In this document: in pieces, positions 1 to 64,000 of the stretch | Position numbering within the stretch: position 1 is the first letter of the stretch | Layout of the letters: each line of letters begins with the position of its first letter | Assembly: GCA_903871545.1 (NCBI GenBank) | Contig: CAIQHG010000048.1 | Location: forward strand, 1 to 64,000 | DNA: 64,000 bases | Source: an uncultured Burkholderiales bacterium | GTDB lineage: Bacteria; Pseudomonadota; Gammaproteobacteria; Burkholderiales; Burkholderiaceae_C | Direction: 5' to 3' | Made by a program: the position numbers and the translations under genes | The notes under the pieces: model-generated | Told to the model about the DNA's origin: nothing | Database searches by the model: none | The model's input: the letters and a program-made list of their open reading frames with translations, nothing else

Positions 1-2
1 AT

Positions 3-56
3 GCGAGCATCGAGCAGCTCGTTGCGTATATCCAGGATCAAGAATCGCCTCCGTAG
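3..56 (+). CDS. C-terminal end of an upstream gene (partial)
   Basis: An open frame runs from the left edge to a TAG at 54-56 and encodes 17 residues ending IEQLVAYIQDQESPP. The IEQLVAYIQ ending resembles the last helix of c-type cytochrome domains, but this is too little to name the gene. A GC-rich inverted repeat at 95-116 follows it. Confidence 0.35.
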   Translation, partial: ASIEQLVAYIQDQESPP

Positions 57-90
57 GTGACGCATGTCGCCTTCGGCTCCTTTCGCTTGA

Positions 91-120
91 CCCGCGACTA
101 AGCTTCGCTGTAGTCGGGGG
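91..120. other. GC-rich hairpin before the flavin-reductase pseudogene
   Basis: CGACTA (95-100) pairs with TAGTCG (111-116); an inner AGC/GCT pair and outer C and G runs extend the stem. There is no T-tract on the plus strand, so it is not a classical terminator. It occupies the place where a ribosome-binding site for the ATG at 121 would lie, which makes that start uncertain. Confidence 0.4.
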
Positions 121-804
121 ATGCGCGAAAATTTTGCTCAAGAAACTAGCGCTCCTAAAGCTACTAAAGCCACTAAAGCCACTAACGATACCCAAGACAC
201 TTACTTTTATGACCCAAGAGCGGGACACGGCTTGCCCCACGATCCCTTTAAAGCCATTTTGGCGCCTCGCGTGATAGGTTGGATCTCAAGTTGTAATAGA
301 AAAGGACAAGCCAATTTGGCGCCCTACAGTTTTTTCGGGGGATTTTCAGACAATCCCAAAGTCATAGCGTTTTCAAGCGATGGCTATAAAGACAGCATTC
401 GAAACATCGAAGAGACGGGCGAGTTCACTTGGAACCTGACAAGCCTTGCCCTGGCTGAGGCCATGAACCGAAGCGCCGCCAGTGTGGCACCCCAAGTCAA
501 TGAGTTTGAGTTGGCAGGGCTCACTCAAGTCCCTGGTAGCCACGTCAAAGTACCTCGCGTGGGATAGTCACCCGCCTCTTTCGAGTGCAAGCTCCTGCAA
601 ATACTGCGCTTGAATGACCTGGTCGGTGAACCCATCAACAACTGGATTGCCATCGGTCAGGTTGTGGGAGTCCATATTCGACATGAATTTCTTGAGGACG
701 GTTATTTCAATATCAAAGCAGCACAGCCCATTTTGCGCGCGGGCTACAAAGGCGATTACGCCCAGTTGGGCAGCATGTTTGAGATGAATCGACCTGATGG
801 ATAA
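121..804 (+). pseudogene. Flavin reductase-like domain protein, interrupted by an in-frame amber codon
   Basis: The frame encodes a DIM6/NTAB-type flavin reductase-like (FMN-binding split barrel) protein. Residues about 30-148 give the typical core, with DPFKAILAPRVIGWISS and NLAPYSFFGGFSDNPKVIAF. A TAG at 565-567 interrupts it, and the same frame then continues with SPASFECKLLQI and IGQVVGVHIRHEFL to the TAA at 802-804. Both halves are in one frame, so this is a nonsense change, not a frameshift; homologues usually have Ala-Glu-Ser-Pro here, so one GAG-to-TAG change would explain it. The N-terminus carries a 9-bp tandem repeat (PKATKATKATN). A hairpin replaces the expected Shine-Dalgarno region. 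A sequencing error cannot be excluded. Confidence 0.75.
151..186 (+). repeat. 9-bp tandem repeat, four copies
   Basis: Units gctcctaaa, gctactaaa, gccactaaa and gccactaac follow one another and encode APK-ATK-ATK-ATN near the N-terminus of the broken flavin reductase. The unit length keeps the reading frame. Confidence 0.85.
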
Positions 805-1036
805 ACGCAGCTTATTTTTATCATGGAAAAATTAAATGTATTTAAATTTAATTCTTATAGTTTGACTGATTGAATTTTTTTAACAACTAAGCTTCCAAAT
901 TGAGTGAAGCGAAATTGTGTTGAAAAAGGTACTCAGATTAAGTTGCTGTCAGGGGAATACCATTATATTTAAATATTGAAAATATTATTAACATCGTAAT
1001 GTAATTTGATTAAATTAAAAAACATATCAAGTTACT

Positions 1037-1903
1037 TTAACTATACTTCTTCTCAAGCGCGTCAAACAGAGGCTTGTTAACAATGCGTTGGCGCTCAAGG
1101 AACGTCACAACCAATGCAGGGTCTTCGTCCAAGCGGCCATTATGTTTGAGTTGACTTAAGGATTTTTGCATGCCAAGGGCTGCGCCTTGGAGCGCTGCAT
1201 TGGCATAAAGCACCACACCAAACCCCAGTTCTGCTAGTTCAGCCTGATCAAGGGCAGGGGTCTTGCCGCCAATAACAATGTTGATAAGTTGGGGTCTCTC
1301 CAACAATTTAGTGAGGCTACGAACCTCCTCCATGCTTTCTGTGGCCTCTACAAACAAAATATCAGCGCCCGCTTCTGAAAATTGGATAGCTCGCTCAATG
1401 GCGGCTTCAAAACCATGCTTAGCACGCGAATCAGTGCGTGCAATGATTTGGAAGTTTTGGTCTTGCCTTGCATCCACAGCCGCTTTAATTTTAGAAATCA
1501 TTTCCTCAACTGGCGCCACATCTTTGCCAGAGAAGTGGCCGCAGCGTTTGGGAAAAGTCTGGTCCTCAATTTGAACTGCATCCGCACCCGCGCGCTCCAG
1601 TGCACGAACTGTTTGTCGCACATTTAAGGCGTTGCCAAAGCCAGTGTCAATGTCCACAATCAAAGGGATTTCTACGGCATCTCGGATGGCGAACGTGTTT
1701 TCCACCACATCTTTCAAACTGATGAATGCCAAGTCGGGCAGCCCGTAGTGCATATTTGTCAAGCCTGCACCGCTCAGATAAACCGCCTCAAAGCCTAGAT
1801 CAGCAATGGTTCTAGCGCTTAAAGCATTGAAGGCACCCGGGACAAGCAATCCGTTTCGCTGATTAACACGTTCACGAAGAATTGCCTTGGAATTTTTGTT
1901 CAT
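1037..1903 (-). CDS. Isocitrate lyase/PEP mutase family enzyme
   Basis: This 288-residue protein is a short member of the isocitrate lyase/phosphoenolpyruvate mutase superfamily (methylisocitrate lyase, oxaloacetate decarboxylase and carboxyphosphonoenolpyruvate mutase relatives). The VDIDTGFG metal-site motif is at residues 83-90, EDQ at 113-115, the catalytic-loop signature KRCGH at 119-123, and RTDSR at 156-160. The KRCGH loop favours a C-C bond lyase or decarboxylase on a 2-hydroxy or 2-oxo dicarboxylate over a phosphonate mutase. The gene is monocistronic; an 18-base inverted repeat at 2030-2051 lies about 130 bp upstream. The exact substrate cannot be read from sequence: no prpC or prpD is next to it. 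Confidence 0.8.
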   Translation of the reverse strand: MNKNSKAILRERVNQRNGLLVPGAFNALSARTIADLGFEAVYLSGAGLTNMHYGLPDLAFISLKDVVENTFAIRDAVEIPLIVDIDTGFGNALNVRQTVRALERAGADAVQIEDQTFPKRCGHFSGKDVAPVEEMISKIKAAVDARQDQNFQIIARTDSRAKHGFEAAIERAIQFSEAGADILFVEATESMEEVRSLTKLLERPQLINIVIGGKTPALDQAELAELGFGVVLYANAALQGAALGMQKSLSQLKHNGRLDEDPALVVTFLERQRIVNKPLFDALEKKYS

Positions 1904-2029
1904 GGAGAGTTAGCTATAGAAAGTATAAAAATAAGCGGCATTTACTTTCAGGGTCGAATCATTTCAATGATGTTACCCGATTTATGTCTATTTGTTTAGG
2001 CAATCGAAAAAAACAACTAACTTTGTAAC

Positions 2030-2051
2030 TATGCCAATAATGATTGGCATA
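2030..2051. promoter_or_regulatory. Perfect 9-bp inverted repeat upstream of the lyase gene
   Basis: TATGCCAAT (2030-2038) and ATTGGCATA (2043-2051) are perfect reverse complements around AATG. It lies in the 228-bp gap between the lyase start (1903) and the efflux operon end (2132), without an adjacent T-tract in either direction. It could be an operator for the lyase gene or an RNA hairpin. Confidence 0.4.
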
Positions 2052-2098
2052 AGAATTTCTATTAGGATTTCATTAGGGATTTAATTAAGGGTTTTTAT

Positions 2099-2119
2099 GC
2101 AACTCATATATTGAGTTGC
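2099..2119. other. 8-bp hairpin at the end of the efflux operon
   Basis: GCAACTCA (2099-2106) and TGAGTTGC (2112-2119) form a perfect stem with a 5-nt loop, just beyond the stop of the outer-membrane factor gene. The minus-strand transcript has A rather than U after the stem, so it may protect the mRNA 3' end but is not a standard intrinsic terminator. Confidence 0.4.
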
Positions 2120-2131
2120 TCAAGAGCTTGC

Positions 2132-3895
2132 TTAATCTTGCCGCAGCGAGACGTCTGGGCCAAGACTCCCCTTACTCCATCCTCCCCCAAGCGCCTTGAT
2201 CAGCTCAATGCTGGTGATCAGTCTGGACGTGTCTAAAGTTATCAAAGAACGCTCGGCTTGCAAAGCCGCGGTCTGGGCTGTAATCACTTCAAGGTAGTTT
2301 ACAGCTCCGTCCTTATACCTTGAAGTTGATAGACGCATGGCCCGATCGGCTGCAAAAGCGGCTAATGCTCGGTCGCGCGTTTCGACTTTGTACTCTTTGA
2401 GCTTGACCATGGCATCCTCAACTTGCTGGAAGGCTGTAAGCACCACCAATCGGTATTCGCCGCCGGACTGCTCAAGCGCAGATTTAGCAATAGAGAGTTG
2501 AGCGCGACGTAGTCCGTTGTCAAAGAGATTAAAGCTCGCTGCGGGCCCGATTGACCAAACGCTGTTTGGCTCTGACATCCACGCGGGCCCTCCGGTGTTT
2601 TGATAGCCTGCAGATGCGCCGATAGAAAAGCTTGGGTAAAAAGCTGCTTTGGCAACTCCGATGCGTTGATTGGCCGCAGCGGCCCTTCGCTCTGCTGCTG
2701 CTACGTCGGGTCTGCGTTGCAAAAGGGTGGAGGGCAACGCTGTGGGAACCTGGGGTGGGTCTACAACTTGAAGTGCTTTTAAATAGGATGCCAATTCCTC
2801 GGGACTGATAGAGCTCGAGTCACGAGCCCGTCCGCTCTCAGTCCGTTCGTTTTGAGCGCCTTTGCTTGCGTAATTAGCCGCGTTAACAAAAGGGGCGGCC
2901 AACTCAGCGCGCACAGAGTAAGTGGGCGCAACCGTAAAGGCCTGCGAAGGCGCACCAACCAAAACAGCAATTGCGTGCTCATAAAGCGCGCGTTGAATAC
3001 TCAGCTCTGAGACCTCCGCTTTGGCTGTGCTCAGTTGAGTCTGCGCCCTAGCTAAATCAACTCCTGAGGCAATCCCTGCTTCATACCTATTTTTTATCAA
3101 AACGAGGGCGCGATCATATGCCTTTATCGATTCAGCTAAAACAGCGATCTGTTTATCGTTGCCTCTGAGCTGAAAATAAATCTGGGCTAATTTACTTTGA
3201 AGGCTGAGTTTCTCGGTTTGAAGGTCCCCAGCAGAGGCCTGTGCCTGCGCTTTAGCCGAAGCAACCAGTCCTCTCACTCTTCCCCAAAAATCGATTTCGT
3301 AATTGGTTGTGAGCATCCCTGTATATGCGTTGTAATAATCTGGCTGGTTGGAGCCCCTAAGTGGACGATTACGCGATTGCCTGTTTTGTGTCGTGCTCCC
3401 AGAGGCGTCCACTGTGGGCAGCTCTTGTGACTCCGCTTGCTTTAAATAAGCGGTTGCCTGGTCGTACTTGGCAAGAGCGATGGCCAGTGAGGGGCTGCCC
3501 TTTTCAAGCGTCTCCTCTAACTGATCTAGGTACGCGTCATTAAAGAGCTTCCACCACTGGCCTTTATCAGTTGCATCAGATGGTTTGGCCTCGACCCAAG
3601 GATCATCTCTCCACTTATCGGTGTTTGACTCGCCAACATTTGGGACGCTATAAATTGGGGTAAAAGAACAACTCGTTAAAACGGCAAAGCTTGAAACGGT
3701 TAATATTCTCAGAAAAAACCAAAGAGGTGATTTGATTTCGGGAGTTCGATTGGAACGGATAGAGAGGCTAGAGCGGCTGGCGCTATTGGCGCTATTGGCA
3801 CTATTGGCACTATTGGCACTATCAGAGCCAAGCCAGATGCAAGGGCTCATCAAGGTTCGCAATTCGCAGTCACGGCTTGAGTGAGGGTTAAACAT
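2132..3895 (-). CDS. RND efflux outer-membrane lipoprotein (NodT family)
   Basis: A TolC-like outer-membrane factor, the exit duct of a tripartite efflux pump. It has two outer-membrane-efflux repeats with the usual family landmarks: NYEIDFWGRVRGLV in the first half, PSTLLQRRPDVAAAERRAAAANQRIG and FNLFDNGLRRAQL in the second. A hydrophobic stretch at residues 58-75 ends in the lipobox LTSC (73-76), so Cys76 is the likely lipidated residue. The leader before it is unusually long and contains SANSANSANSANS from a 9-bp repeat. No ATG occurs between residue 16 and the lipobox, so either the leader is real or translation starts at a non-ATG codon. It is the last gene of the operon, starting 9 bp after the adaptor stop. 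Confidence 0.9.
   Translation of the reverse strand: MFNPHSSRDCELRTLMSPCIWLGSDSANSANSANSANSASRSSLSIRSNRTPEIKSPLWFFLRILTVSSFAVLTSCSFTPIYSVPNVGESNTDKWRDDPWVEAKPSDATDKGQWWKLFNDAYLDQLEETLEKGSPSLAIALAKYDQATAYLKQAESQELPTVDASGSTTQNRQSRNRPLRGSNQPDYYNAYTGMLTTNYEIDFWGRVRGLVASAKAQAQASAGDLQTEKLSLQSKLAQIYFQLRGNDKQIAVLAESIKAYDRALVLIKNRYEAGIASGVDLARAQTQLSTAKAEVSELSIQRALYEHAIAVLVGAPSQAFTVAPTYSVRAELAAPFVNAANYASKGAQNERTESGRARDSSSISPEELASYLKALQVVDPPQVPTALPSTLLQRRPDVAAAERRAAAANQRIGVAKAAFYPSFSIGASAGYQNTGGPAWMSEPNSVWSIGPAASFNLFDNGLRRAQLSIAKSALEQSGGEYRLVVLTAFQQVEDAMVKLKEYKVETRDRALAAFAADRAMRLSTSRYKDGAVNYLEVITAQTAALQAERSLITLDTSRLITSIELIKALGGGWSKGSLGPDVSLRQD
3783..3822 (-). repeat. 9-bp tandem repeat in the outer-membrane factor leader
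   Basis: Four units of ctattggc(g/a), plus a partial unit, encode Ser-Ala-Asn repeats on the minus strand upstream of the lipobox. The unit length is a multiple of three, so copy-number change would leave the frame intact. Confidence 0.9.
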
Positions 3896-3904
3896 AGAGC
3901 GTAC

Positions 3905-5170
3905 TCATTTCTTAATTAGGCTCTTGTCGTTTTTATCGACTTTGGGCGTACTGCTCTCAGATTTACCAACTCCTGCGTTAGCAAAGGTCGGCGGTGAAGC
4001 GTTAGTCGCCGCCCCCTGGGTAGGTCGAACGCTGTCGCCGTTTTCAACCGAGTCGGCGGGCATATCAATGATGGTGTCGTCTGCACTCAAACCCGTTGCA
4101 ATTTGCACCTTGGTGCCCAAGTCTCTTGCAATCTCAACTTTTTTAAGCTTCACTGTGTTTTGCGGTGTCAAAGTAGCCACGAATTGACCCTCTTTTCTGT
4201 AGATCAATACGCTTGAAGGAACCACTAGTGCGTTCTCGCTTACAGGCATCGTGAGCACGACGTTTGCAAACTCACCGGCTCTGAGGCTTTGATCCTTATT
4301 TTCAACCAAAAGCTGAATGAGTATGGAGCCCGAGCTCTCCGCGACAGCTCTGGACTCGGCTATAAACTTTGCCTTGTAAACACGTCCCGGATGCTCAGGT
4401 ACATCTAGACGAGCTTGCAAGCCCTCCTTTAATTTAGCTGCAAATAGTTGAGGCACGCTGACATAAAGACGCAACTTGCTTTGATCTGCAACCGTAAAGA
4501 GCTCTCTCCCCGATTGCTGCCCCGCATTAATCAGCGCGCCAATATCTGTGTTGCGGGTCGTCACAACGCCAGCAAAGGGGGCAGTAATTCGCTTAAAGCC
4601 CTCTAAAGCTTTGAGTCTGTCTACGTTCGCCTGTGAGGCAGCAACAATAGTTCGTTTTGCCAAAAAGTCGCCGTTTTTCTCATCCGCCTCCTGCGGGGAG
4701 ACGGAGTCTGATTGAAGCAGTTTTTTCCATCTTTTTGCCGTGATTTCCGATAAATTGGCATGCGCTTTTGCAGTCTCTAAATCTGCAAGCGCTTGCGCAA
4801 GTTGTTGATCCAGATCGGGGGTCTCAATTTCAGCAAGCAATTGGCCCTGTTGAACTTTATCCCCTATGTCACAAAGCCAGCGTTTCAAATAACCATTAAC
4901 CCTTGCATAGATGGGGGCGGAATTGAGGGCTTGTAAAGTGCCGGGCAGGGTAAGTGCCTCGCCCTCTAAGAGTGGGGCAAGGCGGATGGTGCGTACGCTT
5001 GGGGTTGCATAAATTTTTGCTGTCTCGATCAGCGTTTTTTCATCACTGACGCGCCCATAAAGACCACCAATCACCAACCCACAGGCTCCCGAAAAAAGTA
5101 CCCATCCAAGTGTTTTAAGGAAATGAGGCGCCTTTACCTGATCGGGTAAATCGGTGTATTCAGAGCTCAA
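3905..5170 (-). CDS. RND efflux periplasmic adaptor (HlyD/MFP family)
   Basis: Membrane-fusion protein that bridges the inner-membrane RND pump and the outer-membrane duct. One N-terminal membrane segment lies at residues 19-38 (FLKTLGWVLFSGACGLVIGG). The biotinyl/lipoyl-like half-motifs follow (ARVNGYLKRWLCDIGDKVQQG and KRITAPFAGVVTTRN), flanking an alpha-helical hairpin at about 120-190, then beta-barrel and membrane-proximal domains to about 380. The C-terminal 40 residues are polar and low-complexity. Length (421) is normal for the family. It lies between the RND gene, about 230 bp upstream across a repeat-rich gap, and the outer-membrane factor. Substrate cannot be inferred. Confidence 0.92.
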   Translation of the reverse strand: MSSEYTDLPDQVKAPHFLKTLGWVLFSGACGLVIGGLYGRVSDEKTLIETAKIYATPSVRTIRLAPLLEGEALTLPGTLQALNSAPIYARVNGYLKRWLCDIGDKVQQGQLLAEIETPDLDQQLAQALADLETAKAHANLSEITAKRWKKLLQSDSVSPQEADEKNGDFLAKRTIVAASQANVDRLKALEGFKRITAPFAGVVTTRNTDIGALINAGQQSGRELFTVADQSKLRLYVSVPQLFAAKLKEGLQARLDVPEHPGRVYKAKFIAESRAVAESSGSILIQLLVENKDQSLRAGEFANVVLTMPVSENALVVPSSVLIYRKEGQFVATLTPQNTVKLKKVEIARDLGTKVQIATGLSADDTIIDMPADSVENGDSVRPTQGAATNASPPTFANAGVGKSESSTPKVDKNDKSLIKK

Positions 5171-5235
5171 AGGATTCTCCTAAAAAAAGGGCACAAGATA
5201 CGGCTAGACAACGTAGCACTGGGGCCGCGTGGACA

Positions 5236-5315
5236 AAGACCGCGTGGACTGAGGCTGCTTGAACTGAGGCTGCTTGAACTGAAGCTGCGTGAACTGAGGC
5301 TGCGTAAACTGAGGC
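5236..5315. repeat. 15-bp minisatellite between the RND pump and adaptor genes
   Basis: Near-identical 15-bp units of the type gaggctgcttgaact run at 5251-5265, 5266-5280, 5281-5295 and 5296-5310, with degenerate units on the left flank. On the minus strand the array sits in an open frame (start 5399 or 5405, stop 5160) that gives AASVHAASVQAASVQ repeats. That frame overlaps the pump stop and the adaptor start, so it could couple translation, but it has no recognisable domain and is more likely created by the repeat. Confidence 0.85.
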
Positions 5316-5401
5316 AGTGTTATGCCTTGACAGGGTTTGCGGGCGAATAAACTCGTTTTTAAAAAGACACAGTCCGATGTCTTGTAGCGTTTTGATCATG
5401 T

Positions 5402-8400
5402 TCAATCTAAATCCTCATACTCAACTGGATCAACATAGTTTTCATGGATCATGCTAAAGAGCACAGGCACAAAAAGCAACGTGGCTAGGGTTGCTAACAC
5501 CAACCCCCCAATCACTGCTCTGCCTAGGGGGGCGTTTTGCTCGCCCCCTTCACCCAGTCCTAGCGCCATAGGGGCCATGCCAATGATCATAGCAAGCGCA
5601 GTCATGATTACGGGTCTAAAGCGCGTGAAGCCCGACTCAAGCGCTGCACGAACAGAATTTTTTGAGTGCAGTATGCGCTCTCTTGCAAAGCTCACCACCA
5701 ATATGCTATTGGCAGTTGCCACTCCCATGCACATGATGGCCCCTGTGAGCGCGGGAACTGAGAGTGTTGTATGAGTTGCAAAGAGCATCCAAATGATCCC
5801 CGCCAGCGCGGCGGGCAAAGCACTCACAATCACAAACGGATCACTCCAGGACTGAAAGTTCACGACGATCAGAAAGTAAATGAGCACAATCGCCGCCACT
5901 AAACCGTATAGCAAACCAGAAAACGCGGTGTTCATGGTATTTACTTGACCCCGCAGCGTAATGGTGGCCCCCTTGGGCCTGGAGTCAGCGTGCGCGGCAA
6001 TCACCGCTTCAATATCCTTTGCAACTGCACCTAGGTCGCGCCGCTCAGGGGTTGCATAAATATCAATAACCGGTTGCACCGCGTAGTGAGAGATCACAGC
6101 AGGCGTTGTGGAGCGTTTGATGCTCGCCAAGCCCCCCAGAATTTGAGAGTCCTTTGTGCTGCTGGTAAGGGCCGAGTCAATGGCCAAGTTCTCTAAATCC
6201 GAGAGCGTATTGAATCTGTAATCGGGCGCCTGCGCAACGATTGGGTAGGAAACCCCGTTGGCGCGGTTTAACCAATATGAAGGGGCAACTTGACCACTTC
6301 CAGCCATGTTGGTGACCAAACTGTTGGTCACATCTCGCTCGGTGATTCCGACTTTCTTGGCGCGCGATCTGTCAACTTCAATGCTTAACATCGGGTAGTT
6401 GTTTGCCTGTTGTATGCGCACATCCGCAAGCCCACCAACCCTTAAGAGATCTTTCATGAGCACTGTTGCGTAAGCGGTGTTGGCCTCTTTGTTGGGGCCC
6501 ATAATCTGAAGATCAATTGGCGCGGGAGATCCAAAATTAAGAATCTGGCTGATGATATCCGCTGGCAAAAACGAGAACGTTGCGCCCGCAAAGTCGCGGC
6601 TTAAGTTCATTCGCAATTGATGCAAAATGGGCTCTGTGGGTGCATGCTCCTGCGTGAGTGTAATCAAGATATCGCCGTCTTGGGGACCGATGGTGCCTGT
6701 GTTGCTATAAACAGTATTGATGCCACTGACCGTTTGTCCGATGTTGTCCACGATGCTGGCAAGCTCCTCCTTTGGAATAATCTCCCTAATTCTTGCCTCA
6801 ATTTGGTCAAATAACTTCGCCGTCTCCTCAATCCGGGTTCCCACTTGCGCGCGTACGTGTATTTTGATTTGCCCCGAGTCAACGGGGGGAAAGAAATCAC
6901 GCCCTAAGAATGGTGCGAGAAAAAATGTGCCAATCACAAAAATGACGTAACCCCAAACGAAACGTTTCCTGTGCTGCATGGCCAGTGTCAGCACAGAGTA
7001 GTAAGACCCTCTAAGGGTAGAAAAATAATATTCAAACCTGTGTTGAAACACAATTAACGGATTCTTTGATTTCACACTCGATTTGTGCTCCACACGCATC
7101 GCCTCAGCCAGGTGAGGGGAGGCATGGCCTTCAACGCTATGAGGCCGTAACAGGTAAGCGGCCATGGTGGGCACAAGAGTTCGCGATAAAAAGAACGATG
7201 CAATCATCGCAAACACGACAGCCTCAGCCATGGGTACAAATAAATAGCGCGCCACACCGCTTAAGAGGAACATAGGTATGAAGACGATACAAATACATAA
7301 CAAAGAGACAAACGCAGGCGTCACGATTTGGTGAGCACCGTCCATAATCGCTTTCCTAACAGGCTTGCCTTGCTCCAAGTGCCAATTGATATTCTCAATG
7401 GTGACCGTTGCGTCGTCTACTAAAATTCCAACTGCAAGGGCGAGCCCCCCAAGTGTCATGATGTTTAAGCTCTCACCTAATGCATATAAAAGCGTGATGG
7501 AAGAGAGTATGGCTAAGGGAATTGAGACGGCAATAATGACTGTAGACCTCCAACTCCCAAGGAAGAGAAGAATCATAAAGGACGTCAAAACCGCAGCAAG
7601 TAAGGCCTCTTTGGCAACTCCCGATACAGCGGCTTTTACGAAAATGGATTGATCCCCCAAAGTGTCTATCTTTACTTCGGGCGGGATGCTCTCAGCAATT
7701 TTTGGGATCAACTCCTTGGCACTTTTTACGATATCAAGCGTGGAGGCTGACCCGCTTTTTAATACCGTCATCAAAACCGCTTTACCCCCGTCAACCCGAA
7801 CAACGTTGGTTTGAGGGGGACTGCCGTCTCGCACACTGGCCACATCGCGTATCAAAATAACGGTGTTGCCAATGACCTTAATGGGAATGTTGTTTATCTC
7901 CTCAATCGCGTTGGGTGAATTGTTCAGTCTTAAGCTGTACTCAAAACTGCCAATCTTTTGAGTGCCAACGGGAATGATTTGAGTTTGCTCGTTCAAAGCG
8001 TTTTGAACGTCTTGTGCGCTTAAATGTTTTGATAGCAGCGCTTGGGGATTCAAGTCGATTTGGATTTGCCGAACCTTACCCCCGTAAGGTGAGGGGATGG
8101 AGGAGCCCGCAACCGTTGCAAGCTGAGGTCGAATAAAGTTTTGACCATAATCAAATAATCTTTGCTCAGGTACGGTCGCGCTGGAGAGAGCTATTTGAAG
8201 AATGGGGACTGTAGAGGCGTTGTAATTGAGAACCAGTGGAGGGGTAATGCCAGGGGGCATTTGCTTTAAAACGGTCTGCGAGATGGAGGTGACCTGAGCA
8301 GTTGCGGTTCTGATGTCAACGTTGGGTTGAAAAAATATCTTCACAATTCCGTAGCCCGGCAAAGATGTGGACTCAATGTGCTCGATATCGTTGACGGTTG

Positions 8401-8620
8401 AGCTGAGTTGGCGCTCATAATAGTAAACTACCCGCCCCGACATATCTTCGGGGGAGAGCCCGTTGTAAGTCCATACCGCACTGATGACGGGGATTTTGAT
8501 GTGGGGGAAGATATCAGTTGGGGCCCGCAGCGCTGCAAGGGGTCCAAAAATCATGATCAGTAACGCAAGCACTACAAATGTGTAGGGCTTTTTAAGGGCA
8601 ATGCGAACGAGCCAAATCAT
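5402..8620 (-). CDS. RND efflux transporter, inner-membrane pump subunit
   Basis: A 1,072-residue proton-driven resistance-nodulation-division pump (AcrB/hydrophobe-amphiphile exporter superfamily). The N-terminal transmembrane helix (residues 9-30) is followed by a periplasmic porter loop with TPPLVLNYNASTVPILQIAL (127-146). The transmembrane block includes GILVDDATVTIEN (398-410), whose paired Asp residues carry the proton-relay chemistry in this family. A second periplasmic loop and the C-terminal helices (MTALAMIIGMAPMALGLGEG) complete the duplicated architecture. It is first in the operon, with a good Shine-Dalgarno (GGAGA) before the ATG. No dedicated regulator lies beside it. Confidence 0.95.
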   Translation of the reverse strand: MIWLVRIALKKPYTFVVLALLIMIFGPLAALRAPTDIFPHIKIPVISAVWTYNGLSPEDMSGRVVYYYERQLSSTVNDIEHIESTSLPGYGIVKIFFQPNVDIRTATAQVTSISQTVLKQMPPGITPPLVLNYNASTVPILQIALSSATVPEQRLFDYGQNFIRPQLATVAGSSIPSPYGGKVRQIQIDLNPQALLSKHLSAQDVQNALNEQTQIIPVGTQKIGSFEYSLRLNNSPNAIEEINNIPIKVIGNTVILIRDVASVRDGSPPQTNVVRVDGGKAVLMTVLKSGSASTLDIVKSAKELIPKIAESIPPEVKIDTLGDQSIFVKAAVSGVAKEALLAAVLTSFMILLFLGSWRSTVIIAVSIPLAILSSITLLYALGESLNIMTLGGLALAVGILVDDATVTIENINWHLEQGKPVRKAIMDGAHQIVTPAFVSLLCICIVFIPMFLLSGVARYLFVPMAEAVVFAMIASFFLSRTLVPTMAAYLLRPHSVEGHASPHLAEAMRVEHKSSVKSKNPLIVFQHRFEYYFSTLRGSYYSVLTLAMQHRKRFVWGYVIFVIGTFFLAPFLGRDFFPPVDSGQIKIHVRAQVGTRIEETAKLFDQIEARIREIIPKEELASIVDNIGQTVSGINTVYSNTGTIGPQDGDILITLTQEHAPTEPILHQLRMNLSRDFAGATFSFLPADIISQILNFGSPAPIDLQIMGPNKEANTAYATVLMKDLLRVGGLADVRIQQANNYPMLSIEVDRSRAKKVGITERDVTNSLVTNMAGSGQVAPSYWLNRANGVSYPIVAQAPDYRFNTLSDLENLAIDSALTSSTKDSQILGGLASIKRSTTPAVISHYAVQPVIDIYATPERRDLGAVAKDIEAVIAAHADSRPKGATITLRGQVNTMNTAFSGLLYGLVAAIVLIYFLIVVNFQSWSDPFVIVSALPAALAGIIWMLFATHTTLSVPALTGAIMCMGVATANSILVVSFARERILHSKNSVRAALESGFTRFRPVIMTALAMIIGMAPMALGLGEGGEQNAPLGRAVIGGLVLATLATLLFVPVLFSMIHENYVDPVEYEDLD

Positions 8621-9072
8621 GAAAATCTCCGTTTAAAAGACTGCCTAAATCTTTGAATACCTGAGAACTTCATCAATTCGATCAGGGGCTATTCAATTTT
8701 TTCTGCAAACATTTGTCTTCTTAGCCTTAAATAGCGCTGTGTTGCTTAAAATTAAGACACCTTGCATTCTAAGAATCTAAAAAAGGCTCAAAATTAATTA
8801 AATTTCATATTTGCACCCTAAAAGTACTGTTTTTGTAACCTTGAGGGGCAAACCATACACTTTAGTTCCCAAACTACCCTGTATACTAGATTTGGCTTAG
8901 GTAGTGTCACAAGCACGGGTGTGCTTTGAGCGCTGATTAAAGGGAAATTTCCTCAGTCCGCATGTCCCTGCTTGGGCTATTTTGCGTTCTCTTGTTCTGT
9001 TTTTTGCCGGACAGGATGTCCGGTTGGTTCACTTGTGTAATTGATTTAAGTAGTTGATTTACTAAGGAAAAA
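8621..9072. other. 452-bp divergent intergenic region with palindromes
   Basis: Separates the RND operon from gltIJKL. No convincing gene was seen. It contains a hairpin (AAGCAC 8911-8916 with GTGCTT 8921-8926), a 10-bp palindrome GGAAATTTCC (8943-8952) and a perfect inverted repeat at 9007-9023. A TATACT hexamer at about 8882-8887 is a possible -10 for gltI, without a good -35. Confidence 0.6.
9007..9023 (+). promoter_or_regulatory. Perfect inverted repeat in the gltI leader
   Basis: CCGGACA (9007-9013) and TGTCCGG (9017-9023) flank GGA, about 50 bp before the gltI start. It could be an operator or a leader hairpin; no U-tract follows, so it is not a standard terminator. Confidence 0.45.
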
Positions 9073-9984
9073 ATGATGAAAAAGCAAATCTTTAATGCAT
9101 GTATCCTTGCTCTGGGCTTGTTGGGATCTCAGTTTGCGTTAGCTGAGAGCGTGGATACCCTAGAAAAAGCGAAAGCCAGTGGCACTGTCACCATGGGCGT
9201 TAGAGACTCCTCAGGCGCGCTCTCCTATACCCTTGGAGACGGCAAGTACGCAGGCTTTCATTTTGAGATTTGTCAACGCATCATCGCCAACTTAGAAAAA
9301 GCGGTGGATAAAAAGTTAGAGACTAAGTACTTACCCGTGACCTCGCAAAATCGAATCCCACTGGTCCAAAACGGAACGGTTGATATTGAGTGCGGATCCA
9401 CCACCAACAATTTAGCGCGTCAAAAGGATGTCTCCTTTGTGCTCACCACCTATGTTGAGGAGGTTCGTATGGCGGTGAAAGCCAATTCCGGTATTACATC
9501 TATTGATCAACTCAATAACCGAAATGTAGTGACTACAACGGGTACCACCTCAGTTCAGCACCTGCGTAAACACGAGAAATCCGCGGGCGTGGACTTTAAG
9601 GAAATTTATGCCAAAGACCACGCAGAGAGTTTTTTAATGCTTGAGTCTGGGCGTGCAGATGCGTTTGTGATGGATGGACAAATTCTGGCCGGTAACATTG
9701 CAAACGCCAAAAATCCAAGTGACTTCAAAATTGTAGGCGAGGTTTTATCTGTTGAGCCAATTGCGATCATGATCAGAAAAGATGATGCGAGTTTGAAAAA
9801 ACTTGCCGACAATACGGTTCGCGATTTGGTTAAATCCGGGGAAATGGCAAAACTCTACGACAAATGGTTCATGCAACCTATTCCTCCCAAAAACACAAAA
9901 GTGGGCTTGCCTGTGAGTGAGAACACCAAGGCGGCTTGGGCTAATTTAAACGAAAAGCCGATGGAAGAATATTCCAAGAAATAA
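9073..9984 (+). CDS. gltI: Glutamate/aspartate ABC transporter, periplasmic binding protein
   Basis: Solute-binding protein of the polar amino-acid (PAAT/GltI) family that captures acidic amino acids in the periplasm. A Sec signal peptide covers residues 1-24, with likely cleavage after ALA. The mature part shows the family core: TVTMGVRDSSGALSYTLGDG, GFHFEICQRI, the binding-loop stretch VDIECGSTTNNLARQKDV, and VVTTTGTTSVQHLRK. Length (303) matches E. coli GltI. AAGGA lies 5 nt before the first of two consecutive ATGs. It heads gltIJKL in the usual order, so it delivers substrate to the GltJK permease. Confidence 0.93.
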   Translation: MMKKQIFNACILALGLLGSQFALAESVDTLEKAKASGTVTMGVRDSSGALSYTLGDGKYAGFHFEICQRIIANLEKAVDKKLETKYLPVTSQNRIPLVQNGTVDIECGSTTNNLARQKDVSFVLTTYVEEVRMAVKANSGITSIDQLNNRNVVTTTGTTSVQHLRKHEKSAGVDFKEIYAKDHAESFLMLESGRADAFVMDGQILAGNIANAKNPSDFKIVGEVLSVEPIAIMIRKDDASLKKLADNTVRDLVKSGEMAKLYDKWFMQPIPPKNTKVGLPVSENTKAAWANLNEKPMEEYSKK

Positions 9985-10047
9985 AGTTTTGAAAGCTTTG
10001 ACAAACTCCCTCGCTACAACTGTTCTGTCTTTTTCGGCCTCACTCTC

Positions 10048-10776
10048 ATGACCTGGGAGTGGCAAGTCTTTTTAAATGACGACGGTGGTGGGCGTACGTA
10101 TTTGGAGTGGATGATGCAGGCGTGGGGATGGACTTTGTCAGTCGCGTTTTGTGCCTGGGTCATCTCAATTGCTGTTGGTTTTACTGTCGGCACACTCAGA
10201 ACTTTTCACAAATACCCTCTCTTGGTGGCAGCGGGAAACGCCTGGGTTGAGGCGTTTAGGAATGTGCCCATCTTAGTCCAAGTATTTCTTTGGTATTTCG
10301 TACTCCCTAAAATATTCCCGCCAATGCTTGAGTGGCCAGGATTTTTACTGGTGGTGCTTGCGCTTGGTTTTTTTACATCCTCTCGAATTGCAGAGCAAGT
10401 AAAGGCCGGCATCAACGCGCTTTCAAAAGGACAGAGCATGGCCGCCTTAGCCCTTGGCCTGACCCCCTTGCAGTCTTACCGCTACGTCATACTGCCTATG
10501 GCGCTTCGCATTATCTTGCCTCCGCTTACCAGTGAGTCGATGAATTTGCTTAAAAATTCTTCAGTTGCCTTCGCGGTCTCCATACCCGAGCTCACTATGT
10601 TTGCCATGCAAGCGCAGGAGGAAACCTCCAGAGGAATTGAGATTTATTTGGCTGTGACGGGACTCTACGCAGTCTCTGCATTCGCAGTCAACCGTCTCAT
10701 GGCAGGTCTTGAGTCGTACCTGTACATACCGGGTAGTAGCAGGCTCTCAAATTCCTCCGCCGGCAAAGGGAAATGA
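10048..10776 (+). CDS. gltJ: Glutamate/aspartate ABC transporter permease GltJ
   Basis: Inner-membrane subunit of the HisM/GltJ permease family, 242 residues, with about five membrane segments. The coupling-loop (EAA) motif that docks to the ATPase is visible as SMAALALGLTPLQSYRYVILP at about residues 130-151. The N-terminal WEWQVFLNDDGGGRTYLEWM is typical of GltJ. It begins 63 bp after gltI. No strong Shine-Dalgarno is seen upstream of the ATG, so coupling to gltI expression or a less typical initiation region is likely. Confidence 0.92.
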   Translation: MTWEWQVFLNDDGGGRTYLEWMMQAWGWTLSVAFCAWVISIAVGFTVGTLRTFHKYPLLVAAGNAWVEAFRNVPILVQVFLWYFVLPKIFPPMLEWPGFLLVVLALGFFTSSRIAEQVKAGINALSKGQSMAALALGLTPLQSYRYVILPMALRIILPPLTSESMNLLKNSSVAFAVSIPELTMFAMQAQEETSRGIEIYLAVTGLYAVSAFAVNRLMAGLESYLYIPGSSRLSNSSAGKGK

Positions 10777-10777
10777 G

Positions 10778-11446
10778 ATGGGAGGATTAGACCTGAGCTT
10801 CTTTAATTTTGAGATCATCAGCAAGTTTGTTCTCAAAGGTTTTTATTTCAGCGTTGAGTTAACCCTTGTAGCTACGATCGGGGGCGTGTTAATGGGGACC
10901 TTACTGGCACTCATGCGACTATCGAGCAGTCGTTTGCTCAGCATGATTGCAGTTGTGTATGTGAACGGAATGAGATCTATTCCGCTGGTGATGGTGATTT
11001 TATGGTTCTTCCTCCTCATGCCGTCCCTAATTGGTCACTCGATTGGAGCGGAGAGCTCGGCCTTTATTACCTTTATCGCCTTTGAGGCTGCGTTTTTCTC
11101 AGAGATCGTGCGCGCTGGTATTCAGTCCGTCTCAAAAGGACAGGTCTATGCGGGCGAGGCTTTGGGGATGACTTACTCGCAAAATATGCGGCTCGTGATA
11201 CTGCCTCAAGCTTTTATTAATATGCTCCCCGTTTTACTCACGCAGACAATTGTTTTATTTCAAGACACATCCCTTGTTTATGCAATCGGTGCTTATGATT
11301 TACTGAAGGGCTTTGTGACTGCAGGCAAAATTTACGGAAGACCTGAGGAGGCCTATTTGCTTGCAACTGTGATTTATTTTGTGATGTGTTTTTCTTTATC
11401 AACTCTGGTTAAGCGTTTGCAAGCCAAAATCTCCATCATCAGGTGA
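10778..11446 (+). CDS. gltK: Glutamate/aspartate ABC transporter permease GltK
   Basis: Second permease subunit, 222 residues from the chosen start, with the coupling loop YAGEALGMTYSQNMRLVILP. The frame is open upstream to 10709, but ATG 10778, one base after the gltJ stop and preceded by AAGGGAAATGAG, gives the normal family N-terminus (MGGLDLSFFNFEII). GltJ and GltK form the heterodimeric channel energised by GltL. Confidence 0.92.
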   Translation: MGGLDLSFFNFEIISKFVLKGFYFSVELTLVATIGGVLMGTLLALMRLSSSRLLSMIAVVYVNGMRSIPLVMVILWFFLLMPSLIGHSIGAESSAFITFIAFEAAFFSEIVRAGIQSVSKGQVYAGEALGMTYSQNMRLVILPQAFINMLPVLLTQTIVLFQDTSLVYAIGAYDLLKGFVTAGKIYGRPEEAYLLATVIYFVMCFSLSTLVKRLQAKISIIR

Positions 11447-11504
11447 ATCCCGCGGCTTGGTGTTTGTCCACGCTTGATTCAGTCTTAAAAAGAAAGTTGC
11501 TCAT

Positions 11505-12242
11505 ATGATTGAACTTAAAAACGTCTCTAAATGGTACGGTGCTGTGAGGGTACTCACCGATTGCTCAACCACGATCCACAGGGGTGAGGTCGTTGTGGTA
11601 TGCGGACCCTCGGGTTCGGGGAAATCTACACTTATTAAAACGATCAATGCGCTAGAGCCGATTCAAGAGGGAGAGATTTTTGTGGAGGGCGTCTCCGTGC
11701 ACGCCAAAGGCACGGAGTTGCCCAAGCTCAGATCCAGGGTCGGGATGGTGTTTCAGCACTTTGAGCTCTTTCCCCATTTAAGCGTGACTGAGAATTTGAC
11801 GCTTGCACAAATAAAGGTACTTGGCAGATCTAAAGAGGATGCGCTTGCTCAGGGTCTTAGATATTTAGAGCGAGTGGGGCTAACTGAGCATAAAGATAAA
11901 CATCCGGGCCAACTCTCCGGTGGGCAACAGCAAAGGGTAGCCATTGCCCGCGCCTTGTGCATGGACCCAGTTGTGATGCTTTTTGATGAGCCCACATCCG
12001 CGCTTGACCCGGAGATGGTGGGAGAGGTCTTAGATGTCATGGTGAGTCTCGCAAAAGAGGGGATGACGATGGTGTGCGTCACCCATGAGATGGGGTTTGC
12101 TAAAAAGGTCAGCGACCGTGTGATCTTTATGGATATTGGGGGCAAAATTTTAGAGGACTGTTCAAGCGATGAATTCTTCAATCAACCCGAAGGAAGGCAA
12201 AGCAGAACAAAAGAGTTTTTAGCAAAGATACTTCAGCACTGA
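11505..12242 (+). CDS. gltL: Glutamate/aspartate ABC transporter ATPase GltL
   Basis: Polar amino-acid ABC ATPase of 245 residues. It has Walker [10 protein letters not shown] (34-42), the Q-loop in [14 protein letters not shown], the signature [15 protein letters not shown], Walker [14 protein letters not shown] and a switch His in VCVTHEMGF. All catalytic motifs are intact. It closes the glt operon, and pyrC starts 14 bp downstream, so read-through into pyrC is likely. Confidence 0.94.
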
Positions 12243-12255
12243 ATTTTTAAATCCT

Positions 12256-13356
12256 ATGTCTACCGATACAAAAAACTTAAAAGCCACAAACTCTGCACTT
12301 GAGATATCAATCACAAGGCCCGATGATTGGCACGTTCACCTAAGAGACTCAGACGCGCTCTCAAAAGTAGTGGGACACACCGCGTTTCAATTTGCAAGAG
12401 CGGTTGTGATGCCCAACCTTAAACCCCCCATCACATCAACTGAGCAAGCCTTATCTTATAAGTCAAGGATCATGGACGCGCTCAGTAAGACGCCTGTTCC
12501 CCATAGCCTCAAGGGCAGCGGGTTTAGTTTTGAGCCCTTGATGACGTTGTACCTAACCGATACAACTTCTCCTCAAGAATTAGAAAAAGCCTTTTCCGCT
12601 GGAGTCGTTGCAGTCAAACTCTACCCCAGTGGTGCAACCACGCATAGCGACGCAGGAGTCACCAATATTCTCAGCACCTACCCTGCGCTAGAGACGATGC
12701 AGCGTCTTGGAATGCCCCTTTTGATTCACGCCGAGGTGACTGATCCTTTGGTCGACCTCTTTGACCGAGAGGCAGTATTTATAGAGCGGCATTTGGTGCA
12801 ACTGCGAAAAGATTTCCCCGAACTCAAAATTGTGATGGAACACATCACAACTGAGGAGGCGGCGCACTACGTCCAAGCTGGGGATAAATATTTGGGCGCG
12901 ACCATCACAGCGCATCACCTGCTGTACAACCGCAACGCTTTGTTTACGGGCGGTATTCGCCCGCACTATTACTGTCTGCCGGTTCTAAAACGTGAAAAGC
13001 ACCGAGTTGCTTTGGTGAAAGCCGCGACCAGTGGAAGTGCTAAATTTTTCCTTGGAACGGATAGTGCCCCGCACGCTGCGCACCTTAAAGAGCACGCGAG
13101 TGGTTGCGCGGGTTGTTATACCGCTTTCAGTGCAATGGAGCTTTATGCAGAGGCTTTTGACGCCGCAGGAGCCTTGGATCAATTAGAGGCTTTTGCTAGT
13201 TTTAATGGAGCCGACTTTTACGGGCTAGCCCGCAATAAGGGTCGTATCACGCTTAGGCGTGAGAGCTGTCAAATGCCCGAATCCTTGGCCTTTGGCCATG
13301 CAAAGTTGATACCGCTTAGAGCTGGGGAAGCTTTGCCTTGGCGTTTCGTTTCTTGA
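12256..13356 (+). CDS. pyrC: Dihydroorotase (homodimeric, PyrC type)
   Basis: Zinc enzyme that interconverts N-carbamoyl-aspartate and dihydroorotate in pyrimidine synthesis. The metal ligands are visible: HxH in DWHVHLRD (24-31), the carboxylated lysine in VAVKLYPSGATTHSDAGV, and His residues in IHAEVTDP and EHITT, with Asp in LGTDSAPH. Length (366) is slightly above E. coli PyrC because of an extra N-terminal segment. It starts 14 bp after gltL, and its 3' end overlaps the DUF3025 gene, a pairing common in Burkholderiales. Confidence 0.94.
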   Translation: MSTDTKNLKATNSALEISITRPDDWHVHLRDSDALSKVVGHTAFQFARAVVMPNLKPPITSTEQALSYKSRIMDALSKTPVPHSLKGSGFSFEPLMTLYLTDTTSPQELEKAFSAGVVAVKLYPSGATTHSDAGVTNILSTYPALETMQRLGMPLLIHAEVTDPLVDLFDREAVFIERHLVQLRKDFPELKIVMEHITTEEAAHYVQAGDKYLGATITAHHLLYNRNALFTGGIRPHYYCLPVLKREKHRVALVKAATSGSAKFFLGTDSAPHAAHLKEHASGCAGCYTAFSAMELYAEAFDAAGALDQLEAFASFNGADFYGLARNKGRITLRRESCQMPESLAFGHAKLIPLRAGEALPWRFVS

Positions 13357-14132
13357 ATTTATATACCAGCATAGACTGGAACGTTCCTTGGTTAGATAGT
13401 TGGAGGGAGTTGGGCCAATCTGTGTCTAGGGGAGTTGGGCGCAGCGTTGAGGAACATGCTTTATGTAACACCCATGCAAATGCTTCTTCACTAGTTAACG
13501 CCCTCAATATGCACAAAGGCGAGCTGAGCTTTGATTTCATCGATCAAAGTAAACTCTGTGACCACTTTACTTATGAAACTTATGTTGAGCAAAGCAGATG
13601 CATTCCAACTCGGGCAAATAGCCATGATTTCTTTAACGGGCTTAGTTGGATAAAGTACCCTAAAGCTAAGACCGCAATGCTTGGTTTACAGGCCAAGGCG
13701 GCAGGTCAAAGCGTTGATCAAGATTTAAAAAGCGTTCGGGGACCGCTTAGGGACGCGCTCACAGTCTTTGATGAGAACGGAATACTTCTTCAAGCGGATG
13801 ACCGAATTTGGCGCGCTTTGCAAGACAAGGATTGGCAAAGTCTTTTTATCGAGCATAGAGCGTTGTGGGACGAGGCAAGAGTTTGGCTTTTTGGGCACGC
13901 ACTTTTGGAGAAATTACTTCAACCCAGAACTGCTATCACGGGTCATGTGCTTCAATTAAAAATAACGAACGAGTTGGGTGACGATCAGCTCGATGAATAT
14001 TTATTCAGCCGTATGAATGCTCTTAATTGGTGTGCAAAACCTTTTTATCCATTACCAGTCCTTGGAATTCCCAATTGGTATGAAAAGAACTCAGATCCTA
14101 ATTTTTATTCAGACCGCTCTGTTTTCCGTTAG
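13338..14132 (+). CDS. DUF3025 family protein
   Basis: Conserved protein of unknown function, 264 residues. Recognised by the DUF3025 core: SIDWNVPWLDSW near the N-terminus, the DFFNGLSWIKYPKAKTAM block, and FDENGILLQADD. The start is taken as TTG 13338, preceded by GGGGAAG and overlapping the last 19 bases of pyrC; TTG 13353, overlapping the pyrC stop, is an alternative, and no ATG is available nearby. The overlap implies translational coupling to pyrC. No catalytic motif can be assigned. Confidence 0.85.
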   Translation: MAFRFLNLYTSIDWNVPWLDSWRELGQSVSRGVGRSVEEHALCNTHANASSLVNALNMHKGELSFDFIDQSKLCDHFTYETYVEQSRCIPTRANSHDFFNGLSWIKYPKAKTAMLGLQAKAAGQSVDQDLKSVRGPLRDALTVFDENGILLQADDRIWRALQDKDWQSLFIEHRALWDEARVWLFGHALLEKLLQPRTAITGHVLQLKITNELGDDQLDEYLFSRMNALNWCAKPFYPLPVLGIPNWYEKNSDPNFYSDRSVFR

Positions 14133-14207
14133 CACTAATTAGATACTGATGAGTTGAAGTTCTGAAAATCTACTTGACGGTTTTGAGTTGAATGCTGACT
14201 TAATTTT

Positions 14208-14250
14208 GAAACAAAAACTTAATCATTTGGAAACAAAAACTTAATCATTT
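14208..14250 (+). repeat. Direct repeat upstream of the 5'-nucleotidase gene
   Basis: The 21-bp sequence beginning gaaacaaaaactt occurs at 14208-14228 and again at 14230-14250, a 22-bp period (about two helical turns), about 55 bp before the gene start. It could be a pair of regulator sites or a simple duplication. Confidence 0.8.
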
Positions 14251-14304
14251 TGTAAATAATGTAGATTAGGATACCGATCTTAATCATAACTTTATGAGTT
14301 CAAA

Positions 14305-16884
14305 ATGTTCCAATTAAATTTATTAAGGCCTTTTAAAAAGTACTTGCCATTGGCCGGTTCACTGCTCTTAATCTCATGCGGTGTGGGTCAAACTAATTAC
14401 ATAGCACCTACTACAGCCCAAGTAGTTGACGGTCCCGTAGCAGGCCTCACCTACTCATGTGTGGCAAGTACAGGTCAAACGCAAACAGGAACAACGGATG
14501 CAAGTGGTAACTTTTTATACTCGGGAGGTACGTGTACATTTTCAGTAGGCGCCGTAACTCTTGGAAAAATTACCTCACTCGCTTCAGACTCTAAAATAAC
14601 TCCACACGATTTAGCCGGCGTAAGCAGAAGCAGCACCAGTAATGCAGCAAACGTGATTGGACAGTTCCTGCAGACTGCTGGTAATTCAAGCGCAAACGCA
14701 ACTGTAGTCTCAGGTGCTTTGTCAATCCCTACAACAGTTGCGACTGCTTTGTCCAACGTTAACATTGATCTGAGTACTATTGTCAACGATGACTTATCTT
14801 CACCTACAGATACTAGACTAGCAACTATTAGTAGCTATTTAGGAGGCTCTACAAAGATACCCACTTTAGCTGCTGTTCAGTCCGGATTAACATCAAACTA
14901 CGCTGCCAACGGCGTATCAACTTCGGTAGGCGTTGCCTCCACAGTCTCCACTCCCAACTTTATTCGAATCATCGCTTTTAACGATGTGCACGGGAACCTA
15001 GCACCAACTGACTCGAGTTCAACGTCGGTGATCGGAACTGCTGGTAGCACAACGGGTACAAAAGTAAGTACAGGCGGTATTGCCTACATGGGCGCATTGA
15101 TCAAAAAGCTGCAATCAGTCAACTCCAATAACATCATTGTTGCAGCAGGCGACAATATAGGTGCATCACCCTACAACTCTAATATTGCACACGATGAGCC
15201 CACTGTTGATCTACTCAACCAAATTGGTTTGTCAGTTTCATCTGTCGGTAATCACGAATTTGACAAAGGTGCTACAGAGCTAGCAAGGATTCAAGGGACG
15301 AATGGCAAAAGCACGTGCTATCCAACTTCAGGTAATTTCGGTGTGGCTGGAGTTGATACATGTTTGATGACTGGCAATACTTTTACAGGAGCCAACTGGA
15401 CTTACCTAGCCGCTAACGTAACGAATTCAAGTGGGCAAACTATTTTCCCAGCAACTACGACCAAATCTTTCACAGTCAACGGGTCCACTTTTAAAGTGGG
15501 GTTCATCGGACTAACGTTTGTAAACACACCCTTAGAAGTTACACCCTCTGGTGTTGCTGGACTTACATTCTCCGACGAAGCAACCGTTATCAACAGCGCA
15601 GCAGCAACCCTTAAATCAAACGGCGCTAATGCCGTAGTTGTTTTGATTCACCAAGGGGGCTCTACTACTTCAACCGTTTACGGTGACACGACTTGTCCAG
15701 GATTTAACGGTGAAATTATTCCTATCGTCAATAAACTATCAGATAACGTCGACCTTGTTGTAAGCGGACACACCCACACAGACTACGTATGCCAGGTAAA
15801 AGTCGCATCCGGTAAAACCGTCACCGTTACTCAAAGCGGTTTTTATACGACTGGAGTAACTGCTATTGATTTGCAATTAAACACTGCCAATACAGCAGTA
15901 TCTAAAGTAGTCGCCAGCAACATTCCTGTCATTAACGATACCAACACGACTGCTTACCCAACTGGGGTTGTAGCTCAGACACCGACACCAAGTTTAGTAA
16001 CAGCTGTAACAAATTATGCTGCTATCTCTAAAAAAGCTGGCTCTGTTTTAGTTGGAAAAATTGCCAGCTCAATTAATATTCAAGCTCCTCCAACTGGCTG
16101 TGCAACAGCCGGCACTTGTGACTCTGGATCGCGTAACAAAACTGTTGAAACGCCGCTAGGTGATCTGACTGCAGATGCAATGCTTTCATCGATGCAAGGC
16201 TCTAGCGTTGCAAGTCCTGGTCAAATTGCTCTTAACAATGCCGGCGGTGTCCGTGCTAACTTGGTAACTGTTTCTGGAACATACCCAGACTCGGTCAATT
16301 ATTCGGGCTTGTTTACTACCACTCCATTCCATAACGTTCTCGTGGCTGTGGATTTCACTGGTCCTCAAATTCTGAGGATACTTGAGCAGCAATGGGAGTG
16401 TCCCAATGGGGCGCCTGTTGCCTCTGGAAGCAATGTTCCTGTGACTTGTACAGTCAATGGTAAAAGCGTTACAGGACCACTTTTTTATGCGCCAGGTGGT
16501 ACCGGAGAAATATTAATGCCCTCAACTGGATTTACCTATACGTGGGACTCAAGGCAACCGGCTGGTGCCCAACCTGGAGCAGGTACCCGAGTTGTTTCAG
16601 GTTCAATTAAATTGAACGGTGTTGCGCTTGATATGACGGGCAACACCACTTATAGAGTTGTGACGAATACCTTTTTGTATACTGGCGGTGATGCCTTCAC
16701 CAACTTTACAGTTGGAAAAAATCCTGTACAAGGTGGTTTTGATATTGATAGTTTGGTCTCCTACCTTAAGCCTACCTTAACTGGCACTGTCTACTCTGCC
16801 TTACCCGCTAACCGTATTACAAAGCTAGATGCCAGCGGTAACGCCTGTGTGACCGGCACTTGGAGCACTTGTGGCAATCCTTAA
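14305..16884 (+). CDS. 5'-nucleotidase/metallophosphatase lipoprotein
   Basis: Cell-surface or periplasmic nucleotidase of the UshA/5'-nucleotidase family, 859 residues. A lipoprotein signal ends at LISC (22-25). A 200-residue N-terminal extension with a carboxypeptidase-regulatory-like stretch (VDGPVAGLTYSC, TTDASGNFLYSGG) precedes the dimetal phosphoesterase domain: FNDVHGN (225-231), AGDNIGASP, SVGNHEFDKG, VVLIHQGG and VVSGHTHTDY. The C-terminal substrate-binding domain shows ETPLGDLTADAML, ALNNAGGVRANL and TPFHNVLVAVDF. All metal-binding motifs are intact. It is a single gene with its own intrinsic terminator at 16900-16929, probably for phosphate or nucleoside scavenging. Confidence 0.9.
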   Translation: MFQLNLLRPFKKYLPLAGSLLLISCGVGQTNYIAPTTAQVVDGPVAGLTYSCVASTGQTQTGTTDASGNFLYSGGTCTFSVGAVTLGKITSLASDSKITPHDLAGVSRSSTSNAANVIGQFLQTAGNSSANATVVSGALSIPTTVATALSNVNIDLSTIVNDDLSSPTDTRLATISSYLGGSTKIPTLAAVQSGLTSNYAANGVSTSVGVASTVSTPNFIRIIAFNDVHGNLAPTDSSSTSVIGTAGSTTGTKVSTGGIAYMGALIKKLQSVNSNNIIVAAGDNIGASPYNSNIAHDEPTVDLLNQIGLSVSSVGNHEFDKGATELARIQGTNGKSTCYPTSGNFGVAGVDTCLMTGNTFTGANWTYLAANVTNSSGQTIFPATTTKSFTVNGSTFKVGFIGLTFVNTPLEVTPSGVAGLTFSDEATVINSAAATLKSNGANAVVVLIHQGGSTTSTVYGDTTCPGFNGEIIPIVNKLSDNVDLVVSGHTHTDYVCQVKVASGKTVTVTQSGFYTTGVTAIDLQLNTANTAVSKVVASNIPVINDTNTTAYPTGVVAQTPTPSLVTAVTNYAAISKKAGSVLVGKIASSINIQAPPTGCATAGTCDSGSRNKTVETPLGDLTADAMLSSMQGSSVASPGQIALNNAGGVRANLVTVSGTYPDSVNYSGLFTTTPFHNVLVAVDFTGPQILRILEQQWECPNGAPVASGSNVPVTCTVNGKSVTGPLFYAPGGTGEILMPSTGFTYTWDSRQPAGAQPGAGTRVVSGSIKLNGVALDMTGNTTYRVVTNTFLYTGGDAFTNFTVGKNPVQGGFDIDSLVSYLKPTLTGTVYSALPANRITKLDASGNACVTGTWSTCGNP

Positions 16885-16899
16885 ATCAGTAAAGTGATT

Positions 16900-16929
16900 A
16901 AAACGGGGCTTTGTGAGCCCCGTTTTTCT
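16900..16929 (+). terminator. Intrinsic terminator after the 5'-nucleotidase
   Basis: AACGGGGCT (16902-16910), loop TTGTG, AGCCCCGTT (16916-16924), then a T-run; flanking A/T pairs extend the stem. It lies 16 bp after the stop codon and is the clearest terminator in the window. Confidence 0.93.
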
Positions 16930-16948
16930 TAAAAATTCTAATTGCCAA

Positions 16949-17404
16949 ATGAAATCCCAAATTTTGTATAAAACAGTAATCGCAACTTCACTCATTCTTT
17001 GTGCAGGCACCGTTTTTTCTGCAGCGACAGATAAGTACCTACAAATTAGTTCAAAATCGGGATTGTCACTGCGTGATAAATGCCAAAAACTGATGCACGA
17101 TGACGCCGCAGAATACAAAATTTGCGCCGATGAATTTTTAAAAAAGATTCCATTGAAGTCTAACGACGACAAGGCAAAGTACTTAGGTGCCAGTTATTAT
17201 GCTTGGCTAGCCTCAATGGCCGGGCGTAAAAATGGAATGCCAAATTCAGACTCTGTTGCCGTTTTTTATTTGAAAAAGTTTAGGCCATTTCAGCTTGAGC
17301 TCAAAATATCGGACGACGATTTATGCAAAACAATCGAAGGCGATTGCGTCACTAGAAATGCTCAGATGATTGAGATGGAAAACAAAACGAAGTCTCCTTC
17401 TTAA
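16949..17404 (+). CDS. Small secreted hypothetical protein
   Basis: Not recognised. From ATG 16949 it encodes 151 residues with an N-terminal Sec signal (MKSQILYKTVIATSLILCAG, likely cut after VFSA). The mature part is charged, with four Cys residues (in RDKCQKL, YKICADE, DDLCKTI and GDCVTR) that could form two disulfides. An earlier GTG in frame at 16913 would place the start inside the preceding terminator, so ATG 16949 is preferred. The Shine-Dalgarno is weak. It is convergent with the FAD dehydrogenase gene. Confidence 0.7.
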   Translation: MKSQILYKTVIATSLILCAGTVFSAATDKYLQISSKSGLSLRDKCQKLMHDDAAEYKICADEFLKKIPLKSNDDKAKYLGASYYAWLASMAGRKNGMPNSDSVAVFYLKKFRPFQLELKISDDDLCKTIEGDCVTRNAQMIEMENKTKSPS

Positions 17405-17481
17405 TTTAAATATTTTTGAAGGCTTTTAGCTTTTAGGCAATTCAGACTCCTTGTGTGCATACAGGAACCTTCCTAAGCTAG

Positions 17482-19365
17482 TTAAGTGTTCATTTCTAAT
17501 GACTTTGTAATTGATTTTGCGAGCTCCTCTGCTACTTTGAGACCGTCTACACCCGCAGACAAAATACCTCCCGCGTAACCCGCCCCCTCTCCTGCAGGAT
17601 ACAGACCCCTGAGTGTAGAGTTTTGAAGGAGCTCGTCCCTGTCGATTCGCAGCGGAGAAGAAGTTCTTGTCTCAATCCCCGTAAGTACCGCATCTGGCAG
17701 ATCAAACCCCTTGATCTGAGCGCCAAACGCAGGCAATGCCTCCCTAAGTGCTATTGTTGCGTATGAGGGCAGGGCGTCCGCTAAGTCGGTCATCAACACC
17801 CCAGGCTTGTAGGAGGGAATAACCGATCCAAGATGCAAGGACGCACGGCCGGCAACATAGTCCTCTATCCTTTGAGCGGGAGCGTTATAGTTGCTCCCGC
17901 CCATCACATAGGCCTTAGATTCGAGCTCTCTTTGCAGGACTATGCCGGCAAGTGGGTGCACGTTGTTGTGGGGTGAATTGTTTAGTCTGAAGTTTTTATG
18001 ATGAGCTTTAAAAGGCGAGCCCAGATTTTTTTCGAAAAGCTCTGGACTCGTCGGATAGTCGGAGGGCTGGATACCCACCACCAAGGCTGCATTGGCATTG
18101 CGCTCGTTCCTTGAGTACTGACTCATTCCGTTGGTGACGACCCTCCCAGTCTCAGAGGTAGCTGCAACCACGGTGCCGCCAGGGCACATACAAAAGCTGT
18201 AAACAGCGCGCCCGTTGCTTGCGTGGTGAACGAGTTTGTAGTCTGCAGCGCCAAGCAGTGGGTTACCCGCGTGCCGGCCCCACCTCGCGCGGTCAATGAG
18301 GCCTTGGGGGTGCTCAACTCGAAAACCAACTGAGAAGGGCTTGGCCTGCATTGCAACCCCTTGGTTGTAGAGCATTAAAAAAGTATCCCGCGCGCTATGC
18401 CCAAGGGCCATGATGACATGATCTGCCAGCACTTCTCGGTTGAGTCCAGTGTGTAGATCACGCACGATAAGGCCTTTGATCTGCGAGTTCTCAGAGGAGT
18501 TATTTTTTTTATCTACGATTAAATCAACAACGTGCTGTTGGAAAAGCACCTCTCCCCCCAAAGCTTCAATTTGAGCTCGCAAATTCTCAACTACTTTAAC
18601 CAACTTGAAGGTGCCGATGTGGGGGTGAGCCGCGTACAAAATATCCTCAGGCGCACCGGCTTTGACGAACTCTTCAATGACTTTGCGCCCTAAAAACCTT
18701 GAGTCCTTGATTTGGCTGTATAGCTTACCGTCGGAGAAAGTGCCTGCCCCGCCTTCTCCGAATTGAACGTTGCTTTGTGTGTTTAAAACCGATTTGCGCC
18801 ACAAGCTCCACGTGTCCTTGGTGCGTTCGCGCACGGCTTTGCCCCGTTCAAGCACAAGAGGGCGAAGCCCCATTTGTGCCAAAGCAAGCGCTGCAAAGAT
18901 ACCGCAAGGTCCAAATCCAACCACAACTGGACGAGAGTTTTTGGAGCTCAAATGCAATACGCTTGTTTGGCTAATCTGATTGATCTGTTCAGTTTGGCTG
19001 AGTCGATCAGACTCAATGATAGGCAGGGGTGCGTGCCAGCTCATATCCGGTGTTTCTTGAATACGAACGGCGCTAAATTTATCTGAGACTTTGGTATTTT
19101 TAAAAAAAGCAATCAGCGGTTTTTCTTTGTTTTGATCTTTGAGTGCGATATCAAGAATGTAGACCACATAAATTTGTGCCTTACGCGCATCAAAGCTTCT
19201 TTTGAACACCTGCCAATGATCGATCTGCTCAATTGAGATGCTCAAAGCCTCGCAAATAACGGGCTCTAAGTAGGCAGGCCGTATTCCTTTGTCAGGGTGC
19301 TCGGCAAGCTCCGTTGGGGCGGCTTCAAGGGGAAGTCTAAGTTCACTGATGCGAATCATTTTCAA
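17482..19365 (-). CDS. FAD-dependent dehydrogenase (COG2509 type)
   Basis: Large uncharacterised FAD-dependent oxidoreductase, 627 residues. The N-terminal 110 residues form a small alpha/beta domain typical of this family. The Rossmann FAD motif VVVGFGPCGIFAALALAQMG starts at residue 147, followed by LERGKAVRERTKD and QFGEGGAGTFSDGKL. Further family motifs are FSVGFRVEHPQGLID, YSFCMCPGGTVVAA and a C-terminal YPAGEGAGYAGGILSAGVDG that closes the FAD site. The CMCPGG pair of Cys is characteristic of the family. The physiological electron partner is unknown. It is monocistronic, next to rnpB. Confidence 0.85.
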   Translation of the reverse strand: MKMIRISELRLPLEAAPTELAEHPDKGIRPAYLEPVICEALSISIEQIDHWQVFKRSFDARKAQIYVVYILDIALKDQNKEKPLIAFFKNTKVSDKFSAVRIQETPDMSWHAPLPIIESDRLSQTEQINQISQTSVLHLSSKNSRPVVVGFGPCGIFAALALAQMGLRPLVLERGKAVRERTKDTWSLWRKSVLNTQSNVQFGEGGAGTFSDGKLYSQIKDSRFLGRKVIEEFVKAGAPEDILYAAHPHIGTFKLVKVVENLRAQIEALGGEVLFQQHVVDLIVDKKNNSSENSQIKGLIVRDLHTGLNREVLADHVIMALGHSARDTFLMLYNQGVAMQAKPFSVGFRVEHPQGLIDRARWGRHAGNPLLGAADYKLVHHASNGRAVYSFCMCPGGTVVAATSETGRVVTNGMSQYSRNERNANAALVVGIQPSDYPTSPELFEKNLGSPFKAHHKNFRLNNSPHNNVHPLAGIVLQRELESKAYVMGGSNYNAPAQRIEDYVAGRASLHLGSVIPSYKPGVLMTDLADALPSYATIALREALPAFGAQIKGFDLPDAVLTGIETRTSSPLRIDRDELLQNSTLRGLYPAGEGAGYAGGILSAGVDGLKVAEELAKSITKSLEMNT

Positions 19366-19462
19366 ACTGGCTCGTGGCGATCGAGCAAAGTAGATATGCG
19401 TACATTATCCTTGAATTCTAAGTAATAAGTGGCGTTCTAAGGCGCTAAGGACGATAATAGGC

Positions 19463-19797
19463 GTGTGAAGTTCGCTAGGCCGTCGCTGGTGCAAGGGTGG
19501 AAACGCCGCACTGGAGGAACGTCCGGACTGCAAAGGACAGCGCAGGAGGTAACGCCTCTCCACCGTGAGGTGAGGATTAGAGCAACAGAGACGAGTCAAG
19601 GCCCTGGGTAACTTGGGTTTTGGGTGAAACGGGCAATCTCTGCGCGCAGCAATACCGAATAGGCCAATTATGATGTGGTCCGCGGAGTTGGCGGGTGGGT
19701 AGCATTGAGCCATGAGGGTGACCCATGGCCCAGAGGAATGACGGTCACGCGGGGGAAACCCCGTGCACAGAATCCGGCGTATCGGCGGACTTCACAC
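19463..19797 (+). ncRNA. rnpB: RNase P RNA (type A)
   Basis: Catalytic RNA that matures tRNA 5' ends. The ends are set by the P1 helix: bases 19463-19475 pair with 19785-19797 over 13 bp with one wobble. Conserved core blocks are visible: GGAGGAACGTCCGGAC at 19513-19528, AGGAGGTAACGCCTC, GGTGAAACGGG, CCGAATAGGCC, and at the 3' end AGAGGAATGACGGTC followed by ACAGAATCCGGCGTATCGG. In helix P4 two bases differ from the common E. coli-type sequence, but they compensate: C19520 pairs with G19779, and A19527 with T73 of the 3' strand (19773). A GATAAT hexamer at about 19453 is a possible -10. Its 3' end meets the stop codon of the convergent MBL gene. Confidence 0.93.
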
Positions 19798-20918
19798 TAT
19801 CTATTTAAGCGGCCGCTTTGCTTTAAATGCTCAACATGGGCGAGTAAAGAGCGCATGGCAATTGGCCAGATCGAGGACGGTACATCGTCATACGCTTTTT
19901 GTACCCAATCGTCCATCGAACCGTTTAAATCGTTTTGAATAGTTTGGTAGATTTTCGCCTCCCGTGTCAACCTGTGATTGTGCAAGTTTTGTACAACCTC
20001 TAGTGCACTTTTAGGTCGTCCCCAAAAATTACCCAGTACATAACCATGAGCAGGCATTATGAATTCAACCCTCTCGTCTTTGCAGATCTGTTCCAATTTT
20101 TCTAGTGAGCTTAAGTAATCCCCCATATGACCATCGGGTGGGTCCACAATGGTTGTGCTTCCGTTCAAAATATGGTCTCCGCTAAAAAGCACTCCATCTT
20201 CCTCTAAAACCAAACACACATGGTTAGCGGCGTGACCCGGGGTGAATACCACGCGTAGGGTGTGTGTGACCTCCAGTCCATGCGTTTCAGTGCGCAGTGT
20301 CAAACGCTCTGAATCAATCAACTCCCTGTCGGGTGTGAATTGACTGTGGGCTCGCGCAGTGGGAAGGGATGACAGACCAAGCACGGGAGGGGTGAAGTTG
20401 GATTGGGTTGTGCACGCTTTTTGTAGAGGTCGCGCGCCAGGTGAGTGATCCGGATGGGAGTGGGTACAGACGATTAGGCGAATGTCACCCGCGCATGCAC
20501 TTAAGATACGCTGTGTATGTGCAGGGTTTAAAGGACCAGGATCGATCACAATAAAGCCCGTTTCTTTTGTGCCAACGATGTAACCATTGGTACCCGGCCC
20601 AGTCATCAGACTTGGGTTGGGGGCGGTGATTCTTTGAATATTTTGTAGAAGTGGCACACCCGTATTCGATTGCCAATCAAGAAAAATTGCGGGTTGCACT
20701 GCACCGGTTTGTTGATCACCGTTTAGAGCCCACGCAGTCATACCTTGTTTAAGTGCCAACTCTCCGTAGGCACTGTCTTTCTCAGTAAAAGTTTTATCTT
20801 GCTCACCAATCCGCCCTGATCGACTAAGACTGAGGCTAGCATTGACAGTACTTGTATCACTGTCTAGGCTTGAGGGTTCTTGCATTGTGGGGTTTAAAAA
20901 TTGTGTTCGCCTGACCAT
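19797..20918 (-). CDS. MBL-fold metallo-hydrolase (LACTB2-like)
   Basis: Metallo-beta-lactamase fold protein, 373 residues. The metal motif THSHPDH is at 152-158, followed by the third-ligand His in VFTPGHAANHVCL, the bridging Asp in VLFSGDHILNG, and IMPAHGYVLG. A C-terminal helical segment (SALEVVQNLHNHRLTRE) resembles the winged-helix-like tail of the LACTB2 subgroup, whose members include RNA endonucleases, though hydrolase function on other substrates is equally possible. The first 60 residues are a poorly conserved extension. Its stop codon shares one base with the 3' end of rnpB. Confidence 0.85.
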   Translation of the reverse strand: MVRRTQFLNPTMQEPSSLDSDTSTVNASLSLSRSGRIGEQDKTFTEKDSAYGELALKQGMTAWALNGDQQTGAVQPAIFLDWQSNTGVPLLQNIQRITAPNPSLMTGPGTNGYIVGTKETGFIVIDPGPLNPAHTQRILSACAGDIRLIVCTHSHPDHSPGARPLQKACTTQSNFTPPVLGLSSLPTARAHSQFTPDRELIDSERLTLRTETHGLEVTHTLRVVFTPGHAANHVCLVLEEDGVLFSGDHILNGSTTIVDPPDGHMGDYLSSLEKLEQICKDERVEFIMPAHGYVLGNFWGRPKSALEVVQNLHNHRLTREAKIYQTIQNDLNGSMDDWVQKAYDDVPSSIWPIAMRSLLAHVEHLKQSGRLNR

Positions 20919-21013
20919 GCTGGGTTGTCCTAGAATGCGTTAATAGGGGATGTGATGTGATAACTCGGCTGAGACGAGTCTAAACCACCCTTTAAATAAA
21001 AAAGGAAATTTTA

Positions 21014-22069
21014 ATGATTGGACATGCACATCGCGCAAATATGATGAAAATTTGCCTCACCCCGGATAATCAGACTAAATTCAGGTTCAACAGTCTGTTT
21101 AATTTACTCAGCGCCGCGTTTATCAGTTTGTGCCTTTTGCATATGAATCAAAGTGACGCATTTGCTCAAAGCGCTTGGCCGAGTCGCAAACCCATCACGT
21201 TAGTTGCAGTGTTTCCAGCCGGGGGCAGCGTAGACCAGGTCGCAAGAATAATCTCCCAGCCCCTAAGCCAAGAGCTGGGTCAAACCGTAATCGTTGACAA
21301 CAAAGGCGGGGCCTCAGGCACGATTGGAACCTCCTTTGTCACTCAGTCCCCCCCAGATGGTTACACTTTTGCGGTGGTATTTGACACCCACGGAGTCAAT
21401 TCAAGTATTTATCCAAACTTATCCTATGACGCTCAAAAGGACTTAACACCGCTTATTCTTGTAGGCACATCTCCGATGGTGCTTGCGACCTACACGGGGT
21501 CTGAATACAAAACGTTTGCAGACGTGATGACTGCAGCAAAGGCTAATAAAAATGTCAGCTACGGTACGATAGGGAACGGGAGCCTGGGCCATTTGTCCAT
21601 GGTACTGCTTGCTAAAAACGCACACGTAGAGTGGACCCATATTCCGTATAAAGGGGGCGGTCCTTTGATGACGGATGCTGTTGCCAGTCACGTGCCTTTA
21701 TCAATGGCATCCGTATTTGTGACTAAACCCCACATTGATGCACAAAGACTTCGTCCATTGGCCGTTACTTCTAAGAAAAGAAGTCCCGATTTGCCTAGTG
21801 TCCCAACGATTGAAGAGCTTGGCTACCCGGGGTTTGAGGCACCTTCTTGGTGGGCACTGCTTGCTCCTGCAAAGACGCCCGCAGATGTGGTTAAGAAAAT
21901 GAACGAGGCACTCAATAAGGTGTTGAAGAATCCTGAGGTAGCTAAAAAACTGGATGCCCAAGGGATCGATATCATTGGTGGCACCCCCGAAAGCGCAAAA
22001 GCTTTCATTGACAATCAGATCACGACCTGGGCAAAAGTGGTCAAAGAAAATAACGTTCGCGTAGAGTGA
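21014..22069 (+). CDS. Bug family tripartite tricarboxylate receptor (orphan)
   Basis: Periplasmic binding protein of the TctC/Bug family that captures carboxylates or similar small ligands. The signal region (residues 25-50, ending AFAQ) is preceded by a 25-residue polar leader. Family motifs follow: WPSRKPITLVAVFPAGGSVDQVAR, VDNKGGASGTIGT, GNGSLGHLSM, HIPYKGGGPLMTDAV, and APSWWALLAPAKTPADVV. AAAGGA precedes the ATG at 21014 with normal spacing. No TctA/TctB membrane genes are adjacent, as is common for the expanded Bug set in Burkholderiales. The ligand is unknown. Confidence 0.88.
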   Translation: MIGHAHRANMMKICLTPDNQTKFRFNSLFNLLSAAFISLCLLHMNQSDAFAQSAWPSRKPITLVAVFPAGGSVDQVARIISQPLSQELGQTVIVDNKGGASGTIGTSFVTQSPPDGYTFAVVFDTHGVNSSIYPNLSYDAQKDLTPLILVGTSPMVLATYTGSEYKTFADVMTAAKANKNVSYGTIGNGSLGHLSMVLLAKNAHVEWTHIPYKGGGPLMTDAVASHVPLSMASVFVTKPHIDAQRLRPLAVTSKKRSPDLPSVPTIEELGYPGFEAPSWWALLAPAKTPADVVKKMNEALNKVLKNPEVAKKLDAQGIDIIGGTPESAKAFIDNQITTWAKVVKENNVRVE

Positions 22070-22100
22070 TCCTCTAACTTGACTGGCATTTGCGGACTTG

Positions 22101-22137
22101 AAGCCCTCTACCCTTAAGCCCTCTACCCTTAAGCCCT
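22101..22137. repeat. 15-bp tandem repeat, about 2.5 copies
   Basis: aagccctctaccctt at 22101-22115 and 22116-22130, then a partial unit. It is intergenic, between the convergent Bug receptor and AhpD-like genes. Confidence 0.9.
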
Positions 22138-22171
22138 TTGAATTAACGCACCGGGGGCAAGACTTTAAGTA

Positions 22172-22717
22172 TCAAACCTCAGGCGTTACCCCAAGCGCTA
22201 CTAAAAATCTTGCGACCATGTTGTAAGTGGCAATTGCCGTTGTAAGTTCCACAATTTCTTGTGTATTCAAATGACTCTTTAGCTTATCAAAAACAGAGTT
22301 CTCAACTTTCACAGTCAACGTCATTTGCGCTGCGTATTGAATCACCACACTCTCAATCTCCCCTAGACTGGGATCGCTGACCACAGAGCCTGGTTGGGAA
22401 GCTAAGACTTTATTTAACGCCTCCAACTCCTCAGCTGTACCACCCGCAGCCAAATAGTCGGGCTTGTGATGGTGGTATTCGTACGTAGCGCCTGTCAAAA
22501 CAGCGACCGTGCAAATGCCCAGTTCTCTTAATTTGCGGCTTGTGGACAGGCCCGTTCTTACGTTTTTTAAATAAACATTCCAACCCCTGGCAACCGGCTC
22601 GCTCCACAAAAGTGCCTTGTCAAGGTTTAGCAATGAGCCCCCTCGGCGCTCCAAGATCGAGTCAACGAGATCTTTTGGGATTGCTTGCTTTTCTTGGGAC
22701 CAATCGGGAATTCTCAT
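22172..22717 (-). CDS. Carboxymuconolactone decarboxylase/AhpD-like protein
   Basis: A 181-residue alpha-helical protein of the CMD/AhpD-like superfamily. The recognisable core is SRKLRELGICTVAVLTGATYEYHHHKPD at about residues 60-88, with a second helix pair around LTTAIATYNMVARFLVALG. The redox CxxC of true AhpD is absent; its place is occupied by the EYHHH stretch, as in many hydrolase-like or function-unknown members. It is a stand-alone gene with no pathway context to set its substrate. Confidence 0.8.
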   Translation of the reverse strand: MRIPDWSQEKQAIPKDLVDSILERRGGSLLNLDKALLWSEPVARGWNVYLKNVRTGLSTSRKLRELGICTVAVLTGATYEYHHHKPDYLAAGGTAEELEALNKVLASQPGSVVSDPSLGEIESVVIQYAAQMTLTVKVENSVFDKLKSHLNTQEIVELTTAIATYNMVARFLVALGVTPEV

Positions 22718-22864
22718 ATAAGCCTTTTAAAATTAAAGTTGTCGGGGTGGTGGGGGGAGTTGTGACGAACTTGATTAAAGAGTTTCGCCTCTTTGTAAAT
22801 TATAGTGATCGCTGAGGGCTACTCTAAGCGTATTGGCTGAACTTTTATATTGGATAATTAGGGG

Positions 22865-23812
22865 ATGATTATTCCATTTACAAAAATGCAGGGTGCAGGA
22901 AACGATTTTGTTGTCATCGATGAGACGAAAAAAAGGTACTTCCTCAAACCAGAACAATACAGATTCCTTGCCAACCGCAATTTCGGAGTCGGTGCAGATC
23001 AAATACTCAGTGTGAGGCCACCCCCTTACGAGGGAGTTGATTTTGAGTACGTGATTCACAACTCTGACGGCTCAGAGGTAGAGCACTGCGGCAACGGCGC
23101 TAGGTGCTTTGTTCGCTTCGTTCATGAAACTGGCCTGACGGATAAAAATCCTATTAGGGTTAAAGTGCAAACCGGGGAGATTGAATTAAAAGCGCAGCAA
23201 GACGGGCGTGTCAGGGTAGATATGGGAGAACCCGTTTTTGATTTAAAACGTGTTCCTTTTGATCCGCAGTCCGCTTGGCCCCTCCCCTCAAAAGATAAGA
23301 GCTGGAGTCGCTGGCAGCTTAAAGGGCTTGCTGAGACCGCTCAGGGGATATGCGTCTTATCAATGGGCAACCCCCATGCAGTGTTGATCGTGGATGATAC
23401 TGAGCTCGCTCCAGTCTTGACGCTAGGTCCTCAAATTGAGCATCACGCAGCGTTTGTAAACCGTGTTAACGTCGGGTTTATGCAAATTTTGAATCGGTAT
23501 GAAGTCAAGCTAAGAGTCTTTGAGAGGGGGGCGGGCGAGACCTTGGCCTGCGGCACAGGGGCTTGTGCAGCAGTCGTCTCCTCAATTAGGGAGGGCCTGC
23601 TTGGGACGACTGTGGATGTGCATACCAAAGGGGGTAAGCTCACTATTGAATGGGCGGGCATGGGCAAGGACGCCCATCAACCCAATCAACAAGCCCCTAA
23701 AGAAGTGCAGCACTTTGGTCAATTGGTGGCTCAACCCAACAACCCTGCTCATGTCTATATGACAGGACCTGCAGTTAGTGTTTTTAAAGGCGAAATAAAT
23801 TTACATGAGTAA
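22865..23812 (+). CDS. dapF: Diaminopimelate epimerase
   Basis: Converts LL- to meso-diaminopimelate for lysine and peptidoglycan. The two catalytic cysteines are present: Cys75 in [12 protein letters not shown] and Cys229 in [23 protein letters not shown] (8-19) is the N-terminal substrate motif. At 315 residues it is longer than E. coli DapF because of a polar insertion at about 260-295 ([12 protein letters not shown]), which lies outside the active site. It overlaps the DUF484 gene by 8 bases and heads a housekeeping string with DUF484 and xerC. Confidence 0.95.
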
Positions 23813-24524
23813 TTCAAACATGTCACCCATCACTGAGGACGATATTGCAAATTTTTTAGTCAATACGCCTGATTTCTTTGTACGTCACGCAGAGACTCTT
23901 GGAAGTATTCGGCTCTCCAGCCCTCACGGCAACCGGGCAGTGAGTTTGCAAGAACGACAAGCGGAGTTGATGCGGGAAAAAATAAAGGGACTCGAACTCA
24001 GAATAATGGACATGATGCGCAGCGGAGGGGACTACACAGTGATCGCCGAGCACCTTCACAACTGGACAAAGAATCTCCTTCAAATCAATAAAGCCATTGA
24101 TATTCCGGACCTTTTAGTCAAGCGTTTAGAGATATGCTTTGACGTTCCCCAAGCAGCAGTCAAGGTGTGGGATGTTTCTAAAGCGGCTAAGAAGGAGAGT
24201 TTTGCAAAAGGCGTAAGCGAAGAAGTTCAGGCTTTTGCAAGCGCATTGCCACAACCCTACTGTGGCCCCAATACCGGGTTTGAAGCGGTTGATTGGTTAC
24301 CCAGACCCCAAGAAGTTAAGTCACTCGCCTTGATCCCGCTCAGGGCTTATGAGATGTTTAGCGTCACTCCTATTCAAGGCGGCGTAAAAGTCCAGGATCC
24401 CGCTATTGGCCTTTTGGTGCTTGCCTCAGATGATGAGCACCGCTATCACTCGGGGATGGGAACACTGATTTTGGAGCAAATCGGCGAGTTAGCAAGCTCC
24501 TCCCTTGCGCGTTTAAGAGTTTAA
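23805..24524 (+). CDS. DUF484 family protein
   Basis: GAF-like protein of unknown function found between dapF and xerC in many gamma- and betaproteobacteria. The N-terminal marker is [21 protein letters not shown] (about residues 9-29), then [15 protein letters not shown], a helical linker, and a GAF-like half ending [20 protein letters not shown] in form. Overlap with dapF and a 5-bp gap to xerC indicate one operon. Confidence 0.9.
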
Positions 24525-24529
24525 AAAGA

Positions 24530-25705
24530 GTGATCCAAGTCCCAGGTACTAATGCTGAACTGGTAGGAGTCCAGGAATTTTCAGATCCTCTCATGCATCA
24601 GTACCTGGACCACGTGCGGTTTGAGAAAAGACTGGCGCAAAGAACGTGTGAGTTGTACATTGAGGATTTAAAAAAACTCTCTGCGCTTTTAAAAGAAAGC
24701 GGCTTGAGCGCTCAAGAAGTCACGAGTGCAGACATTAGGCGCTGGCTAGTTCGAATGCACTCTACGGGCAGAACGCCTAGGGGGATCGCTTTGATTTTGT
24801 CTGGCTGGCGCGGGTTTTACAGCTGGCTTGGACGATTCGGACACGTTAAGACTAACCCTGTGGTCGGGGTCAAATCTCCCAAGGTTCCCAAACCCCTGCC
24901 CAAAGCCCTGAGCGTTGATGATGCGGTGAGGCTTGCACAGTACAGGGCTGGGCACGGCGGCGTTGGAGGTCTTTCTAAAGGGGGTGTTGACCCTGTCCAA
25001 ACCAAGAGCAAAGTTAGTCTTGAGCTTACGGATGAGGATCAAATAGGCGCGGCAGAAGTAGGGGCAGCAGAAGTAGATGTGCAAGCATTAGGAGTTGCAA
25101 AAAGCACCAACGACCCTTTAGCCTATTGGCTGGACGTCAGAGACGCAGCAATCGTGGAGCTTCTCTACGGCAGTGGTCTCAGAGTTGGGGAGCTTGTGGG
25201 TCTTGATCTTCGCCCCTCAAGCGTGGGTAGCAATCAAAGCGCGGGTTGGATTGATCTGGAGAGCTCGCAGGCCCACGTGCTTGGAAAAGGCAGTAAAAGA
25301 AGATCGGTACCCGTTGGTTCAATGACCATTAAGGCCCTAAAAGCTTGGATAGAAATTCGAGGTTTAAAACCAACAAGAACAGATCATCAATCTTCAAAAG
25401 CACTTTTCATTGGCCGCAACGGGACCCGTTTAACTCCTCAATCGATTTGGCAAAGACTTAAGGGAAGAAGTCTGCAAGCAGGTATCTCTACACCTGTTCA
25501 TCCCCATATGCTCAGGCATTCGTTTGCAAGCCATTTGCTGCAGTCAAGCTCGGACCTGCGGGGCGTGCAAGAGATGCTGGGGCATGCAAATATTGCAACC
25601 ACGCAGGTCTACACAAGGCTAGATTTTCAGCACCTGGCAAAAGCCTACGACGCAGCGCATCCCAGGGCGGCGAAGAAAAACAAAACAAAAGTAACAAAAA
25701 AGTAA
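24530..25705 (+). CDS. xerC: Tyrosine recombinase XerC
   Basis: Recombinase that resolves chromosome dimers at dif with XerD. The catalytic set is complete: Arg218 (YGSGLRVGEL), Lys253 (LGKGSKRR), His326 and Arg329 (HPHMLRHSF), His352 (LGHANIATTQ) and nucleophile Tyr361. The SAM-like DNA-binding N-terminal domain spans about 20-110. At 391 residues it is some 60 longer than usual because of an insertion at about 141-195 between the two domains, which contains AAEVGAAEV. The start is GTG 24530; no strong Shine-Dalgarno is visible, consistent with coupling to DUF484. Confidence 0.93.
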   Translation: MIQVPGTNAELVGVQEFSDPLMHQYLDHVRFEKRLAQRTCELYIEDLKKLSALLKESGLSAQEVTSADIRRWLVRMHSTGRTPRGIALILSGWRGFYSWLGRFGHVKTNPVVGVKSPKVPKPLPKALSVDDAVRLAQYRAGHGGVGGLSKGGVDPVQTKSKVSLELTDEDQIGAAEVGAAEVDVQALGVAKSTNDPLAYWLDVRDAAIVELLYGSGLRVGELVGLDLRPSSVGSNQSAGWIDLESSQAHVLGKGSKRRSVPVGSMTIKALKAWIEIRGLKPTRTDHQSSKALFIGRNGTRLTPQSIWQRLKGRSLQAGISTPVHPHMLRHSFASHLLQSSSDLRGVQEMLGHANIATTQVYTRLDFQHLAKAYDAAHPRAAKKNKTKVTKK

Positions 25706-25712
25706 ATCAGAC

Positions 25713-27035
25713 GTGAAAACAATTCGACTTAAAACGGGGAAAGAGCGCGCAGCACTTAGAGGTCACCCGTGGGTGTTTGAGACCGCCATTGCAAGTGGTG
25801 GGGGTGACTTTGGTGAGACCGTGCGCGTAGAAAGCATGGAGGGCCAGTTCCTAGGTTGGGGTGCATTTAGTCCCACCTCTAAAATACGCGTGCGGATATG
25901 GAGTTTTTTAGAATCAGAGCGAATCGATGAGAATTTTTTTATTAAAAAAATTCAACAAAGCGTAGATGCTAGGTCTTACTTTGATATAAAAAGTGATGGT
26001 CTTCGTTTAATACACGGCGAAGCCGATGGATTACCGGGACTGATTGTGGACCGCTACAAAGACACCGTGGTTGTGCAATTTTTAAGTGCCGGGGTCGAGC
26101 GTTTTAAGCATTTAATTGTGAAAGGTCTTTTGCAAATAAAAGGGATCAAGCGCATTTATGAGCGCTCAGACTCAAACGTTAGAACTTTGGAGGGGCTTGA
26201 GCTAAAAAAGGGCTGGTTGGTTAATACCGAGGCCGAGGACGCAGACGCAGACGCAGACGCAGACGCCAAAGCTGTCTCAATCCCTAACTCAACGCCTGGC
26301 GCCGCGCCCACTGAGATCATCATCCGCGAGCACGACTGGTTTTTAGCCTTGGACATACAGGAGGGGCATAAGACCGGGTTTTACTTGGACCAAAGGGATA
26401 GCCGAAAACTCTTTAGCGATTATGCAGCGCGACTTGGATTTAAGAGGGTGCTCAACTGTTATTGTTATACGGGCGGATTTACGGTTGCAGCGCTCAAAGG
26501 CATGTACGCCAATGCAAAGACAGGTGCAAATGAAGGCTCAAGCGAAATTAGTCAAATCACGCTCAGTGACGATACCTTCGTGCTATCGATCGACTCGTCT
26601 GGGCCCGCCCTTATTAAAGCGAGGTCCCAACTCGTCCTAAACGGCATCGATACGCATCACGCACAATTTAAAGACGCCGATGTCAACGCCAGTTTGCGTG
26701 AGCTGATTGCAGCGGGAGAGAGTTTTGATGCGATCGTTTTAGATCCGCCTAAATTTGCCCCCACCGCAGCCCACGCTGAACGAGCTGCCAGGGCCTACAA
26801 AGACATTAATCGCCTGGCCTTTAAGCTTTTAAAGTCCAAGGGGGTTTTGTTCACCTTTAGTTGTTCGGGCGGCATATCAGCGGATTTATTCCATAAGATC
26901 GTGGCCTCCGCCGGCGCGGATGCAGGTGTGGACGGCTACATTGTGGAGCGTCTTGGAGCAGGCGTTGATCACTCCATGACCATAAACTTTCCTGAAGGGG
27001 AATATTTGAAGGGCTTAGTAGTCTTGAAAAAATAA
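25713..27035 (+). CDS. rlmI: 23S rRNA m5C methyltransferase, RlmI family
   Basis: Class I SAM-dependent RNA methyltransferase of the RlmI/RlmK family, expected to make 5-methylcytosine in 23S rRNA. It has an N-terminal PUA domain (ALRGHPWVFETAI at 14-26), the EEHD-like middle domain, the SAM motif NCYCYTGGF at 248-256 and the catalytic-loop DPPKFAP. A low-complexity insertion at 174-199 (a Glu-Ala-Glu then Asp-Ala repeats) makes it longer (440) than E. coli RlmI (about 396). The start is GTG 25713, eight bases after xerC. Confidence 0.9.
   Translation: MKTIRLKTGKERAALRGHPWVFETAIASGGGDFGETVRVESMEGQFLGWGAFSPTSKIRVRIWSFLESERIDENFFIKKIQQSVDARSYFDIKSDGLRLIHGEADGLPGLIVDRYKDTVVVQFLSAGVERFKHLIVKGLLQIKGIKRIYERSDSNVRTLEGLELKKGWLVNTEAEDADADADADAKAVSIPNSTPGAAPTEIIIREHDWFLALDIQEGHKTGFYLDQRDSRKLFSDYAARLGFKRVLNCYCYTGGFTVAALKGMYANAKTGANEGSSEISQITLSDDTFVLSIDSSGPALIKARSQLVLNGIDTHHAQFKDADVNASLRELIAAGESFDAIVLDPPKFAPTAAHAERAARAYKDINRLAFKLLKSKGVLFTFSCSGGISADLFHKIVASAGADAGVDGYIVERLGAGVDHSMTINFPEGEYLKGLVVLKK
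26238..26267 (+). repeat. 6-bp tandem repeat (GACGCA) in rlmI
   Basis: Four exact copies of GACGCA, then GACGCC, encode an Asp-Ala run in the insertion of the rRNA methyltransferase. The frame is kept. Confidence 0.92.
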
Positions 27036-27090
27036 CTCAAATCGATTAAAATATTAGGTTATTTAAATATAGACCGACGGTTTTTAACCG

Positions 27091-27105
27091 GTAATTAATA
27101 ATTAC
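27091..27105. promoter_or_regulatory. 7-1-7 palindrome upstream of the COG0523 gene (possible Zur/Fur-family operator)
   Basis: GTAATTA-A-TAATTAC is a perfect 7-1-7 inverted repeat, 45 bp before the start at 27150. Fur-family regulators use 7-1-7 sites, and GTAAT/ATTAC half-sites occur in some Zur boxes. The downstream gene belongs to a family often under Zur. The surrounding DNA is very AT-rich, which weakens the case. Confidence 0.4.
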
Positions 27106-27149
27106 TTTTTTTATTTTTAGTACCATTTAGAATACATTTTTAAGGCTCA

Positions 27150-28235
27150 ATGATGTTAATCCCAGCAACCGTACTGACAGGATTTCTTGGTTCAGGTAAA
27201 ACCACGCTTTTAAAGCGCGTTTTAAGTGAAGCGCACGGACAAAAAATCGCCATCATAGAGAACGAATTTGGGGAGGAAAACATTGACAACGATATATTGG
27301 TGACAGAAACAGGCGAACAAATCATTCAAATGAGTAACGGCTGTGTGTGTTGCACCATACGAGAGGACTTAAGGACAACGCTTAGAGATTTAGCTGCGAA
27401 AAAGAGAAGCGGTGAGCTCGATTTTGACCGGGTCGTTATAGAGACAACGGGCTTGGCAGATCCTGGTCCGGTTGCCCAAACTTTTTTCATGGACGATGAG
27501 GTTGCAGAGTCTTACTTGTTGGACTCTATCTTGACACTTGTAGACGCCGTACACGCGCAAACCCAACTGAACGATCGCCAAGAGGCCAGACGCCAGGTCG
27601 GGTTTGCCGATCAAATCTTCATTAGTAAAACAGATCTCGTCTCAAGTGCTGATCTGGGTGCTTTGCAACACCGCTTAACGCACATGAACCCAAGGGCCCC
27701 TCAAAAGAGTGTTCATTTTGGAGAAGTGGCGTTGAGCGAAGTTTTTGATCTAAAGGGCTTTAATTTAAATGCCAAATTGGAGATCGATCCTGAGTTCTTA
27801 GCTGAGAGCGAAGCCCACGCTCACCATGATCATGAGCACAAAAAAGGCCACGATCATGATCACGGACCCGACTGTAATCACCCCTCTCACGCCCATGATC
27901 ACCAACACGACCATAGCGGTCATCACCATCATTATGACGATGATGTGAAAAGTTTTGTCTTCAAGTCCAAACGTCCCTTTGATCCAGCAAAGTTAGAGGA
28001 TTTCTTGGGTGCTATAGTGAACATCTATGGCCCCAAGATGCTTCGGTACAAAGGGGTTTTGTTCATGAAGGGGACGGATAAGAAAGTTATTTTTCAAGGC
28101 GTACACCAACTCATGGGTAGTGATTTAGGTCCTGTTTGGGGTAGAGAAGAGCCACGGATGAATAAAATGGTATTCATTGGTATAGATCTGCCAAGAGATA
28201 TTTTCCTGCAAGGCCTAGAACAGTGCTTAGTATGA
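27150..28235 (+). CDS. COG0523 (CobW-like) GTPase metallochaperone, His-rich
   Basis: G3E-family GTPase thought to load or traffic metal ions, zinc being the usual case for this subgroup. Walker A GFLGSGKT is at 11-18, the metal-binding CVCC motif at 65-68 (GCVCCT), Walker B-like VVIETTGLADP at 95-105 and the guanine motif SKTD at 159-162. A His/Asp-rich segment at 223-261 (over 15 His) forms a metal reservoir before the C-terminal CobW_C domain. AAGG precedes the first of two ATGs. It sits directly before dksA, a conserved arrangement in Burkholderiales, and may be controlled through the palindrome at 27091. Confidence 0.88.
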   Translation: MMLIPATVLTGFLGSGKTTLLKRVLSEAHGQKIAIIENEFGEENIDNDILVTETGEQIIQMSNGCVCCTIREDLRTTLRDLAAKKRSGELDFDRVVIETTGLADPGPVAQTFFMDDEVAESYLLDSILTLVDAVHAQTQLNDRQEARRQVGFADQIFISKTDLVSSADLGALQHRLTHMNPRAPQKSVHFGEVALSEVFDLKGFNLNAKLEIDPEFLAESEAHAHHDHEHKKGHDHDHGPDCNHPSHAHDHQHDHSGHHHHYDDDVKSFVFKSKRPFDPAKLEDFLGAIVNIYGPKMLRYKGVLFMKGTDKKVIFQGVHQLMGSDLGPVWGREEPRMNKMVFIGIDLPRDIFLQGLEQCLV

Positions 28236-28440
28236 GTACAATTCGCGCGCATCTAGAAATCATTCAGTTTGATAGTTTTTTTGAAAAGCGCGCCTTGTAA
28301 AGTACCGTTCTTGCTTGTATTTATTTAGCTTCAGTTGGGGGAGTTGTACTTTTAAATAGTCCTCTTTTTGAGATTATTTATAGATTGAAAAAATTAAAAA
28401 TTACTTCTAAATTAGCAACTGCGAAAAGGGAGACATATTC

Positions 28441-29736
28441 ATGACAGCCACCAAAACAAAAAAAGCACTAGCTTCAAAAAAGGTAACTAAAAAAGTTGTG
28501 ACCAAAAAACCAACCCTAAATAAAGTTACGAAGTTGGTAAAGGCCGATAAGGCAAAAAAACCAACAACGGCAACCAAGGCAATCAAGGCAACCAAAGCCC
28601 AAACTGTTTCCAAGCCGCCCTCAAAGTCTGTAAAACCAACGACTAAAAAAGCACCAGCCAAGAAAGTAGTTGTTACTAAAGCGGTTGCTAAAAAAGCCAC
28701 AGCCCAACAACCGACCAAAGGCGTTGGCAAAACGTCTGTTAAAAAAGCTGTCAAAACCGCAACTAAAACAGTAGCCAAAAAAGCCGTAAAAACACCAACC
28801 AAGGTACAAGCAAAATCAGTAGCTAAGGGAGCCGCTAAGGGAGCAGTTAAAGGAGCAGTTAAAGGAGCAGTTAAAGGAGCAGGGACCGTTAAATCTGCGA
28901 CAAAATCCCAATCTAATCCTACAACCACTCCCCCTAAGAAGTCCGCCTCCTCTGCTAAAACCTCCAAAGTGGCTCAGGCCACCAAAGCAGTCAAAGCCGC
29001 TAAGCCCTCCAAACCAATTAAACCAGCTAAATTAGCTAAACCCGCGAAAGTAGCCAAAGTGATCATCAAGGCACCCAAAGTCGATGCCCAAGCTCTTGCA
29101 AAAGCAGCCAAGAGCGCCGTTAAAGCGTCAGAAGAAACGCAAAAAAAATCTCCTAGAGCCGCTAAAGCCATCTCTCTTATGCCGCCCCCACCAGGACAAA
29201 TGGTGGCCTCTACAACTGCAAAGGCAAGCTATACCCCCATGTCCCCACCACAATTACCCAACGTTGTGCCTGTTGTTCACAAAAAAGATGCCAAATTGGC
29301 AAACAACTGGAAATCAAAGCCCTTAAAGGAATTGTCTGACGAAGAGGTTTTGTCCATGCCAGACTCAGAGTACATGAACGATACTCAAATGGCATTTTTC
29401 AAAATGAAACTCACCCAACTCAAATCCGAGATCTTAGCCAATGCTGAAGGAACAACCGAGCACCTCAGAGAAGATACGGTCGTGGTGCCTGACCCAGCAG
29501 ACCGAGCAACGATTGAAGAGGAGCACGCCTTAGAGCTCAGAACCAGAGATCGTGAGCGCAAATTGCTTAAGAAAATTGAGCAGTCAATCACCCGAATTGA
29601 TGCAAATGACTACGGGTACTGTGATGAAACGGGTGAGCCCATAGGCGTTGGCCGTTTATTGGCTAGACCCACTGCAACTTTATCCCTTGAGGCGCAGCAA
29701 CGACGCGAGCTTAAACAAAAAATGTTTGGTGATTAA
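28441..29736 (+). CDS. dksA: DksA-type RNA polymerase-binding factor with a long Lys/Ala-rich N-terminal tail
   Basis: Transcription factor that enters the RNA polymerase secondary channel and acts with ppGpp. The DksA part starts near residue 293 (LKELSDEEVLSMPD); the coiled-coil tip motif DPADRA is at 351-356, and the globular end reads GYCDETGEPIGVGRLLARP. Only one of the four zinc Cys of E. coli DksA is kept, as is usual in betaproteobacterial DksA. What is unusual is the first ~250 residues, almost only Lys, Ala, Thr, Pro and Val, resembling histone H1-like AlgP/PhaF tails. They include a 12-bp repeat (KGAVKGAV). Length is 431 against about 140-150 for the classic protein. A GGGAG Shine-Dalgarno precedes ATG 28441. 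Confidence 0.88.
   Translation: MTATKTKKALASKKVTKKVVTKKPTLNKVTKLVKADKAKKPTTATKAIKATKAQTVSKPPSKSVKPTTKKAPAKKVVVTKAVAKKATAQQPTKGVGKTSVKKAVKTATKTVAKKAVKTPTKVQAKSVAKGAAKGAVKGAVKGAVKGAGTVKSATKSQSNPTTTPPKKSASSAKTSKVAQATKAVKAAKPSKPIKPAKLAKPAKVAKVIIKAPKVDAQALAKAAKSAVKASEETQKKSPRAAKAISLMPPPPGQMVASTTAKASYTPMSPPQLPNVVPVVHKKDAKLANNWKSKPLKELSDEEVLSMPDSEYMNDTQMAFFKMKLTQLKSEILANAEGTTEHLREDTVVVPDPADRATIEEEHALELRTRDRERKLLKKIEQSITRIDANDYGYCDETGEPIGVGRLLARPTATLSLEAQQRRELKQKMFGD
28843..28881 (+). repeat. 12-bp tandem repeat in the dksA tail
   Basis: Three exact copies of gcagttaaagga (28843-28854, 28855-28866, 28867-28878), with related units before them, encode Ala-Val-Lys-Gly. The array keeps the frame and lengthens the basic tail. 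Confidence 0.92.
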
Positions 29737-29767
29737 TCAGAGCGCTTTTACAAGCTCTTAGCCCCTG

Positions 29768-30487
29768 TCAAACGCCCAAAAAGTTATGAAGTTGGGGATT
29801 AAGAAGCATCGCTTTCGAGTCCCCTTCTAAAACGACCAACCCCTTTTGTAGCACCAGTGCTTTATCACTGCGCTTTAACACTTTGTGCCAGTCACGGTCA
29901 ACAATCAAGACCGAGAGACCACTCTTTTTGATCGTCTCTATCACGCTCCACACTTCATCCACAATTAAAGGCGCTAACCCCTCAGTGGCTTCGTCAAGGA
30001 TGATGAGCTCTGGGTGAGTCATCAATGCCCGCCCAATCGAGAGCATTTGTTGTTCACCCCCGGAGAGTTGATTGCCCATATTATTTAATCTCTCTCCTAG
30101 TCGAGGAAAAATACTGAGCACCCGCTCAAGCGTCCACTCGTCTTGGGCTTCTTGACCAAGTCGAGCGGCCATGATCAGGTTCTCACGGACACTCAAGTTT
30201 GAGAATATTCCCCTGCCTTCTGGGACGTAAGCTGCTCCCAACCTAGCCACCAAGTGGGGCTTAGAGTTAGATATGTCGTGTCCAAGAAAATTGATCCGTC
30301 CGTCTCGTTTTGCGACATGGCCCAGTAGGGTGCGAATGAGGGTGCTTTTGCCCATCCCGTTGCGCCCAAGAAGTCCAACGGTTTGTCCCTTGCGGATCTC
30401 TAAATTAACACCTTGCAGGACATGACTGCTACCGTACCAAGCGTGTACGTTTTGAGCTTGCAAAATGATTGCTTTGTCCTCACTCAT
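29768..30487 (-). CDS. Branched-chain-type ABC transporter ATPase (LivF-like)
   Basis: One of two ATPases of a HAAT-family importer, 239 residues. It has Walker A GRNGMGKST, signature LSGGEQQMLSIGRAL, Walker B LIILDEATEGLAP and the family landmark AAYVPEGRGIFSNLSVREN. The sequence after Walker B reads VLIVDRDWHKVL, where LivF proteins usually have VEQN. It overlaps livG by 4 bases. Position in the benzoate cluster suggests an aromatic acid as substrate, not leucine. Confidence 0.9.
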   Translation of the reverse strand: MSEDKAIILQAQNVHAWYGSSHVLQGVNLEIRKGQTVGLLGRNGMGKSTLIRTLLGHVAKRDGRINFLGHDISNSKPHLVARLGAAYVPEGRGIFSNLSVRENLIMAARLGQEAQDEWTLERVLSIFPRLGERLNNMGNQLSGGEQQMLSIGRALMTHPELIILDEATEGLAPLIVDEVWSVIETIKKSGLSVLIVDRDWHKVLKRSDKALVLQKGLVVLEGDSKAMLLNPQLHNFLGV

Positions 30488-31236
30488 GCGTGTTCACCTA
30501 AATAGGCGGTGCGAACGAGGGGGTTGCTCCGCACTTGCTCAGGGGTGCCGGATGCGATAACGCTGCCGTTTACCATTACCGTTATCAAATCCGATATTTT
30601 GAATACGGCGTCCATATCGTGTTCGACCAATAAAATGGCATGCTCACGTTTCAAATCTATGAGTAAGGCAAGCATTCGCTCACTCTCCTCTGCCCCCATT
30701 CCGGCGAGGGGCTCATCCAGGAGTAGCACCCGCGGAGAGGTGGCTAAACACATAGCGATTTCTAATTGACGTTTTTGTCCGTGGCTTAAAAAACCCGCAG
30801 GTCGCTCAAGCTGCGCCTCCAATCCAACAAGACGCGCCACCTCACGCGCAGTGTCAAGAGATTTGGGGTCCCTTTGCGCGTTAATCCAAATAGCCCAACC
30901 CCTTTGTGAGTGGGCTTGGGCAGAGAGTCGGCAGTTCTCAAGCACAGTGAATGTAGGGTAGACGGTATTTCTTTGATAACTGCGCCCAAGTCCCGTTTGG
31001 GCTCTCTTGGCCTGAGACCAATTTGATACATCTTGTCCCAGTAAGTTGACCTGGCCAGAGGAGGGTTTGAGCTCACCTGATAAAAGATTAATCAAAGTAG
31101 ACTTGCCCGCTCCGTTGGTCCCTATAACGGCTTGGATAGTCCCTCTCTTAAGGCTTAGGGATACATCTTTGACGGCTACCAAGCCTCCAAAGTGGCGACT
31201 CAGGTGGTTGCAACTCATGAGGGTGGTGGTGCTCAT
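30484..31236 (-). CDS. Branched-chain-type ABC transporter ATPase (LivG-like)
   Basis: Second ATPase, 250 residues, with Walker A GTNGAGKST, a Q-loop region LGRSYQRNTVYPTFTVLEN, the signature variant FLSHGQKRQLEIAMCLA and Walker B VLLLDEPLAGMG, then LLVEHDMDAVF with the switch His. All functional motifs are present. Start and stop overlap both neighbours by 4 bases, so livM, livG and livF are translationally coupled. Confidence 0.9.
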   Translation of the reverse strand: MSTTTLMSCNHLSRHFGGLVAVKDVSLSLKRGTIQAVIGTNGAGKSTLINLLSGELKPSSGQVNLLGQDVSNWSQAKRAQTGLGRSYQRNTVYPTFTVLENCRLSAQAHSQRGWAIWINAQRDPKSLDTAREVARLVGLEAQLERPAGFLSHGQKRQLEIAMCLATSPRVLLLDEPLAGMGAEESERMLALLIDLKREHAILLVEHDMDAVFKISDLITVMVNGSVIASGTPEQVRSNPLVRTAYLGEHA

Positions 31237-32231
31237 AGTCGTTGCTCCACACTGGGTGAGGGGGGCTCTGCGCCAGCCCCTCCTCTTAAGCGCTTAACGA
31301 ACTGCGAGGGTAGGGCAATTAGCCCTTGGGGCATAAAGGCGACGCAGACAATGACACTTATACCAAGACTCAACTGCCAGTGCTTTGCAAAGCCTGCAAA
31401 TACAGCCTCGGATTGGAATAGCTCTTGCAAAAATGCAAATGCAAAGGATCCTATAAGGGCGCCACCCAAGCGGCCCAAACCACCTAAGATGATCATCACC
31501 AAGACTGCCCCACTCAAGTGCCAACTTAATAACTCTGGATTGACAAAACCGTCTTTAACTGCGAACAAATAACCAGCCCACCCAGCGATCATCCCTGAAA
31601 CAGTAAAAGCGCTCAGCTTGTAGGGGTAGGTAGAAAACCCGCTTGCTTTCATGCGCTGTTCGTTCACGCGGATCCCTGCCAGGGCGCGTCCGAAGGGAGA
31701 AAGGCTTAATTGGTTGAGAATTAAATAACCCGCCAAAAGGCTTACCCATATAGCCGCATAAAGATGCATCGGTTTATCAAGGTCTATCCACCCAAGGGCA
31801 GGTTTGACGTATAGGAAGATGCCGTCAGTCCCCCCTCCTATTGGGGTGTCGTGGACGATAAAGTAAGCCATCTGCGCAAACGCCAAGGTCACCATGATGA
31901 AATAAACGCCGCTCGTTCTCAGTGAGAGGGCGCCGACCAAGAGGGCAAATAGACCAGCACAAAAAACAGACTCCAAAAGTAACAAAATGAGCGGTGCAGG
32001 ACTTGAGTCTGCAGGGCTGAGCAGAACGGCTGCATACGCGCCAATTCCAAAAAAAGCGGCTTGACCAAAACACACCAAACCAGTGGTACCGACCAATAAC
32101 TCAAGGCTCAAAGCTAAAAGTGCGTAAATCATGATCTTCGCCACTAAATCAACACCGTAAGCACTCGAGAACCAAGGCCAAAGTGCCAAAGAAGCAAAGA
32201 AAATAACTAAAGAAGGGGTTGAGTAGCGCAT
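31233..32231 (-). CDS. Branched-chain-type ABC transporter permease (LivM-like)
   Basis: Inner-membrane permease of 332 residues with about nine hydrophobic segments. The LivM signature GLVCFGQAAFFGIGAYAAVL (residues 51-70) and the coupling region SPFGRALAGIRVNEQRMKASG are visible. It follows the LivH-like gene by 18 bp and pairs with it to form the channel for the putative benzoate importer. Confidence 0.9.
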   Translation of the reverse strand: MRYSTPSLVIFFASLALWPWFSSAYGVDLVAKIMIYALLALSLELLVGTTGLVCFGQAAFFGIGAYAAVLLSPADSSPAPLILLLLESVFCAGLFALLVGALSLRTSGVYFIMVTLAFAQMAYFIVHDTPIGGGTDGIFLYVKPALGWIDLDKPMHLYAAIWVSLLAGYLILNQLSLSPFGRALAGIRVNEQRMKASGFSTYPYKLSAFTVSGMIAGWAGYLFAVKDGFVNPELLSWHLSGAVLVMIILGGLGRLGGALIGSFAFAFLQELFQSEAVFAGFAKHWQLSLGISVIVCVAFMPQGLIALPSQFVKRLRGGAGAEPPSPSVEQRL

Positions 32232-32249
32232 GGGGTAGGTCTCGGCTTA

Positions 32250-33128
32250 TTAGTCTTTAAATAATCCGTTAGGACGCCATAAAAGAATGAATGCCATCAG
32301 CACATAAACCAGCATACCTGAGATTTGAGGCAACAACAGTTTGCCAAATGTGTCGACTAGTCCCACCAACAAAGATGCAAGCATAGCCCCCCGAATGGAT
32401 CCGATCCCACCAATCACGACGACCACAAAGCAGATGATCAAAACCGAGCTGCCCATGCCCGGATAGACGCTTGAGACGGGCGCTGAAATCATACCCGCAA
32501 AAGCGGCAAGAGCCACTCCTGAGGCAAACACAGTGCGGTAAAGAAGTGTGATGTCGATCCCTAAACTTTGTACCATCTCTCGGTTACTCGTGCCTGCACG
32601 TATCATCATACCCAGGCGGGTTCGTTTAAAAACCAGCCACATCCCAAGGGCAAGAACCAAACATATGCCACTCATAAAAAGGCGGTAAAGCGGGTAGGTT
32701 AGAACCGCATTCAAAGGGATGGATACATCCAAGAATTTAGGCGTTTCAACTGAGTGCACATCATCGCCAAGCAAAATACTTCTGAGCTCCTCGAACACCA
32801 AAATGAGTCCGTAAGTCATGAGTACTTGTTGCAGGTGTTCTCGCTCATACAAAAAACTAAAAAAGATCCACTCCAATAGATAACCCAAAATGACAGAAAA
32901 AATGAGACCTACCAACAGGGTAGTGAAAAACCCTCCCCCTAAAATCGACGCAACCATGGGGGCTAAAGCGTAGGACATGTAAGCCCCCAACATGTAGAAG
33001 CTTCCGTGAGCAAGGTTGATCACGCCCATGATGCCAAAAATCAAAGTTAAACCCGAGGCAATCAAAAACAGAAGTAACCCGTACTGGAGTGCGTTGAGGC
33101 ACTGAATGAAAAAGATAGCAAAGTCCAT
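32250..33128 (-). CDS. Branched-chain-type ABC transporter permease (LivH-like)
   Basis: Permease of 292 residues. The N-terminal FIQCLNALQYGLLLFLIASG and the LivH marker INLAHGSFYMLGAYMSYAL are present, and the cytoplasmic loop RTRLGMMIRAGTSNREMVQSLG fits the ATPase-docking region. It is the first membrane gene of the importer and is 151 bp from the binding-protein gene, a gap that contains a GC-rich 10-bp repeat. Confidence 0.9.
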   Translation of the reverse strand: MDFAIFFIQCLNALQYGLLLFLIASGLTLIFGIMGVINLAHGSFYMLGAYMSYALAPMVASILGGGFFTTLLVGLIFSVILGYLLEWIFFSFLYEREHLQQVLMTYGLILVFEELRSILLGDDVHSVETPKFLDVSIPLNAVLTYPLYRLFMSGICLVLALGMWLVFKRTRLGMMIRAGTSNREMVQSLGIDITLLYRTVFASGVALAAFAGMISAPVSSVYPGMGSSVLIICFVVVVIGGIGSIRGAMLASLLVGLVDTFGKLLLPQISGMLVYVLMAFILLWRPNGLFKD

Positions 33129-33228
33129 TGGGCTTTATAAAGCTTTTAAATGAAAGGTCTGTAAATAACTGCTTGCTTGAGAGTTAAGCGTCCAGATGTG
33201 AGTGGTTGGCTTGTTTAGAGGTTATACA

Positions 33229-33275
33229 AGCGCAGCACCAAGCACGCCCAAGCACGCGCGGGCACGCGCAGGCGG
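33229..33275. repeat. GC-rich 10-bp repeat downstream of the binding-protein gene
   Basis: Units agcacgccca (33241), agcacgcgcg (33251) and ggcacgcgca (33261) are in exact 10-bp register, with degenerate units on each side. It lies between the binding-protein stop and the LivH start on the minus strand. It may slow polymerase or form structure that lowers distal expression. Confidence 0.7.
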
Positions 33276-33279
33276 TCCC

Positions 33280-34488
33280 TTACATCTTGCACCCTAGTCC
33301 AGGATCTGCCAACGCTTTGGAGGCAACGCCTTCGTTCACGTTTTCTTTGTCGACCACACGTCTTAGGTAAATATCTTGAACCGGGTTGTGGCTGCTAGAC
33401 AGCGTGAAAGCACCTCTAGGGCTGTCTATTTTGGCCTTGCGCAGGGCTTGTGCAAAGTCGCTAATATTTTTCGGATCCCCTTTCGTGGCCCCCAGTCCTA
33501 TACCAAGCATTTGAGCCGCGTCATAGCCTTGGACTGCGTACACATCGGGTTGCAATTTATAGGCTTTTGCGTAAGCTAAACGAAAGCTTTGGTCGCGTTT
33601 GAAATTCAAATTGTCTGCGTAATGCAGGGTTGTTAAGATGCCGTCTGCGTCCGCGCCCTCAGCGTCCAAGACCCCGTCTGTTAAAAAGCCTGAGCCGTAC
33701 AGGGGAATACTTTTCTTCAAACCAGAGGCAGCGTAATCTTTCACAAATTTAACGGCCCCAGCGCCTGCAAAAAACGTAAATACGGCGTCAGGTTTTAGGG
33801 AAGCGATCTCGGTCAAAAGGGCTTGAAACTCCACGTTTGGAAACGGTAATGTCAAGTCCTTGATAACAGCTCCACCGCCTTTTTCGAAACCGTCTTTAAA
33901 ACCTTTCATCGTCTCCTCACCGGCTGCGTACTTCCACGTAATGGTGACGATGCGTTTGTGTCCCTTTTTAGCAGCCACTTCGCCCATGGCGTAACCGGGT
34001 TGCCAATTGGAGAAGCTGGATCGAAAAATATTGGGTGCGCACATCGGACCAGTGACTGCAACGGCGCCCGCATTGGGGACGATCAGCAAAGTGCCTGATT
34101 CTTTAGCGGCTTTGGCCATAGCCATGGCAACCCCGCTATGAACGGAGCCAATGATCACGTCCACGTTATCGCGTTTGATGAGTTTGTTGACGTTATCAGC
34201 CGCTTTGGAGGGATCGCTCTCATCATCGACTCGGACGTACTCAATTTCGCGCCCAGCAATTTTGCCGCCCTGCTCGGCCACGTACAAACGAAAGCCGTTA
34301 TCAATCGCAGTGCCAAGGGCTGCGTAAGTGCCCGTAGCGGGAAGCATGAATCCGATTTTTAATTTAGCCCCTGAAGATTGAGCTTGGGGTTGAGCCTGGG
34401 ACTGCGCTTGAGCCTGAATGCCGAGAAAGGGTGTTGAGCTGAGCAAAGCAAAAGTGATTCCTAAATTGAGAAGATTTCTTTTATGCAT
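33280..34488 (-). CDS. ABC transporter periplasmic binding protein (LivK-like), probably for benzoate
   Basis: Type I periplasmic binding protein of 402 residues. A Sec signal at 1-26 (ending GIQAQA) is followed by a Gln/Ala repeat (QAQSQAQPQAQ) before the folded domain: LKIGFMLPATGTYAALGTAIDNG, EYVRVDDESDPSKAADNVNKLI, IIGSVHSGVAMAMA, and TITWKYAAGEETMKGF. The family includes binding proteins for benzoate and other aromatics. Position between benzoate-CoA ligase and the Liv-type permeases supports a role in aromatic acid uptake; the ligand itself cannot be read from sequence. Confidence 0.87.
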   Translation of the reverse strand: MHKRNLLNLGITFALLSSTPFLGIQAQAQSQAQPQAQSSGAKLKIGFMLPATGTYAALGTAIDNGFRLYVAEQGGKIAGREIEYVRVDDESDPSKAADNVNKLIKRDNVDVIIGSVHSGVAMAMAKAAKESGTLLIVPNAGAVAVTGPMCAPNIFRSSFSNWQPGYAMGEVAAKKGHKRIVTITWKYAAGEETMKGFKDGFEKGGGAVIKDLTLPFPNVEFQALLTEIASLKPDAVFTFFAGAGAVKFVKDYAASGLKKSIPLYGSGFLTDGVLDAEGADADGILTTLHYADNLNFKRDQSFRLAYAKAYKLQPDVYAVQGYDAAQMLGIGLGATKGDPKNISDFAQALRKAKIDSPRGAFTLSSSHNPVQDIYLRRVVDKENVNEGVASKALADPGLGCKM

Positions 34489-34522
34489 AACTGTCCTGAT
34501 TTAAAAAAAGATAAAAATAATG

Positions 34523-35407
34523 TCAAGTGTTGTGATTTTTGAAAAAAACTGAGCAAGCCTGCATCAAACTCCCTACTTGGTCTTTGTGGGGGGAGTGTCC
34601 GCAATCATTGATTTCAAGTAACTCCGTTTGAGGTGCTAAGGTTGCAATCTGTCTGATTTGTCTGAGCGTGCCGTATTCGTCCTCTTTGCCCTGCACAGCT
34701 AGGATAGGACAAGTGATCGTTGAAATCTCCTCTTCAATGGACCAACTCTTAAACGCTGGACTCAACCAAACTTGGTTCCAATTCCAAAAGGCTTGATCCA
34801 CGTCGACATGATAACGGCTTAATCGAGACCGTAAATCAGTGTTTTCATAGGCCTCTTTGGCTTTTGTTATGCTGAGGAGTGACTTTTCTTCAACAAAGAT
34901 GTGAGGAGCCATGACGATAAGTCCAGCAGTGGGACGGCAAGCGGCGTACAAAAGCGCGATTGACCCACCGTCGCTGTGCCCAAAAAGCCAAGGGGGGGTA
35001 CGCACGTTTAATGCCTTTAAAAGGGCTGGTAACACCTCAAAGGCCTCCTTGTGCATAAAGTCGTTTTCAAAAGACTCCTTTGGGCTGCGTTTTGAAGACT
35101 GGCCGTAGCCTGGGCGTGAGTAGACCAGTCCTTTGACTCTCAAAGCCTTGCAAAGAGCCAGCGGGAAATCCCTCCACATCGCAACCGAGCCTAGCCCTTC
35201 ATGCAGAAAAATCATAACGGGTGCGCTTGCTAAAACTTCTACTCTTTCAACGCTTTTTAAATTTATTCCAGTTTGAACCCTTGCATCAGTCCAGCCTGGA
35301 CCCTCTTTAGGGGGTTGTCCCCCATGCAAAGCGGGCTCAATCCATTGGTATTCAATTGACACCGTGCTGTGGGGCAAATGGATTTGTGCAAACAAGGGCG
35401 TATGCAT
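34523..35407 (-). CDS. Alpha/beta hydrolase of the benzoate cluster
   Basis: Alpha/beta hydrolase fold, 294 residues. The nucleophile elbow GHSDGGS is at about residues 147-153, with the candidate acid in VQGKEDEYG and the base in NDCGHSPHKDQ; the oxyanion region is FLHEGLGSVAMWRDFP. Homologues occur in box clusters of other Burkholderiales next to benzoate-CoA ligase, where hydrolysis of a CoA ester or lactone intermediate has been considered. It is 15 bp downstream of the ligase, in the same operon. Confidence 0.85.
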   Translation of the reverse strand: MHTPLFAQIHLPHSTVSIEYQWIEPALHGGQPPKEGPGWTDARVQTGINLKSVERVEVLASAPVMIFLHEGLGSVAMWRDFPLALCKALRVKGLVYSRPGYGQSSKRSPKESFENDFMHKEAFEVLPALLKALNVRTPPWLFGHSDGGSIALLYAACRPTAGLIVMAPHIFVEEKSLLSITKAKEAYENTDLRSRLSRYHVDVDQAFWNWNQVWLSPAFKSWSIEEEISTITCPILAVQGKEDEYGTLRQIRQIATLAPQTELLEINDCGHSPHKDQVGSLMQACSVFFKNHNT

Positions 35408-35422
35408 TGTGTTTAACGATGC

Positions 35423-37036
35423 TCACTCGTTCTCGAGTGCTCGTAATTTAAAGCGTTGTATCTTACCTGTTGCCGTTTTGGGGAGTTCACTCACAAACTC
35501 AATGATTCGGGGATATTTGTACGGAGCAAGCTTGTCTTTGACAAAGGCTTTTAGCTCCTCCTCAGTCGCACTTGCCCCAGTTTTGAGAACGACAAATGCC
35601 TTAGTCTTTGTCAGACCCTCAATGTCTTTGGTGCCAATCACCGCCGCCTCCAGCACCGATGCATGCTGTATGAGTGTGGCCTCAACTTCAAAGGGACTCA
35701 CATAAATGCCACTGACTTTGAGCATGTCATCCGTTCTGCCCCCGTAGGTGTAGGTGCCGTCATCGTTTTTGATGTACTTGTCTCCGCTTTTGGTCCAGCC
35801 TCCTTGGAACGTTTCTCTACTTTTATCGCGGTTGCCCCAGTACAAAAGGGCACTGGAGGGGCCTTTGATGTACAGATCCCCTGGCTCTCCGATTGGCACA
35901 GGCAAACCGTCGTCCCCTCTTAGTTCTATCTCGTAACCCGGCACAGGCCATCCGGTCGTGCCGTAGCGAACCTCTTGGGGCCGGTTGGACAAAAAGATGT
36001 GTAGCATCTCTGTTGAGCCAATACCGTCTACGATATGAACCCCAAAATGCTTTGTAAACCGCTCTCCTATTTCCGCCGGTAAAGCCTCTCCCGCTGATGA
36101 AACCAAACGCAGAGCAACTTGCTGCTTGGACGGCAAATTGGGATGAGACAGCATGCCAGCAAATCCTGTGGGTGCTCCAAAAAATACGGTAGGCTTAATC
36201 CCCCCCGACCCTCCTGTCATCCTTTTGAAGGTTGCATCCGGTGTAGGACGCTCAGCCATTAGAACCGTACATGCCCCCACACGCAGGGGAAAGGTTAGCC
36301 CATTTCCAAGCCCATAGGCAAAGAAGAGCTTAGCGGCGGAGAAACAAACGTCCTCCTGAGCAATACCCAACACCCCAACGCCGTACAACTCGGTCGTCCA
36401 GTAAGGATTTGCGTGGGTGTGAACCGTGCCCTTAGGTCGTCCTGTAGAGCCAGAGGAGTAAAGCCAAAAGCCAGGGTCATCTGCCTTAGTTTTTGCGGCT
36501 TTTTGAAGAGGAGTTTGTTCGCTTAGGAAAAATTCAAACTCTATCTGCGCTGGGCTAAGCTGCGTAAGTGGGGTGCAGACTATGACTTTAACTACCTCGT
36601 TCTCAGATTGAGCCATAGCTGCAGCGAGGACAGGCACTAAAGCCCCGGATGCCAAAACCGCTTGGGCTCTGGAATGCTCAAGAATATAAGCATAATCCTC
36701 TGGCGTTAGCAAGGTGTTTACGGCAACAGGTACGAGCCCGGCGTACATCGCCCCTAAAAAACTGACTGGCCAATCGTTACAGTCATGCATCAACACCAAC
36801 ACTCGTTCCTCACGTCTAAGTCCCAGGGCGAGCAGGCCTGCAGCCGTTTTTCTAACGCGCTCATCCAGGCCTTTGAAGCTCAAAATTCCGTGGTCATCTA
36901 CAAACGCGGGTCGACTTGGGCGCTCAGTGTTGCATTGCAATAAAAACTCGGCAAAATTGAATGTCTCTGGCGGAGGTGAAACTTTGGGTGCTGACTGGGG
37001 TGTTATCTTGAGGGCTGTCATAAGTTGGGAATTCAT
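35423..37036 (-). CDS. Benzoate-CoA ligase
   Basis: ATP-dependent acyl-adenylate enzyme that activates benzoate to benzoyl-CoA, the first step of the box pathway. The AMP-binding motif SSGSTGRPKGTVHTHANPYW, the acyl-pocket region FFGAPTGFAG, DGIGSTEMLHIF, and the catalytic Lys in KTATGKIQRFKL are present. The residues around the ATP loop and GSTEMLHIFLSN match the benzoate-CoA ligase subgroup. Length (537) is standard. It diverges from boxR and heads the minus-strand transport operon. Confidence 0.93.
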   Translation of the reverse strand: MNSQLMTALKITPQSAPKVSPPPETFNFAEFLLQCNTERPSRPAFVDDHGILSFKGLDERVRKTAAGLLALGLRREERVLVLMHDCNDWPVSFLGAMYAGLVPVAVNTLLTPEDYAYILEHSRAQAVLASGALVPVLAAAMAQSENEVVKVIVCTPLTQLSPAQIEFEFFLSEQTPLQKAAKTKADDPGFWLYSSGSTGRPKGTVHTHANPYWTTELYGVGVLGIAQEDVCFSAAKLFFAYGLGNGLTFPLRVGACTVLMAERPTPDATFKRMTGGSGGIKPTVFFGAPTGFAGMLSHPNLPSKQQVALRLVSSAGEALPAEIGERFTKHFGVHIVDGIGSTEMLHIFLSNRPQEVRYGTTGWPVPGYEIELRGDDGLPVPIGEPGDLYIKGPSSALLYWGNRDKSRETFQGGWTKSGDKYIKNDDGTYTYGGRTDDMLKVSGIYVSPFEVEATLIQHASVLEAAVIGTKDIEGLTKTKAFVVLKTGASATEEELKAFVKDKLAPYKYPRIIEFVSELPKTATGKIQRFKLRALENE

Positions 37037-37070
37037 AGAGTAAATGAATCAACTGCTGTGTCAATTTTGA

Positions 37071-37098
37071 ATTAATGTGGGATTAATGTTGGATTAAT
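37071..37098. repeat. 11-bp direct repeats upstream of benzoate-CoA ligase
   Basis: ATTAAT begins at 37071, 37082 and 37093 within near-identical 11-bp units (attaatgtggg type). They lie 35-60 bp upstream of the ligase start, in its probable promoter. The function is unknown. Confidence 0.6.
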
Positions 37099-37259
37099 TT
37101 AAGAGTAAACAATTTATTTGAATCAAAGACTCAATAAGTACATTAAGGAAAAAAGAGTCATAGGTCATACATAAATAAGGCTATCTGAAAACTTGTTATT
37201 TTCCTGAATATGAATTATTATGCTTATTCCAAGCGTATCACGTGCCAAACCTCCCGTCT

Positions 37260-37274
37260 AGCAATATAGTGCAT
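37260..37274 (+). promoter_or_regulatory. Degenerate BoxR-type operator over the boxR -10
   Basis: AGCA-ATATAG-TGCA matches the TGCA-N6-TGCA pattern with one mismatch. TATAGT (37265-37270), a near-consensus -10, lies inside it, about 50 bp before the boxR start. It closely resembles the boxC site at 38391-38404, which suggests autoregulation. Confidence 0.55.
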
Positions 37275-37318
37275 ATCCTGGGGTAAATCCCTAACAAAGT
37301 AAATGGTCAAGATTGGAC

Positions 37319-38200
37319 ATGTCTGAAATTAATGAAGAAAAAAACCCATTTTTAAGTGCATTGGGCGAGCGCGTTCGCTCCTTAAGGGCCAGGCGCGGGC
37401 TGACTAGAAAAGCGCTGGCCCAATCTGCATCTATATCCGAGAGGCATTTGGCAAATTTGGAGTACGGGGAGGGCAACGCCTCCATACTTGTGCTTCACCA
37501 AGTGGCAGATGCTTTGCAGTGCTCATTGATCGAGTTGATAGGGGACGTGACTACCTCCAACCCAGAGTGGTTGATGTTGCGCGAGTTGCTGGGTGAGAGA
37601 AGTGAGGAGGAATTGCGCCGCGTTAGAGTTCACCTGACCGATCTTTACGGCCCTAATAAGGAGCAAGCACTCACCAACCGGATCGCTTTGATCGGGTTAA
37701 GGGGGGCGGGCAAATCAACCCTTGGTCACATGTTGTCCAAAGATTTGGGTTATGCCTTTGTCGAGCTGAGCCGCGAGATTGAAAAATTTGCGGGCTGTAG
37801 CATCTCTGAAATTCACAATCTTTACGGGCTCAGTGCTTACCGCCGCTATGAGCGAAGGGCGCTTGAGGAGGCCATTCAAATTCATCCCGAGGTCATTATT
37901 GCAACTCCAGGTGGGGTGGTCTCGGACTCGGGCACGCTCAACGCAGTGCTCTCTCACTGCTATACCGTGTGGCTACAAGCCAAACCAGAGGATCATTTGT
38001 CGCGGGTGGTGGCCCAAGGGGATATGAGGCCCATGGCGGGCTCCAAAGAAGCTCTAGATGATTTGAAGCTCATCTTAGAGGGCCGTGCCCCCTTTTACGC
38101 CAAAGCAAATATGAGCTTTGACACCAGCGCGCAGCCTTTAGAACAAAGTTTTATGGCCCTAAGGACCCAACTCAGGTCCGCCCTCAAGTTGCCCCTTTAG
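37319..38200 (+). CDS. boxR: BoxR/BzdR-type transcriptional regulator
   Basis: Regulator of benzoate catabolism that, in Azoarcus relatives, represses box genes and is released by benzoyl-CoA. An XRE helix-turn-helix domain (about residues 10-70, RARRGLTRKALAQSASISERHL) is joined by a linker to a shikimate-kinase-like domain with P-loop GLRGAGKST (126-134), which acts as the effector-binding half in this family. ATG 37319 is chosen; a TTG two codons earlier is in frame. It diverges from benzoate-CoA ligase and precedes boxC. A degenerate TGCA operator overlaps its likely -10. Confidence 0.93.
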   Translation: MSEINEEKNPFLSALGERVRSLRARRGLTRKALAQSASISERHLANLEYGEGNASILVLHQVADALQCSLIELIGDVTTSNPEWLMLRELLGERSEEELRRVRVHLTDLYGPNKEQALTNRIALIGLRGAGKSTLGHMLSKDLGYAFVELSREIEKFAGCSISEIHNLYGLSAYRRYERRALEEAIQIHPEVIIATPGGVVSDSGTLNAVLSHCYTVWLQAKPEDHLSRVVAQGDMRPMAGSKEALDDLKLILEGRAPFYAKANMSFDTSAQPLEQSFMALRTQLRSALKLPL

Positions 38201-38252
38201 ACCACCTGGCGTGAACCGAATGAACACGTCCAAACATTTGCCCGGTCTTTTA

Positions 38253-38306
38253 TGCAACTACATGCAACTACATGCAACTACATGCAACTAAGTGCAACTA
38301 CATGCA
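38253..38306 (+). promoter_or_regulatory. Array of six TGCA half-sites at exact 10-bp period
   Basis: TGCA starts at 38253, 38263, 38273, 38283, 38293 and 38303. The repeat unit is catgcaacta, with one unit changed to agtgcaacta. Every adjacent pair forms TGCA-N6-TGCA, the operator pattern attributed to BoxR. The array is about 85 bp upstream of the boxC core promoter and is a tandem duplication, so it is both a repeat and a candidate multi-site operator. Confidence 0.7.
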
Positions 38307-38370
38307 CTTTAAACGGTCCTGATCTGCTTACTTTATAAAAAGTAAGTGTTTTCCCTTTAATGAATAAAAG

Positions 38371-38404
38371 TGCATAATTTAAGTATTTAATGCAATATAA
38401 TGCA
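38371..38404 (+). promoter_or_regulatory. boxC promoter with embedded TGCA-N6-TGCA operator
   Basis: TGCA at 38391 and 38401 flank ATATAA; the spacer plus the next base gives a perfect -10 TATAAT at 38396-38401. A third TGCA at 38371 is 20 bp upstream. No good -35 is seen at the right distance. Binding here would block polymerase directly. The boxC ATG follows 78 bp downstream. Confidence 0.72.
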
Positions 38405-38481
38405 TTATTAAAAGAGTGTTTGTTAACCAAACTATATCAAACAGCTCTATATGCCTAAAGTGAAAAAAGGGAGACTGCTCA

Positions 38482-40149
38482 ATGAGTCAAAACGAACAAG
38501 TCAATTACGAAGTTGATCCGAACCACTACAAACACTGGTCAGTAAAGTACGAGGGTGAAACCGCCACATTGCAACTGAGCATCGACGAGGATGGGGGCAT
38601 TCGGCCTGGCTATAAGCTCAAACTGAACTCTTACGACTTGGGCGTGGACATTGAGTTAAACGACGCGTTGCAAAGAATTCGTTTCGAACATCCAGAAATA
38701 AAGTGTGTTGTTGTGACGAGCTTGCGCGACCGAATTTTTTGCTCTGGCGCAAACATTTTCATGCTCGGCTTGTCCACCCACGCTTGGAAAGTTAATTTCT
38801 GCAAATTTACGAACGAAACCCGCAATTCAATGGAGGACTCAAGTCGTCAAGGCGGACTTAAATTTTTGGCCGCTGTGAACGGTGCCTGCGCAGGCGGTGG
38901 ATATGAGTTGGCGCTTGCGTGTGATGAGATTTTGCTGGTGGATGATCGCTCCTCCAGCGTCTCTTTGCCAGAGGTGCCTTTACTCGGGGTGCTCCCCGGT
39001 ACAGGTGGTCTTACCCGCGTCACTGATAAACGAAGAGTTAGACACGACTTGGCCGATGTATTTTGCACAAGTGTGGAGGGCGTGCGGGGACAGCGTGCTG
39101 TAGAGTGGAGACTCGTGGACGAGGTGGCCAAGCCAGCTCAGTTCGCTGGCGCAGTTGCCGCGCGGGTCAAAAACCTAGCGTCCAAAAGCTCGCGTCCTGG
39201 CCTAGCGGCTTTAGGGCAAGGCGTACTGTTTAGCCCACTGAATAAAAAAACAACTCAGGACTCTTTTCACTACGAGTACGTGCAGGTTGACATTGACAGA
39301 AGTAAACGCACCGCATCCCTTAAGGTAAGTGCCCCTAAAGTTGCGGTCCCCAAAGATTTGGACTCCATTCACGCCGAGGGTGCAAATTGGTACCCGCTTC
39401 AAATGGCGCGTGAATTAGACGATGCCATACTTGGTTTACGGACCAACGAATTAGATATCGGTACTTGGATCCTCAGCGCAAAGGGCGACCCGTCTTTGGC
39501 GCTTGAGTCAGACGCCGTCTTAAAAGAGCACAGCTCAAATTGGTTGGTGCAAGAAACACTCGGCTATTTAAGACGCACGTTGGCCCGGATTGATGTGTCC
39601 TCACGCTCCATTTTTGCCTTGATAGATGAGGACTCTTGTTTTGTAGGCACCTTAGCTGAGTTGGCTTTTGCGGCGGACCGCACCTACATGCTCTCCTTGC
39701 CAGATACTCCTGAGAGTGGCCCGCATTTGGTACTCAGTGAGCTAAATTTTGGGTACTACCCAATGGTCAATCATCAGTCCCGTTTGCAGCGCCGTTTTTA
39801 TGAAGAGGTAGAGCCGCTTGAGAAAATAAGAGCCGTAATCGGTAAGCCCTTAGACGGCGAAACGGCTTTGGCGCTGGGGTTGGTCACAGCCGCACCCGAT
39901 GATATTGATTGGAGCGATGAAATCCGTACCGCTTTGGAGCAAAGAGCTGCAATGTCCCCCGACAGTTTGACTGGGCTAGAGGCTAATTTACGGTTCTCTC
40001 AAAAGGAATCCATGGAGACACGGATTTTTGGACGCCTGTCCGCTTGGCAAAACTGGATCTTCAACCGTCCCAATGCGGTGGGGGAAAAAGGCGCTTTGAA
40101 AGTCTACGGAAAAGGCGAGAAAGCAGCCTTTGATCTAAACCGCGTTTAA
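38482..40149 (+). CDS. boxC: Benzoyl-CoA-dihydrodiol lyase BoxC
   Basis: Enoyl-CoA hydratase-superfamily enzyme that opens the 2,3-epoxybenzoyl-CoA ring with water to 3,4-dehydroadipyl-CoA semialdehyde and formate. The crotonase core is in the first half: CSGANIFMLG, NGACAGGGYELALACDE (oxyanion region) and LPEVPLLGVLPGTGGLTR. A second degenerate crotonase-like half follows from about residue 280. At 555 residues it has the normal BoxC length. GGGAG precedes the ATG. It is first in the boxCBA operon, after the TGCA-rich promoter. Confidence 0.95.
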   Translation: MSQNEQVNYEVDPNHYKHWSVKYEGETATLQLSIDEDGGIRPGYKLKLNSYDLGVDIELNDALQRIRFEHPEIKCVVVTSLRDRIFCSGANIFMLGLSTHAWKVNFCKFTNETRNSMEDSSRQGGLKFLAAVNGACAGGGYELALACDEILLVDDRSSSVSLPEVPLLGVLPGTGGLTRVTDKRRVRHDLADVFCTSVEGVRGQRAVEWRLVDEVAKPAQFAGAVAARVKNLASKSSRPGLAALGQGVLFSPLNKKTTQDSFHYEYVQVDIDRSKRTASLKVSAPKVAVPKDLDSIHAEGANWYPLQMARELDDAILGLRTNELDIGTWILSAKGDPSLALESDAVLKEHSSNWLVQETLGYLRRTLARIDVSSRSIFALIDEDSCFVGTLAELAFAADRTYMLSLPDTPESGPHLVLSELNFGYYPMVNHQSRLQRRFYEEVEPLEKIRAVIGKPLDGETALALGLVTAAPDDIDWSDEIRTALEQRAAMSPDSLTGLEANLRFSQKESMETRIFGRLSAWQNWIFNRPNAVGEKGALKVYGKGEKAAFDLNRV

Positions 40150-40197
40150 ACGTTTTTGTAATTTAAAACGCATATTTAATTATTTAGGAGACTCAAG

Positions 40198-41625
40198 ATG
40201 ACCGCGATCAACTACAGCGAAAAAATTCCCAACAACGTTAATTTGTCTGAAGACCGCACCTTGCAACGCGCTCTTGAGCACTGGCAACCCAACTATTTGC
40301 AGTGGTGGAAAGACATGGGCCCAGAGGGGTCGCAAAATTTTGATGTCTATTTGCGCACCGCAGTCAGTGTGGACCCACAAGGGTGGGCGCAGTTTGGGCA
40401 CGTCAAGATGCCTGACTATAGGTGGGGTATTTTTATGAACCAAGCCCAAGAGGACCGAAAAATTCATTTCGGAGACAACCTAGGCGACAACGTGTGGCAA
40501 GATGTGCCCGGTGAGCACCGCGCTAATTTACGCCGCATCATCGTGACCCAAGGCGACACGGAGCCTGCATCTGTGGAGCAACAACGTCACCTGGGGCTGA
40601 CCGCCCCAAGTCAGTACGATTTGCGTAACCTATTTCAAGTCAATGTGGAGGAGGGACGTCATTTATGGGCAATGGTTTATTTGCTGCACAAGTACTTTGG
40701 ACGTGACGGACGCGAGGAAGCAGAGGCTTTACTTGAGAGAAACAGTGGCAACGATGACAATCCGAGGATTCTGCAAGCTTTTAACGAAAAAACCCCCGAT
40801 TGGTTGAGCTTCTTTATGTTCACTTACTTCACCGACCGTGACGGAAAGTTCCAGTTGTGCGCGCTAGCTGAAAGCGCTTTTGACCCATTGGCCAGGACCA
40901 CCAAATTTATGTTGACTGAAGAGGCTCATCACATGTTTGTGGGTGAGTCAGGGGTAGGTCGCGTGATTCAAAGAACGGTTGACGCGATGAACCAACTCAA
41001 AACGGATGATGTAGCCAAGTTGCGTGCAGCCGGCGTAATCGATTTGCCCACTTTACAGCGCTACATAAACTTTCACTTCAGTGTGACCATTGATTTGTTC
41101 GGCGCCGATCAATCCTCAAACGCTGCAACCTTTTACAGCTCAGGTCTTAAAGGGCGTTACGAAGAGGGTAAGCGCGCAGACGACCATGTTTTAAAAGGCA
41201 ACACTTATAAGGTGCTAGAAGTACAAAACGGACAACTTGTAGAAAAAGAAGTTCCTATGCTCAACGCACTTAACGAAGTTTTAAGGGACGACTACATTAC
41301 AGACTCCAAAGGCGGCGTTGAGAGATGGAACCGTATTATTGATAAAGCCGGAATTCCCTTTAAACTCAGCGTACCGCATAAAGCGTTTCACCGTAACATT
41401 GGTGCTTTAGCTGGCGTTAAAGTCTCCACAGATGGGCGAGTGCTGAGCGACTCAGAGTGGAGTGGTAAAGTTAACGATTGGCTCCCAAGCCTTGAGGACC
41501 GTGCCTATGTGGCGAGTTTGATGGGACGTGTTGTTGAGCCAGGTAAGTTTGCAAACTGGATCGCCCCGCCTGTGGTGGGTATCAATCGTCAGCCTGCAGA
41601 CTTTGATTACATTCGTTTTAACTAA
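40198..41625 (+). CDS. boxB: Benzoyl-CoA 2,3-epoxidase oxygenase subunit BoxB
   Basis: Diiron oxygenase that inserts one oxygen atom into benzoyl-CoA. Two ExxH iron-ligand motifs are present: in NVEEGRHLW (E152, H155) and TEEAHHMF (E241, H244), with an acidic FTDRDGK between them. Length (475) equals that of characterised BoxB. A clear Shine-Dalgarno (AGGAG) lies 9 nt before the ATG. It is 48 bp after boxC and 21 bp before boxA, which supplies its electrons. Confidence 0.96.
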   Translation: MTAINYSEKIPNNVNLSEDRTLQRALEHWQPNYLQWWKDMGPEGSQNFDVYLRTAVSVDPQGWAQFGHVKMPDYRWGIFMNQAQEDRKIHFGDNLGDNVWQDVPGEHRANLRRIIVTQGDTEPASVEQQRHLGLTAPSQYDLRNLFQVNVEEGRHLWAMVYLLHKYFGRDGREEAEALLERNSGNDDNPRILQAFNEKTPDWLSFFMFTYFTDRDGKFQLCALAESAFDPLARTTKFMLTEEAHHMFVGESGVGRVIQRTVDAMNQLKTDDVAKLRAAGVIDLPTLQRYINFHFSVTIDLFGADQSSNAATFYSSGLKGRYEEGKRADDHVLKGNTYKVLEVQNGQLVEKEVPMLNALNEVLRDDYITDSKGGVERWNRIIDKAGIPFKLSVPHKAFHRNIGALAGVKVSTDGRVLSDSEWSGKVNDWLPSLEDRAYVASLMGRVVEPGKFANWIAPPVVGINRQPADFDYIRFN

Positions 41626-41646
41626 TAGCTGGGAAGTTTGTTTGTC

Positions 41647-42930
41647 ATGAGCGCAACCGCTGAACTGTTTAATCAACACCTCATTGATCCTGAAATTTGT
41701 ATCAGGTGCAATACGTGTGAAGCCACCTGCCCAGTGGGTGCGATTACACATGACTCCCGCAATTACGTGGTACTGGCCGATAAGTGTAATTTTTGCATGG
41801 CCTGTGTCCCGCCTTGCCCAACTGGCTCGATCGATAATTGGCGAGTGCGCTCCAGGGTCTCACCTTACTCGGTTGATGAGCAATTGGGTTGGGACGAGTT
41901 GCCAGCAGCTCTATGCGAGGAAGCTCTATTGAGTGAGGGTTCAGATCAGGCTGTAGTTGAAAATCACAATGCATCTAAGGCCTTAGACCCAACTTCCCCG
42001 AGCGCCTCCTCAGCCAGCCAAGATGACTTAATTAAGCCAGCATCTGCGGGATCCACCGTGCCGCCTTGGTCTGCAGCGCATCCCTATACCAATTTATACG
42101 GATCCAAAGCGCCAATTTGCGCAACAGTCGTGGGTAACGTACAAGTCAATGAACCAGGCACGTCCAATGAGACGCATCACATAGTTCTAGATTTCGCGAA
42201 CATGCCGTTTCCTGTGCTTGAGGGTCAGTCGATTGGTATTTTGCCCCCAGGTGTTGACGAAAACGGTAGGCCGCATCACGCTAGGCAGTACTCCGTTGCC
42301 AGTCCCCGAAACGGTGAGCGCCCTGGGTATAACAATCTATCTTTGACGGTCAAACGCGTATTAGAAGATCACCAAGGCGTAGCAGTGAGCGGTGTAGCGT
42401 CCAATTATTTATGTGATTTAAAGCTCGGTGATTCGGTGCAAGTGGTGGGTCCTTTTGGAAGTACCTTTTTGATGCCCAACCACCCCAAGTCAAATATTGT
42501 GATGATTTGCACAGGTACTGGAAGTGCTCCGATGAGAGCAATGACCGAGTGGCGCAGACGCGAGCGCAGTGGCGGCAAGTTTGAGGGGGGCAAGTTGCTA
42601 CTCTTTTTTGGGGCTCGCACGAAAGAAGAGTTGCCTTATTTTGGACCTTTACAAAAGTTACCCAAAGATTTTATTGATATCAACTTTGCCTTCTCAAGAG
42701 AGAAAGGTCAACCCAAGCGTTATGTGCAAGACGTCATGCGAGACAGAAGAGTCGATTTAGTCGCGCTCCTTAAAGAGTCAAATACTTACATCTATGTGTG
42801 CGGACTCAAAAGCATGGAGGAGGGAGCCGTGATGGCTTTACGAGATGTGGCAACTGAGGGGGGACTCAACTGGGAGGGCGTCTCAAAAGCCCTCAAGCTT
42901 GAGGGACGTTTGCATCTAGAGACGTATTGA
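41647..42930 (+). CDS. boxA: Benzoyl-CoA 2,3-epoxidase reductase subunit BoxA
   Basis: Reductase that passes NADPH electrons to BoxB. Two 4Fe-4S ferredoxin motifs are at residues 18-29 ([12 protein letters not shown]) and 47-58 ([12 protein letters not shown]). A low-complexity linker (about 75-140) joins a ferredoxin-NADP reductase module with [10 protein letters not shown] (FAD), [11 protein letters not shown] (NAD(P)) and [12 protein letters not shown]. The start is ATG 41647, 10 nt after GGGAAG; a TTG three codons earlier is also in frame. It is last in the box operon. Confidence 0.95.
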
Positions 42931-42963
42931 ATTTAATAAAGAGCGGGGCAAGATTAAGCAAGT

Positions 42964-42990
42964 AATCAATCAATCAATCAATCATCAATT
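42964..42990. repeat. (AATC)5 microsatellite and hairpin between boxA and chrA
   Basis: Five exact AATC units at 42964-42983 end next to the chrA stop. CAATCA at the end of the array can pair with TGATTG at about 42990-42995. It lies between two convergent gene ends, so it may act in transcript termination, but there is no strong T-tract. Confidence 0.7.
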
Positions 42991-44199
42991 GATTGCCTGA
43001 CTAATCCAATACAAAGTACTTGTAGCTAATACTACAAACCAAGGCGGTAACTTCAAATACATTAAAGAGATGAAGGCTGCCAAGCCAAAGCAAAAGTCAA
43101 GGGGAGTGCCTATCGCACTGATCCATATGGGTTTATACAAAGCGGCCAAAAGAATACCTACTACACCGCAATTGACCCCCATTAAAGCTGATTTTGCTCT
43201 AGCGTTTTGTTTGAGATCACCCCAAAATGGAAGCGTCCCCACAACCAACAAAAAGGACGGTAAAAATATGGCGATCAAGCAAAGTAGCCCCCCCCAAACA
43301 CTGTTGACACCCTCACTCGCAGATGATCCTATGTACGCTGCAAAAGTAAACAAAGGCCCTGGCATAGCCTGGGTCAAGCCGTAACCCGTCAAAAAGGTGT
43401 CGCCGGTAACCCATCCTTTGGGGATTACCTCACTTTGCAAAAGGGGCAATACCACATGCCCTCCGCCAAACACCAGGGATCCTGCCCTATAAAAAGTACT
43501 TAGCATCCCTAGCCACTGATTGGGGTATAGCTCTTGTAAAAGGGGAAGCCCGAATAAAAGAGTAAAAAATAGAATTAACGAGAAAAAAGCAATTTTTTTA
43601 TCTGAATAGACCAAATACAAATCGTCCTGAATAGTTTGAGTTGTCCTTAAAAAAATGGACCCCACAATTGCTGATGTGAAAATAACGGCAAGCGTGGACC
43701 AAATCAAGGATTGAAATAACAATACGATGCACGCACTAATAGACATCAAACAAATTTTAAAATTATCAGTGCAAATACTTTTTGCCATTGCCCATACCGC
43801 CTGGGATACAACTGCTACAACCACGATCTTAAGACCGTGGATTATCCCCAAAGGTATCAAGTGAGTATTTCCTGATACTAATCTAGATAGGAACATCAAA
43901 AATAATGCAGATGGCAAAGTAAATCCTAACCAAGCCGCTAATAAGCCAAGATATTTTTTTTGAAAAAATCCCAAAACCATACCCACCTGACTGCTTGTTG
44001 GACCAGGCAAAAATTGACATAAAGCGACAATCTCGACGTAAGTATGCTCATCTAGCCATTTGCGTTTTGCGACAAACTCCTCCCTAAAGTATCCAAGGTG
44101 GGCCACAGGGCCGCCAAAAGAGGTGAGTCCAAGTCGTAAAAAGATAATAAGAATTGACCAAAAACTTCTTTGTTTGTTGATTGGTATATTTACGTGCAT
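42985..44199 (-). CDS. chrA: Chromate transporter (ChrA family)
   Basis: CHR-superfamily membrane protein, 404 residues, with two homologous halves (long-chain form). The first half has FLRLGLTSFGGPVAHLGYFREEFV and CQFLPGPTSSQVGMVLGF; the second has FYRAGSLVFGGGHVVLPLLQSEV and GYGLTQAMPGPLFTFAAYIG. Both conserved Pro-Gly-Pro motifs are present. Family members export chromate, though some have other anions. No chrB regulator is adjacent. It is convergent with boxA and marks the start of a metal/metalloid-resistance stretch. Confidence 0.9.
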   Translation of the reverse strand: MHVNIPINKQRSFWSILIIFLRLGLTSFGGPVAHLGYFREEFVAKRKWLDEHTYVEIVALCQFLPGPTSSQVGMVLGFFQKKYLGLLAAWLGFTLPSALFLMFLSRLVSGNTHLIPLGIIHGLKIVVVAVVSQAVWAMAKSICTDNFKICLMSISACIVLLFQSLIWSTLAVIFTSAIVGSIFLRTTQTIQDDLYLVYSDKKIAFFSLILFFTLLFGLPLLQELYPNQWLGMLSTFYRAGSLVFGGGHVVLPLLQSEVIPKGWVTGDTFLTGYGLTQAMPGPLFTFAAYIGSSASEGVNSVWGGLLCLIAIFLPSFLLVVGTLPFWGDLKQNARAKSALMGVNCGVVGILLAALYKPIWISAIGTPLDFCFGLAAFISLMYLKLPPWFVVLATSTLYWISQAIN

Positions 44200-44378
44200 A
44201 GATTTAAATCCAAAAACTTCCGATAGGTATGAGTTAGTGTTGTGAGTCGCGGCATATAAATGAAGATGCAGTATGTAGTTTAATAATAAGATGTAACACT
44301 CAGAATCGAGTCTAATCTTTTACAAATATTTTTTTAATTTAGAATATTTTTTCACGAGATAAGTTAACTATGCTTAGT

Positions 44379-45194
44379 TTAAAGAGATTTTTGATTAACT
44401 CTTTTCATTAACTCCTCCGCGCTTTCCTTTCTTTCGCTGTATCTATCAGTCAAATAAGGTGAGGCCGTTCGAGTCAATAAAGTGAATTTAACGAGTTCTT
44501 CCATCACGTCGACTACCCGGTCATAAGACCCTGAGGGCTTCATCCGGTTGTCATCGTCAAACTCAAGAAATGCTTTTGCCACAGATGACTGATTTGGAAT
44601 CGTAATCATTCTCATCCATCTTCCTAAAATCCTCATTTGGTTAACCGCGTTAAAGGATTGAGACCCGCCGCTTACCTGCATCAAGGCAAGCGTCTTGCCC
44701 TGGGTAGGTCTTACAGCTCCAATACTTAGGGGAATCCAATCTATTTGACTCTTCATCAGCCCAGTCATCGCCCCGTGACGCTCAGGCGAAGACCATACCA
44801 GGCCCTCAGCCCACTGCACTAATTCTCTCAGCTCAACCACCTTAGGGTGGGTATCAGGTGCGGCATCAACTTGGGGAAGTCCAAGGGGATTGAAAAACTT
44901 AGTTTCACATCCCATAGCCTTCAAAATTCGTTGCGCCTCCTCAGCTAAAAGCCGGCTAAACGATTTTTCTCTAAGAGAGCCGTAAAGAAGAAGAATTTTA
45001 GGAGCGTGCTTAAAGAGAGAAGTGTCCTGTAAGTAGTCTAGCCCTGGTTTTTTGAAAAACTTGGGATCAATATTGGGTAATTCGTTCATAGGAGAGGAAG
45101 GGGTGGGAGTGAGAGTGAGAGTGGGGTGGGGTGGGGGCTTGGGCCTGAGAGAGGCAACGGGCGAGCCAGCCTGAATAAAGTGTTTGCTTTTCAA
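44379..45194 (-). CDS. arsH: Organoarsenical oxidase/NADPH-FMN reductase ArsH
   Basis: Flavoprotein of the ArsH family that oxidises trivalent organoarsenicals. Recognised by [41 protein letters not shown] and [23 protein letters not shown] in successive blocks (residues about 66-190). The frame opens with TTG at 45194, but residues 1-35 are Pro/Thr/Ser-rich low complexity; ATG 45089 gives the usual ArsH N-terminus ([12 protein letters not shown]). Neither start has a clear Shine-Dalgarno. It diverges from arsR, sharing the regulatory gap. Confidence 0.92.
45123..45143 (+). other. G-quadruplex-type motif between arsH and arsR
   Basis: Four G-runs (45123-45126, 45128-45131, 45133-45137, 45141-45143) with 1-, 1- and 3-nt loops fit the G4 pattern. 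On the complementary strand the tract lies in the 5' part or leader of arsH. It arises from a G/T/A-rich microsatellite-like stretch that begins near 45092. Confidence 0.6.
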
Positions 45195-45216
45195 CTGAAA
45201 AAATTACGTTTCAATT

Positions 45217-45238
45217 TATAATTTCCATTATAATGGAA
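45217..45238 (+). promoter_or_regulatory. arsR promoter and palindromic operator
   Basis: TATAAT at 45217-45222 is a perfect -10. The adjoining 16-bp palindrome TTCCATTATAATGGAA (45223-45238) ends two bases before the arsR ATG and includes the only GGA that could serve as ribosome-binding site. ArsR binding would therefore cover the start of transcription and translation. Confidence 0.7.
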
Positions 45239-45240
45239 TT

Positions 45241-45567
45241 ATGAAAAATACTAACGCTGTCACAGCTTTCTTGGCTCTGGGACAAGAATCAAGATTAAAC
45301 ATCTTTCGTCTCATAGTACAAAAAGGCGACCGGGGTCTGACCCCGACTCAGTTAAATGAGCTACTCGGTATACCCAGTGCGACATTAAGCTTTCATTTGA
45401 AAGAGCTTTTGCACGCTGAGCTTATTCGAGTTGAGCGTCAAAGCCGAAACTTGATCTATCGCCCCAACGCACGATTGGTACAAAAACTCAGTGAATTTTT
45501 ATTAGACAACTGTTGCGGTGGTAAGTCCTGTCTACCAACCAAATCACTTAAGAAAGAAAAAGCATGA
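45241..45567 (+). CDS. arsR: ArsR-family arsenite-responsive repressor
   Basis: SmtB/ArsR winged-helix repressor of 108 residues. The DNA-recognition region is LNELLGIPSATLSFHLKELLHAELI (about 38-62). The classic ELCVC metal site in that helix is absent; a Cys cluster at the C-terminus, Cys91, Cys92 and Cys97 (NCCGGKSC), resembles the arsenite site of the Acidithiobacillus-type ArsR. It overlaps arsC by 4 bases. The palindrome directly before its start is the likely operator. Confidence 0.92.
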   Translation: MKNTNAVTAFLALGQESRLNIFRLIVQKGDRGLTPTQLNELLGIPSATLSFHLKELLHAELIRVERQSRNLIYRPNARLVQKLSEFLLDNCCGGKSCLPTKSLKKEKA

Positions 45568-46058
45568 CAAAAAAATTCAATATTCTCTTCCTTTGTACTC
45601 ATAATTCAGCGAGATCGATTCTTGCTGAGGCTATTGCAACAACCCATGAGAGCGGTAAATTTGTCGGCTATTCTGCCGGTTCTAGTCCAGGAACTTCAGT
45701 CAACCCTATCGCAGCTGAAATGGCGATCGACATGGGGTTAGCGCCAGATAAACTGCGCTCTAAGAGTTGGGATGAGTACGAATTGGCCAGTGCTCCGCAT
45801 ATGGATTTCATTATCACCGTGTGTGATAACGCAGCCGGTGAGGTTTGTCCCTTTTGGCCAGGCCAACCCGCTACAGCGCACTGGGGATTTCCTGATCCCT
45901 CCCTCGTTGAAGGATCGGAGGCTGTAAAAAAACACGCTTTTAGAGAAGTCATGATCGGTCTGAAGAAAAGAATTGATATCTTGGCTTCTCTACCAATCGA
46001 TCACCTAGACTTAATGGCTACAAAGGATGTTCTCAAAAACATTCACTCTGAGGCATGA
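45564..46058 (+). CDS. arsC: Arsenate reductase, thioredoxin-coupled (LMW-PTP fold)
   Basis: Reduces arsenate to arsenite. The phosphatase-like loop CTHNSARS carries nucleophile Cys11 and Arg17. A second pair of cysteines in TVCDNAAGEVCPFWPG fits the relay cysteines of the thioredoxin-dependent class. The Asp in FPDPS is the general acid. Length is 164 residues. Four-base overlaps with arsR and the aquaporin gene show one tightly coupled operon. Confidence 0.94.
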   Translation: MTKKFNILFLCTHNSARSILAEAIATTHESGKFVGYSAGSSPGTSVNPIAAEMAIDMGLAPDKLRSKSWDEYELASAPHMDFIITVCDNAAGEVCPFWPGQPATAHWGFPDPSLVEGSEAVKKHAFREVMIGLKKRIDILASLPIDHLDLMATKDVLKNIHSEA

Positions 46059-46714
46059 AGGCCTATTTAGCTGAGTTTATTGGAACAGCCTTACTACTAG
46101 CGGTCGTAACTGGTTCAGGGATTATGGGAGAGTCTTTGGGCTCAGGAAACGCAGCAGTTGCCTTGCTGGGCAATAGTATTGCAACTGGAGCAGGTCTATA
46201 TGTCTTGATTGTGCTTTTAGGACCTATTTCTGGGGCTCACTTTAATCCGGTAGTGAGCTTGATGTTTTGGAGAACAAAGCATCTAGAACTCAAAAATATG
46301 CTGGCTTATTGGGCGTGTCAATTCTCAGGAGCGATTTGCGGAGTATGGCTTACTCATCTGATGTTCAGTCTTCCCCTAATTCAGCAATCTACTAAGCTTA
46401 GAAATGGGTACGGTATATGGATAAGCGAATTTATATCAACCCTAGTGCTGTTATCCGTCATTCGAATTGGGGACGTCCAAGCAAAAGAGCGACTACCCAT
46501 GCTCGTGGCTTTAACGGTGACCGCTGGGTATTGGTTTACATCCTCTACCTTTTTCTCCAATCCAGCTGTCGCGTTCGCTCGTGGTTTTACAAACACTTTT
46601 GTGGGCATAGAGCCAAGCGACGTAATTGGTTTTGTATTATCAGAGGTCTTGGCAGTGCTTGTGATGGCTTTACTTATTGGTCTTGATAAGGGAGAGATGC
46701 TGACTAAAGAGTAA
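46055..46714 (+). CDS. aqpS: Aquaglyceroporin-type channel of the ars operon (AqpS-like)
   Basis: MIP-family channel of 219 residues with six membrane segments. The pore loops are FNPVVSL (N64-P65-V66, an NPA variant) and NPAVAFAR (169-176, with the selectivity-filter Arg). The placement in arsR-arsC-channel with a nearby arsH matches the Sinorhizobium meliloti arrangement, in which AqpS lets arsenite leave down its gradient after ArsC reduction. No ArsB or Acr3 pump is in the window, so this channel is the presumed exit route. Confidence 0.88.
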   Translation: MKAYLAEFIGTALLLAVVTGSGIMGESLGSGNAAVALLGNSIATGAGLYVLIVLLGPISGAHFNPVVSLMFWRTKHLELKNMLAYWACQFSGAICGVWLTHLMFSLPLIQQSTKLRNGYGIWISEFISTLVLLSVIRIGDVQAKERLPMLVALTVTAGYWFTSSTFFSNPAVAFARGFTNTFVGIEPSDVIGFVLSEVLAVLVMALLIGLDKGEMLTKE

Positions 46715-46879
46715 AGATTAGCTATAGAAATCAAAATGGTTTCAAATTATAAAAAGAAATTGTCTTTGCAAAAAGCAATCACTCATTACAAACCTGCATA
46801 TTTTGCATCTATAAGCTGCTGTGAACAATTAAGCATGCAGACAACGGAAATATTTTCATGGAACATTTTTTAAAACCAA

Positions 46880-46909
46880 CTCCTTAAGGGTCAAATTAAG
46901 GAGATTTTC
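46880..46909. terminator. Hairpin between aqpS and the secreted hydrolase
   Basis: CTCCTTAA (46880-46887) and TTAAGGAG (46896-46903) form a perfect 8-bp stem with ATTTT after it on the plus strand and GTTGGTTTT after it on the minus strand. It fits a weak bidirectional terminator between convergent genes. Confidence 0.55.
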
Positions 46910-46922
46910 CAGAAATATACAT

Positions 46923-47990
46923 CTAGCGTAGGTTACTTGTATTGGTAAGAATTGGTGCTGAATTAATTATTTCTTGGACTTGGTCTTTCCACCATTTAGC
47001 CTTGTAGGTTGTTCCGTGCCCGGAAGTTTGATCGCTAGCAGGTATTAAAAAAAGCCGTGAGTACGCAATTTTGTTTAGAACCGGCGTGATCGCGTTCAAT
47101 TCAGTTGGATTTCGTTCGTCATCGGCAGAGTTTATGACCAGTAAACGTGCTTTTATCTTATCTAATTGACCTGTTGGGTTGTAATCACTTGAAGATTCAA
47201 ACTGATATAGATAATCATTGGCGTCTGCATCAAATGGAGCACTCATACGATTTTTAATATACTGATTTGCTATCTCGCTTGTTGGTGTTTGCTTTTGAAT
47301 AGCTTGCGTGCCCCCGTTAGTTGCGATTGAATAGTAAGTATAAGCAAAATGAAAACTACTAGGCTGCTTGGTGTAGTTGCCCTCCATCCACTCGGGATCG
47401 TTTTTAATTGAGTCTATGAAAAATCGTCTCATTATCCAGTTTCTACCCGACATCTCAATAGGCAAAGAGGCCATAGGCACCAAAATATCCATAAAGCCAG
47501 GATGCTGAATTCCCCAAAGCCAAGTGTGCATCCCTCCCATCGAATTGCCTAAGACCATGCGCAGATGGCTTATTTTCAATCCCTCAGTGACTAACCGGTA
47601 TTGGGCTAAAACCATATCGTCATAGTTATATTTTGGAAACTTAGCTCTTAAATTGTCCGATGGCTTACTTGATTTACCAGCTCCAATAGAGTCTGGCAAG
47701 ATGATGAAGAATTTGGTCGCATCAAGTGCTTGACCTGGGCCAAACAACTCTCCTCCAAAGTCTTTGTCAAGCATCCGTTCTCCAGATCCAGCCGTCCCGT
47801 GGAGTATCAGTATGGCTGGGTTAGTTGGATTTCCCAGCGTGGTGTAACCAATCTTTAACTCCTTAAAGCTTTCCCCAGTATGAAAGGTAAAGTCTGGGGC
47901 ATTCCAATGTTGTGTCTTTTGACCAAAGAATTCAGATGCAACAGATACTGAACAAATGGAAAATAGTAAGATCAGGAAAAGTTTTTTCAT
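46923..47990 (-). CDS. Secreted alpha/beta hydrolase, homoserine acetyltransferase-like
   Basis: A 355-residue protein with an N-terminal Sec signal (MKKLFLILLFSICSVSVA) and the MetX-like alpha/beta fold: IGYTTLGNPTNPAILILHGTAG, the nucleophile elbow GNSMGGMH (about 147-154), and the C-terminal NSADDERNP (acid) and DQTSGHGT (base). Export to the periplasm makes a biosynthetic acyltransferase unlikely, so an esterase or hydrolase role is inferred. The neighbours give no substrate. Confidence 0.82.
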   Translation of the reverse strand: MKKLFLILLFSICSVSVASEFFGQKTQHWNAPDFTFHTGESFKELKIGYTTLGNPTNPAILILHGTAGSGERMLDKDFGGELFGPGQALDATKFFIILPDSIGAGKSSKPSDNLRAKFPKYNYDDMVLAQYRLVTEGLKISHLRMVLGNSMGGMHTWLWGIQHPGFMDILVPMASLPIEMSGRNWIMRRFFIDSIKNDPEWMEGNYTKQPSSFHFAYTYYSIATNGGTQAIQKQTPTSEIANQYIKNRMSAPFDADANDYLYQFESSSDYNPTGQLDKIKARLLVINSADDERNPTELNAITPVLNKIAYSRLFLIPASDQTSGHGTTYKAKWWKDQVQEIINSAPILTNTSNLR

Positions 47991-48289
47991 ATCAATTTGT
48001 TAATATAAATAATTTCAAATATTATCCACCCAACGATTTCAGATCTGCGATTTACTAGTCTTTCAAATGCAATATACGATATTGAAAATCTCTTATGGTG
48101 TACATTAGAAATTTTAAGGGCTGTAAGGTACGATTTAATGGTGCATAATCAGTTTTTCTTTACTTTCAGAAATAGCGGTTTGAAATAAATAAGTCCGTTG
48201 AAACTGTATTTTTGAATTTAGCTAGAGTAAGAGCTTTTAAGCCTTATTCTTTAGGCTTAAAAGAAAGAAACTAATTAACTAATTAAATA
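47991..48289. other. 299-bp divergent gap with a strong hairpin before the PAP2 gene
   Basis: AT-rich region with no gene seen. CTTTTAAGCC (48234-48243) and GGCTTAAAAG (48254-48263) form a perfect 10-bp stem, 26 bp before the PAP2 start, in its probable 5' leader. A run of attaactaattaa follows. Confidence 0.6.
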
Positions 48290-48925
48290 ATGAAATACAA
48301 ACAGTATTACAAATCTCTCTTATGCTTAACTTTACTAATCAATATCTGTAGCGTCACCTTTGCAGGTCAGGGATTATTGGGGATAGACCGAGAAATAACA
48401 TTTGATCAATCCGGAATTTGGGCAAGAAAATACCAACTCAGTTTGGAGTACGGCTCTGCAGCTGTTGTAATAGCAGGAGCTCTTTGGGAGGGTAACGAGA
48501 GTCGATTGGGCCAAACTTTTTGGAAATCAGCTGACTCTATGCTTGTCGCGGATATTTCTGCAACGGTATTAAAAGAAGTATTCAGACGACAAAGACCCAT
48601 TGATGGCAATAATCCTAATTCTTGGTTCGGCTCATCCAACAACGCTAGTTTCCCAAGCGGAGAGGTCACTCACATCACTGCTATTGTGACCCCCTTTATC
48701 AGCGAATACCACCAAGAAAGTCCCGCAGTCTGGGCTCTAGCATTGCTGCCCATTTATGATGGTGAGGCAAGACTTAAATCTCAAGCGCACTGGCAATCTG
48801 ATGTCTTAGCGGGGATGGCTCTTGGCGTTGCCTCAGGATTGTGGGCGCATAATGAGGACCACGCCTTTACAGCAGGTATATTGCCTCATGGCATGACTAT
48901 TGGATTTAGAAAGTCTTTTAATTAA
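48290..48925 (+). CDS. PAP2-family phosphatase, exported, with a variant active site
   Basis: Type 2 phosphatidic-acid phosphatase superfamily, 211 residues with a signal peptide (cut near TFAG). Motif 1 is KEVFRRQRP (K95 to P103). Motif 2 reads PSGE (122-125) where the consensus is PSGH, so the first catalytic His is replaced by Glu125; a His three residues later (H128) might substitute. Motif 3, R161-x5-H167-x3-D171, is intact. The substrate, lipid phosphate or other, is unknown. Monocistronic; a 6-bp hairpin (48933-48949) follows the stop. Confidence 0.8.
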   Translation: MKYKQYYKSLLCLTLLINICSVTFAGQGLLGIDREITFDQSGIWARKYQLSLEYGSAAVVIAGALWEGNESRLGQTFWKSADSMLVADISATVLKEVFRRQRPIDGNNPNSWFGSSNNASFPSGEVTHITAIVTPFISEYHQESPAVWALALLPIYDGEARLKSQAHWQSDVLAGMALGVASGLWAHNEDHAFTAGILPHGMTIGFRKSFN

Positions 48926-49154
48926 TTAGCTATGACTGTTTAGCAGTCACTTGCCAGTCTGAATCCCATTGCATAAGTAGAAGATCTAGGGTTTTGACCG
49001 TGTCAGCGTTTGTCGACGTATCAGCCCCAAAAGAGCATCTCTCAATGACGCTGATTAGAATACACTTCGAATGCATGACAGACGTTACACTTTTTAGTTT
49101 GCGCTACGACTGCTGACTACACACTGGCTTAGTTAAGCAATTGGCGTAGGCCCT

Positions 49155-50408
49155 TCAATCGGATTGTTCAATATAAATATCCGTATCGTCAATATATCGC
49201 TGCGCCAAAGCTACCGCTAATTCCTCTGTTTCCCCGCAAACCATCACGTAGCCAAATCTTTCGGAATTCTCAAATGCAGGTTGAACATGTTGCCCAACCT
49301 TCTTTAAGAACTCAACACACTTAACATTACTATCATTCCAGGGGGGCGGCGTGATACTTTTAATGGTGCCTGCAACTGGTGAGGTAAACCACCTGGATGC
49401 GGCGACTTGGTGGCCAGACTTATTTGTCAACTCAAACGGCCAAATACCCAAATGAACATCTATCAAATCTTCGTGGATAGATCTGTCTAGGGCGTAACTA
49501 ACCAGTCGCGCTATTTTGGCGCCAACCAAGCGGGGATTGATTTCAATAAGACGCGGGCCCTCATGGGTTAACATCAACTCAATGTGAGTAGCACCCGAAT
49601 CAAATTCAATCGCGTCAAGTATTGAAAATACATATTTTTCAATCTCTGCGTGGCCTTCATTGCGCGGAGTAAAACATCCCCCTTGTATAGCAAAAGAGGG
49701 CGGAGGCAGCATTTTCTTGACATGCACTCCCAAGAACTTGTGAACTCCGTTTATGGTCAACGTATCAACCCCTATGAAATCCCCTTTCATGTAGCGCTCT
49801 ACTAGGAGGCGGTCATTTGCTTTAACCCCTAGGCCGTACTCCGCACGACTAGGCAGCATGATCTCAACTGGACTTATAAGTGGATCTAAATCAAGCTCAG
49901 TCTGTAAAACCACCACATTTTGAGATCCGTAACCATCTGAGGGTTTGATGAGCAGTGGTAGCCCTAGTGTTTGAATTGCTGATTTAATTTCTGCGGTCGT
50001 TGTGGCTAAAGCGAAATCAGGCTGCAAAATATTCTTTTCTGCGAGGCGTCTGCGGACGTTGTATTTGTCTCTTAATAAGACCGCACTATTGAGGTTTAAA
50101 TAATGGGTATTAAGGACAGTAGCTAATTTAGACGCCTCTAAGAGTCTTATCTCAATGAGGCAGATGACAGCATCGATTCTTAGGATTTGATGAGCAGCTA
50201 AAACTTTGGCAAGGACTGTTTCAAACACAAAGTCTTTAACCTCAATAAGTTGATAAGCTGCATCTAAATAGTACTTGACCTCCTCTTGCTCAAGGTAGAG
50301 TGATAAATCAGAGGTTAGGAAGGTAACAGTATGGCCCCGATTTTTTGCGCTATGCAAAATATCGAAATCATTCCCACCTGGAAGATCAATAATTAATAAA
50401 TGGGCCAT
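49155..50408 (-). CDS. ATP-grasp carboxylate-amine ligase
   Basis: ATP-grasp superfamily protein of 417 residues, resembling L-amino-acid ligases and carbamoyl-phosphate-synthase-type domains. The pre-ATP-grasp domain covers about 1-110. The ATP-binding stretch LGLPLLIKPSDGYGSQNVVVL is at about 148-168, the acidic ligands in GATHIELMLTHEGPRLIEINPR at about 280-305, and a C-terminal subdomain follows. These enzymes join a carboxylate, via acyl-phosphate, to an amine, giving dipeptides, modified peptides or similar amides. The only partner in reach is the divergent 57-residue peptide gene 170 bp away. Substrates cannot be inferred. Confidence 0.85.
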   Translation of the reverse strand: MAHLLIIDLPGGNDFDILHSAKNRGHTVTFLTSDLSLYLEQEEVKYYLDAAYQLIEVKDFVFETVLAKVLAAHQILRIDAVICLIEIRLLEASKLATVLNTHYLNLNSAVLLRDKYNVRRRLAEKNILQPDFALATTTAEIKSAIQTLGLPLLIKPSDGYGSQNVVVLQTELDLDPLISPVEIMLPSRAEYGLGVKANDRLLVERYMKGDFIGVDTLTINGVHKFLGVHVKKMLPPPSFAIQGGCFTPRNEGHAEIEKYVFSILDAIEFDSGATHIELMLTHEGPRLIEINPRLVGAKIARLVSYALDRSIHEDLIDVHLGIWPFELTNKSGHQVAASRWFTSPVAGTIKSITPPPWNDSNVKCVEFLKKVGQHVQPAFENSERFGYVMVCGETEELAVALAQRYIDDTDIYIEQSD

Positions 50409-50577
50409 ATATGATCCTAAATCAAATGAAAAAGAGCTATTTTAATACTTTTATATTCAATGATGCTGTTAATGGTTTGAGCAATTAAAGTTTTAAAAAC
50501 TGGAGTCGATCAGTCTAATGCGTAAAGTGTTTTCTAATCAATCCATGATTGGAGCATTATTACGATAAGGAGTTTGT

Positions 50578-50751
50578 ATGGGAATGCGTATTGGATCTAG
50601 CGGTGGCGCTGCAATGGCTCAAGCAGCGCAAAGTAGCAGCGTATCTCAGTGGCAGCAAGCAAAGGTCGCAACACCCACGCCTGCTCCAGCAGCGAACGCT
50701 CAGTTGTTAGCTAGTTTGACGCAAGGTAGCAAAGTAAACACGTACGCGTGA
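50578..50751 (+). CDS. 57-residue peptide divergent from the ATP-grasp gene
   Basis: Not recognised. The gene has an excellent ribosome-binding site (AAGGAG, 5 nt before the ATG). It encodes 57 residues: an N-terminal MGMRIGSSGG, an Ala/Gln/Ser stretch with AQAAQSSSVSQWQQAK, a Pro/Ala hinge (ATPTPAPAAN) and a C-terminal AQLLASLTQGSKVNTYA. It contains no Asp, Glu, Cys or His and one Trp. There is no signal peptide or membrane segment. It is followed by two hairpins. It could be a substrate peptide for the neighbouring ligase or an unrelated small protein. Absence of acidic residues argues against ester or amide macrocycles of the graspetide kind. Confidence 0.7.
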   Translation: MGMRIGSSGGAAMAQAAQSSSVSQWQQAKVATPTPAPAANAQLLASLTQGSKVNTYA

Positions 50752-50762
50752 TTACAAAGTTT

Positions 50763-50783
50763 CTTTGAATAATTCAAAGTTTT
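50763..50783 (+). terminator. Hairpin after the small peptide gene
   Basis: CTTTGAA (50763-50769), loop TAA, TTCAAAG (50773-50779), then TTTT. AT-rich but perfect, 12 bp after the stop; a weak intrinsic terminator. Confidence 0.6.
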
Positions 50784-50825
50784 AAGCCTTAAAGTGAATT
50801 GACTATGCCTTTTCCTTTAGGGCTT
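50784..50825 (+). other. Second hairpin downstream of the peptide gene
   Basis: AAGCCTTAAAG (50784-50794) pairs with CTTTAGGGCTT (50815-50825) over 11 bp with one wobble and a 20-nt loop. It follows the first hairpin directly and may stabilise the short transcript or be part of a small RNA. Confidence 0.5.
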
Positions 50826-50931
50826 AATTACGCATAAAATTAAAGGATACCCGGTTCTTGAATTGAATGTAATTTTTAATACATTTTCTTCAATGGACTA
50901 GAAACATATCAATTTAATCAGCCAACAACAA

Positions 50932-51684
50932 ATGGTTATTCGTAATAAAATAGCTTGCGCCCACACAATTGCTTTCACAACGCTTTGGCTCCTTTATAGT
51001 GTTTGTTACTCTGCTCCGTTCGAAATAAAAGTGCATGACGATTTGATTGCTAATTTTGAGCAATCTGCATATGAAGTCGAGACAAACCTTTACCAAACTC
51101 CCGCATCACAAAACCTAAAGTCTAATGTTTTTCAGACAAGACTAGAGTATGGATACGGCATCACGCAAACCAGCGAGTTGGGCGCTAACCTTTACTTGAG
51201 TAACAACGATGGCAAAAGTTTTATAAATGGTGGGAAAATAAGTCACATGTATATTCCTACCCACGATGAGGAGGGTATTTGGCATTACGGCGTAAAAAAT
51301 GAGATTAATTACATAAAAGATATTGATGCAAACGAGACTACCTATTATGAATTCACTCCAATTCTTGGCCTGCATTTGTATAGGTGGAAGTTTACGTTGA
51401 ACCCAAGCGTAGACGTAACTCTGGGTAGGAGCAGTAAAGGGACGTTCTCGCCATCAGCAAAGCTTGTTTACGTTATCTCAGAAAAGGTTGATATAGGGGG
51501 GGAATATTATTCTGACAACTTATCTGTGAAAGGGTTTTATACACCGACGCAACAACCTAAAACAGCCTATTTAGTCGCGGATATTAAATACGCTAAATCC
51601 GCGCTTAATTTTGGTGTTGGAAAAGGTGTCAATGCGAATTCAGATAACTGGGTAGTCAAGTTGATAGGTTCATTTAGTTTTTAA
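50932..51684 (+). CDS. Predicted outer-membrane beta-barrel protein
   Basis: A 250-residue protein with a Sec signal (about residues 1-27, ending SVCYSA). The mature part alternates polar and hydrophobic residues in strand-length segments (NVFQTRLEYGYGITQTSELGA, YYEFTPILGLHLYRWKFTLN) and ends in an aromatic C-terminal strand (WVVKLIGSFSF), the outer-membrane assembly signal. It resembles the phenol-degradation MetA-like transporter barrels in layout only. Role unknown. No clear Shine-Dalgarno. Confidence 0.72.
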   Translation: MVIRNKIACAHTIAFTTLWLLYSVCYSAPFEIKVHDDLIANFEQSAYEVETNLYQTPASQNLKSNVFQTRLEYGYGITQTSELGANLYLSNNDGKSFINGGKISHMYIPTHDEEGIWHYGVKNEINYIKDIDANETTYYEFTPILGLHLYRWKFTLNPSVDVTLGRSSKGTFSPSAKLVYVISEKVDIGGEYYSDNLSVKGFYTPTQQPKTAYLVADIKYAKSALNFGVGKGVNANSDNWVVKLIGSFSF

Positions 51685-51892
51685 AAATTCAACTTTAAAG
51701 TTGAACTCTATTGAAGTATTTTTTCTAAGTGCTATCTAGAAAATCTGCAAAGCTCCTAAATAGCCTGCTTCTGTTGGCAATTAAATTTTTTTCTAAGCAG
51801 CTGAATATCTAAAATAGACGCACCCAAGCGCTTGTTAAAGTCCGTGTGCTATTGGTGCTGAATAAGCACTGTTGGTTGCTATTTTGTTCACC

Positions 51893-52339
51893 TTAAAGTG
51901 TTTTCAATTTGCAGATCTGCGTTGTTATGAGGTAAGACGTTACAGAACATACTGCACAAAGCAAACTGCCCCAGGCTATGTCAATAAATGCCAATTTTTT
52001 AGGAAATTGCTCGATTATGGCTAGGCATGTTAAGTCGTAAGTCATGTAGCTAAAGAATCCGAAGAGCAAACCGTATATGAGTGCATTAAGCCACGATTGC
52101 ATCTTAAGTGACGAAATACTGACAAAGATAGTTGCACCCAAAGGGAAGAGTAAATAAAAAGCAATCCCTGCACTTAAAACGGACTGATTCGCAATTAGAA
52201 CGCCCATTTCGCTGATGTATAAATCTCTAGCAACGATGAATAGCCAAATTAAATCTAAAGCTACCATGCTTACTAAAAATGCCAAATAGCTAATTACAGC
52301 TGATTTCAATTGCGGATATCTGGTGAACAAATAAATCAT
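51893..52339 (-). CDS. DUF2177 family membrane protein
   Basis: A 148-residue integral membrane protein with four predicted hydrophobic segments. The DUF2177 hallmarks are visible: LVSMVALDLIWLFIVARDLYISEMG near the N-terminus, LIYGLLFGFFSYMTYDLTCLA, and FIDIAWGSLLCAVCSVTSY. Function is not known. It is monocistronic in an AT-rich stretch. Confidence 0.8.
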   Translation of the reverse strand: MIYLFTRYPQLKSAVISYLAFLVSMVALDLIWLFIVARDLYISEMGVLIANQSVLSAGIAFYLLFPLGATIFVSISSLKMQSWLNALIYGLLFGFFSYMTYDLTCLAIIEQFPKKLAFIDIAWGSLLCAVCSVTSYLITTQICKLKTL

Positions 52340-52717
52340 TGAATTATCTTAAATTATTTAAGTCAAAGGCTTAGTCTGTTGCACAACGCTCTCCCGCTCG
52401 TAGGCAAAGTTTTAGTTGTTTTTTGCAAATCAATGTGAATTCTCATAAATGTGAACTACAAAAGATAAATCATAAAGCACATGACAACGCTTATGTTCGC
52501 TGCCGCGTAGAAAATACTTAAGCGAGAGATTACATTAGAAAAACATGAAACTCTTTGTGTCGAGCACAAGATTGATACAACGTTTGCAAATGAATATAAG
52601 TGGTCCACAGACACATTGTCCTGCTCGTGATGGAGGAAAAGATGATGATGAACTTTAATAGAAATATTTATCCTGTTTATTTTTACCGATTTACATCTAT
52701 CTCTTTGATAACTTTGT
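52340..52717. other. 378-bp AT-rich gap upstream of the patatin gene
   Basis: Mostly featureless. Near its right end GGAGG (52632-52636) lies 5 nt before three consecutive ATGs that open a 32-codon frame running into the patatin start (listed separately). No terminator or clear promoter was seen. Confidence 0.6.
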
Positions 52718-52740
52718 ATGATTCAACACACCGTTCATAA
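52642..52740 (+). CDS. Possible 32-residue leader peptide overlapping the patatin start
   Basis: A strong Shine-Dalgarno (GGAGG, 5-nt spacing) precedes ATGATGATG at 52642. The frame encodes MMMNFNRNIYPVYFYRFTSI and 12 more residues and stops at 52738-52740, inside the patatin gene. The patatin ATG at 52718 has no ribosome-binding site of its own, so re-initiation or coupling from this leader would explain its translation. Whether the peptide itself matters is unknown. Confidence 0.45.
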   Translation: MMMNFNRNIYPVYFYRFTSISLITLYDSTHRS

Positions 52741-53821
52741 ACCCAAAATCAAACCTCCAGAGAAACAGCAGATCGTTTTGGTTTTTCAGGGCGGAGGTGC
52801 GATTGGTGCTTATCAGTACGGAGCATATGAAGCTCTTCACAACAACTCCATAGAGCCAGATTGGTTAATCGGGACCTCTATTGGCGCGATAAACGGAGGG
52901 TTGATAGCGGGGAACCCCCCAGAAAAAAGAGTTAAGGCCTTAAAAACCTTTTGGGATTTAATGAAAACGCATGGGAGGAGGTCTACTTATCCATCGAAAG
53001 ACCTATTTGATTTCATGACAGTTACTATGGGTGTAGAGGGATTTTTTAGGCCTAACTATACTGCTTGGGTTTATCCCAATGCTGACCTGGGAATAGATAA
53101 AGCGTCCTACTACAGTACCGATCCTCTTCGCACTACGCTTGGGAAATTAATTAATATTGACTATTTAAATTCTAAAAACATTCGCTTGACTGTTGGCGCA
53201 GTCAACGCCAACACAGGACAGATGCGTTATTTTGACAGCAGAGATGAGGAGCTATCGATTGAACACATCATGGCTTCCGCGTCTTTGCCTCCTGCATTTC
53301 CTGCAACCCTCATCAAGGGCGAGCCGTATTGGGATGGGGGTGTATTTTCAAACACTCCAATGGAGGCAATTTTTGAAGATCGACCAAGACTTAGTTCATT
53401 GATTTTTTCAGTTCAGTTGTGGAACCCTGAGGGTGGCGAGCCTAAGAGTATCAACGGTGTCATCAATAAAATAAAAGATATTCAATACGCATCAAGAAAC
53501 CATTATTTAGAAAAAGAGCGACAGCTGCATAGGTTGAGGCACGTAATCAGAGAGTTGGGCACTAAATTAACGGATGAAGTTAAAAAAACCCCTGAAGTCA
53601 AGGAACTATTGGCTTGGGGCTGTGGCACTAAGATGCACATCATTCAACTAACTGTCGACACCGTACCGGGTGAAGATGATCTGCGAGATATTGACTTCTC
53701 AACTGAGGGGATAACAGCTCGGTACCACTCGGGATTAGAGGGAACAATAGAGGTTTTAAAGAGTAATCCATGGGTCAAGCATATTGACCCAATTGAGGGG
53801 ATACGAGTTCATCCAAATTAG
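52718..53821 (+). CDS. Patatin-like phospholipase
   Basis: Serine-aspartate lipid acyl hydrolase, 367 residues. The oxyanion loop GGGAIGAYQYG is at 25-35, the nucleophile elbow GTSIG (Ser54) at 52-56, and the catalytic Asp in WDGGVFSNTP at about 209. The C-terminal third is helical and charged (RNHYLEKERQLHRLRHVIREL). No signal peptide, so it is probably cytoplasmic or membrane-associated; related proteins act on membrane lipids or polyhydroxyalkanoate. The stop overlaps the convergent barrel gene by 4 bases. Confidence 0.88.
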   Translation: MIQHTVHKPKIKPPEKQQIVLVFQGGGAIGAYQYGAYEALHNNSIEPDWLIGTSIGAINGGLIAGNPPEKRVKALKTFWDLMKTHGRRSTYPSKDLFDFMTVTMGVEGFFRPNYTAWVYPNADLGIDKASYYSTDPLRTTLGKLINIDYLNSKNIRLTVGAVNANTGQMRYFDSRDEELSIEHIMASASLPPAFPATLIKGEPYWDGGVFSNTPMEAIFEDRPRLSSLIFSVQLWNPEGGEPKSINGVINKIKDIQYASRNHYLEKERQLHRLRHVIRELGTKLTDEVKKTPEVKELLAWGCGTKMHIIQLTVDTVPGEDDLRDIDFSTEGITARYHSGLEGTIEVLKSNPWVKHIDPIEGIRVHPN

Positions 53822-54468
53822 AACCTTCTCGTCACCCCAACAGATGCTAGATTTGATTTAAGTGCACTGTCCCCGCCGATAGAGTCGTAATGGTTCAAAC
53901 TGAAACGAAGGTCCGTAGATGCTCCCATTGGCAAGTCGTAACCAAGTCCGTAAAACTTTCCCATACCACTTTGGTTTTGCGATTGGCTATATCCGCCTAA
54001 GCTGGTACTGACATTCCCCAGCTGTTTCTCTTTATATTGTGTAGCGCCAAGGTCTATAAAAACGTATTTAAAGACCGGCAATTGAACTGGATGCAAGACT
54101 AAGCCTAAATCAGCTCCTGAGTAAGAAGCGTTAAAAGAGCCTGAATAATTTGTATTTAGCGCGCTTATACCTGAAAAAGTTAAAGTTTGATTTGCTGTCT
54201 GTGCATAGCCCAGTTCAACTGCAATATATTTGTTCAGCAATATTCCGCCAAACAACCGGTACGCCGCCGCCCCGTTATTTTGCGATGATTGGGAGGTGCC
54301 GCCAACCGCATTTGTGAGTTCTGAATTTACGGTCGAGGTTTGGTCAGAGAGCTGAGAAAATCCTGCACTTGCGCCTAGATAAATATTTTTTGGGGTCTCT
54401 TGTCCGTAGGTATTTAGTCCTAAGCAAAGTAGAGCTAAATTGCAAGTAAGTTTAAAGTAATTGTTCAT
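53818..54468 (-). CDS. Outer-membrane beta-barrel protein (OmpA-like barrel domain)
   Basis: A 216-residue protein with a Sec signal (likely cut near NTYG or shortly after) and an eight-strand-type barrel: IYLGASAGFSQLSDQ, YRLFGGILLNKYIAVELGYAQ, KYVFIDLGATQYKEKQ, DLRFSLNHYDSIGG and C-terminal LASVGVTRRF ending in Phe. It lacks the periplasmic OmpA peptidoglycan-binding domain. Function unknown. Confidence 0.78.
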   Translation of the reverse strand: MNNYFKLTCNLALLCLGLNTYGQETPKNIYLGASAGFSQLSDQTSTVNSELTNAVGGTSQSSQNNGAAAYRLFGGILLNKYIAVELGYAQTANQTLTFSGISALNTNYSGSFNASYSGADLGLVLHPVQLPVFKYVFIDLGATQYKEKQLGNVSTSLGGYSQSQNQSGMGKFYGLGYDLPMGASTDLRFSLNHYDSIGGDSALKSNLASVGVTRRF

Positions 54469-54892
54469 GGAGTTAATTTTTAATTGAGTTAATTTCTAAA
54501 AAACCGTTTGCGCAACTGTCAAGAGAGTCTTGATATGGGCACATTTACGCCGGAATGCAAATTTGGCGATTGAAGTTAATAAGATAGAAAGCAGAAAAAC
54601 ATCTTACCTCTCGCATCCTCTGGGGTCTGCTTGACCATTCCTAGGGTGAATATAGGCCAGATAACCCTTGGTGAATGTTTCCCACCACTCATATACAAAT
54701 AGTCAGGCTTAATAAAAGTAGAGCTACGGACACCGTAGCTATGCATCTAGATTTTTAAAACTATATTTGCCTTTTCGCTGAAATTAGGTCGGTAAAAAAA
54801 GCAGTTTTAAATATATTTCAAAAGAGCGCTGTCGTACAGATCTCTAAAGTTACTTAGGGTAAATTAAAAGTTCAAAAAAAAGGACGGCCAAA
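54469..54892. other. 424-bp gap with an orphan hairpin
   Basis: No gene was found. AGCTACGG (54722-54729), loop ACA, CCGTAGCT (54733-54740) is a perfect 8-bp hairpin, not next to a gene end. The rest is AT-rich. Confidence 0.6.
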
Positions 54893-55048
54893 TTGCTATT
54901 TAATATCATCCTCATCGTGTTGTTCTTTATGGTAATAGGGGCCATACCAACTTGGCCCCACAGTAGAGGCTGGGGCTATTATCCGAGTGGCTCCCTAGGC
55001 TTAGTGTTATTAATTTTGATAATTTTGATGCTAACAGGTCGATTTTAA
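54893..55048 (+). CDS. DUF3309 small membrane protein
   Basis: Short 51-residue protein of the DUF3309 family, recognised by IGAIPTWPHSRGWGYYPSGS followed by LGLVLLILIILML. Two hydrophobic segments flank the conserved Trp/Gly-rich loop. The start is TTG 54893, 8 nt after AGGA; no in-frame ATG exists before residue 13. Members are common in proteobacteria and of unknown function, often near stress genes. Confidence 0.82.
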   Translation: MLFNIILIVLFFMVIGAIPTWPHSRGWGYYPSGSLGLVLLILIILMLTGRF

Positions 55049-55156
55049 GAGATTCAAAATAGTTTCATTTTTTAAAAAAGATCGTTATTTTTTTCTCTCT
55101 AATCGGCCCAAAATTCCTAATGCTTTGAAATGTATTTCGTGCATATAAATAGGAAA

Positions 55157-55169
55157 AGAAGATTCTTCT
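55157..55169. promoter_or_regulatory. 6-1-6 palindrome upstream of the ferritin-like gene
   Basis: AGAAGA-T-TCTTCT lies about 115 bp before the ferritin-like start, in the only gap that could hold its promoter. It may be an operator; there is no proof. Confidence 0.3.
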
Positions 55170-55283
55170 CAGTCAATAGATCTCGACTCAAAAAAGGATG
55201 CTTGACTAAAAGTTTTTTGCATAGCACTGAAGAGATCTTACTTTAGCGAAGCAACATTGCCCCTTTAACTAACGGAGAATGAA

Positions 55284-55826
55284 TTGACAAAAGTAGCACC
55301 ACTGACCAACATAGAGACGATACGTGAAAACGCGCGCAAACACATTGAGCAAGGCGCAGTAACTGCGGACTATCCCGCAGACCTTAAAGTGGTCCTTGCG
55401 CATCTTAACACTGCGCTAGCTACTGAATTAGTTTGTGTGCTGCGCTATCGCCGCCACCACTTCATGTCAAAAGGAATTCTCGCACCGGCTGTAGCTGCCG
55501 AGTTTTTGAACCACTCCAACGAAGAACTTGGTCACGCCGACTTATTGGCCGAACGCATTGTGCAACTTGGCGGATCCCCCGACTTCGCTCCGCCCGGCCT
55601 CGTCGAGCGAAGTCTCGCTGAGTATGTTGAAGGTTCCTCCCTCCAAGACCGGATTTACGAAAATCTAGTGGCCGAGAGGATCGCTGTCAATAGCTACCGT
55701 GACCTTATCAGGTATCTTGGCGCGGACGACCCCACCACCAGCGAAATGTTAAAAACCATTTTGGCGGTCGAAGAAGGACATGCCAATGAGCTTGCTGATC
55801 TGATCCAACATTTTCCACGCAGCTAA
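55284..55826 (+). CDS. Ferritin-like/bacterioferritin-type protein
   Basis: A 180-residue four-helix-bundle protein of the ferritin-like superfamily. Probable diiron ligands are in LATELVCVLRYRRHHF, EELGHADLLAERI (ExxH), ENLVAERIAVNSYRD, and VEEGHANELADL (ExxH), the spacing expected of two helix pairs. The start is TTG 55284, preceded by GGAG; an ATG five bases earlier is out of frame and stops at once. It may store iron or detoxify peroxide. A 138-residue gene follows 33 bp downstream, probably in one operon. Confidence 0.82.
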   Translation: MTKVAPLTNIETIRENARKHIEQGAVTADYPADLKVVLAHLNTALATELVCVLRYRRHHFMSKGILAPAVAAEFLNHSNEELGHADLLAERIVQLGGSPDFAPPGLVERSLAEYVEGSSLQDRIYENLVAERIAVNSYRDLIRYLGADDPTTSEMLKTILAVEEGHANELADLIQHFPRS

Positions 55827-55859
55827 TCAAGAGCTTCAAACCCAGCAATTAGGAAAAGC

Positions 55860-56276
55860 ATGAATAAAAAAGACTTGCCGACGACTTTCGGTATATTCAA
55901 GCCAGTTGGGCACACGCTTATTGCCTTTCATACAACCGCAGAGCTCACGAGTGCGCAAGCCGATTTAGCAAGGCTTGGCTTTGAGCAAGATTCGATGGTA
56001 CTTTACAGCGACACCGAAATGTTGGCACAAGTTGACAAAGAGCTTGAGCATGTAAGTCCCATGGCAAATTTTGGCTATGAATTAGATTTGATTCATATTC
56101 ATAGGGAGCTAGCGCAAGATGGTTGCTGTTTCTTAGTCGTCAAAGCAGATACCGATGCGTTGGAGAAACTAGTCTCTGATATGGTGCGCTCAATCAAACC
56201 TGCCTCTGCGCAGCAATACGGGCATTTTATGATCGAAGATCTGACCGAGAAACCCCCAGGACGCGTCCAAGCATAA
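55860..56276 (+). CDS. Hypothetical protein cotranscribed with the ferritin-like gene
   Basis: Not firmly recognised. It is a soluble 138-residue protein with alternating strand and helix segments: GHTLIAFHTTAELTSAQADLARLG, SMVLYSDTEMLAQVDKEL, then GCCFLVVKADTDALEKLVSDMV. This pattern recalls the ferredoxin-like general-stress (YflT/GSP17M) fold, but no sequence motif proves it. GGAAAAGC precedes the ATG. Pairing with the ferritin-like gene suggests a stress or iron-related role. Confidence 0.65.
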   Translation: MNKKDLPTTFGIFKPVGHTLIAFHTTAELTSAQADLARLGFEQDSMVLYSDTEMLAQVDKELEHVSPMANFGYELDLIHIHRELAQDGCCFLVVKADTDALEKLVSDMVRSIKPASAQQYGHFMIEDLTEKPPGRVQA

Positions 56277-56317
56277 GTGACTGATACAAGATGGCGGATT
56301 TTTAGTATTTAAAGCCG

Positions 56318-57340
56318 CTATGAGTGACCAAGCACAGTGCGCGGTTCATAGGCTTTTTCTAGCAGTAAGATCTCGCTAGGACTGAGGGTCACATTTAGTG
56401 CAGCCACTGCATGATCAACATGGAAGTCTTTACTTACACCGGCGATAGGTGCGGTCACTCCCCTATGTAGCAACCAAGCATAGGCAAGCGTCGCCGCCTC
56501 GATGTGCTTTTGTTGCGCCAGCAAATGCAGCGCTTGGCGAACCTGTAAGTCAGACGCGCGGCCGTAGAACTTGCTTTGCGCATCATCAGTTTCACTGCGG
56601 GGGGTGACCCTTGCTATTTCACCAGATGGATCGCTCACCAAAAAGCCGCGTGCAAGGGGACTCCAGGGCAGCAGGGCCACTCCCGCATCTTTACAAAGCG
56701 GGATCATCTCCCGCTCCTCCTCTCGGTAAACGAGGTTGTAATGGTTTTGCATGCTTACAAAGCGGGTCCACCCGTTTTGCTGCGCTATTTGTTGCATCTT
56801 GGCGAACTGCCAAGCCCACATGCTGCTCGCTCCGAGGTAACGGACCTTGCCTGCCTTCACCACGTCGTTAAGCGCCTCCATTGTCTCTTCTATCGGAGTC
56901 TCCTGGTCGAAGCGGTGAATCTGGTAAAGATCAATGTAGTCAGTTCCTAGGCGGCGCAGCGATGCGTCGACTGCGTGGAAGATTCGCTTTCGGCTTAAAC
57001 CATCAAGATTGGGGCGGTGGCTAAAAGATGCTGAATTTACGCCTTCAAAGTCCATATCCACCGGGTTGAAAACTTTTGTGGCTATCACTATCTCCTCGCG
57101 CCGTGCACCAGGGAACATCTCGGCCAAGCATTGACCCGTTATTTTTTCGCATTCGCCGCCAGAATAGGTGTCAGCGGTATCAAAAAAATTAATGCCCTGC
57201 TCGACCGCACGGTGAAAGAGTGGCCGCGCTGAGGCTTGATCTAACATCCAAGGGCGCCACTCAGGCGAACCAAAAGTGAGTGTGCCCAAGCAGATACGAG
57301 ACACCTTTAAGCCGGTGCTGCCAAGACGGACGTATTGCAT
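56318..57340 (-). CDS. Aldo/keto reductase
   Basis: NADPH-dependent oxidoreductase of the AKR superfamily (Tas/YajO-like group), 340 residues. The catalytic tetrad is visible: Asp and Tyr in FFDTADTYSGGE, Lys in VIATKVF, His in LYQIHRFD. The cofactor-binding end reads TAPIAGVSKDFHVDHAVAAL. It is the last gene of a minus-strand cluster with a Bug receptor and an RraA-family protein, which suggests catabolism of a carboxylate. Base composition of this cluster is visibly GC-richer than the genes at 46-55 kb. Confidence 0.9.
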   Translation of the reverse strand: MQYVRLGSTGLKVSRICLGTLTFGSPEWRPWMLDQASARPLFHRAVEQGINFFDTADTYSGGECEKITGQCLAEMFPGARREEIVIATKVFNPVDMDFEGVNSASFSHRPNLDGLSRKRIFHAVDASLRRLGTDYIDLYQIHRFDQETPIEETMEALNDVVKAGKVRYLGASSMWAWQFAKMQQIAQQNGWTRFVSMQNHYNLVYREEEREMIPLCKDAGVALLPWSPLARGFLVSDPSGEIARVTPRSETDDAQSKFYGRASDLQVRQALHLLAQQKHIEAATLAYAWLLHRGVTAPIAGVSKDFHVDHAVAALNVTLSPSEILLLEKAYEPRTVLGHS

Positions 57341-57361
57341 AAGAGAGATTAGGAGTTTTGC

Positions 57362-58327
57362 TTATTGGGGCTCAATGCCGGCTTGTTTGATGATTTGACC
57401 GTACATCGTGGAGTCGGTTCGGATCACGTCGCTCATGGACTGCGGCGTTCCTCCGATCGGATCTAAGCTAATTTCTGCGAGTTGCTTGCCCATATCGGCC
57501 GCGAGCGCCTTGTTGAGGTCCGCGTTTAAACGGTCAACTATGGCCTTAGGTGTTCCCGCGGGAGCAGCTAATCCGATCCAAGTGACAGACTCGTAGCCAG
57601 GGACACCGGCTTCTGCGACAGTTGGCAAGTTAGGTAGTAGGGGTGAGCGCTTCGCGCTTGTAATAGCAAGGCCCCTCAGCTTATTGCCAGTGACGTACTG
57701 CAAAGCTGTTGGAGAAGTCTCAAACATCGACTGGATTTGACCCCCAAGTAGATCATTCAAAGCTGGAGCACCTCCTTTGTAAGGAACATGCAAAACTTTT
57801 GCGCCAGTCGCCATCTCAAACTGCTTGGCAGCAATGTCCTGCCCAGTTCCGATACCCGCGCTGCCCATTGTGATCTTTTCGGGCTGTGCCTTGGCAAGCG
57901 CTATCAGTTCTTTCACGCTGTTGACCGGCACCGAGGGGTGAACCATCAAGATGTTGGGCTGATTGACAAGACGGATGATTGGCGTGAAGTCATTGAATGG
58001 GTCAAAGCCGGTTCTTTTAAACAAGTGAATGTTTGCAGCTAAAACCCCAGAACTAGTGACGAAGAGCGTGTTGCCGTCGGGATTTGTCTTTGCGACAAAT
58101 TCTGCGGCGATATTTCCAGAAGCGCCGGCGCGGTTGTCAACAAGGAAGGGTTGCCCCAAAGAGTCTGTAAGTCTCTTGGCAACTATGCGAGCCACCATGT
58201 CTACGCTACCTCCGGGTGGAAACGGCACTACGATCTTAACCGGCCCGGAAGGCCAAGTTTGAGCCGAGGCGATTCCAAAGCCTAAGATCAAGACAAAAAA
58301 TACACTTTGGCGAAAGTATTTGAACAT
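57362..58327 (-). CDS. Bug family tripartite tricarboxylate receptor
   Basis: TctC/Bug periplasmic receptor, 321 residues, with a Sec signal (cut after ASAQ). Motifs: TWPSGPVKIVVPFPPGGSVDM, VDNRAGASGNIAAEFVA, MGSAGIGTGQDIA, HVPYKGGAPALNDLLGG and TWIGLAAPAGTPKAIVDRLN. No TctAB partners are adjacent. Located between the aldo/keto reductase and the RraA-family gene, it probably binds the compound that those enzymes handle. Confidence 0.9.
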   Translation of the reverse strand: MFKYFRQSVFFVLILGFGIASAQTWPSGPVKIVVPFPPGGSVDMVARIVAKRLTDSLGQPFLVDNRAGASGNIAAEFVAKTNPDGNTLFVTSSGVLAANIHLFKRTGFDPFNDFTPIIRLVNQPNILMVHPSVPVNSVKELIALAKAQPEKITMGSAGIGTGQDIAAKQFEMATGAKVLHVPYKGGAPALNDLLGGQIQSMFETSPTALQYVTGNKLRGLAITSAKRSPLLPNLPTVAEAGVPGYESVTWIGLAAPAGTPKAIVDRLNADLNKALAADMGKQLAEISLDPIGGTPQSMSDVIRTDSTMYGQIIKQAGIEPQ

Positions 58328-58378
58328 ACTGGGGACTCCTTGTTGTTAAGGTAAGAGAAAGGGAAATTGACGTAGGCT

Positions 58379-59056
58379 TTAACTCTGTTTTTGTTTCTCA
58401 AGCACACTTAGGATAACCTGAGTAGTCCCCATTATGTCTGGGTACTTTTCCCCGGCATCGATGCGGGCGAGCGTGCGCTTTTCTTCCTCCATCATCTTTA
58501 GCGCGCGGCGCACTGAGTACTCGATGTCCTCAGGTGGCATGACCAGTATGCCGTTCTCATCGGCCAAGATAGCATCTCCTGGATTAACGGCTACACCACC
58601 ACAGCTGACAGTGACACCAAATTCGCCGCCAAGTCCCAAAGTCTTAACCGTCACAGCTGAGGTTCCACGAGACCATACAGGGACACCGTATTGGCGCAGT
58701 TCTCCCAGGTCAGTGACGAGTCCGTCCACAATAATTCCGGCAACCCCCGCAGCCCGAGCCGCATAAGCAACTGCTCCACCAAGAGAGGCAATCGACATGT
58801 CACCGCAGCGGTCGATTATTATGAAGTCCCCAGGCCTTGCCTGCCCAACGGCGTAGTGGACCATTGCTCCGTCCATGCCTGGCATGCGGATGGTGATTGC
58901 GGTGCCTGCAACGCGACGATCTTGGAAATGGGCACGAATGTCGGGGCACATAAACCCTGTATAGCGAAAGTGTCCTATGACTGCTGGTTCCGCTTGTACA
59001 AGAAGTTTCAATAATTGGGTATCGATTGCGGGGGGGAGAGGATTTATTTTGTACAT
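58379..59056 (-). CDS. RraA-family protein (HMG/CHA aldolase-like)
   Basis: A 225-residue member of the RraA/4-hydroxy-4-methyl-2-oxoglutarate aldolase family. Family motifs: RMPGMDGAMVHYAV, GDFIIIDRCGDMSIASLGG, AGIIVDGLVTDLGEL and PGDAILADENGILVMP. Pyruvate aldolases of this family usually have Arg-Asp in the DGxxRD position; here it reads GLVTD, so the Arg is replaced by Thr, and aldolase activity is uncertain. First gene of the cluster with the Bug receptor and aldo/keto reductase. Confidence 0.85.
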   Translation of the reverse strand: MYKINPLPPAIDTQLLKLLVQAEPAVIGHFRYTGFMCPDIRAHFQDRRVAGTAITIRMPGMDGAMVHYAVGQARPGDFIIIDRCGDMSIASLGGAVAYAARAAGVAGIIVDGLVTDLGELRQYGVPVWSRGTSAVTVKTLGLGGEFGVTVSCGGVAVNPGDAILADENGILVMPPEDIEYSVRRALKMMEEEKRTLARIDAGEKYPDIMGTTQVILSVLEKQKQS

Positions 59057-59356
59057 TGAATTATCCTAAAAGTGCGAGAACTAGAAACTAGTGAATGATA
59101 AACTGTGGGGGTAAGTTTACTAACAGCATTTAGATTTTACTCAACCCGTTTGTCATTTAATTTGAGTAGAGGAGTCTTTACACTCCCTGACGTGATGAAG
59201 ATGTGATTCGATTATGTGTAGCATTCAGATTAGCATGAGTAGCTTATTGGACGTCAGTTTAATAGGGCCGCGGTCAACAAATAGCTTTTTTGTTAGGGAT
59301 CTGAAGGGGTGCACTGACGTAAGTAGGAGAAAATATACCAAAAGGAGAATTTCATC
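59057..59356. other. 300-bp divergent gap between the RraA and persulfide dioxygenase genes
   Basis: Holds the promoters of two divergent units. AAAGGAG (59341-59347) is the ribosome-binding site for the GTG at 59357. No gene or strong repeat was seen. Confidence 0.55.
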
Positions 59357-60466
59357 GTGATAATTCATCAGCTTTTTGACGACGAGTCGTGCACTTATAC
59401 CTACTTACTGGTGGATGAAAGTACCCAGGAGGCCCTCATCGTTGACCCAGTGGATACAAAACTTGAGAGGGACTTAGCTATTATCAGGCGAGATAACCTA
59501 CGTGTTAGGTGGATCTTAGAGACTCACGCGCATGCAGATCACATTACTAGTTCGGCTAAGTTGGCTGAATTAACGGGTGGGAAAGTAGCGGCACCAAAAG
59601 CCTGTGATATCGGTACTGCAACTTGGCAGTTGGAAGATCAAAACCAAATAACATTCGGTATTCAAAAACTAACTGCTTTAAGCACCCCAGGTCATACGAA
59701 GGGAAGTATGTCTTTCGTATGCGCCAACAATGTGTTCACAGGTGATACGCTGTTAATTAACGGATGCGGCAGAACTGACTTTCAGTCTGGTAGTTCAGAA
59801 GAAATTTATAACAGTATTACCAACATACTCTTTAAATTACCCGACGAAACTGTCGTGTGGCCAGGGCACGACTACAACAATAGAAAAAGCTCAACCATTG
59901 GCATTGAAAAACAATCCAACACTAGATTGGCGGGAAAAACCAAGCAAGAGTTTATTCAACTCATGTCTGAACTCAAACTAGCTAAACCCAAAAGAATTGA
60001 TGAGGCAGTGCCCGCAAATAAGCTCTCAGGTTTGAGGCATGATGCCAATGAATATCAATCTAGAGATCTATGTCCTGCACAAGGCTATGCTGGAGATATC
60101 TCAAGTCATATGGCCTGGAGTTGGGTGCAATCTAACCAGGCTGTACTAATAGACGTGAGAACGCAAGCTGAATTAGAGTGGGTTGGATTTATCCCTGCAG
60201 CCATTTCAGTGCCTTGGAAAAACTCACCAGACATGACGCTAAACACTAATTTTGATCAGGATATCAAAGGAGTTTACGCCGAGAAAAAGGTTGTATTTCT
60301 TTGCAGGAGTGGGGTTCGCTCCATCGCGGCGGCTAAGAGAGCGACTGATTTAGGAATTGAAGCCTATAACATTTTGGATGGCTTTGAAGGTGATATCGAC
60401 TCCAATGCGCAAAGAGGTCGCAAAGGCGGTTGGAAGACCAGTGGGTTACCCTGGCGACAAAATTAA
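59357..60466 (+). CDS. Persulfide dioxygenase-rhodanese fusion
   Basis: Two-domain sulfur enzyme, 369 residues. The N-terminal ETHE1-like metallo-beta-lactamase domain has THAHADH (56-62), STPGHTKGSMSF, FTGDTLLINGCGRTDFQ and VWPGHDYNN, the ligand and signature set of glutathione-persulfide dioxygenases. A linker (about 180-245) leads to a rhodanese domain with VLIDVRTQAELEWVGFIP and the active loop LCRSGVRS. Such fusions oxidise persulfide sulfur to sulfite and let the rhodanese use it. GTG start with a strong Shine-Dalgarno. A methyltransferase follows 34 bp downstream. Confidence 0.88.
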   Translation: MIIHQLFDDESCTYTYLLVDESTQEALIVDPVDTKLERDLAIIRRDNLRVRWILETHAHADHITSSAKLAELTGGKVAAPKACDIGTATWQLEDQNQITFGIQKLTALSTPGHTKGSMSFVCANNVFTGDTLLINGCGRTDFQSGSSEEIYNSITNILFKLPDETVVWPGHDYNNRKSSTIGIEKQSNTRLAGKTKQEFIQLMSELKLAKPKRIDEAVPANKLSGLRHDANEYQSRDLCPAQGYAGDISSHMAWSWVQSNQAVLIDVRTQAELEWVGFIPAAISVPWKNSPDMTLNTNFDQDIKGVYAEKKVVFLCRSGVRSIAAAKRATDLGIEAYNILDGFEGDIDSNAQRGRKGGWKTSGLPWRQN

Positions 60467-60500
60467 AAATTCTCGCATATCAATGTAAGGACAAAAATTT

Positions 60501-61148
60501 ATGAACCAATTTACAAATCCACTTCATCGTTGGAATGAAAGATTTTCAAACGAGGGGTATCTTTTTGGGCGAGATCCTAATCAGTACCTCAAAGAACAAG
60601 TTCTTCATCAAATTAAATTGCCAAAATTGGCCAACCCAAAGACACTTTGCATCGCTGATGGAGAGGGTCGAAACAGTGTTTGGCTTGCAGGGCAAGGACA
60701 TACTGTTACTGCTTTTGATTTTTCGCCAATAGCAGTAGATAAAGCCAAAAAATTAGCCGATGAAAACTCTGTAAGTGTTGACTTTAATTGCTGCGGGTGG
60801 GATGGCTTTGATTGGACACCATCCACCTATGATTACGTAATCGGAATATTCTTTCAGTTTGTTGATCCCTTTGATAGAGAGAAGCTTTTCAAGCAAATGG
60901 ATATTTCTTTGAGATTGGGCGGCGTATTAATCATTCAAGGGTACGGAGTTGATCAATTAAAGTACAACACCGGCGGGCCTGGTAAGTTGGATCATTTATA
61001 TGAAGAGCAAATCCTAAAAGATCAGTTTTCTAATTACGAAGTATTGGACTTGCGCACTTATGTAGCTGAAGTAAATGAAGGAGCTGCGCATAAAGGGATG
61101 TCGTCTTTAGTCGGTATGACGGCATTAAAATCAACCTTTAAGAATTAA
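60501..61148 (+). CDS. SAM-dependent methyltransferase (TPMT/TehB-like)
   Basis: Class I methyltransferase, 215 residues. The N-terminal HRWNERFSNEGYLFGRDPNQYL is typical of the thiopurine/tellurite-type methyltransferase group. The SAM-binding region is LCIADGEGRNSVWLAGQGH followed by VTAFDFSPIAVDKAKKLA. Related enzymes methylate thiols, sulfide, selenite or tellurite. Being next to persulfide dioxygenase, it may methylate a reduced sulfur species, but this is inference. Confidence 0.83.
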   Translation: MNQFTNPLHRWNERFSNEGYLFGRDPNQYLKEQVLHQIKLPKLANPKTLCIADGEGRNSVWLAGQGHTVTAFDFSPIAVDKAKKLADENSVSVDFNCCGWDGFDWTPSTYDYVIGIFFQFVDPFDREKLFKQMDISLRLGGVLIIQGYGVDQLKYNTGGPGKLDHLYEEQILKDQFSNYEVLDLRTYVAEVNEGAAHKGMSSLVGMTALKSTFKN

Positions 61149-61492
61149 AAATGTATGATTTAGGCGCACAACTGTAAAAAGTGTAAATTAATCTGTGTAA
61201 ATTGACTGCGGTTAGTGGTTAGCGTTTAAACGATCCCCAAATTCAATTTCAAACCTGTTCATCGCAGTTCTCCAATTTTGAATCGGCATGACCCCTTGGA
61301 TTTAGGAATCCCCTGTCCTTCCCGCGCAAGCCCTTGCGTCCATCTAAGGTCGGAGTGGATGTCAATAACAACAGATTTTTTTCATGCTTTAAAACTCACA
61401 ATGTACTTTCAGTTGACTCACTAAGTGCTTAATTTTAAATAATATTTTATCTATAAAGAATCAACGAAAAGCATTCTAAGTTATTGATTTCA

Positions 61493-61521
61493 TTGAAATA
61501 ATTACTAAAACTAGTTACAAA
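61493..61521 (+). promoter_or_regulatory. Possible mra promoter
   Basis: TTGAAA (61493-61498) and TACAAA (61516-61521), with a 17-bp spacer. Only four of six bases match in the -10. It lies 105 bp before the mraZ start and just upstream of the MraZ boxes. Confidence 0.4.
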
Positions 61522-61541
61522 TATCTAAAAAACCTGTTAAA

Positions 61542-61576
61542 GTGCAAATAAGTGGTATTTAGTGGGAAATTGTGTA
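61542..61576 (+). promoter_or_regulatory. MraZ-box-like phased repeats
   Basis: GTGCA (61542), GTGGT (61552), GTGGG (61562) and GTGTA (61572) recur at exactly 10 bp. MraZ binds several TGGG-type repeats separated by 5 nt upstream of its own operon; only one unit here matches fully, so the set is degenerate. Confidence 0.6.
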
Positions 61577-61625
61577 GTGCAATGGTTCCCGCTTTATCTT
61601 TGCATTTAAAAAAGGGGTTAGTTAC

Positions 61626-62054
61626 GTGTTTCAAGGCGCATCATCACTCAGCTTAGACGGGAAGGGTCGGTTATCGATCCCTACCCGCTATAGGGATGTG
61701 CTGAGTGCAACAGCTTCAGGTCAACTAACCGTTACCAAACATCCTCATGGTTGTTTGATGGTGTTTGCACGTCCTGAATGGGAAAGATTTAGCTCACGAA
61801 TATCCAATTTACCGATGTCTGCGCAGTGGTGGAAAAGAATCTTTCTTGGCAATGCGATGGATGTGGAGATGGATGCAACAGGTCGCGTATTAATTTCTCC
61901 AGAGCTTAGAGTTGCAGGCGGGTTAACCAAAGAAATTGTTTTACTCGGCATGGGTACCCACTGCGAGTTGTGGGACCGAGCAACTTACGAAGAACAAGAA
62001 GCCAAAGCATTGCAAGGAGAGATGCCCGATGTGTTCAAGGAATTTTCTTTTTGA
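61626..62054 (+). CDS. mraZ: Transcriptional regulator MraZ
   Basis: AbrB-like DNA-binding protein that controls the division and cell-wall (dcw) cluster. It has two SpoVT/AbrB-like repeats: FQGASSLSLDGKGRLSIPTRYRD at the N-terminus and AMDVEMDATGRVLISPELR in the middle (DxxGR in each). Length (142) is normal. The start is GTG 61626 with AAGGGG upstream. It is first in the cluster and likely binds the phased GTGG repeats upstream. Confidence 0.95.
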   Translation: MFQGASSLSLDGKGRLSIPTRYRDVLSATASGQLTVTKHPHGCLMVFARPEWERFSSRISNLPMSAQWWKRIFLGNAMDVEMDATGRVLISPELRVAGGLTKEIVLLGMGTHCELWDRATYEEQEAKALQGEMPDVFKEFSF

Positions 62055-62063
62055 AGGAACCTA

Positions 62064-62981
62064 GTGACCCCCCAATGGACACACACTTCTGTGATGCTAT
62101 CAGAGGCCCTAGAGGCGCTAGCGATCCACAGGGACGATACGTACATCGATGCCACGTTTGGGCGCGGCGGGCACGCGCGGGAGATTTTGAAAAAACTCTC
62201 AAGCCAGGGGAAGCTGATTGCTTTCGACAAGGATTTGGAGGCAGTGAAAGCAGCTCAGGAGATGGGGGACGAACGGCTAAAGATCCATCACAGCGGTTTC
62301 AGCGCCATTTGCGAACTCCCACCAAGCTCTGTGGCTGGAGTGCTTTTGGACTTGGGCGTCAGCTCACCTCAAATCGACAATCCTGTCAGGGGTTTTTCAT
62401 TTCGGTTCGATGGGCCTTTGGATATGCGAATGGACTCGACCAGGGGAGAGAGCTTAGAGCAGTGGTTAAACAAAGTATCAGTAGAGGAGATGGCCCGAGT
62501 GATTCGTGATTACGGGGAGGAAAGATTTGCGAATTCAATCGCAAAAGCGATTGTGCAGCGCCGCGAAGAAAAAGGTTTGCCAAGCGGGACCGCTGAGTTG
62601 GCAAGGTTGATTGGCGAGCATGTAAAAACAAGGGAGTACGGACAAGACCCTGCAACCCGAACGTTTCAAGCGTTTCGAATTCATATCAACCAAGAGCTTG
62701 AAGAACTCAAAGTTGCGCTAAAGGGCGTGATTAACGTCTTAAGACCAGAGGGGCGTTTGGCTGTAATTAGTTTTCATTCCTTGGAGGACCGAATCGTTAA
62801 ACAATTCATTGCAAGTCACTCCAAAGATGAGTACGACAGACGTCGACCGTTTGAGCCACCAAAAGTAATGGCTTTAAAAGCGTTGGGACGGGTGCGTGCA
62901 TCACCACAGGAGGTGAAGGTAAACCCAAGGAGCAGGAGTGCGATTCTTCGTATCGCACAAAGAATAGGGCCAAGTTTGTGA
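62064..62981 (+). CDS. rsmH: 16S rRNA m4C1402 methyltransferase RsmH
   Basis: SAM-dependent methyltransferase that modifies C1402 in the 16S rRNA decoding centre. Recognised by [15 protein letters not shown], the SAM motif [36 protein letters not shown] and [13 protein letters not shown]. Length is 305 residues. The start is GTG 62064, eleven bases after AAGGA. It overlaps ftsL by four bases. Confidence 0.95.
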
Positions 62982-63289
62982 CACGTATTAATTTGTTGCT
63001 GTTATTTGCTGTGGTGGCGAGTGCACTGTACTTGGTGAGGACTCAGTACGAGTCCAGAAAACTCGTCACTGAGCTTGACCGAGCAAATGCGCAGGCTCAT
63101 AAATTAGAAGTTGAGTATGGCCGCTTAGACGTGCAACGGGGAGCTGAGGCAACGCCTGTAAGAGTTGAGAAACTGGCGCGTGAAAAATTAAGAATGCGAC
63201 CCATTACTCCTGCAATCACCATGTACGCAACGCCTCGCGGTGATGTGTCTAAGTTAGGTGGATTGGCTAATTTTGGAGAGGCGCCGTGA
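62978..63289 (+). CDS. ftsL: Cell division protein FtsL
   Basis: Small bitopic division protein of the FtsQLB complex, 103 residues. One membrane helix at about 3-20 ([19 protein letters not shown]) is followed by a coiled-coil segment ([26 protein letters not shown] in two parts). The GTG start overlaps the rsmH stop; its own stop overlaps the ftsI start. Position between rsmH and ftsI is the strongest evidence. Confidence 0.93.
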
Positions 63290-64000
63290 TCGGTAGAAGC
63301 GTTAAATACACCTCTAGTCCTTTGCTTGCGAGTAAGACGCCGATATGGCGCAGTCAATTCATCGTAGCTGCAATAGCGCTTGGATTTTTAGCACTCGTTG
63401 CAAGGGCTGCGTATGTGCAGGTTTTAGACAACGCTTTTTTTAAGCACCAAGGAGCTGTGCGGTTTATAAGAACCTTAGATTTACCTGCCAACAGAGGGAA
63501 AATTTTAGACCGAAATGGTCTGATTATGGCCTCTAGCGTCCCGGTCCCGAGCATTTGGGCCAGCCCCGAGGGGATCGACCGGGATCCGCAAAAATTAAAG
63601 CAGTTGTCTGGCTTATTGGGGCTCAGTCCAGCAGAGTTGGAGAAAAAACTCCAAGACGAAGATAAGAGTTTTGTCTGGCTAAAGCGACAAGTAGAGGAGC
63701 CCATTGCCCAACAAATAACAGAGCTAAAAATTAAAGGCGTTTTCTCCAGAATGGAGTACAAACGCGTCTATCCTGAGGGGGACGCAGCCGCTCACATCGT
63801 AGGATTTACAAACGTAGAGAATAACGGTCAAGAGGGTTTGGAGCTCACCTTTAACTCTCAGCTCGGGGGCAAGCCTGGAACACGGCAAGTCATAAAGAAC
63901 CGACTTGGACAAGTAGTTGAAGATATCGGAGAAATGGTCCCACCCCTGGACGGGCGTGACCTGCAACTGAGTATTGACTCAAAGATACAATTTTTTGCAT
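63286..64000 (+). CDS. ftsI: Peptidoglycan transpeptidase FtsI (PBP3), 5' part
   Basis: Septal class B penicillin-binding protein, cut by the window edge after about 238 codons. The start is GTG 63286 inside the ftsL stop. A membrane helix (about residues 24-42, FIVAAIALGFLALVARAAY) is followed by the pedestal domain: RTLDLPANRGKILDRNGLIMA, then EYKRVYPEGDAAAHIVGFTN in form, and GLELTFNSQLGGKPGTR. The catalytic SxxK lies beyond the edge. Confidence 0.94.
   Translation, partial: MIGRSVKYTSSPLLASKTPIWRSQFIVAAIALGFLALVARAAYVQVLDNAFFKHQGAVRFIRTLDLPANRGKILDRNGLIMASSVPVPSIWASPEGIDRDPQKLKQLSGLLGLSPAELEKKLQDEDKSFVWLKRQVEEPIAQQITELKIKGVFSRMEYKRVYPEGDAAAHIVGFTNVENNGQEGLELTFNSQLGGKPGTRQVIKNRLGQVVEDIGEMVPPLDGRDLQLSIDSKIQFFA

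What the first reader, a model, noticed from the sequence alone, without database searches (positions are those of the whole stretch)
38253..38404. Phased array of nine TGCA half-sites upstream of boxC, one pair embedded in a perfect -10
TGCA occurs at 38253, 38263, 38273, 38283, 38293 and 38303 (exact 10-bp period) and again at 38371, 38391 and 38401. Any adjacent pair in the array, and the 38391/38401 pair, gives TGCA-N6-TGCA, the pattern I recall for the BoxR operator. The promoter-proximal pair encloses TATAAT. Six half-sites on one face of the helix, made by duplication of a 10-bp unit, would allow cooperative loading of BoxR or looping to the core promoter. I know of no described box promoter with such an expanded operator; it may be a titratable, copy-number-tunable switch for benzoate degradation.
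Basis: partly seen in the sequence, partly recalled or inferred. Interest (0 to 1): 0.82.

Follow-up and report, generated by a model that had tools for sequence, protein, structure and literature searches.

The report
Benzoate repressor operator beside 10-bp minisatellite
The promoter of a benzoate-degradation operon carries an ordinary binding site for its known repressor, plus a run of 10-letter repeats that shares four letters with that site but otherwise does not look like it, so it is probably a chance repeat or at most a weak extra landing strip.

Summary
(1) 38361-38404 is a standard BoxR-type box promoter: TGCAATATAATGCA over the -10 (38391-38404) and a degenerate second operator, TGAATAAAAGTGCA (38361-38374), 30 bp upstream. 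Relatives share this layout; the -10 pair scores above all 123 operator sites taken from relatives' boxC promoters. (2) 38252-38306 is a private 10-bp tandem repeat (ATGCAACTAC x5.5) in the boxR-boxC gap. No chain above 3 exists in 112 other distinct boxC upstreams, and its two-unit sequence is absent from the 298 other family genomes sampled. Its TGCA-N6-TGCA units have the wrong spacer, scoring in the bottom 0-3% of operators. Chains of four or more TGCA at 10 bp exist in 16 of 477 genomes searched; only this one lies by box genes. Against this, an array landing in a boxC promoter by chance is improbable (about 0.001-0.002 expected before look-elsewhere), and it covers the zone of the OR3 operator of the related BzdR promoter. 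A weak accessory BoxR tract stays open (about 0.35); the 'tunable switch' has no evidence.

The parts
37313..38200 (+). boxR: XRE-type HTH + shikimate-kinase-like repressor of the box genes (start codon approximate)
   Evidence: NCBIfam NF006015 438.7 bits, cut-off 204; HTH segment agrees with the consensus of 91 distinct relatives over SERHLANLEYG.GNAS
38252..38306 (+). 10-bp tandem array, unit ATGCAACTAC x5.5, six TGCA; private minisatellite, at most a weak accessory BoxR tract
   Evidence: TRF; longest chain elsewhere 3 in 112 other distinct boxC upstreams; two-unit sequence in no other of 299 family genomes; poor operator score
38327..38346 (+). A+T-rich dyad cttactttataaaaagtaag, possible boxR 3' end; does not meet the terminator scan's rule
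   Evidence: read; paired in the predicted fold; not reported as terminator
38361..38374 (+). degenerate second operator TGAATAAAAGTGCA (one half-site lost; TGCATAAAAATGCA in several relatives), 30 bp upstream of the -10 operator
   Evidence: alignment of 13 promoters; in relatives 25 of 40 further pairs start 31-34 bp upstream of the proximal one
38391..38404 (+). promoter-proximal BoxR-type operator TGCAATATAATGCA
   Evidence: score 8.66, above all 123 operator sites of relatives; the only TGCA-W6-TGCA in the 3.56-Mb genome assembly
38396..38401 (+). TATAAT, putative -10 of the boxC promoter, overlapped by the operator
   Evidence: the promoter scan found no sigma-70 pair on this strand
38482..40149 (+). 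boxC, 2,3-epoxybenzoyl-CoA dihydrolase, first gene downstream; boxB 40198 and boxA 41638 follow
   Evidence: TIGR03222 923 bits, TIGR03225 884.9, TIGR03224 711.6, all over cut-off
37260..37273 (+). AGCAATATAGTGCA, one-mismatch BoxR-like site upstream of boxR
   Evidence: read; its TGCA is the only one in the 330 bp upstream of boxR

Best explanation
Two unrelated layers overlap. The boxC promoter is a standard benzoyl-CoA-responsive BoxR promoter: a BoxR dimer on TGCAATATAATGCA covers the -10 and blocks RNA polymerase; a weakened second operator three turns upstream helps; benzoyl-CoA releases the repressor (inferred from the known BzdR/BoxR system, not shown here). The six-unit TGCA array 85-139 bp upstream of the -10 operator is a private, probably recent 10-bp minisatellite in the 3' flank of boxR. 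Its TGCA is most likely incidental and it has little or no effect on BoxR control.
For: Proximal operator: top score against 123 sites of relatives, shared by the aligned relatives, sole TGCA-W6-TGCA in the assembly. Array: unit scores -3.53 (three), -0.61 and -5.62, at 0-3% of the leave-one-out operator scores; the 7 chance TGCA-N6-TGCA sites of the 362-kb sample span -8.93 to -1.65, so four units fall inside that range and the -0.61 unit just above it. Spacer position 3 is A in 109 of 123 operators but T in the array. Longest 10-bp TGCA chain is at most 3 in 112 other distinct boxC upstreams and at most 2 in the 10 sequences dropped from that count. In the genus search only 38343-38416 of the gap aligns, in 6 of the 83 other genomes, never the array. 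Chains of at least 4 TGCA at 10 bp: 4 of 84 genus genomes and 13 of 399 family genomes, together 16 of 477 (6 genomes in both); of the loci fetched for all 16, only this genome's encode boxR, boxC or bclA next to the array. The other three genus genomes (4, 5 and 6 half-sites) have no BoxC and no BoxR over cut-off. Period 10 is the commonest period among non-coding arrays of at least 2.5 copies in the sample, 5 of 25.
Against: Location: of the 4 genus arrays, 0.0009-0.0023 would be expected to fall in one of 48 boxC promoters by chance (uniform placement in non-coding DNA assumed, before look-elsewhere). Period 10 equals the half-site spacing of the operator. The array spans about -155 to -102 of the inferred start, overlapping where OR3 (-146 to -126) lies in the Azoarcus PN promoter (PMC6678401). 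In some nearest relatives and here the second operator has lost a half-site, so compensation is conceivable. The scoring matrix comes from boxC-promoter sites whose spacers may also be shaped by the promoter. Of the 16 genomes, three family ones carry 5-bp rather than 10-bp repeats and three are not clean tandem repeats, so they are loose comparisons. Two of the three BoxR-less genus genomes are incomplete (87% and 68%).
Confidence: 0.55

Rival explanations
1. The array is an accessory BoxR tract, an OR2/OR3 equivalent: up to three non-overlapping dimers bind weakly and cooperatively and contact dimers at the -10 operator through a DNA loop, tuning repression or release. With the proximal pair this makes four dimers, as reported for BzdR on PN.
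For: TGCA-N6-TGCA is among the described BzdR/BoxR patterns and sites are almost always multiple (PMC6449761); OR2 and OR3 are needed for de-repression and four dimers form a loop (PMC6678401); position overlaps the OR3 zone; chance placement improbable; recognition-helix region of BoxR conserved.
Against: Spacer disfavoured; no chain of 4 or more in 112 other distinct boxC upstreams; of the 84 of these with a pair within 160 bp, only 2 have a further full pair more than 60 bp upstream of it; comparable arrays in genomes without BoxR over cut-off; the 68-bp step to the next half-site is about 6.5 turns, opposite face.
Confidence: 0.35
2. The array serves something else: part of the boxR 3' UTR or a site for another regulator or DNA-bending protein.
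For: It lies between the boxR stop and an A+T-rich dyad; the predicted RNA fold of 38201-38370 is slightly more stable than shuffles (z -1.94, 7 of 200 as good).
Against: Fold signal is marginal; the array does not align in the genus. No Rfam search was made.
Confidence: 0.1

Closest known systems
BoxR operators of betaproteobacterial box divergons (Suvorova and Gelfand 2019, PMC6449761; passages read)
   Same: boxR next to boxCBA; main motif with 6 nt between TGCA, ATGCACTATAGTGCAT; sites almost always multiple, several turns apart. The -10 pair fits.
   Different: The upstream array has six half-sites in one uninterrupted 10-bp tandem repeat with a non-consensus spacer.
BzdR-controlled PN promoter of Azoarcus sp. 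CIB, OR1-OR3 (PMC6678401; passages read)
   Same: Core operator at the promoter plus upstream TGCA-N6-TGCA operators at -83 to -63 and -146 to -126; start site 75 nt before the ATG (here about 74, inferred).
   Different: PN upstream operators are discrete single pairs reported in all Azoarcus PN promoters compared there; here a private tandem repeat.
Phase-variable promoter repeats, e.g. nadA of Neisseria meningitidis with NadR operators flanking the repeat tract (PMC2791445; abstract and section list seen)
   Same: Tandem repeat upstream of a promoter under a ligand-responsive repressor that may loop.
   Different: Repeat-number variation is reported there; here it could not be tested, and the unit itself would hold the half-site.

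Membership tests
BoxR/BzdR operator (pair 38391/38401) | TGCA-N6-TGCA upstream of a box or bzd gene next to boxR/bzdR | tested here: met
BoxR/BzdR operator (pair 38391/38401) | spacer and flank like those of relatives' operators | tested here: met
   score 8.66, above all 123 leave-one-out scores
BoxR/BzdR operator (pair 38391/38401) | binding by the repressor, release by benzoyl-CoA | not testable with these tools
   needs footprint or EMSA
BoxR/BzdR operator (array 38252-38306) | TGCA-N6-TGCA half-site spacing | tested here: met
BoxR/BzdR operator (array 38252-38306) | spacer and flank like those of relatives' operators | tested here: not met
   -3.53, -3.53, -3.53, -0.61, -5.62; 0-3% of 123 operator scores
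BoxR/BzdR operator (array 38252-38306) | conservation at the same place in related box promoters | tested here: not met
   0 of 112 other distinct boxC upstreams have a chain of 4 or more; array not aligned in 83 other genus genomes
Phase-variable promoter repeat | unit number differs between strains and changes expression | not tested
   no second strain of the species was found to compare; metagenome scans were capped at 0

The most novel reading that the evidence does not exclude
In this species an expandable decamer tract next to a decayed second operator has been recruited as a multivalent BoxR landing strip, so that repeat number sets the threshold or steepness of benzoyl-CoA induction: operator birth by minisatellite expansion.
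Probability: 0.2. Interest if true: 0.5.

Novelty: new member of a known kind. Interest (0 to 1): 0.22.

Why it matters
The proximal operator extends the published box-promoter architecture to another Burkholderiales lineage. If the array did bind BoxR it would be a natural example of a metabolic operator grown by tandem duplication, and of repeat number tuning a catabolic switch. As it stands it is a useful warning: TGCA chains at near-helical spacing also arise where no BoxR is found.

Tried and rejected
Array as part of a repeat family shared between genomes: the exact 20-base pattern of two units occurs in 1 of 299 family genomes, this one. Array as a duplicate of an ancestral operator at that place: the upstreams printed show no such pair there, and that part of the gap does not align; two other promoters do have a far pair, L107 at 61 bp and L051 at 171 bp above the proximal one. 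A BoxR-related second locus in this genome: the only other triple TGCA decamer (contig C37:21619) lies before a gene for a small outer-membrane-like protein followed by lipoprotein-like genes, judged by reading the ORFs and not by a family search. RNA structure or terminator: marginal or none. Decamer extension of operators as a general trend: chains of 3 in 3 of 112 promoters, about what local TGCA density would give by my own rough estimate, not computed in a call. Two literature searches returned 0 papers: tandem-repeat operators with five terms and boxR with operator terms. A search on hmw1A promoter repeats gave 3 listings that I did not open. Valderrama 2012, recalled as the first BoxR paper, is not held, so its sites are known here only through PMC6449761. 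My look-elsewhere factor of about 10-20 on the placement estimate is a judgement, not a computation.

Rows dropped: 131 sequences were given to (80, 30, 20, and the window); 121 had a recognised boxC start with at least 100 bases upstream, 113 were distinct in the last 150 bases, the window among them; 112 of the 113 hold the full 450 bases. The 10 dropped (L038, L067, L130, L131, L133, L134, L135, L140, L143, L144) have no chain above 2 in the whole stretch held, but L038 and L067 hold almost nothing upstream of boxC (71 and 2 bases). L143 (G020) shows no boxR in the stretch fetched upstream of boxC. and one search drew evenly from a larger family; genomes not drawn were not seen.

Full report
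The observation. All nine TGCA words are at the stated positions. TRF reports 38252-38306 as a 10-bp repeat, ATGCAACTAC, 5.5 copies. TGCA-N6-TGCA is over-represented in the window (7 against a shuffled mean of 1.90), but five of the seven are a single tandem event. TATAAT is at 38396-38401 and overlaps the second TGCA of the promoter pair by one base.

The surroundings. NCBIfam gives a benzoate-CoA ligase family protein at 35423-37036 (-), the BzdR/BoxR-type regulator (NF006015, 438.7 bits) at 37313-38200, then BoxC, BoxB and BoxA from 38482 onward, all over cut-off. The boxR-boxC gap is 281 bp, longer than in most relatives measured by the same script (longer ones are L033, L034, L039, L043 and L055). 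The array lies in its upstream half, between the boxR stop and an A+T-rich dyad (38327-38346).

What is conserved. Many relatives' promoters show two BoxR-type operators: TGCA-ATATRA-TGCA or similar over the -10 and TGCA-TAAAAA-TGCA or similar upstream; of 40 further pairs found upstream of a proximal one, 25 start 31-34 bp above it. Not every promoter has an exact pair: 28 of 112 have none in the last 200 bp. In the window the proximal one is intact and scores 8.66, higher than each of 123 sites from relatives scored leave-one-out; it is the only TGCA-W6-TGCA in the 3.56-Mb assembly. The upstream one is degenerate (TGAATAAAAGTGCA, 38361-38374), as in some of the nearest relatives. Half-sites 38371, 38391 and 38401 thus belong to the standard pair of operators.

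What the array is. In the genus search it aligns to nothing; matches in 6 of the 83 other genomes cover only 38343-38416. Its exact two-unit sequence is found in 1 of 299 family genomes, this one. Of 113 distinct boxC upstreams the longest chain of TGCA at exact 10-bp spacing is 1 in 28, 2 in 81, 3 in 3, and 6 in the window; the ten sequences dropped from that count reach at most 2. Its units fail a test that most boxC-promoter operators pass: scores are -3.53 (three units), -0.61 and -5.62, at 0-3% of the 123 operator scores; seven chance TGCA-N6-TGCA sites in a 362-kb sample of the genome span -8.93 to -1.65, so four units fall inside that range and one just above it. A second set, 35 TGCA-N6-TGCA sites elsewhere in the 80 named loci, has a median of 4.30; 80% of them score at or above -3.53 and 69% at or above -0.61. 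Some of those lie upstream of boxR.

Control for the array. Short non-coding tandem repeats are common in this genome: 25 of at least 2.5 copies in 362 kb, period 10 being the commonest (5 of 25; coding judged by ORFs of 100 aa or more, not by a gene caller). Across the genus, chains of four or more TGCA at 10 bp occur in 4 of 84 genomes: this one, and G060 (6 half-sites), G012 (5) and G005 (4). Those three have no BoxC over cut-off and no BoxR over cut-off; their matches to the BoxR family are weak, the best ones to its shikimate-kinase half. Completeness is 97, 68 and 87 per cent, so absence is firm only for G060. Across the family 13 of 399 genomes have such chains; three of these are 5-bp repeats and three are not clean tandem repeats. 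The loci fetched for all 16 genomes, reaching up to about 1.5 kb on each side (less at contig ends), encode no boxR, boxC, boxB or bclA except the window's own (a 25% match of bclA in L090 belongs to another, triple-TGCA locus).

What speaks the other way. If the four genus arrays were placed at random in non-coding DNA, only 0.0009-0.0023 would be expected in one of 48 boxC promoters. The array covers about -155 to -102 relative to an inferred start near 38408. In the Azoarcus PN promoter BzdR occupies OR1 over the promoter, OR2 at -83 to -63 and OR3 at -146 to -126, OR2 and OR3 both being TGCA(N6)TGCA; four dimers form a loop, and OR2 and OR3 are needed for release by benzoyl-CoA (PMC6678401, passages read). 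Three non-overlapping dimers on the array plus one on the -10 pair would also be four. I therefore leave accessory binding at 0.35.

Literature. PMC6449761 (passages read) gives the main BoxR/BzdR motif as ATGCACTATAGTGCAT with 6 nt between TGCA, sites almost always multiple and often several turns apart, and cites spacings of 1, 6 or 15 nt for the experimental work. So multiple TGCA operators at a box promoter are known; an uninterrupted decamer array was not mentioned in the passages I read. I searched with BoxR/benzoyl-CoA/TGCA, BzdR/benzoyl-CoA/operator, boxR/box pathway/benzoate/operator and BoxR/benzoate/repressor, and saw only listings of the other papers; no claim is made that such an array is undescribed.

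Verdict. The operator at the -10 is, by sequence, an ordinary member of a known kind. The array is a real, private minisatellite whose resemblance to the operator is limited to TGCA and a 10-bp period; the expanded, copy-number-tunable operator is possible but unsupported.

Noticed in passing
window 38350-38356 and relatives: A WWWCCCT / AGGGWWW-type element lies just upstream of the second operator in a number of box promoters: 32 of 113 distinct boxC upstreams (200 bp) against 157 of 1794 200-bp tiles of this genome. It occurs in both orientations at a similar place; possible activator site.
   Followed up: partly
L142 / L001, upstream of boxC: The nearest relative found (boxC 84% identical) has lost a half-site in both standard operators (TGAAATATAATGCA and TGAATAAAAGTGCA), suggesting operator turnover in this subclade.
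   Followed up: partly
L158 1570-1642 (contig C37 about 21570-21642): Another decayed 10-bp array (GCATTCATAT) in the same genome, before a small outer-membrane-like gene followed by lipoprotein-like genes.
   Followed up: partly
L172 about 1501-1554 (G060 contig C83:14821-14874): Six TGCA at exact 10-bp spacing (TGCATATCTC unit) in a stretch without a listed ORF, upstream of an ORF that reads like an ABC transporter ATPase, in a genome without BoxR over cut-off.
   Followed up: partly
window 42985-44199 (-) and 44379-45194 (-): Chromate-efflux-type and arsH genes sit directly downstream of the box operon.
   Followed up: no
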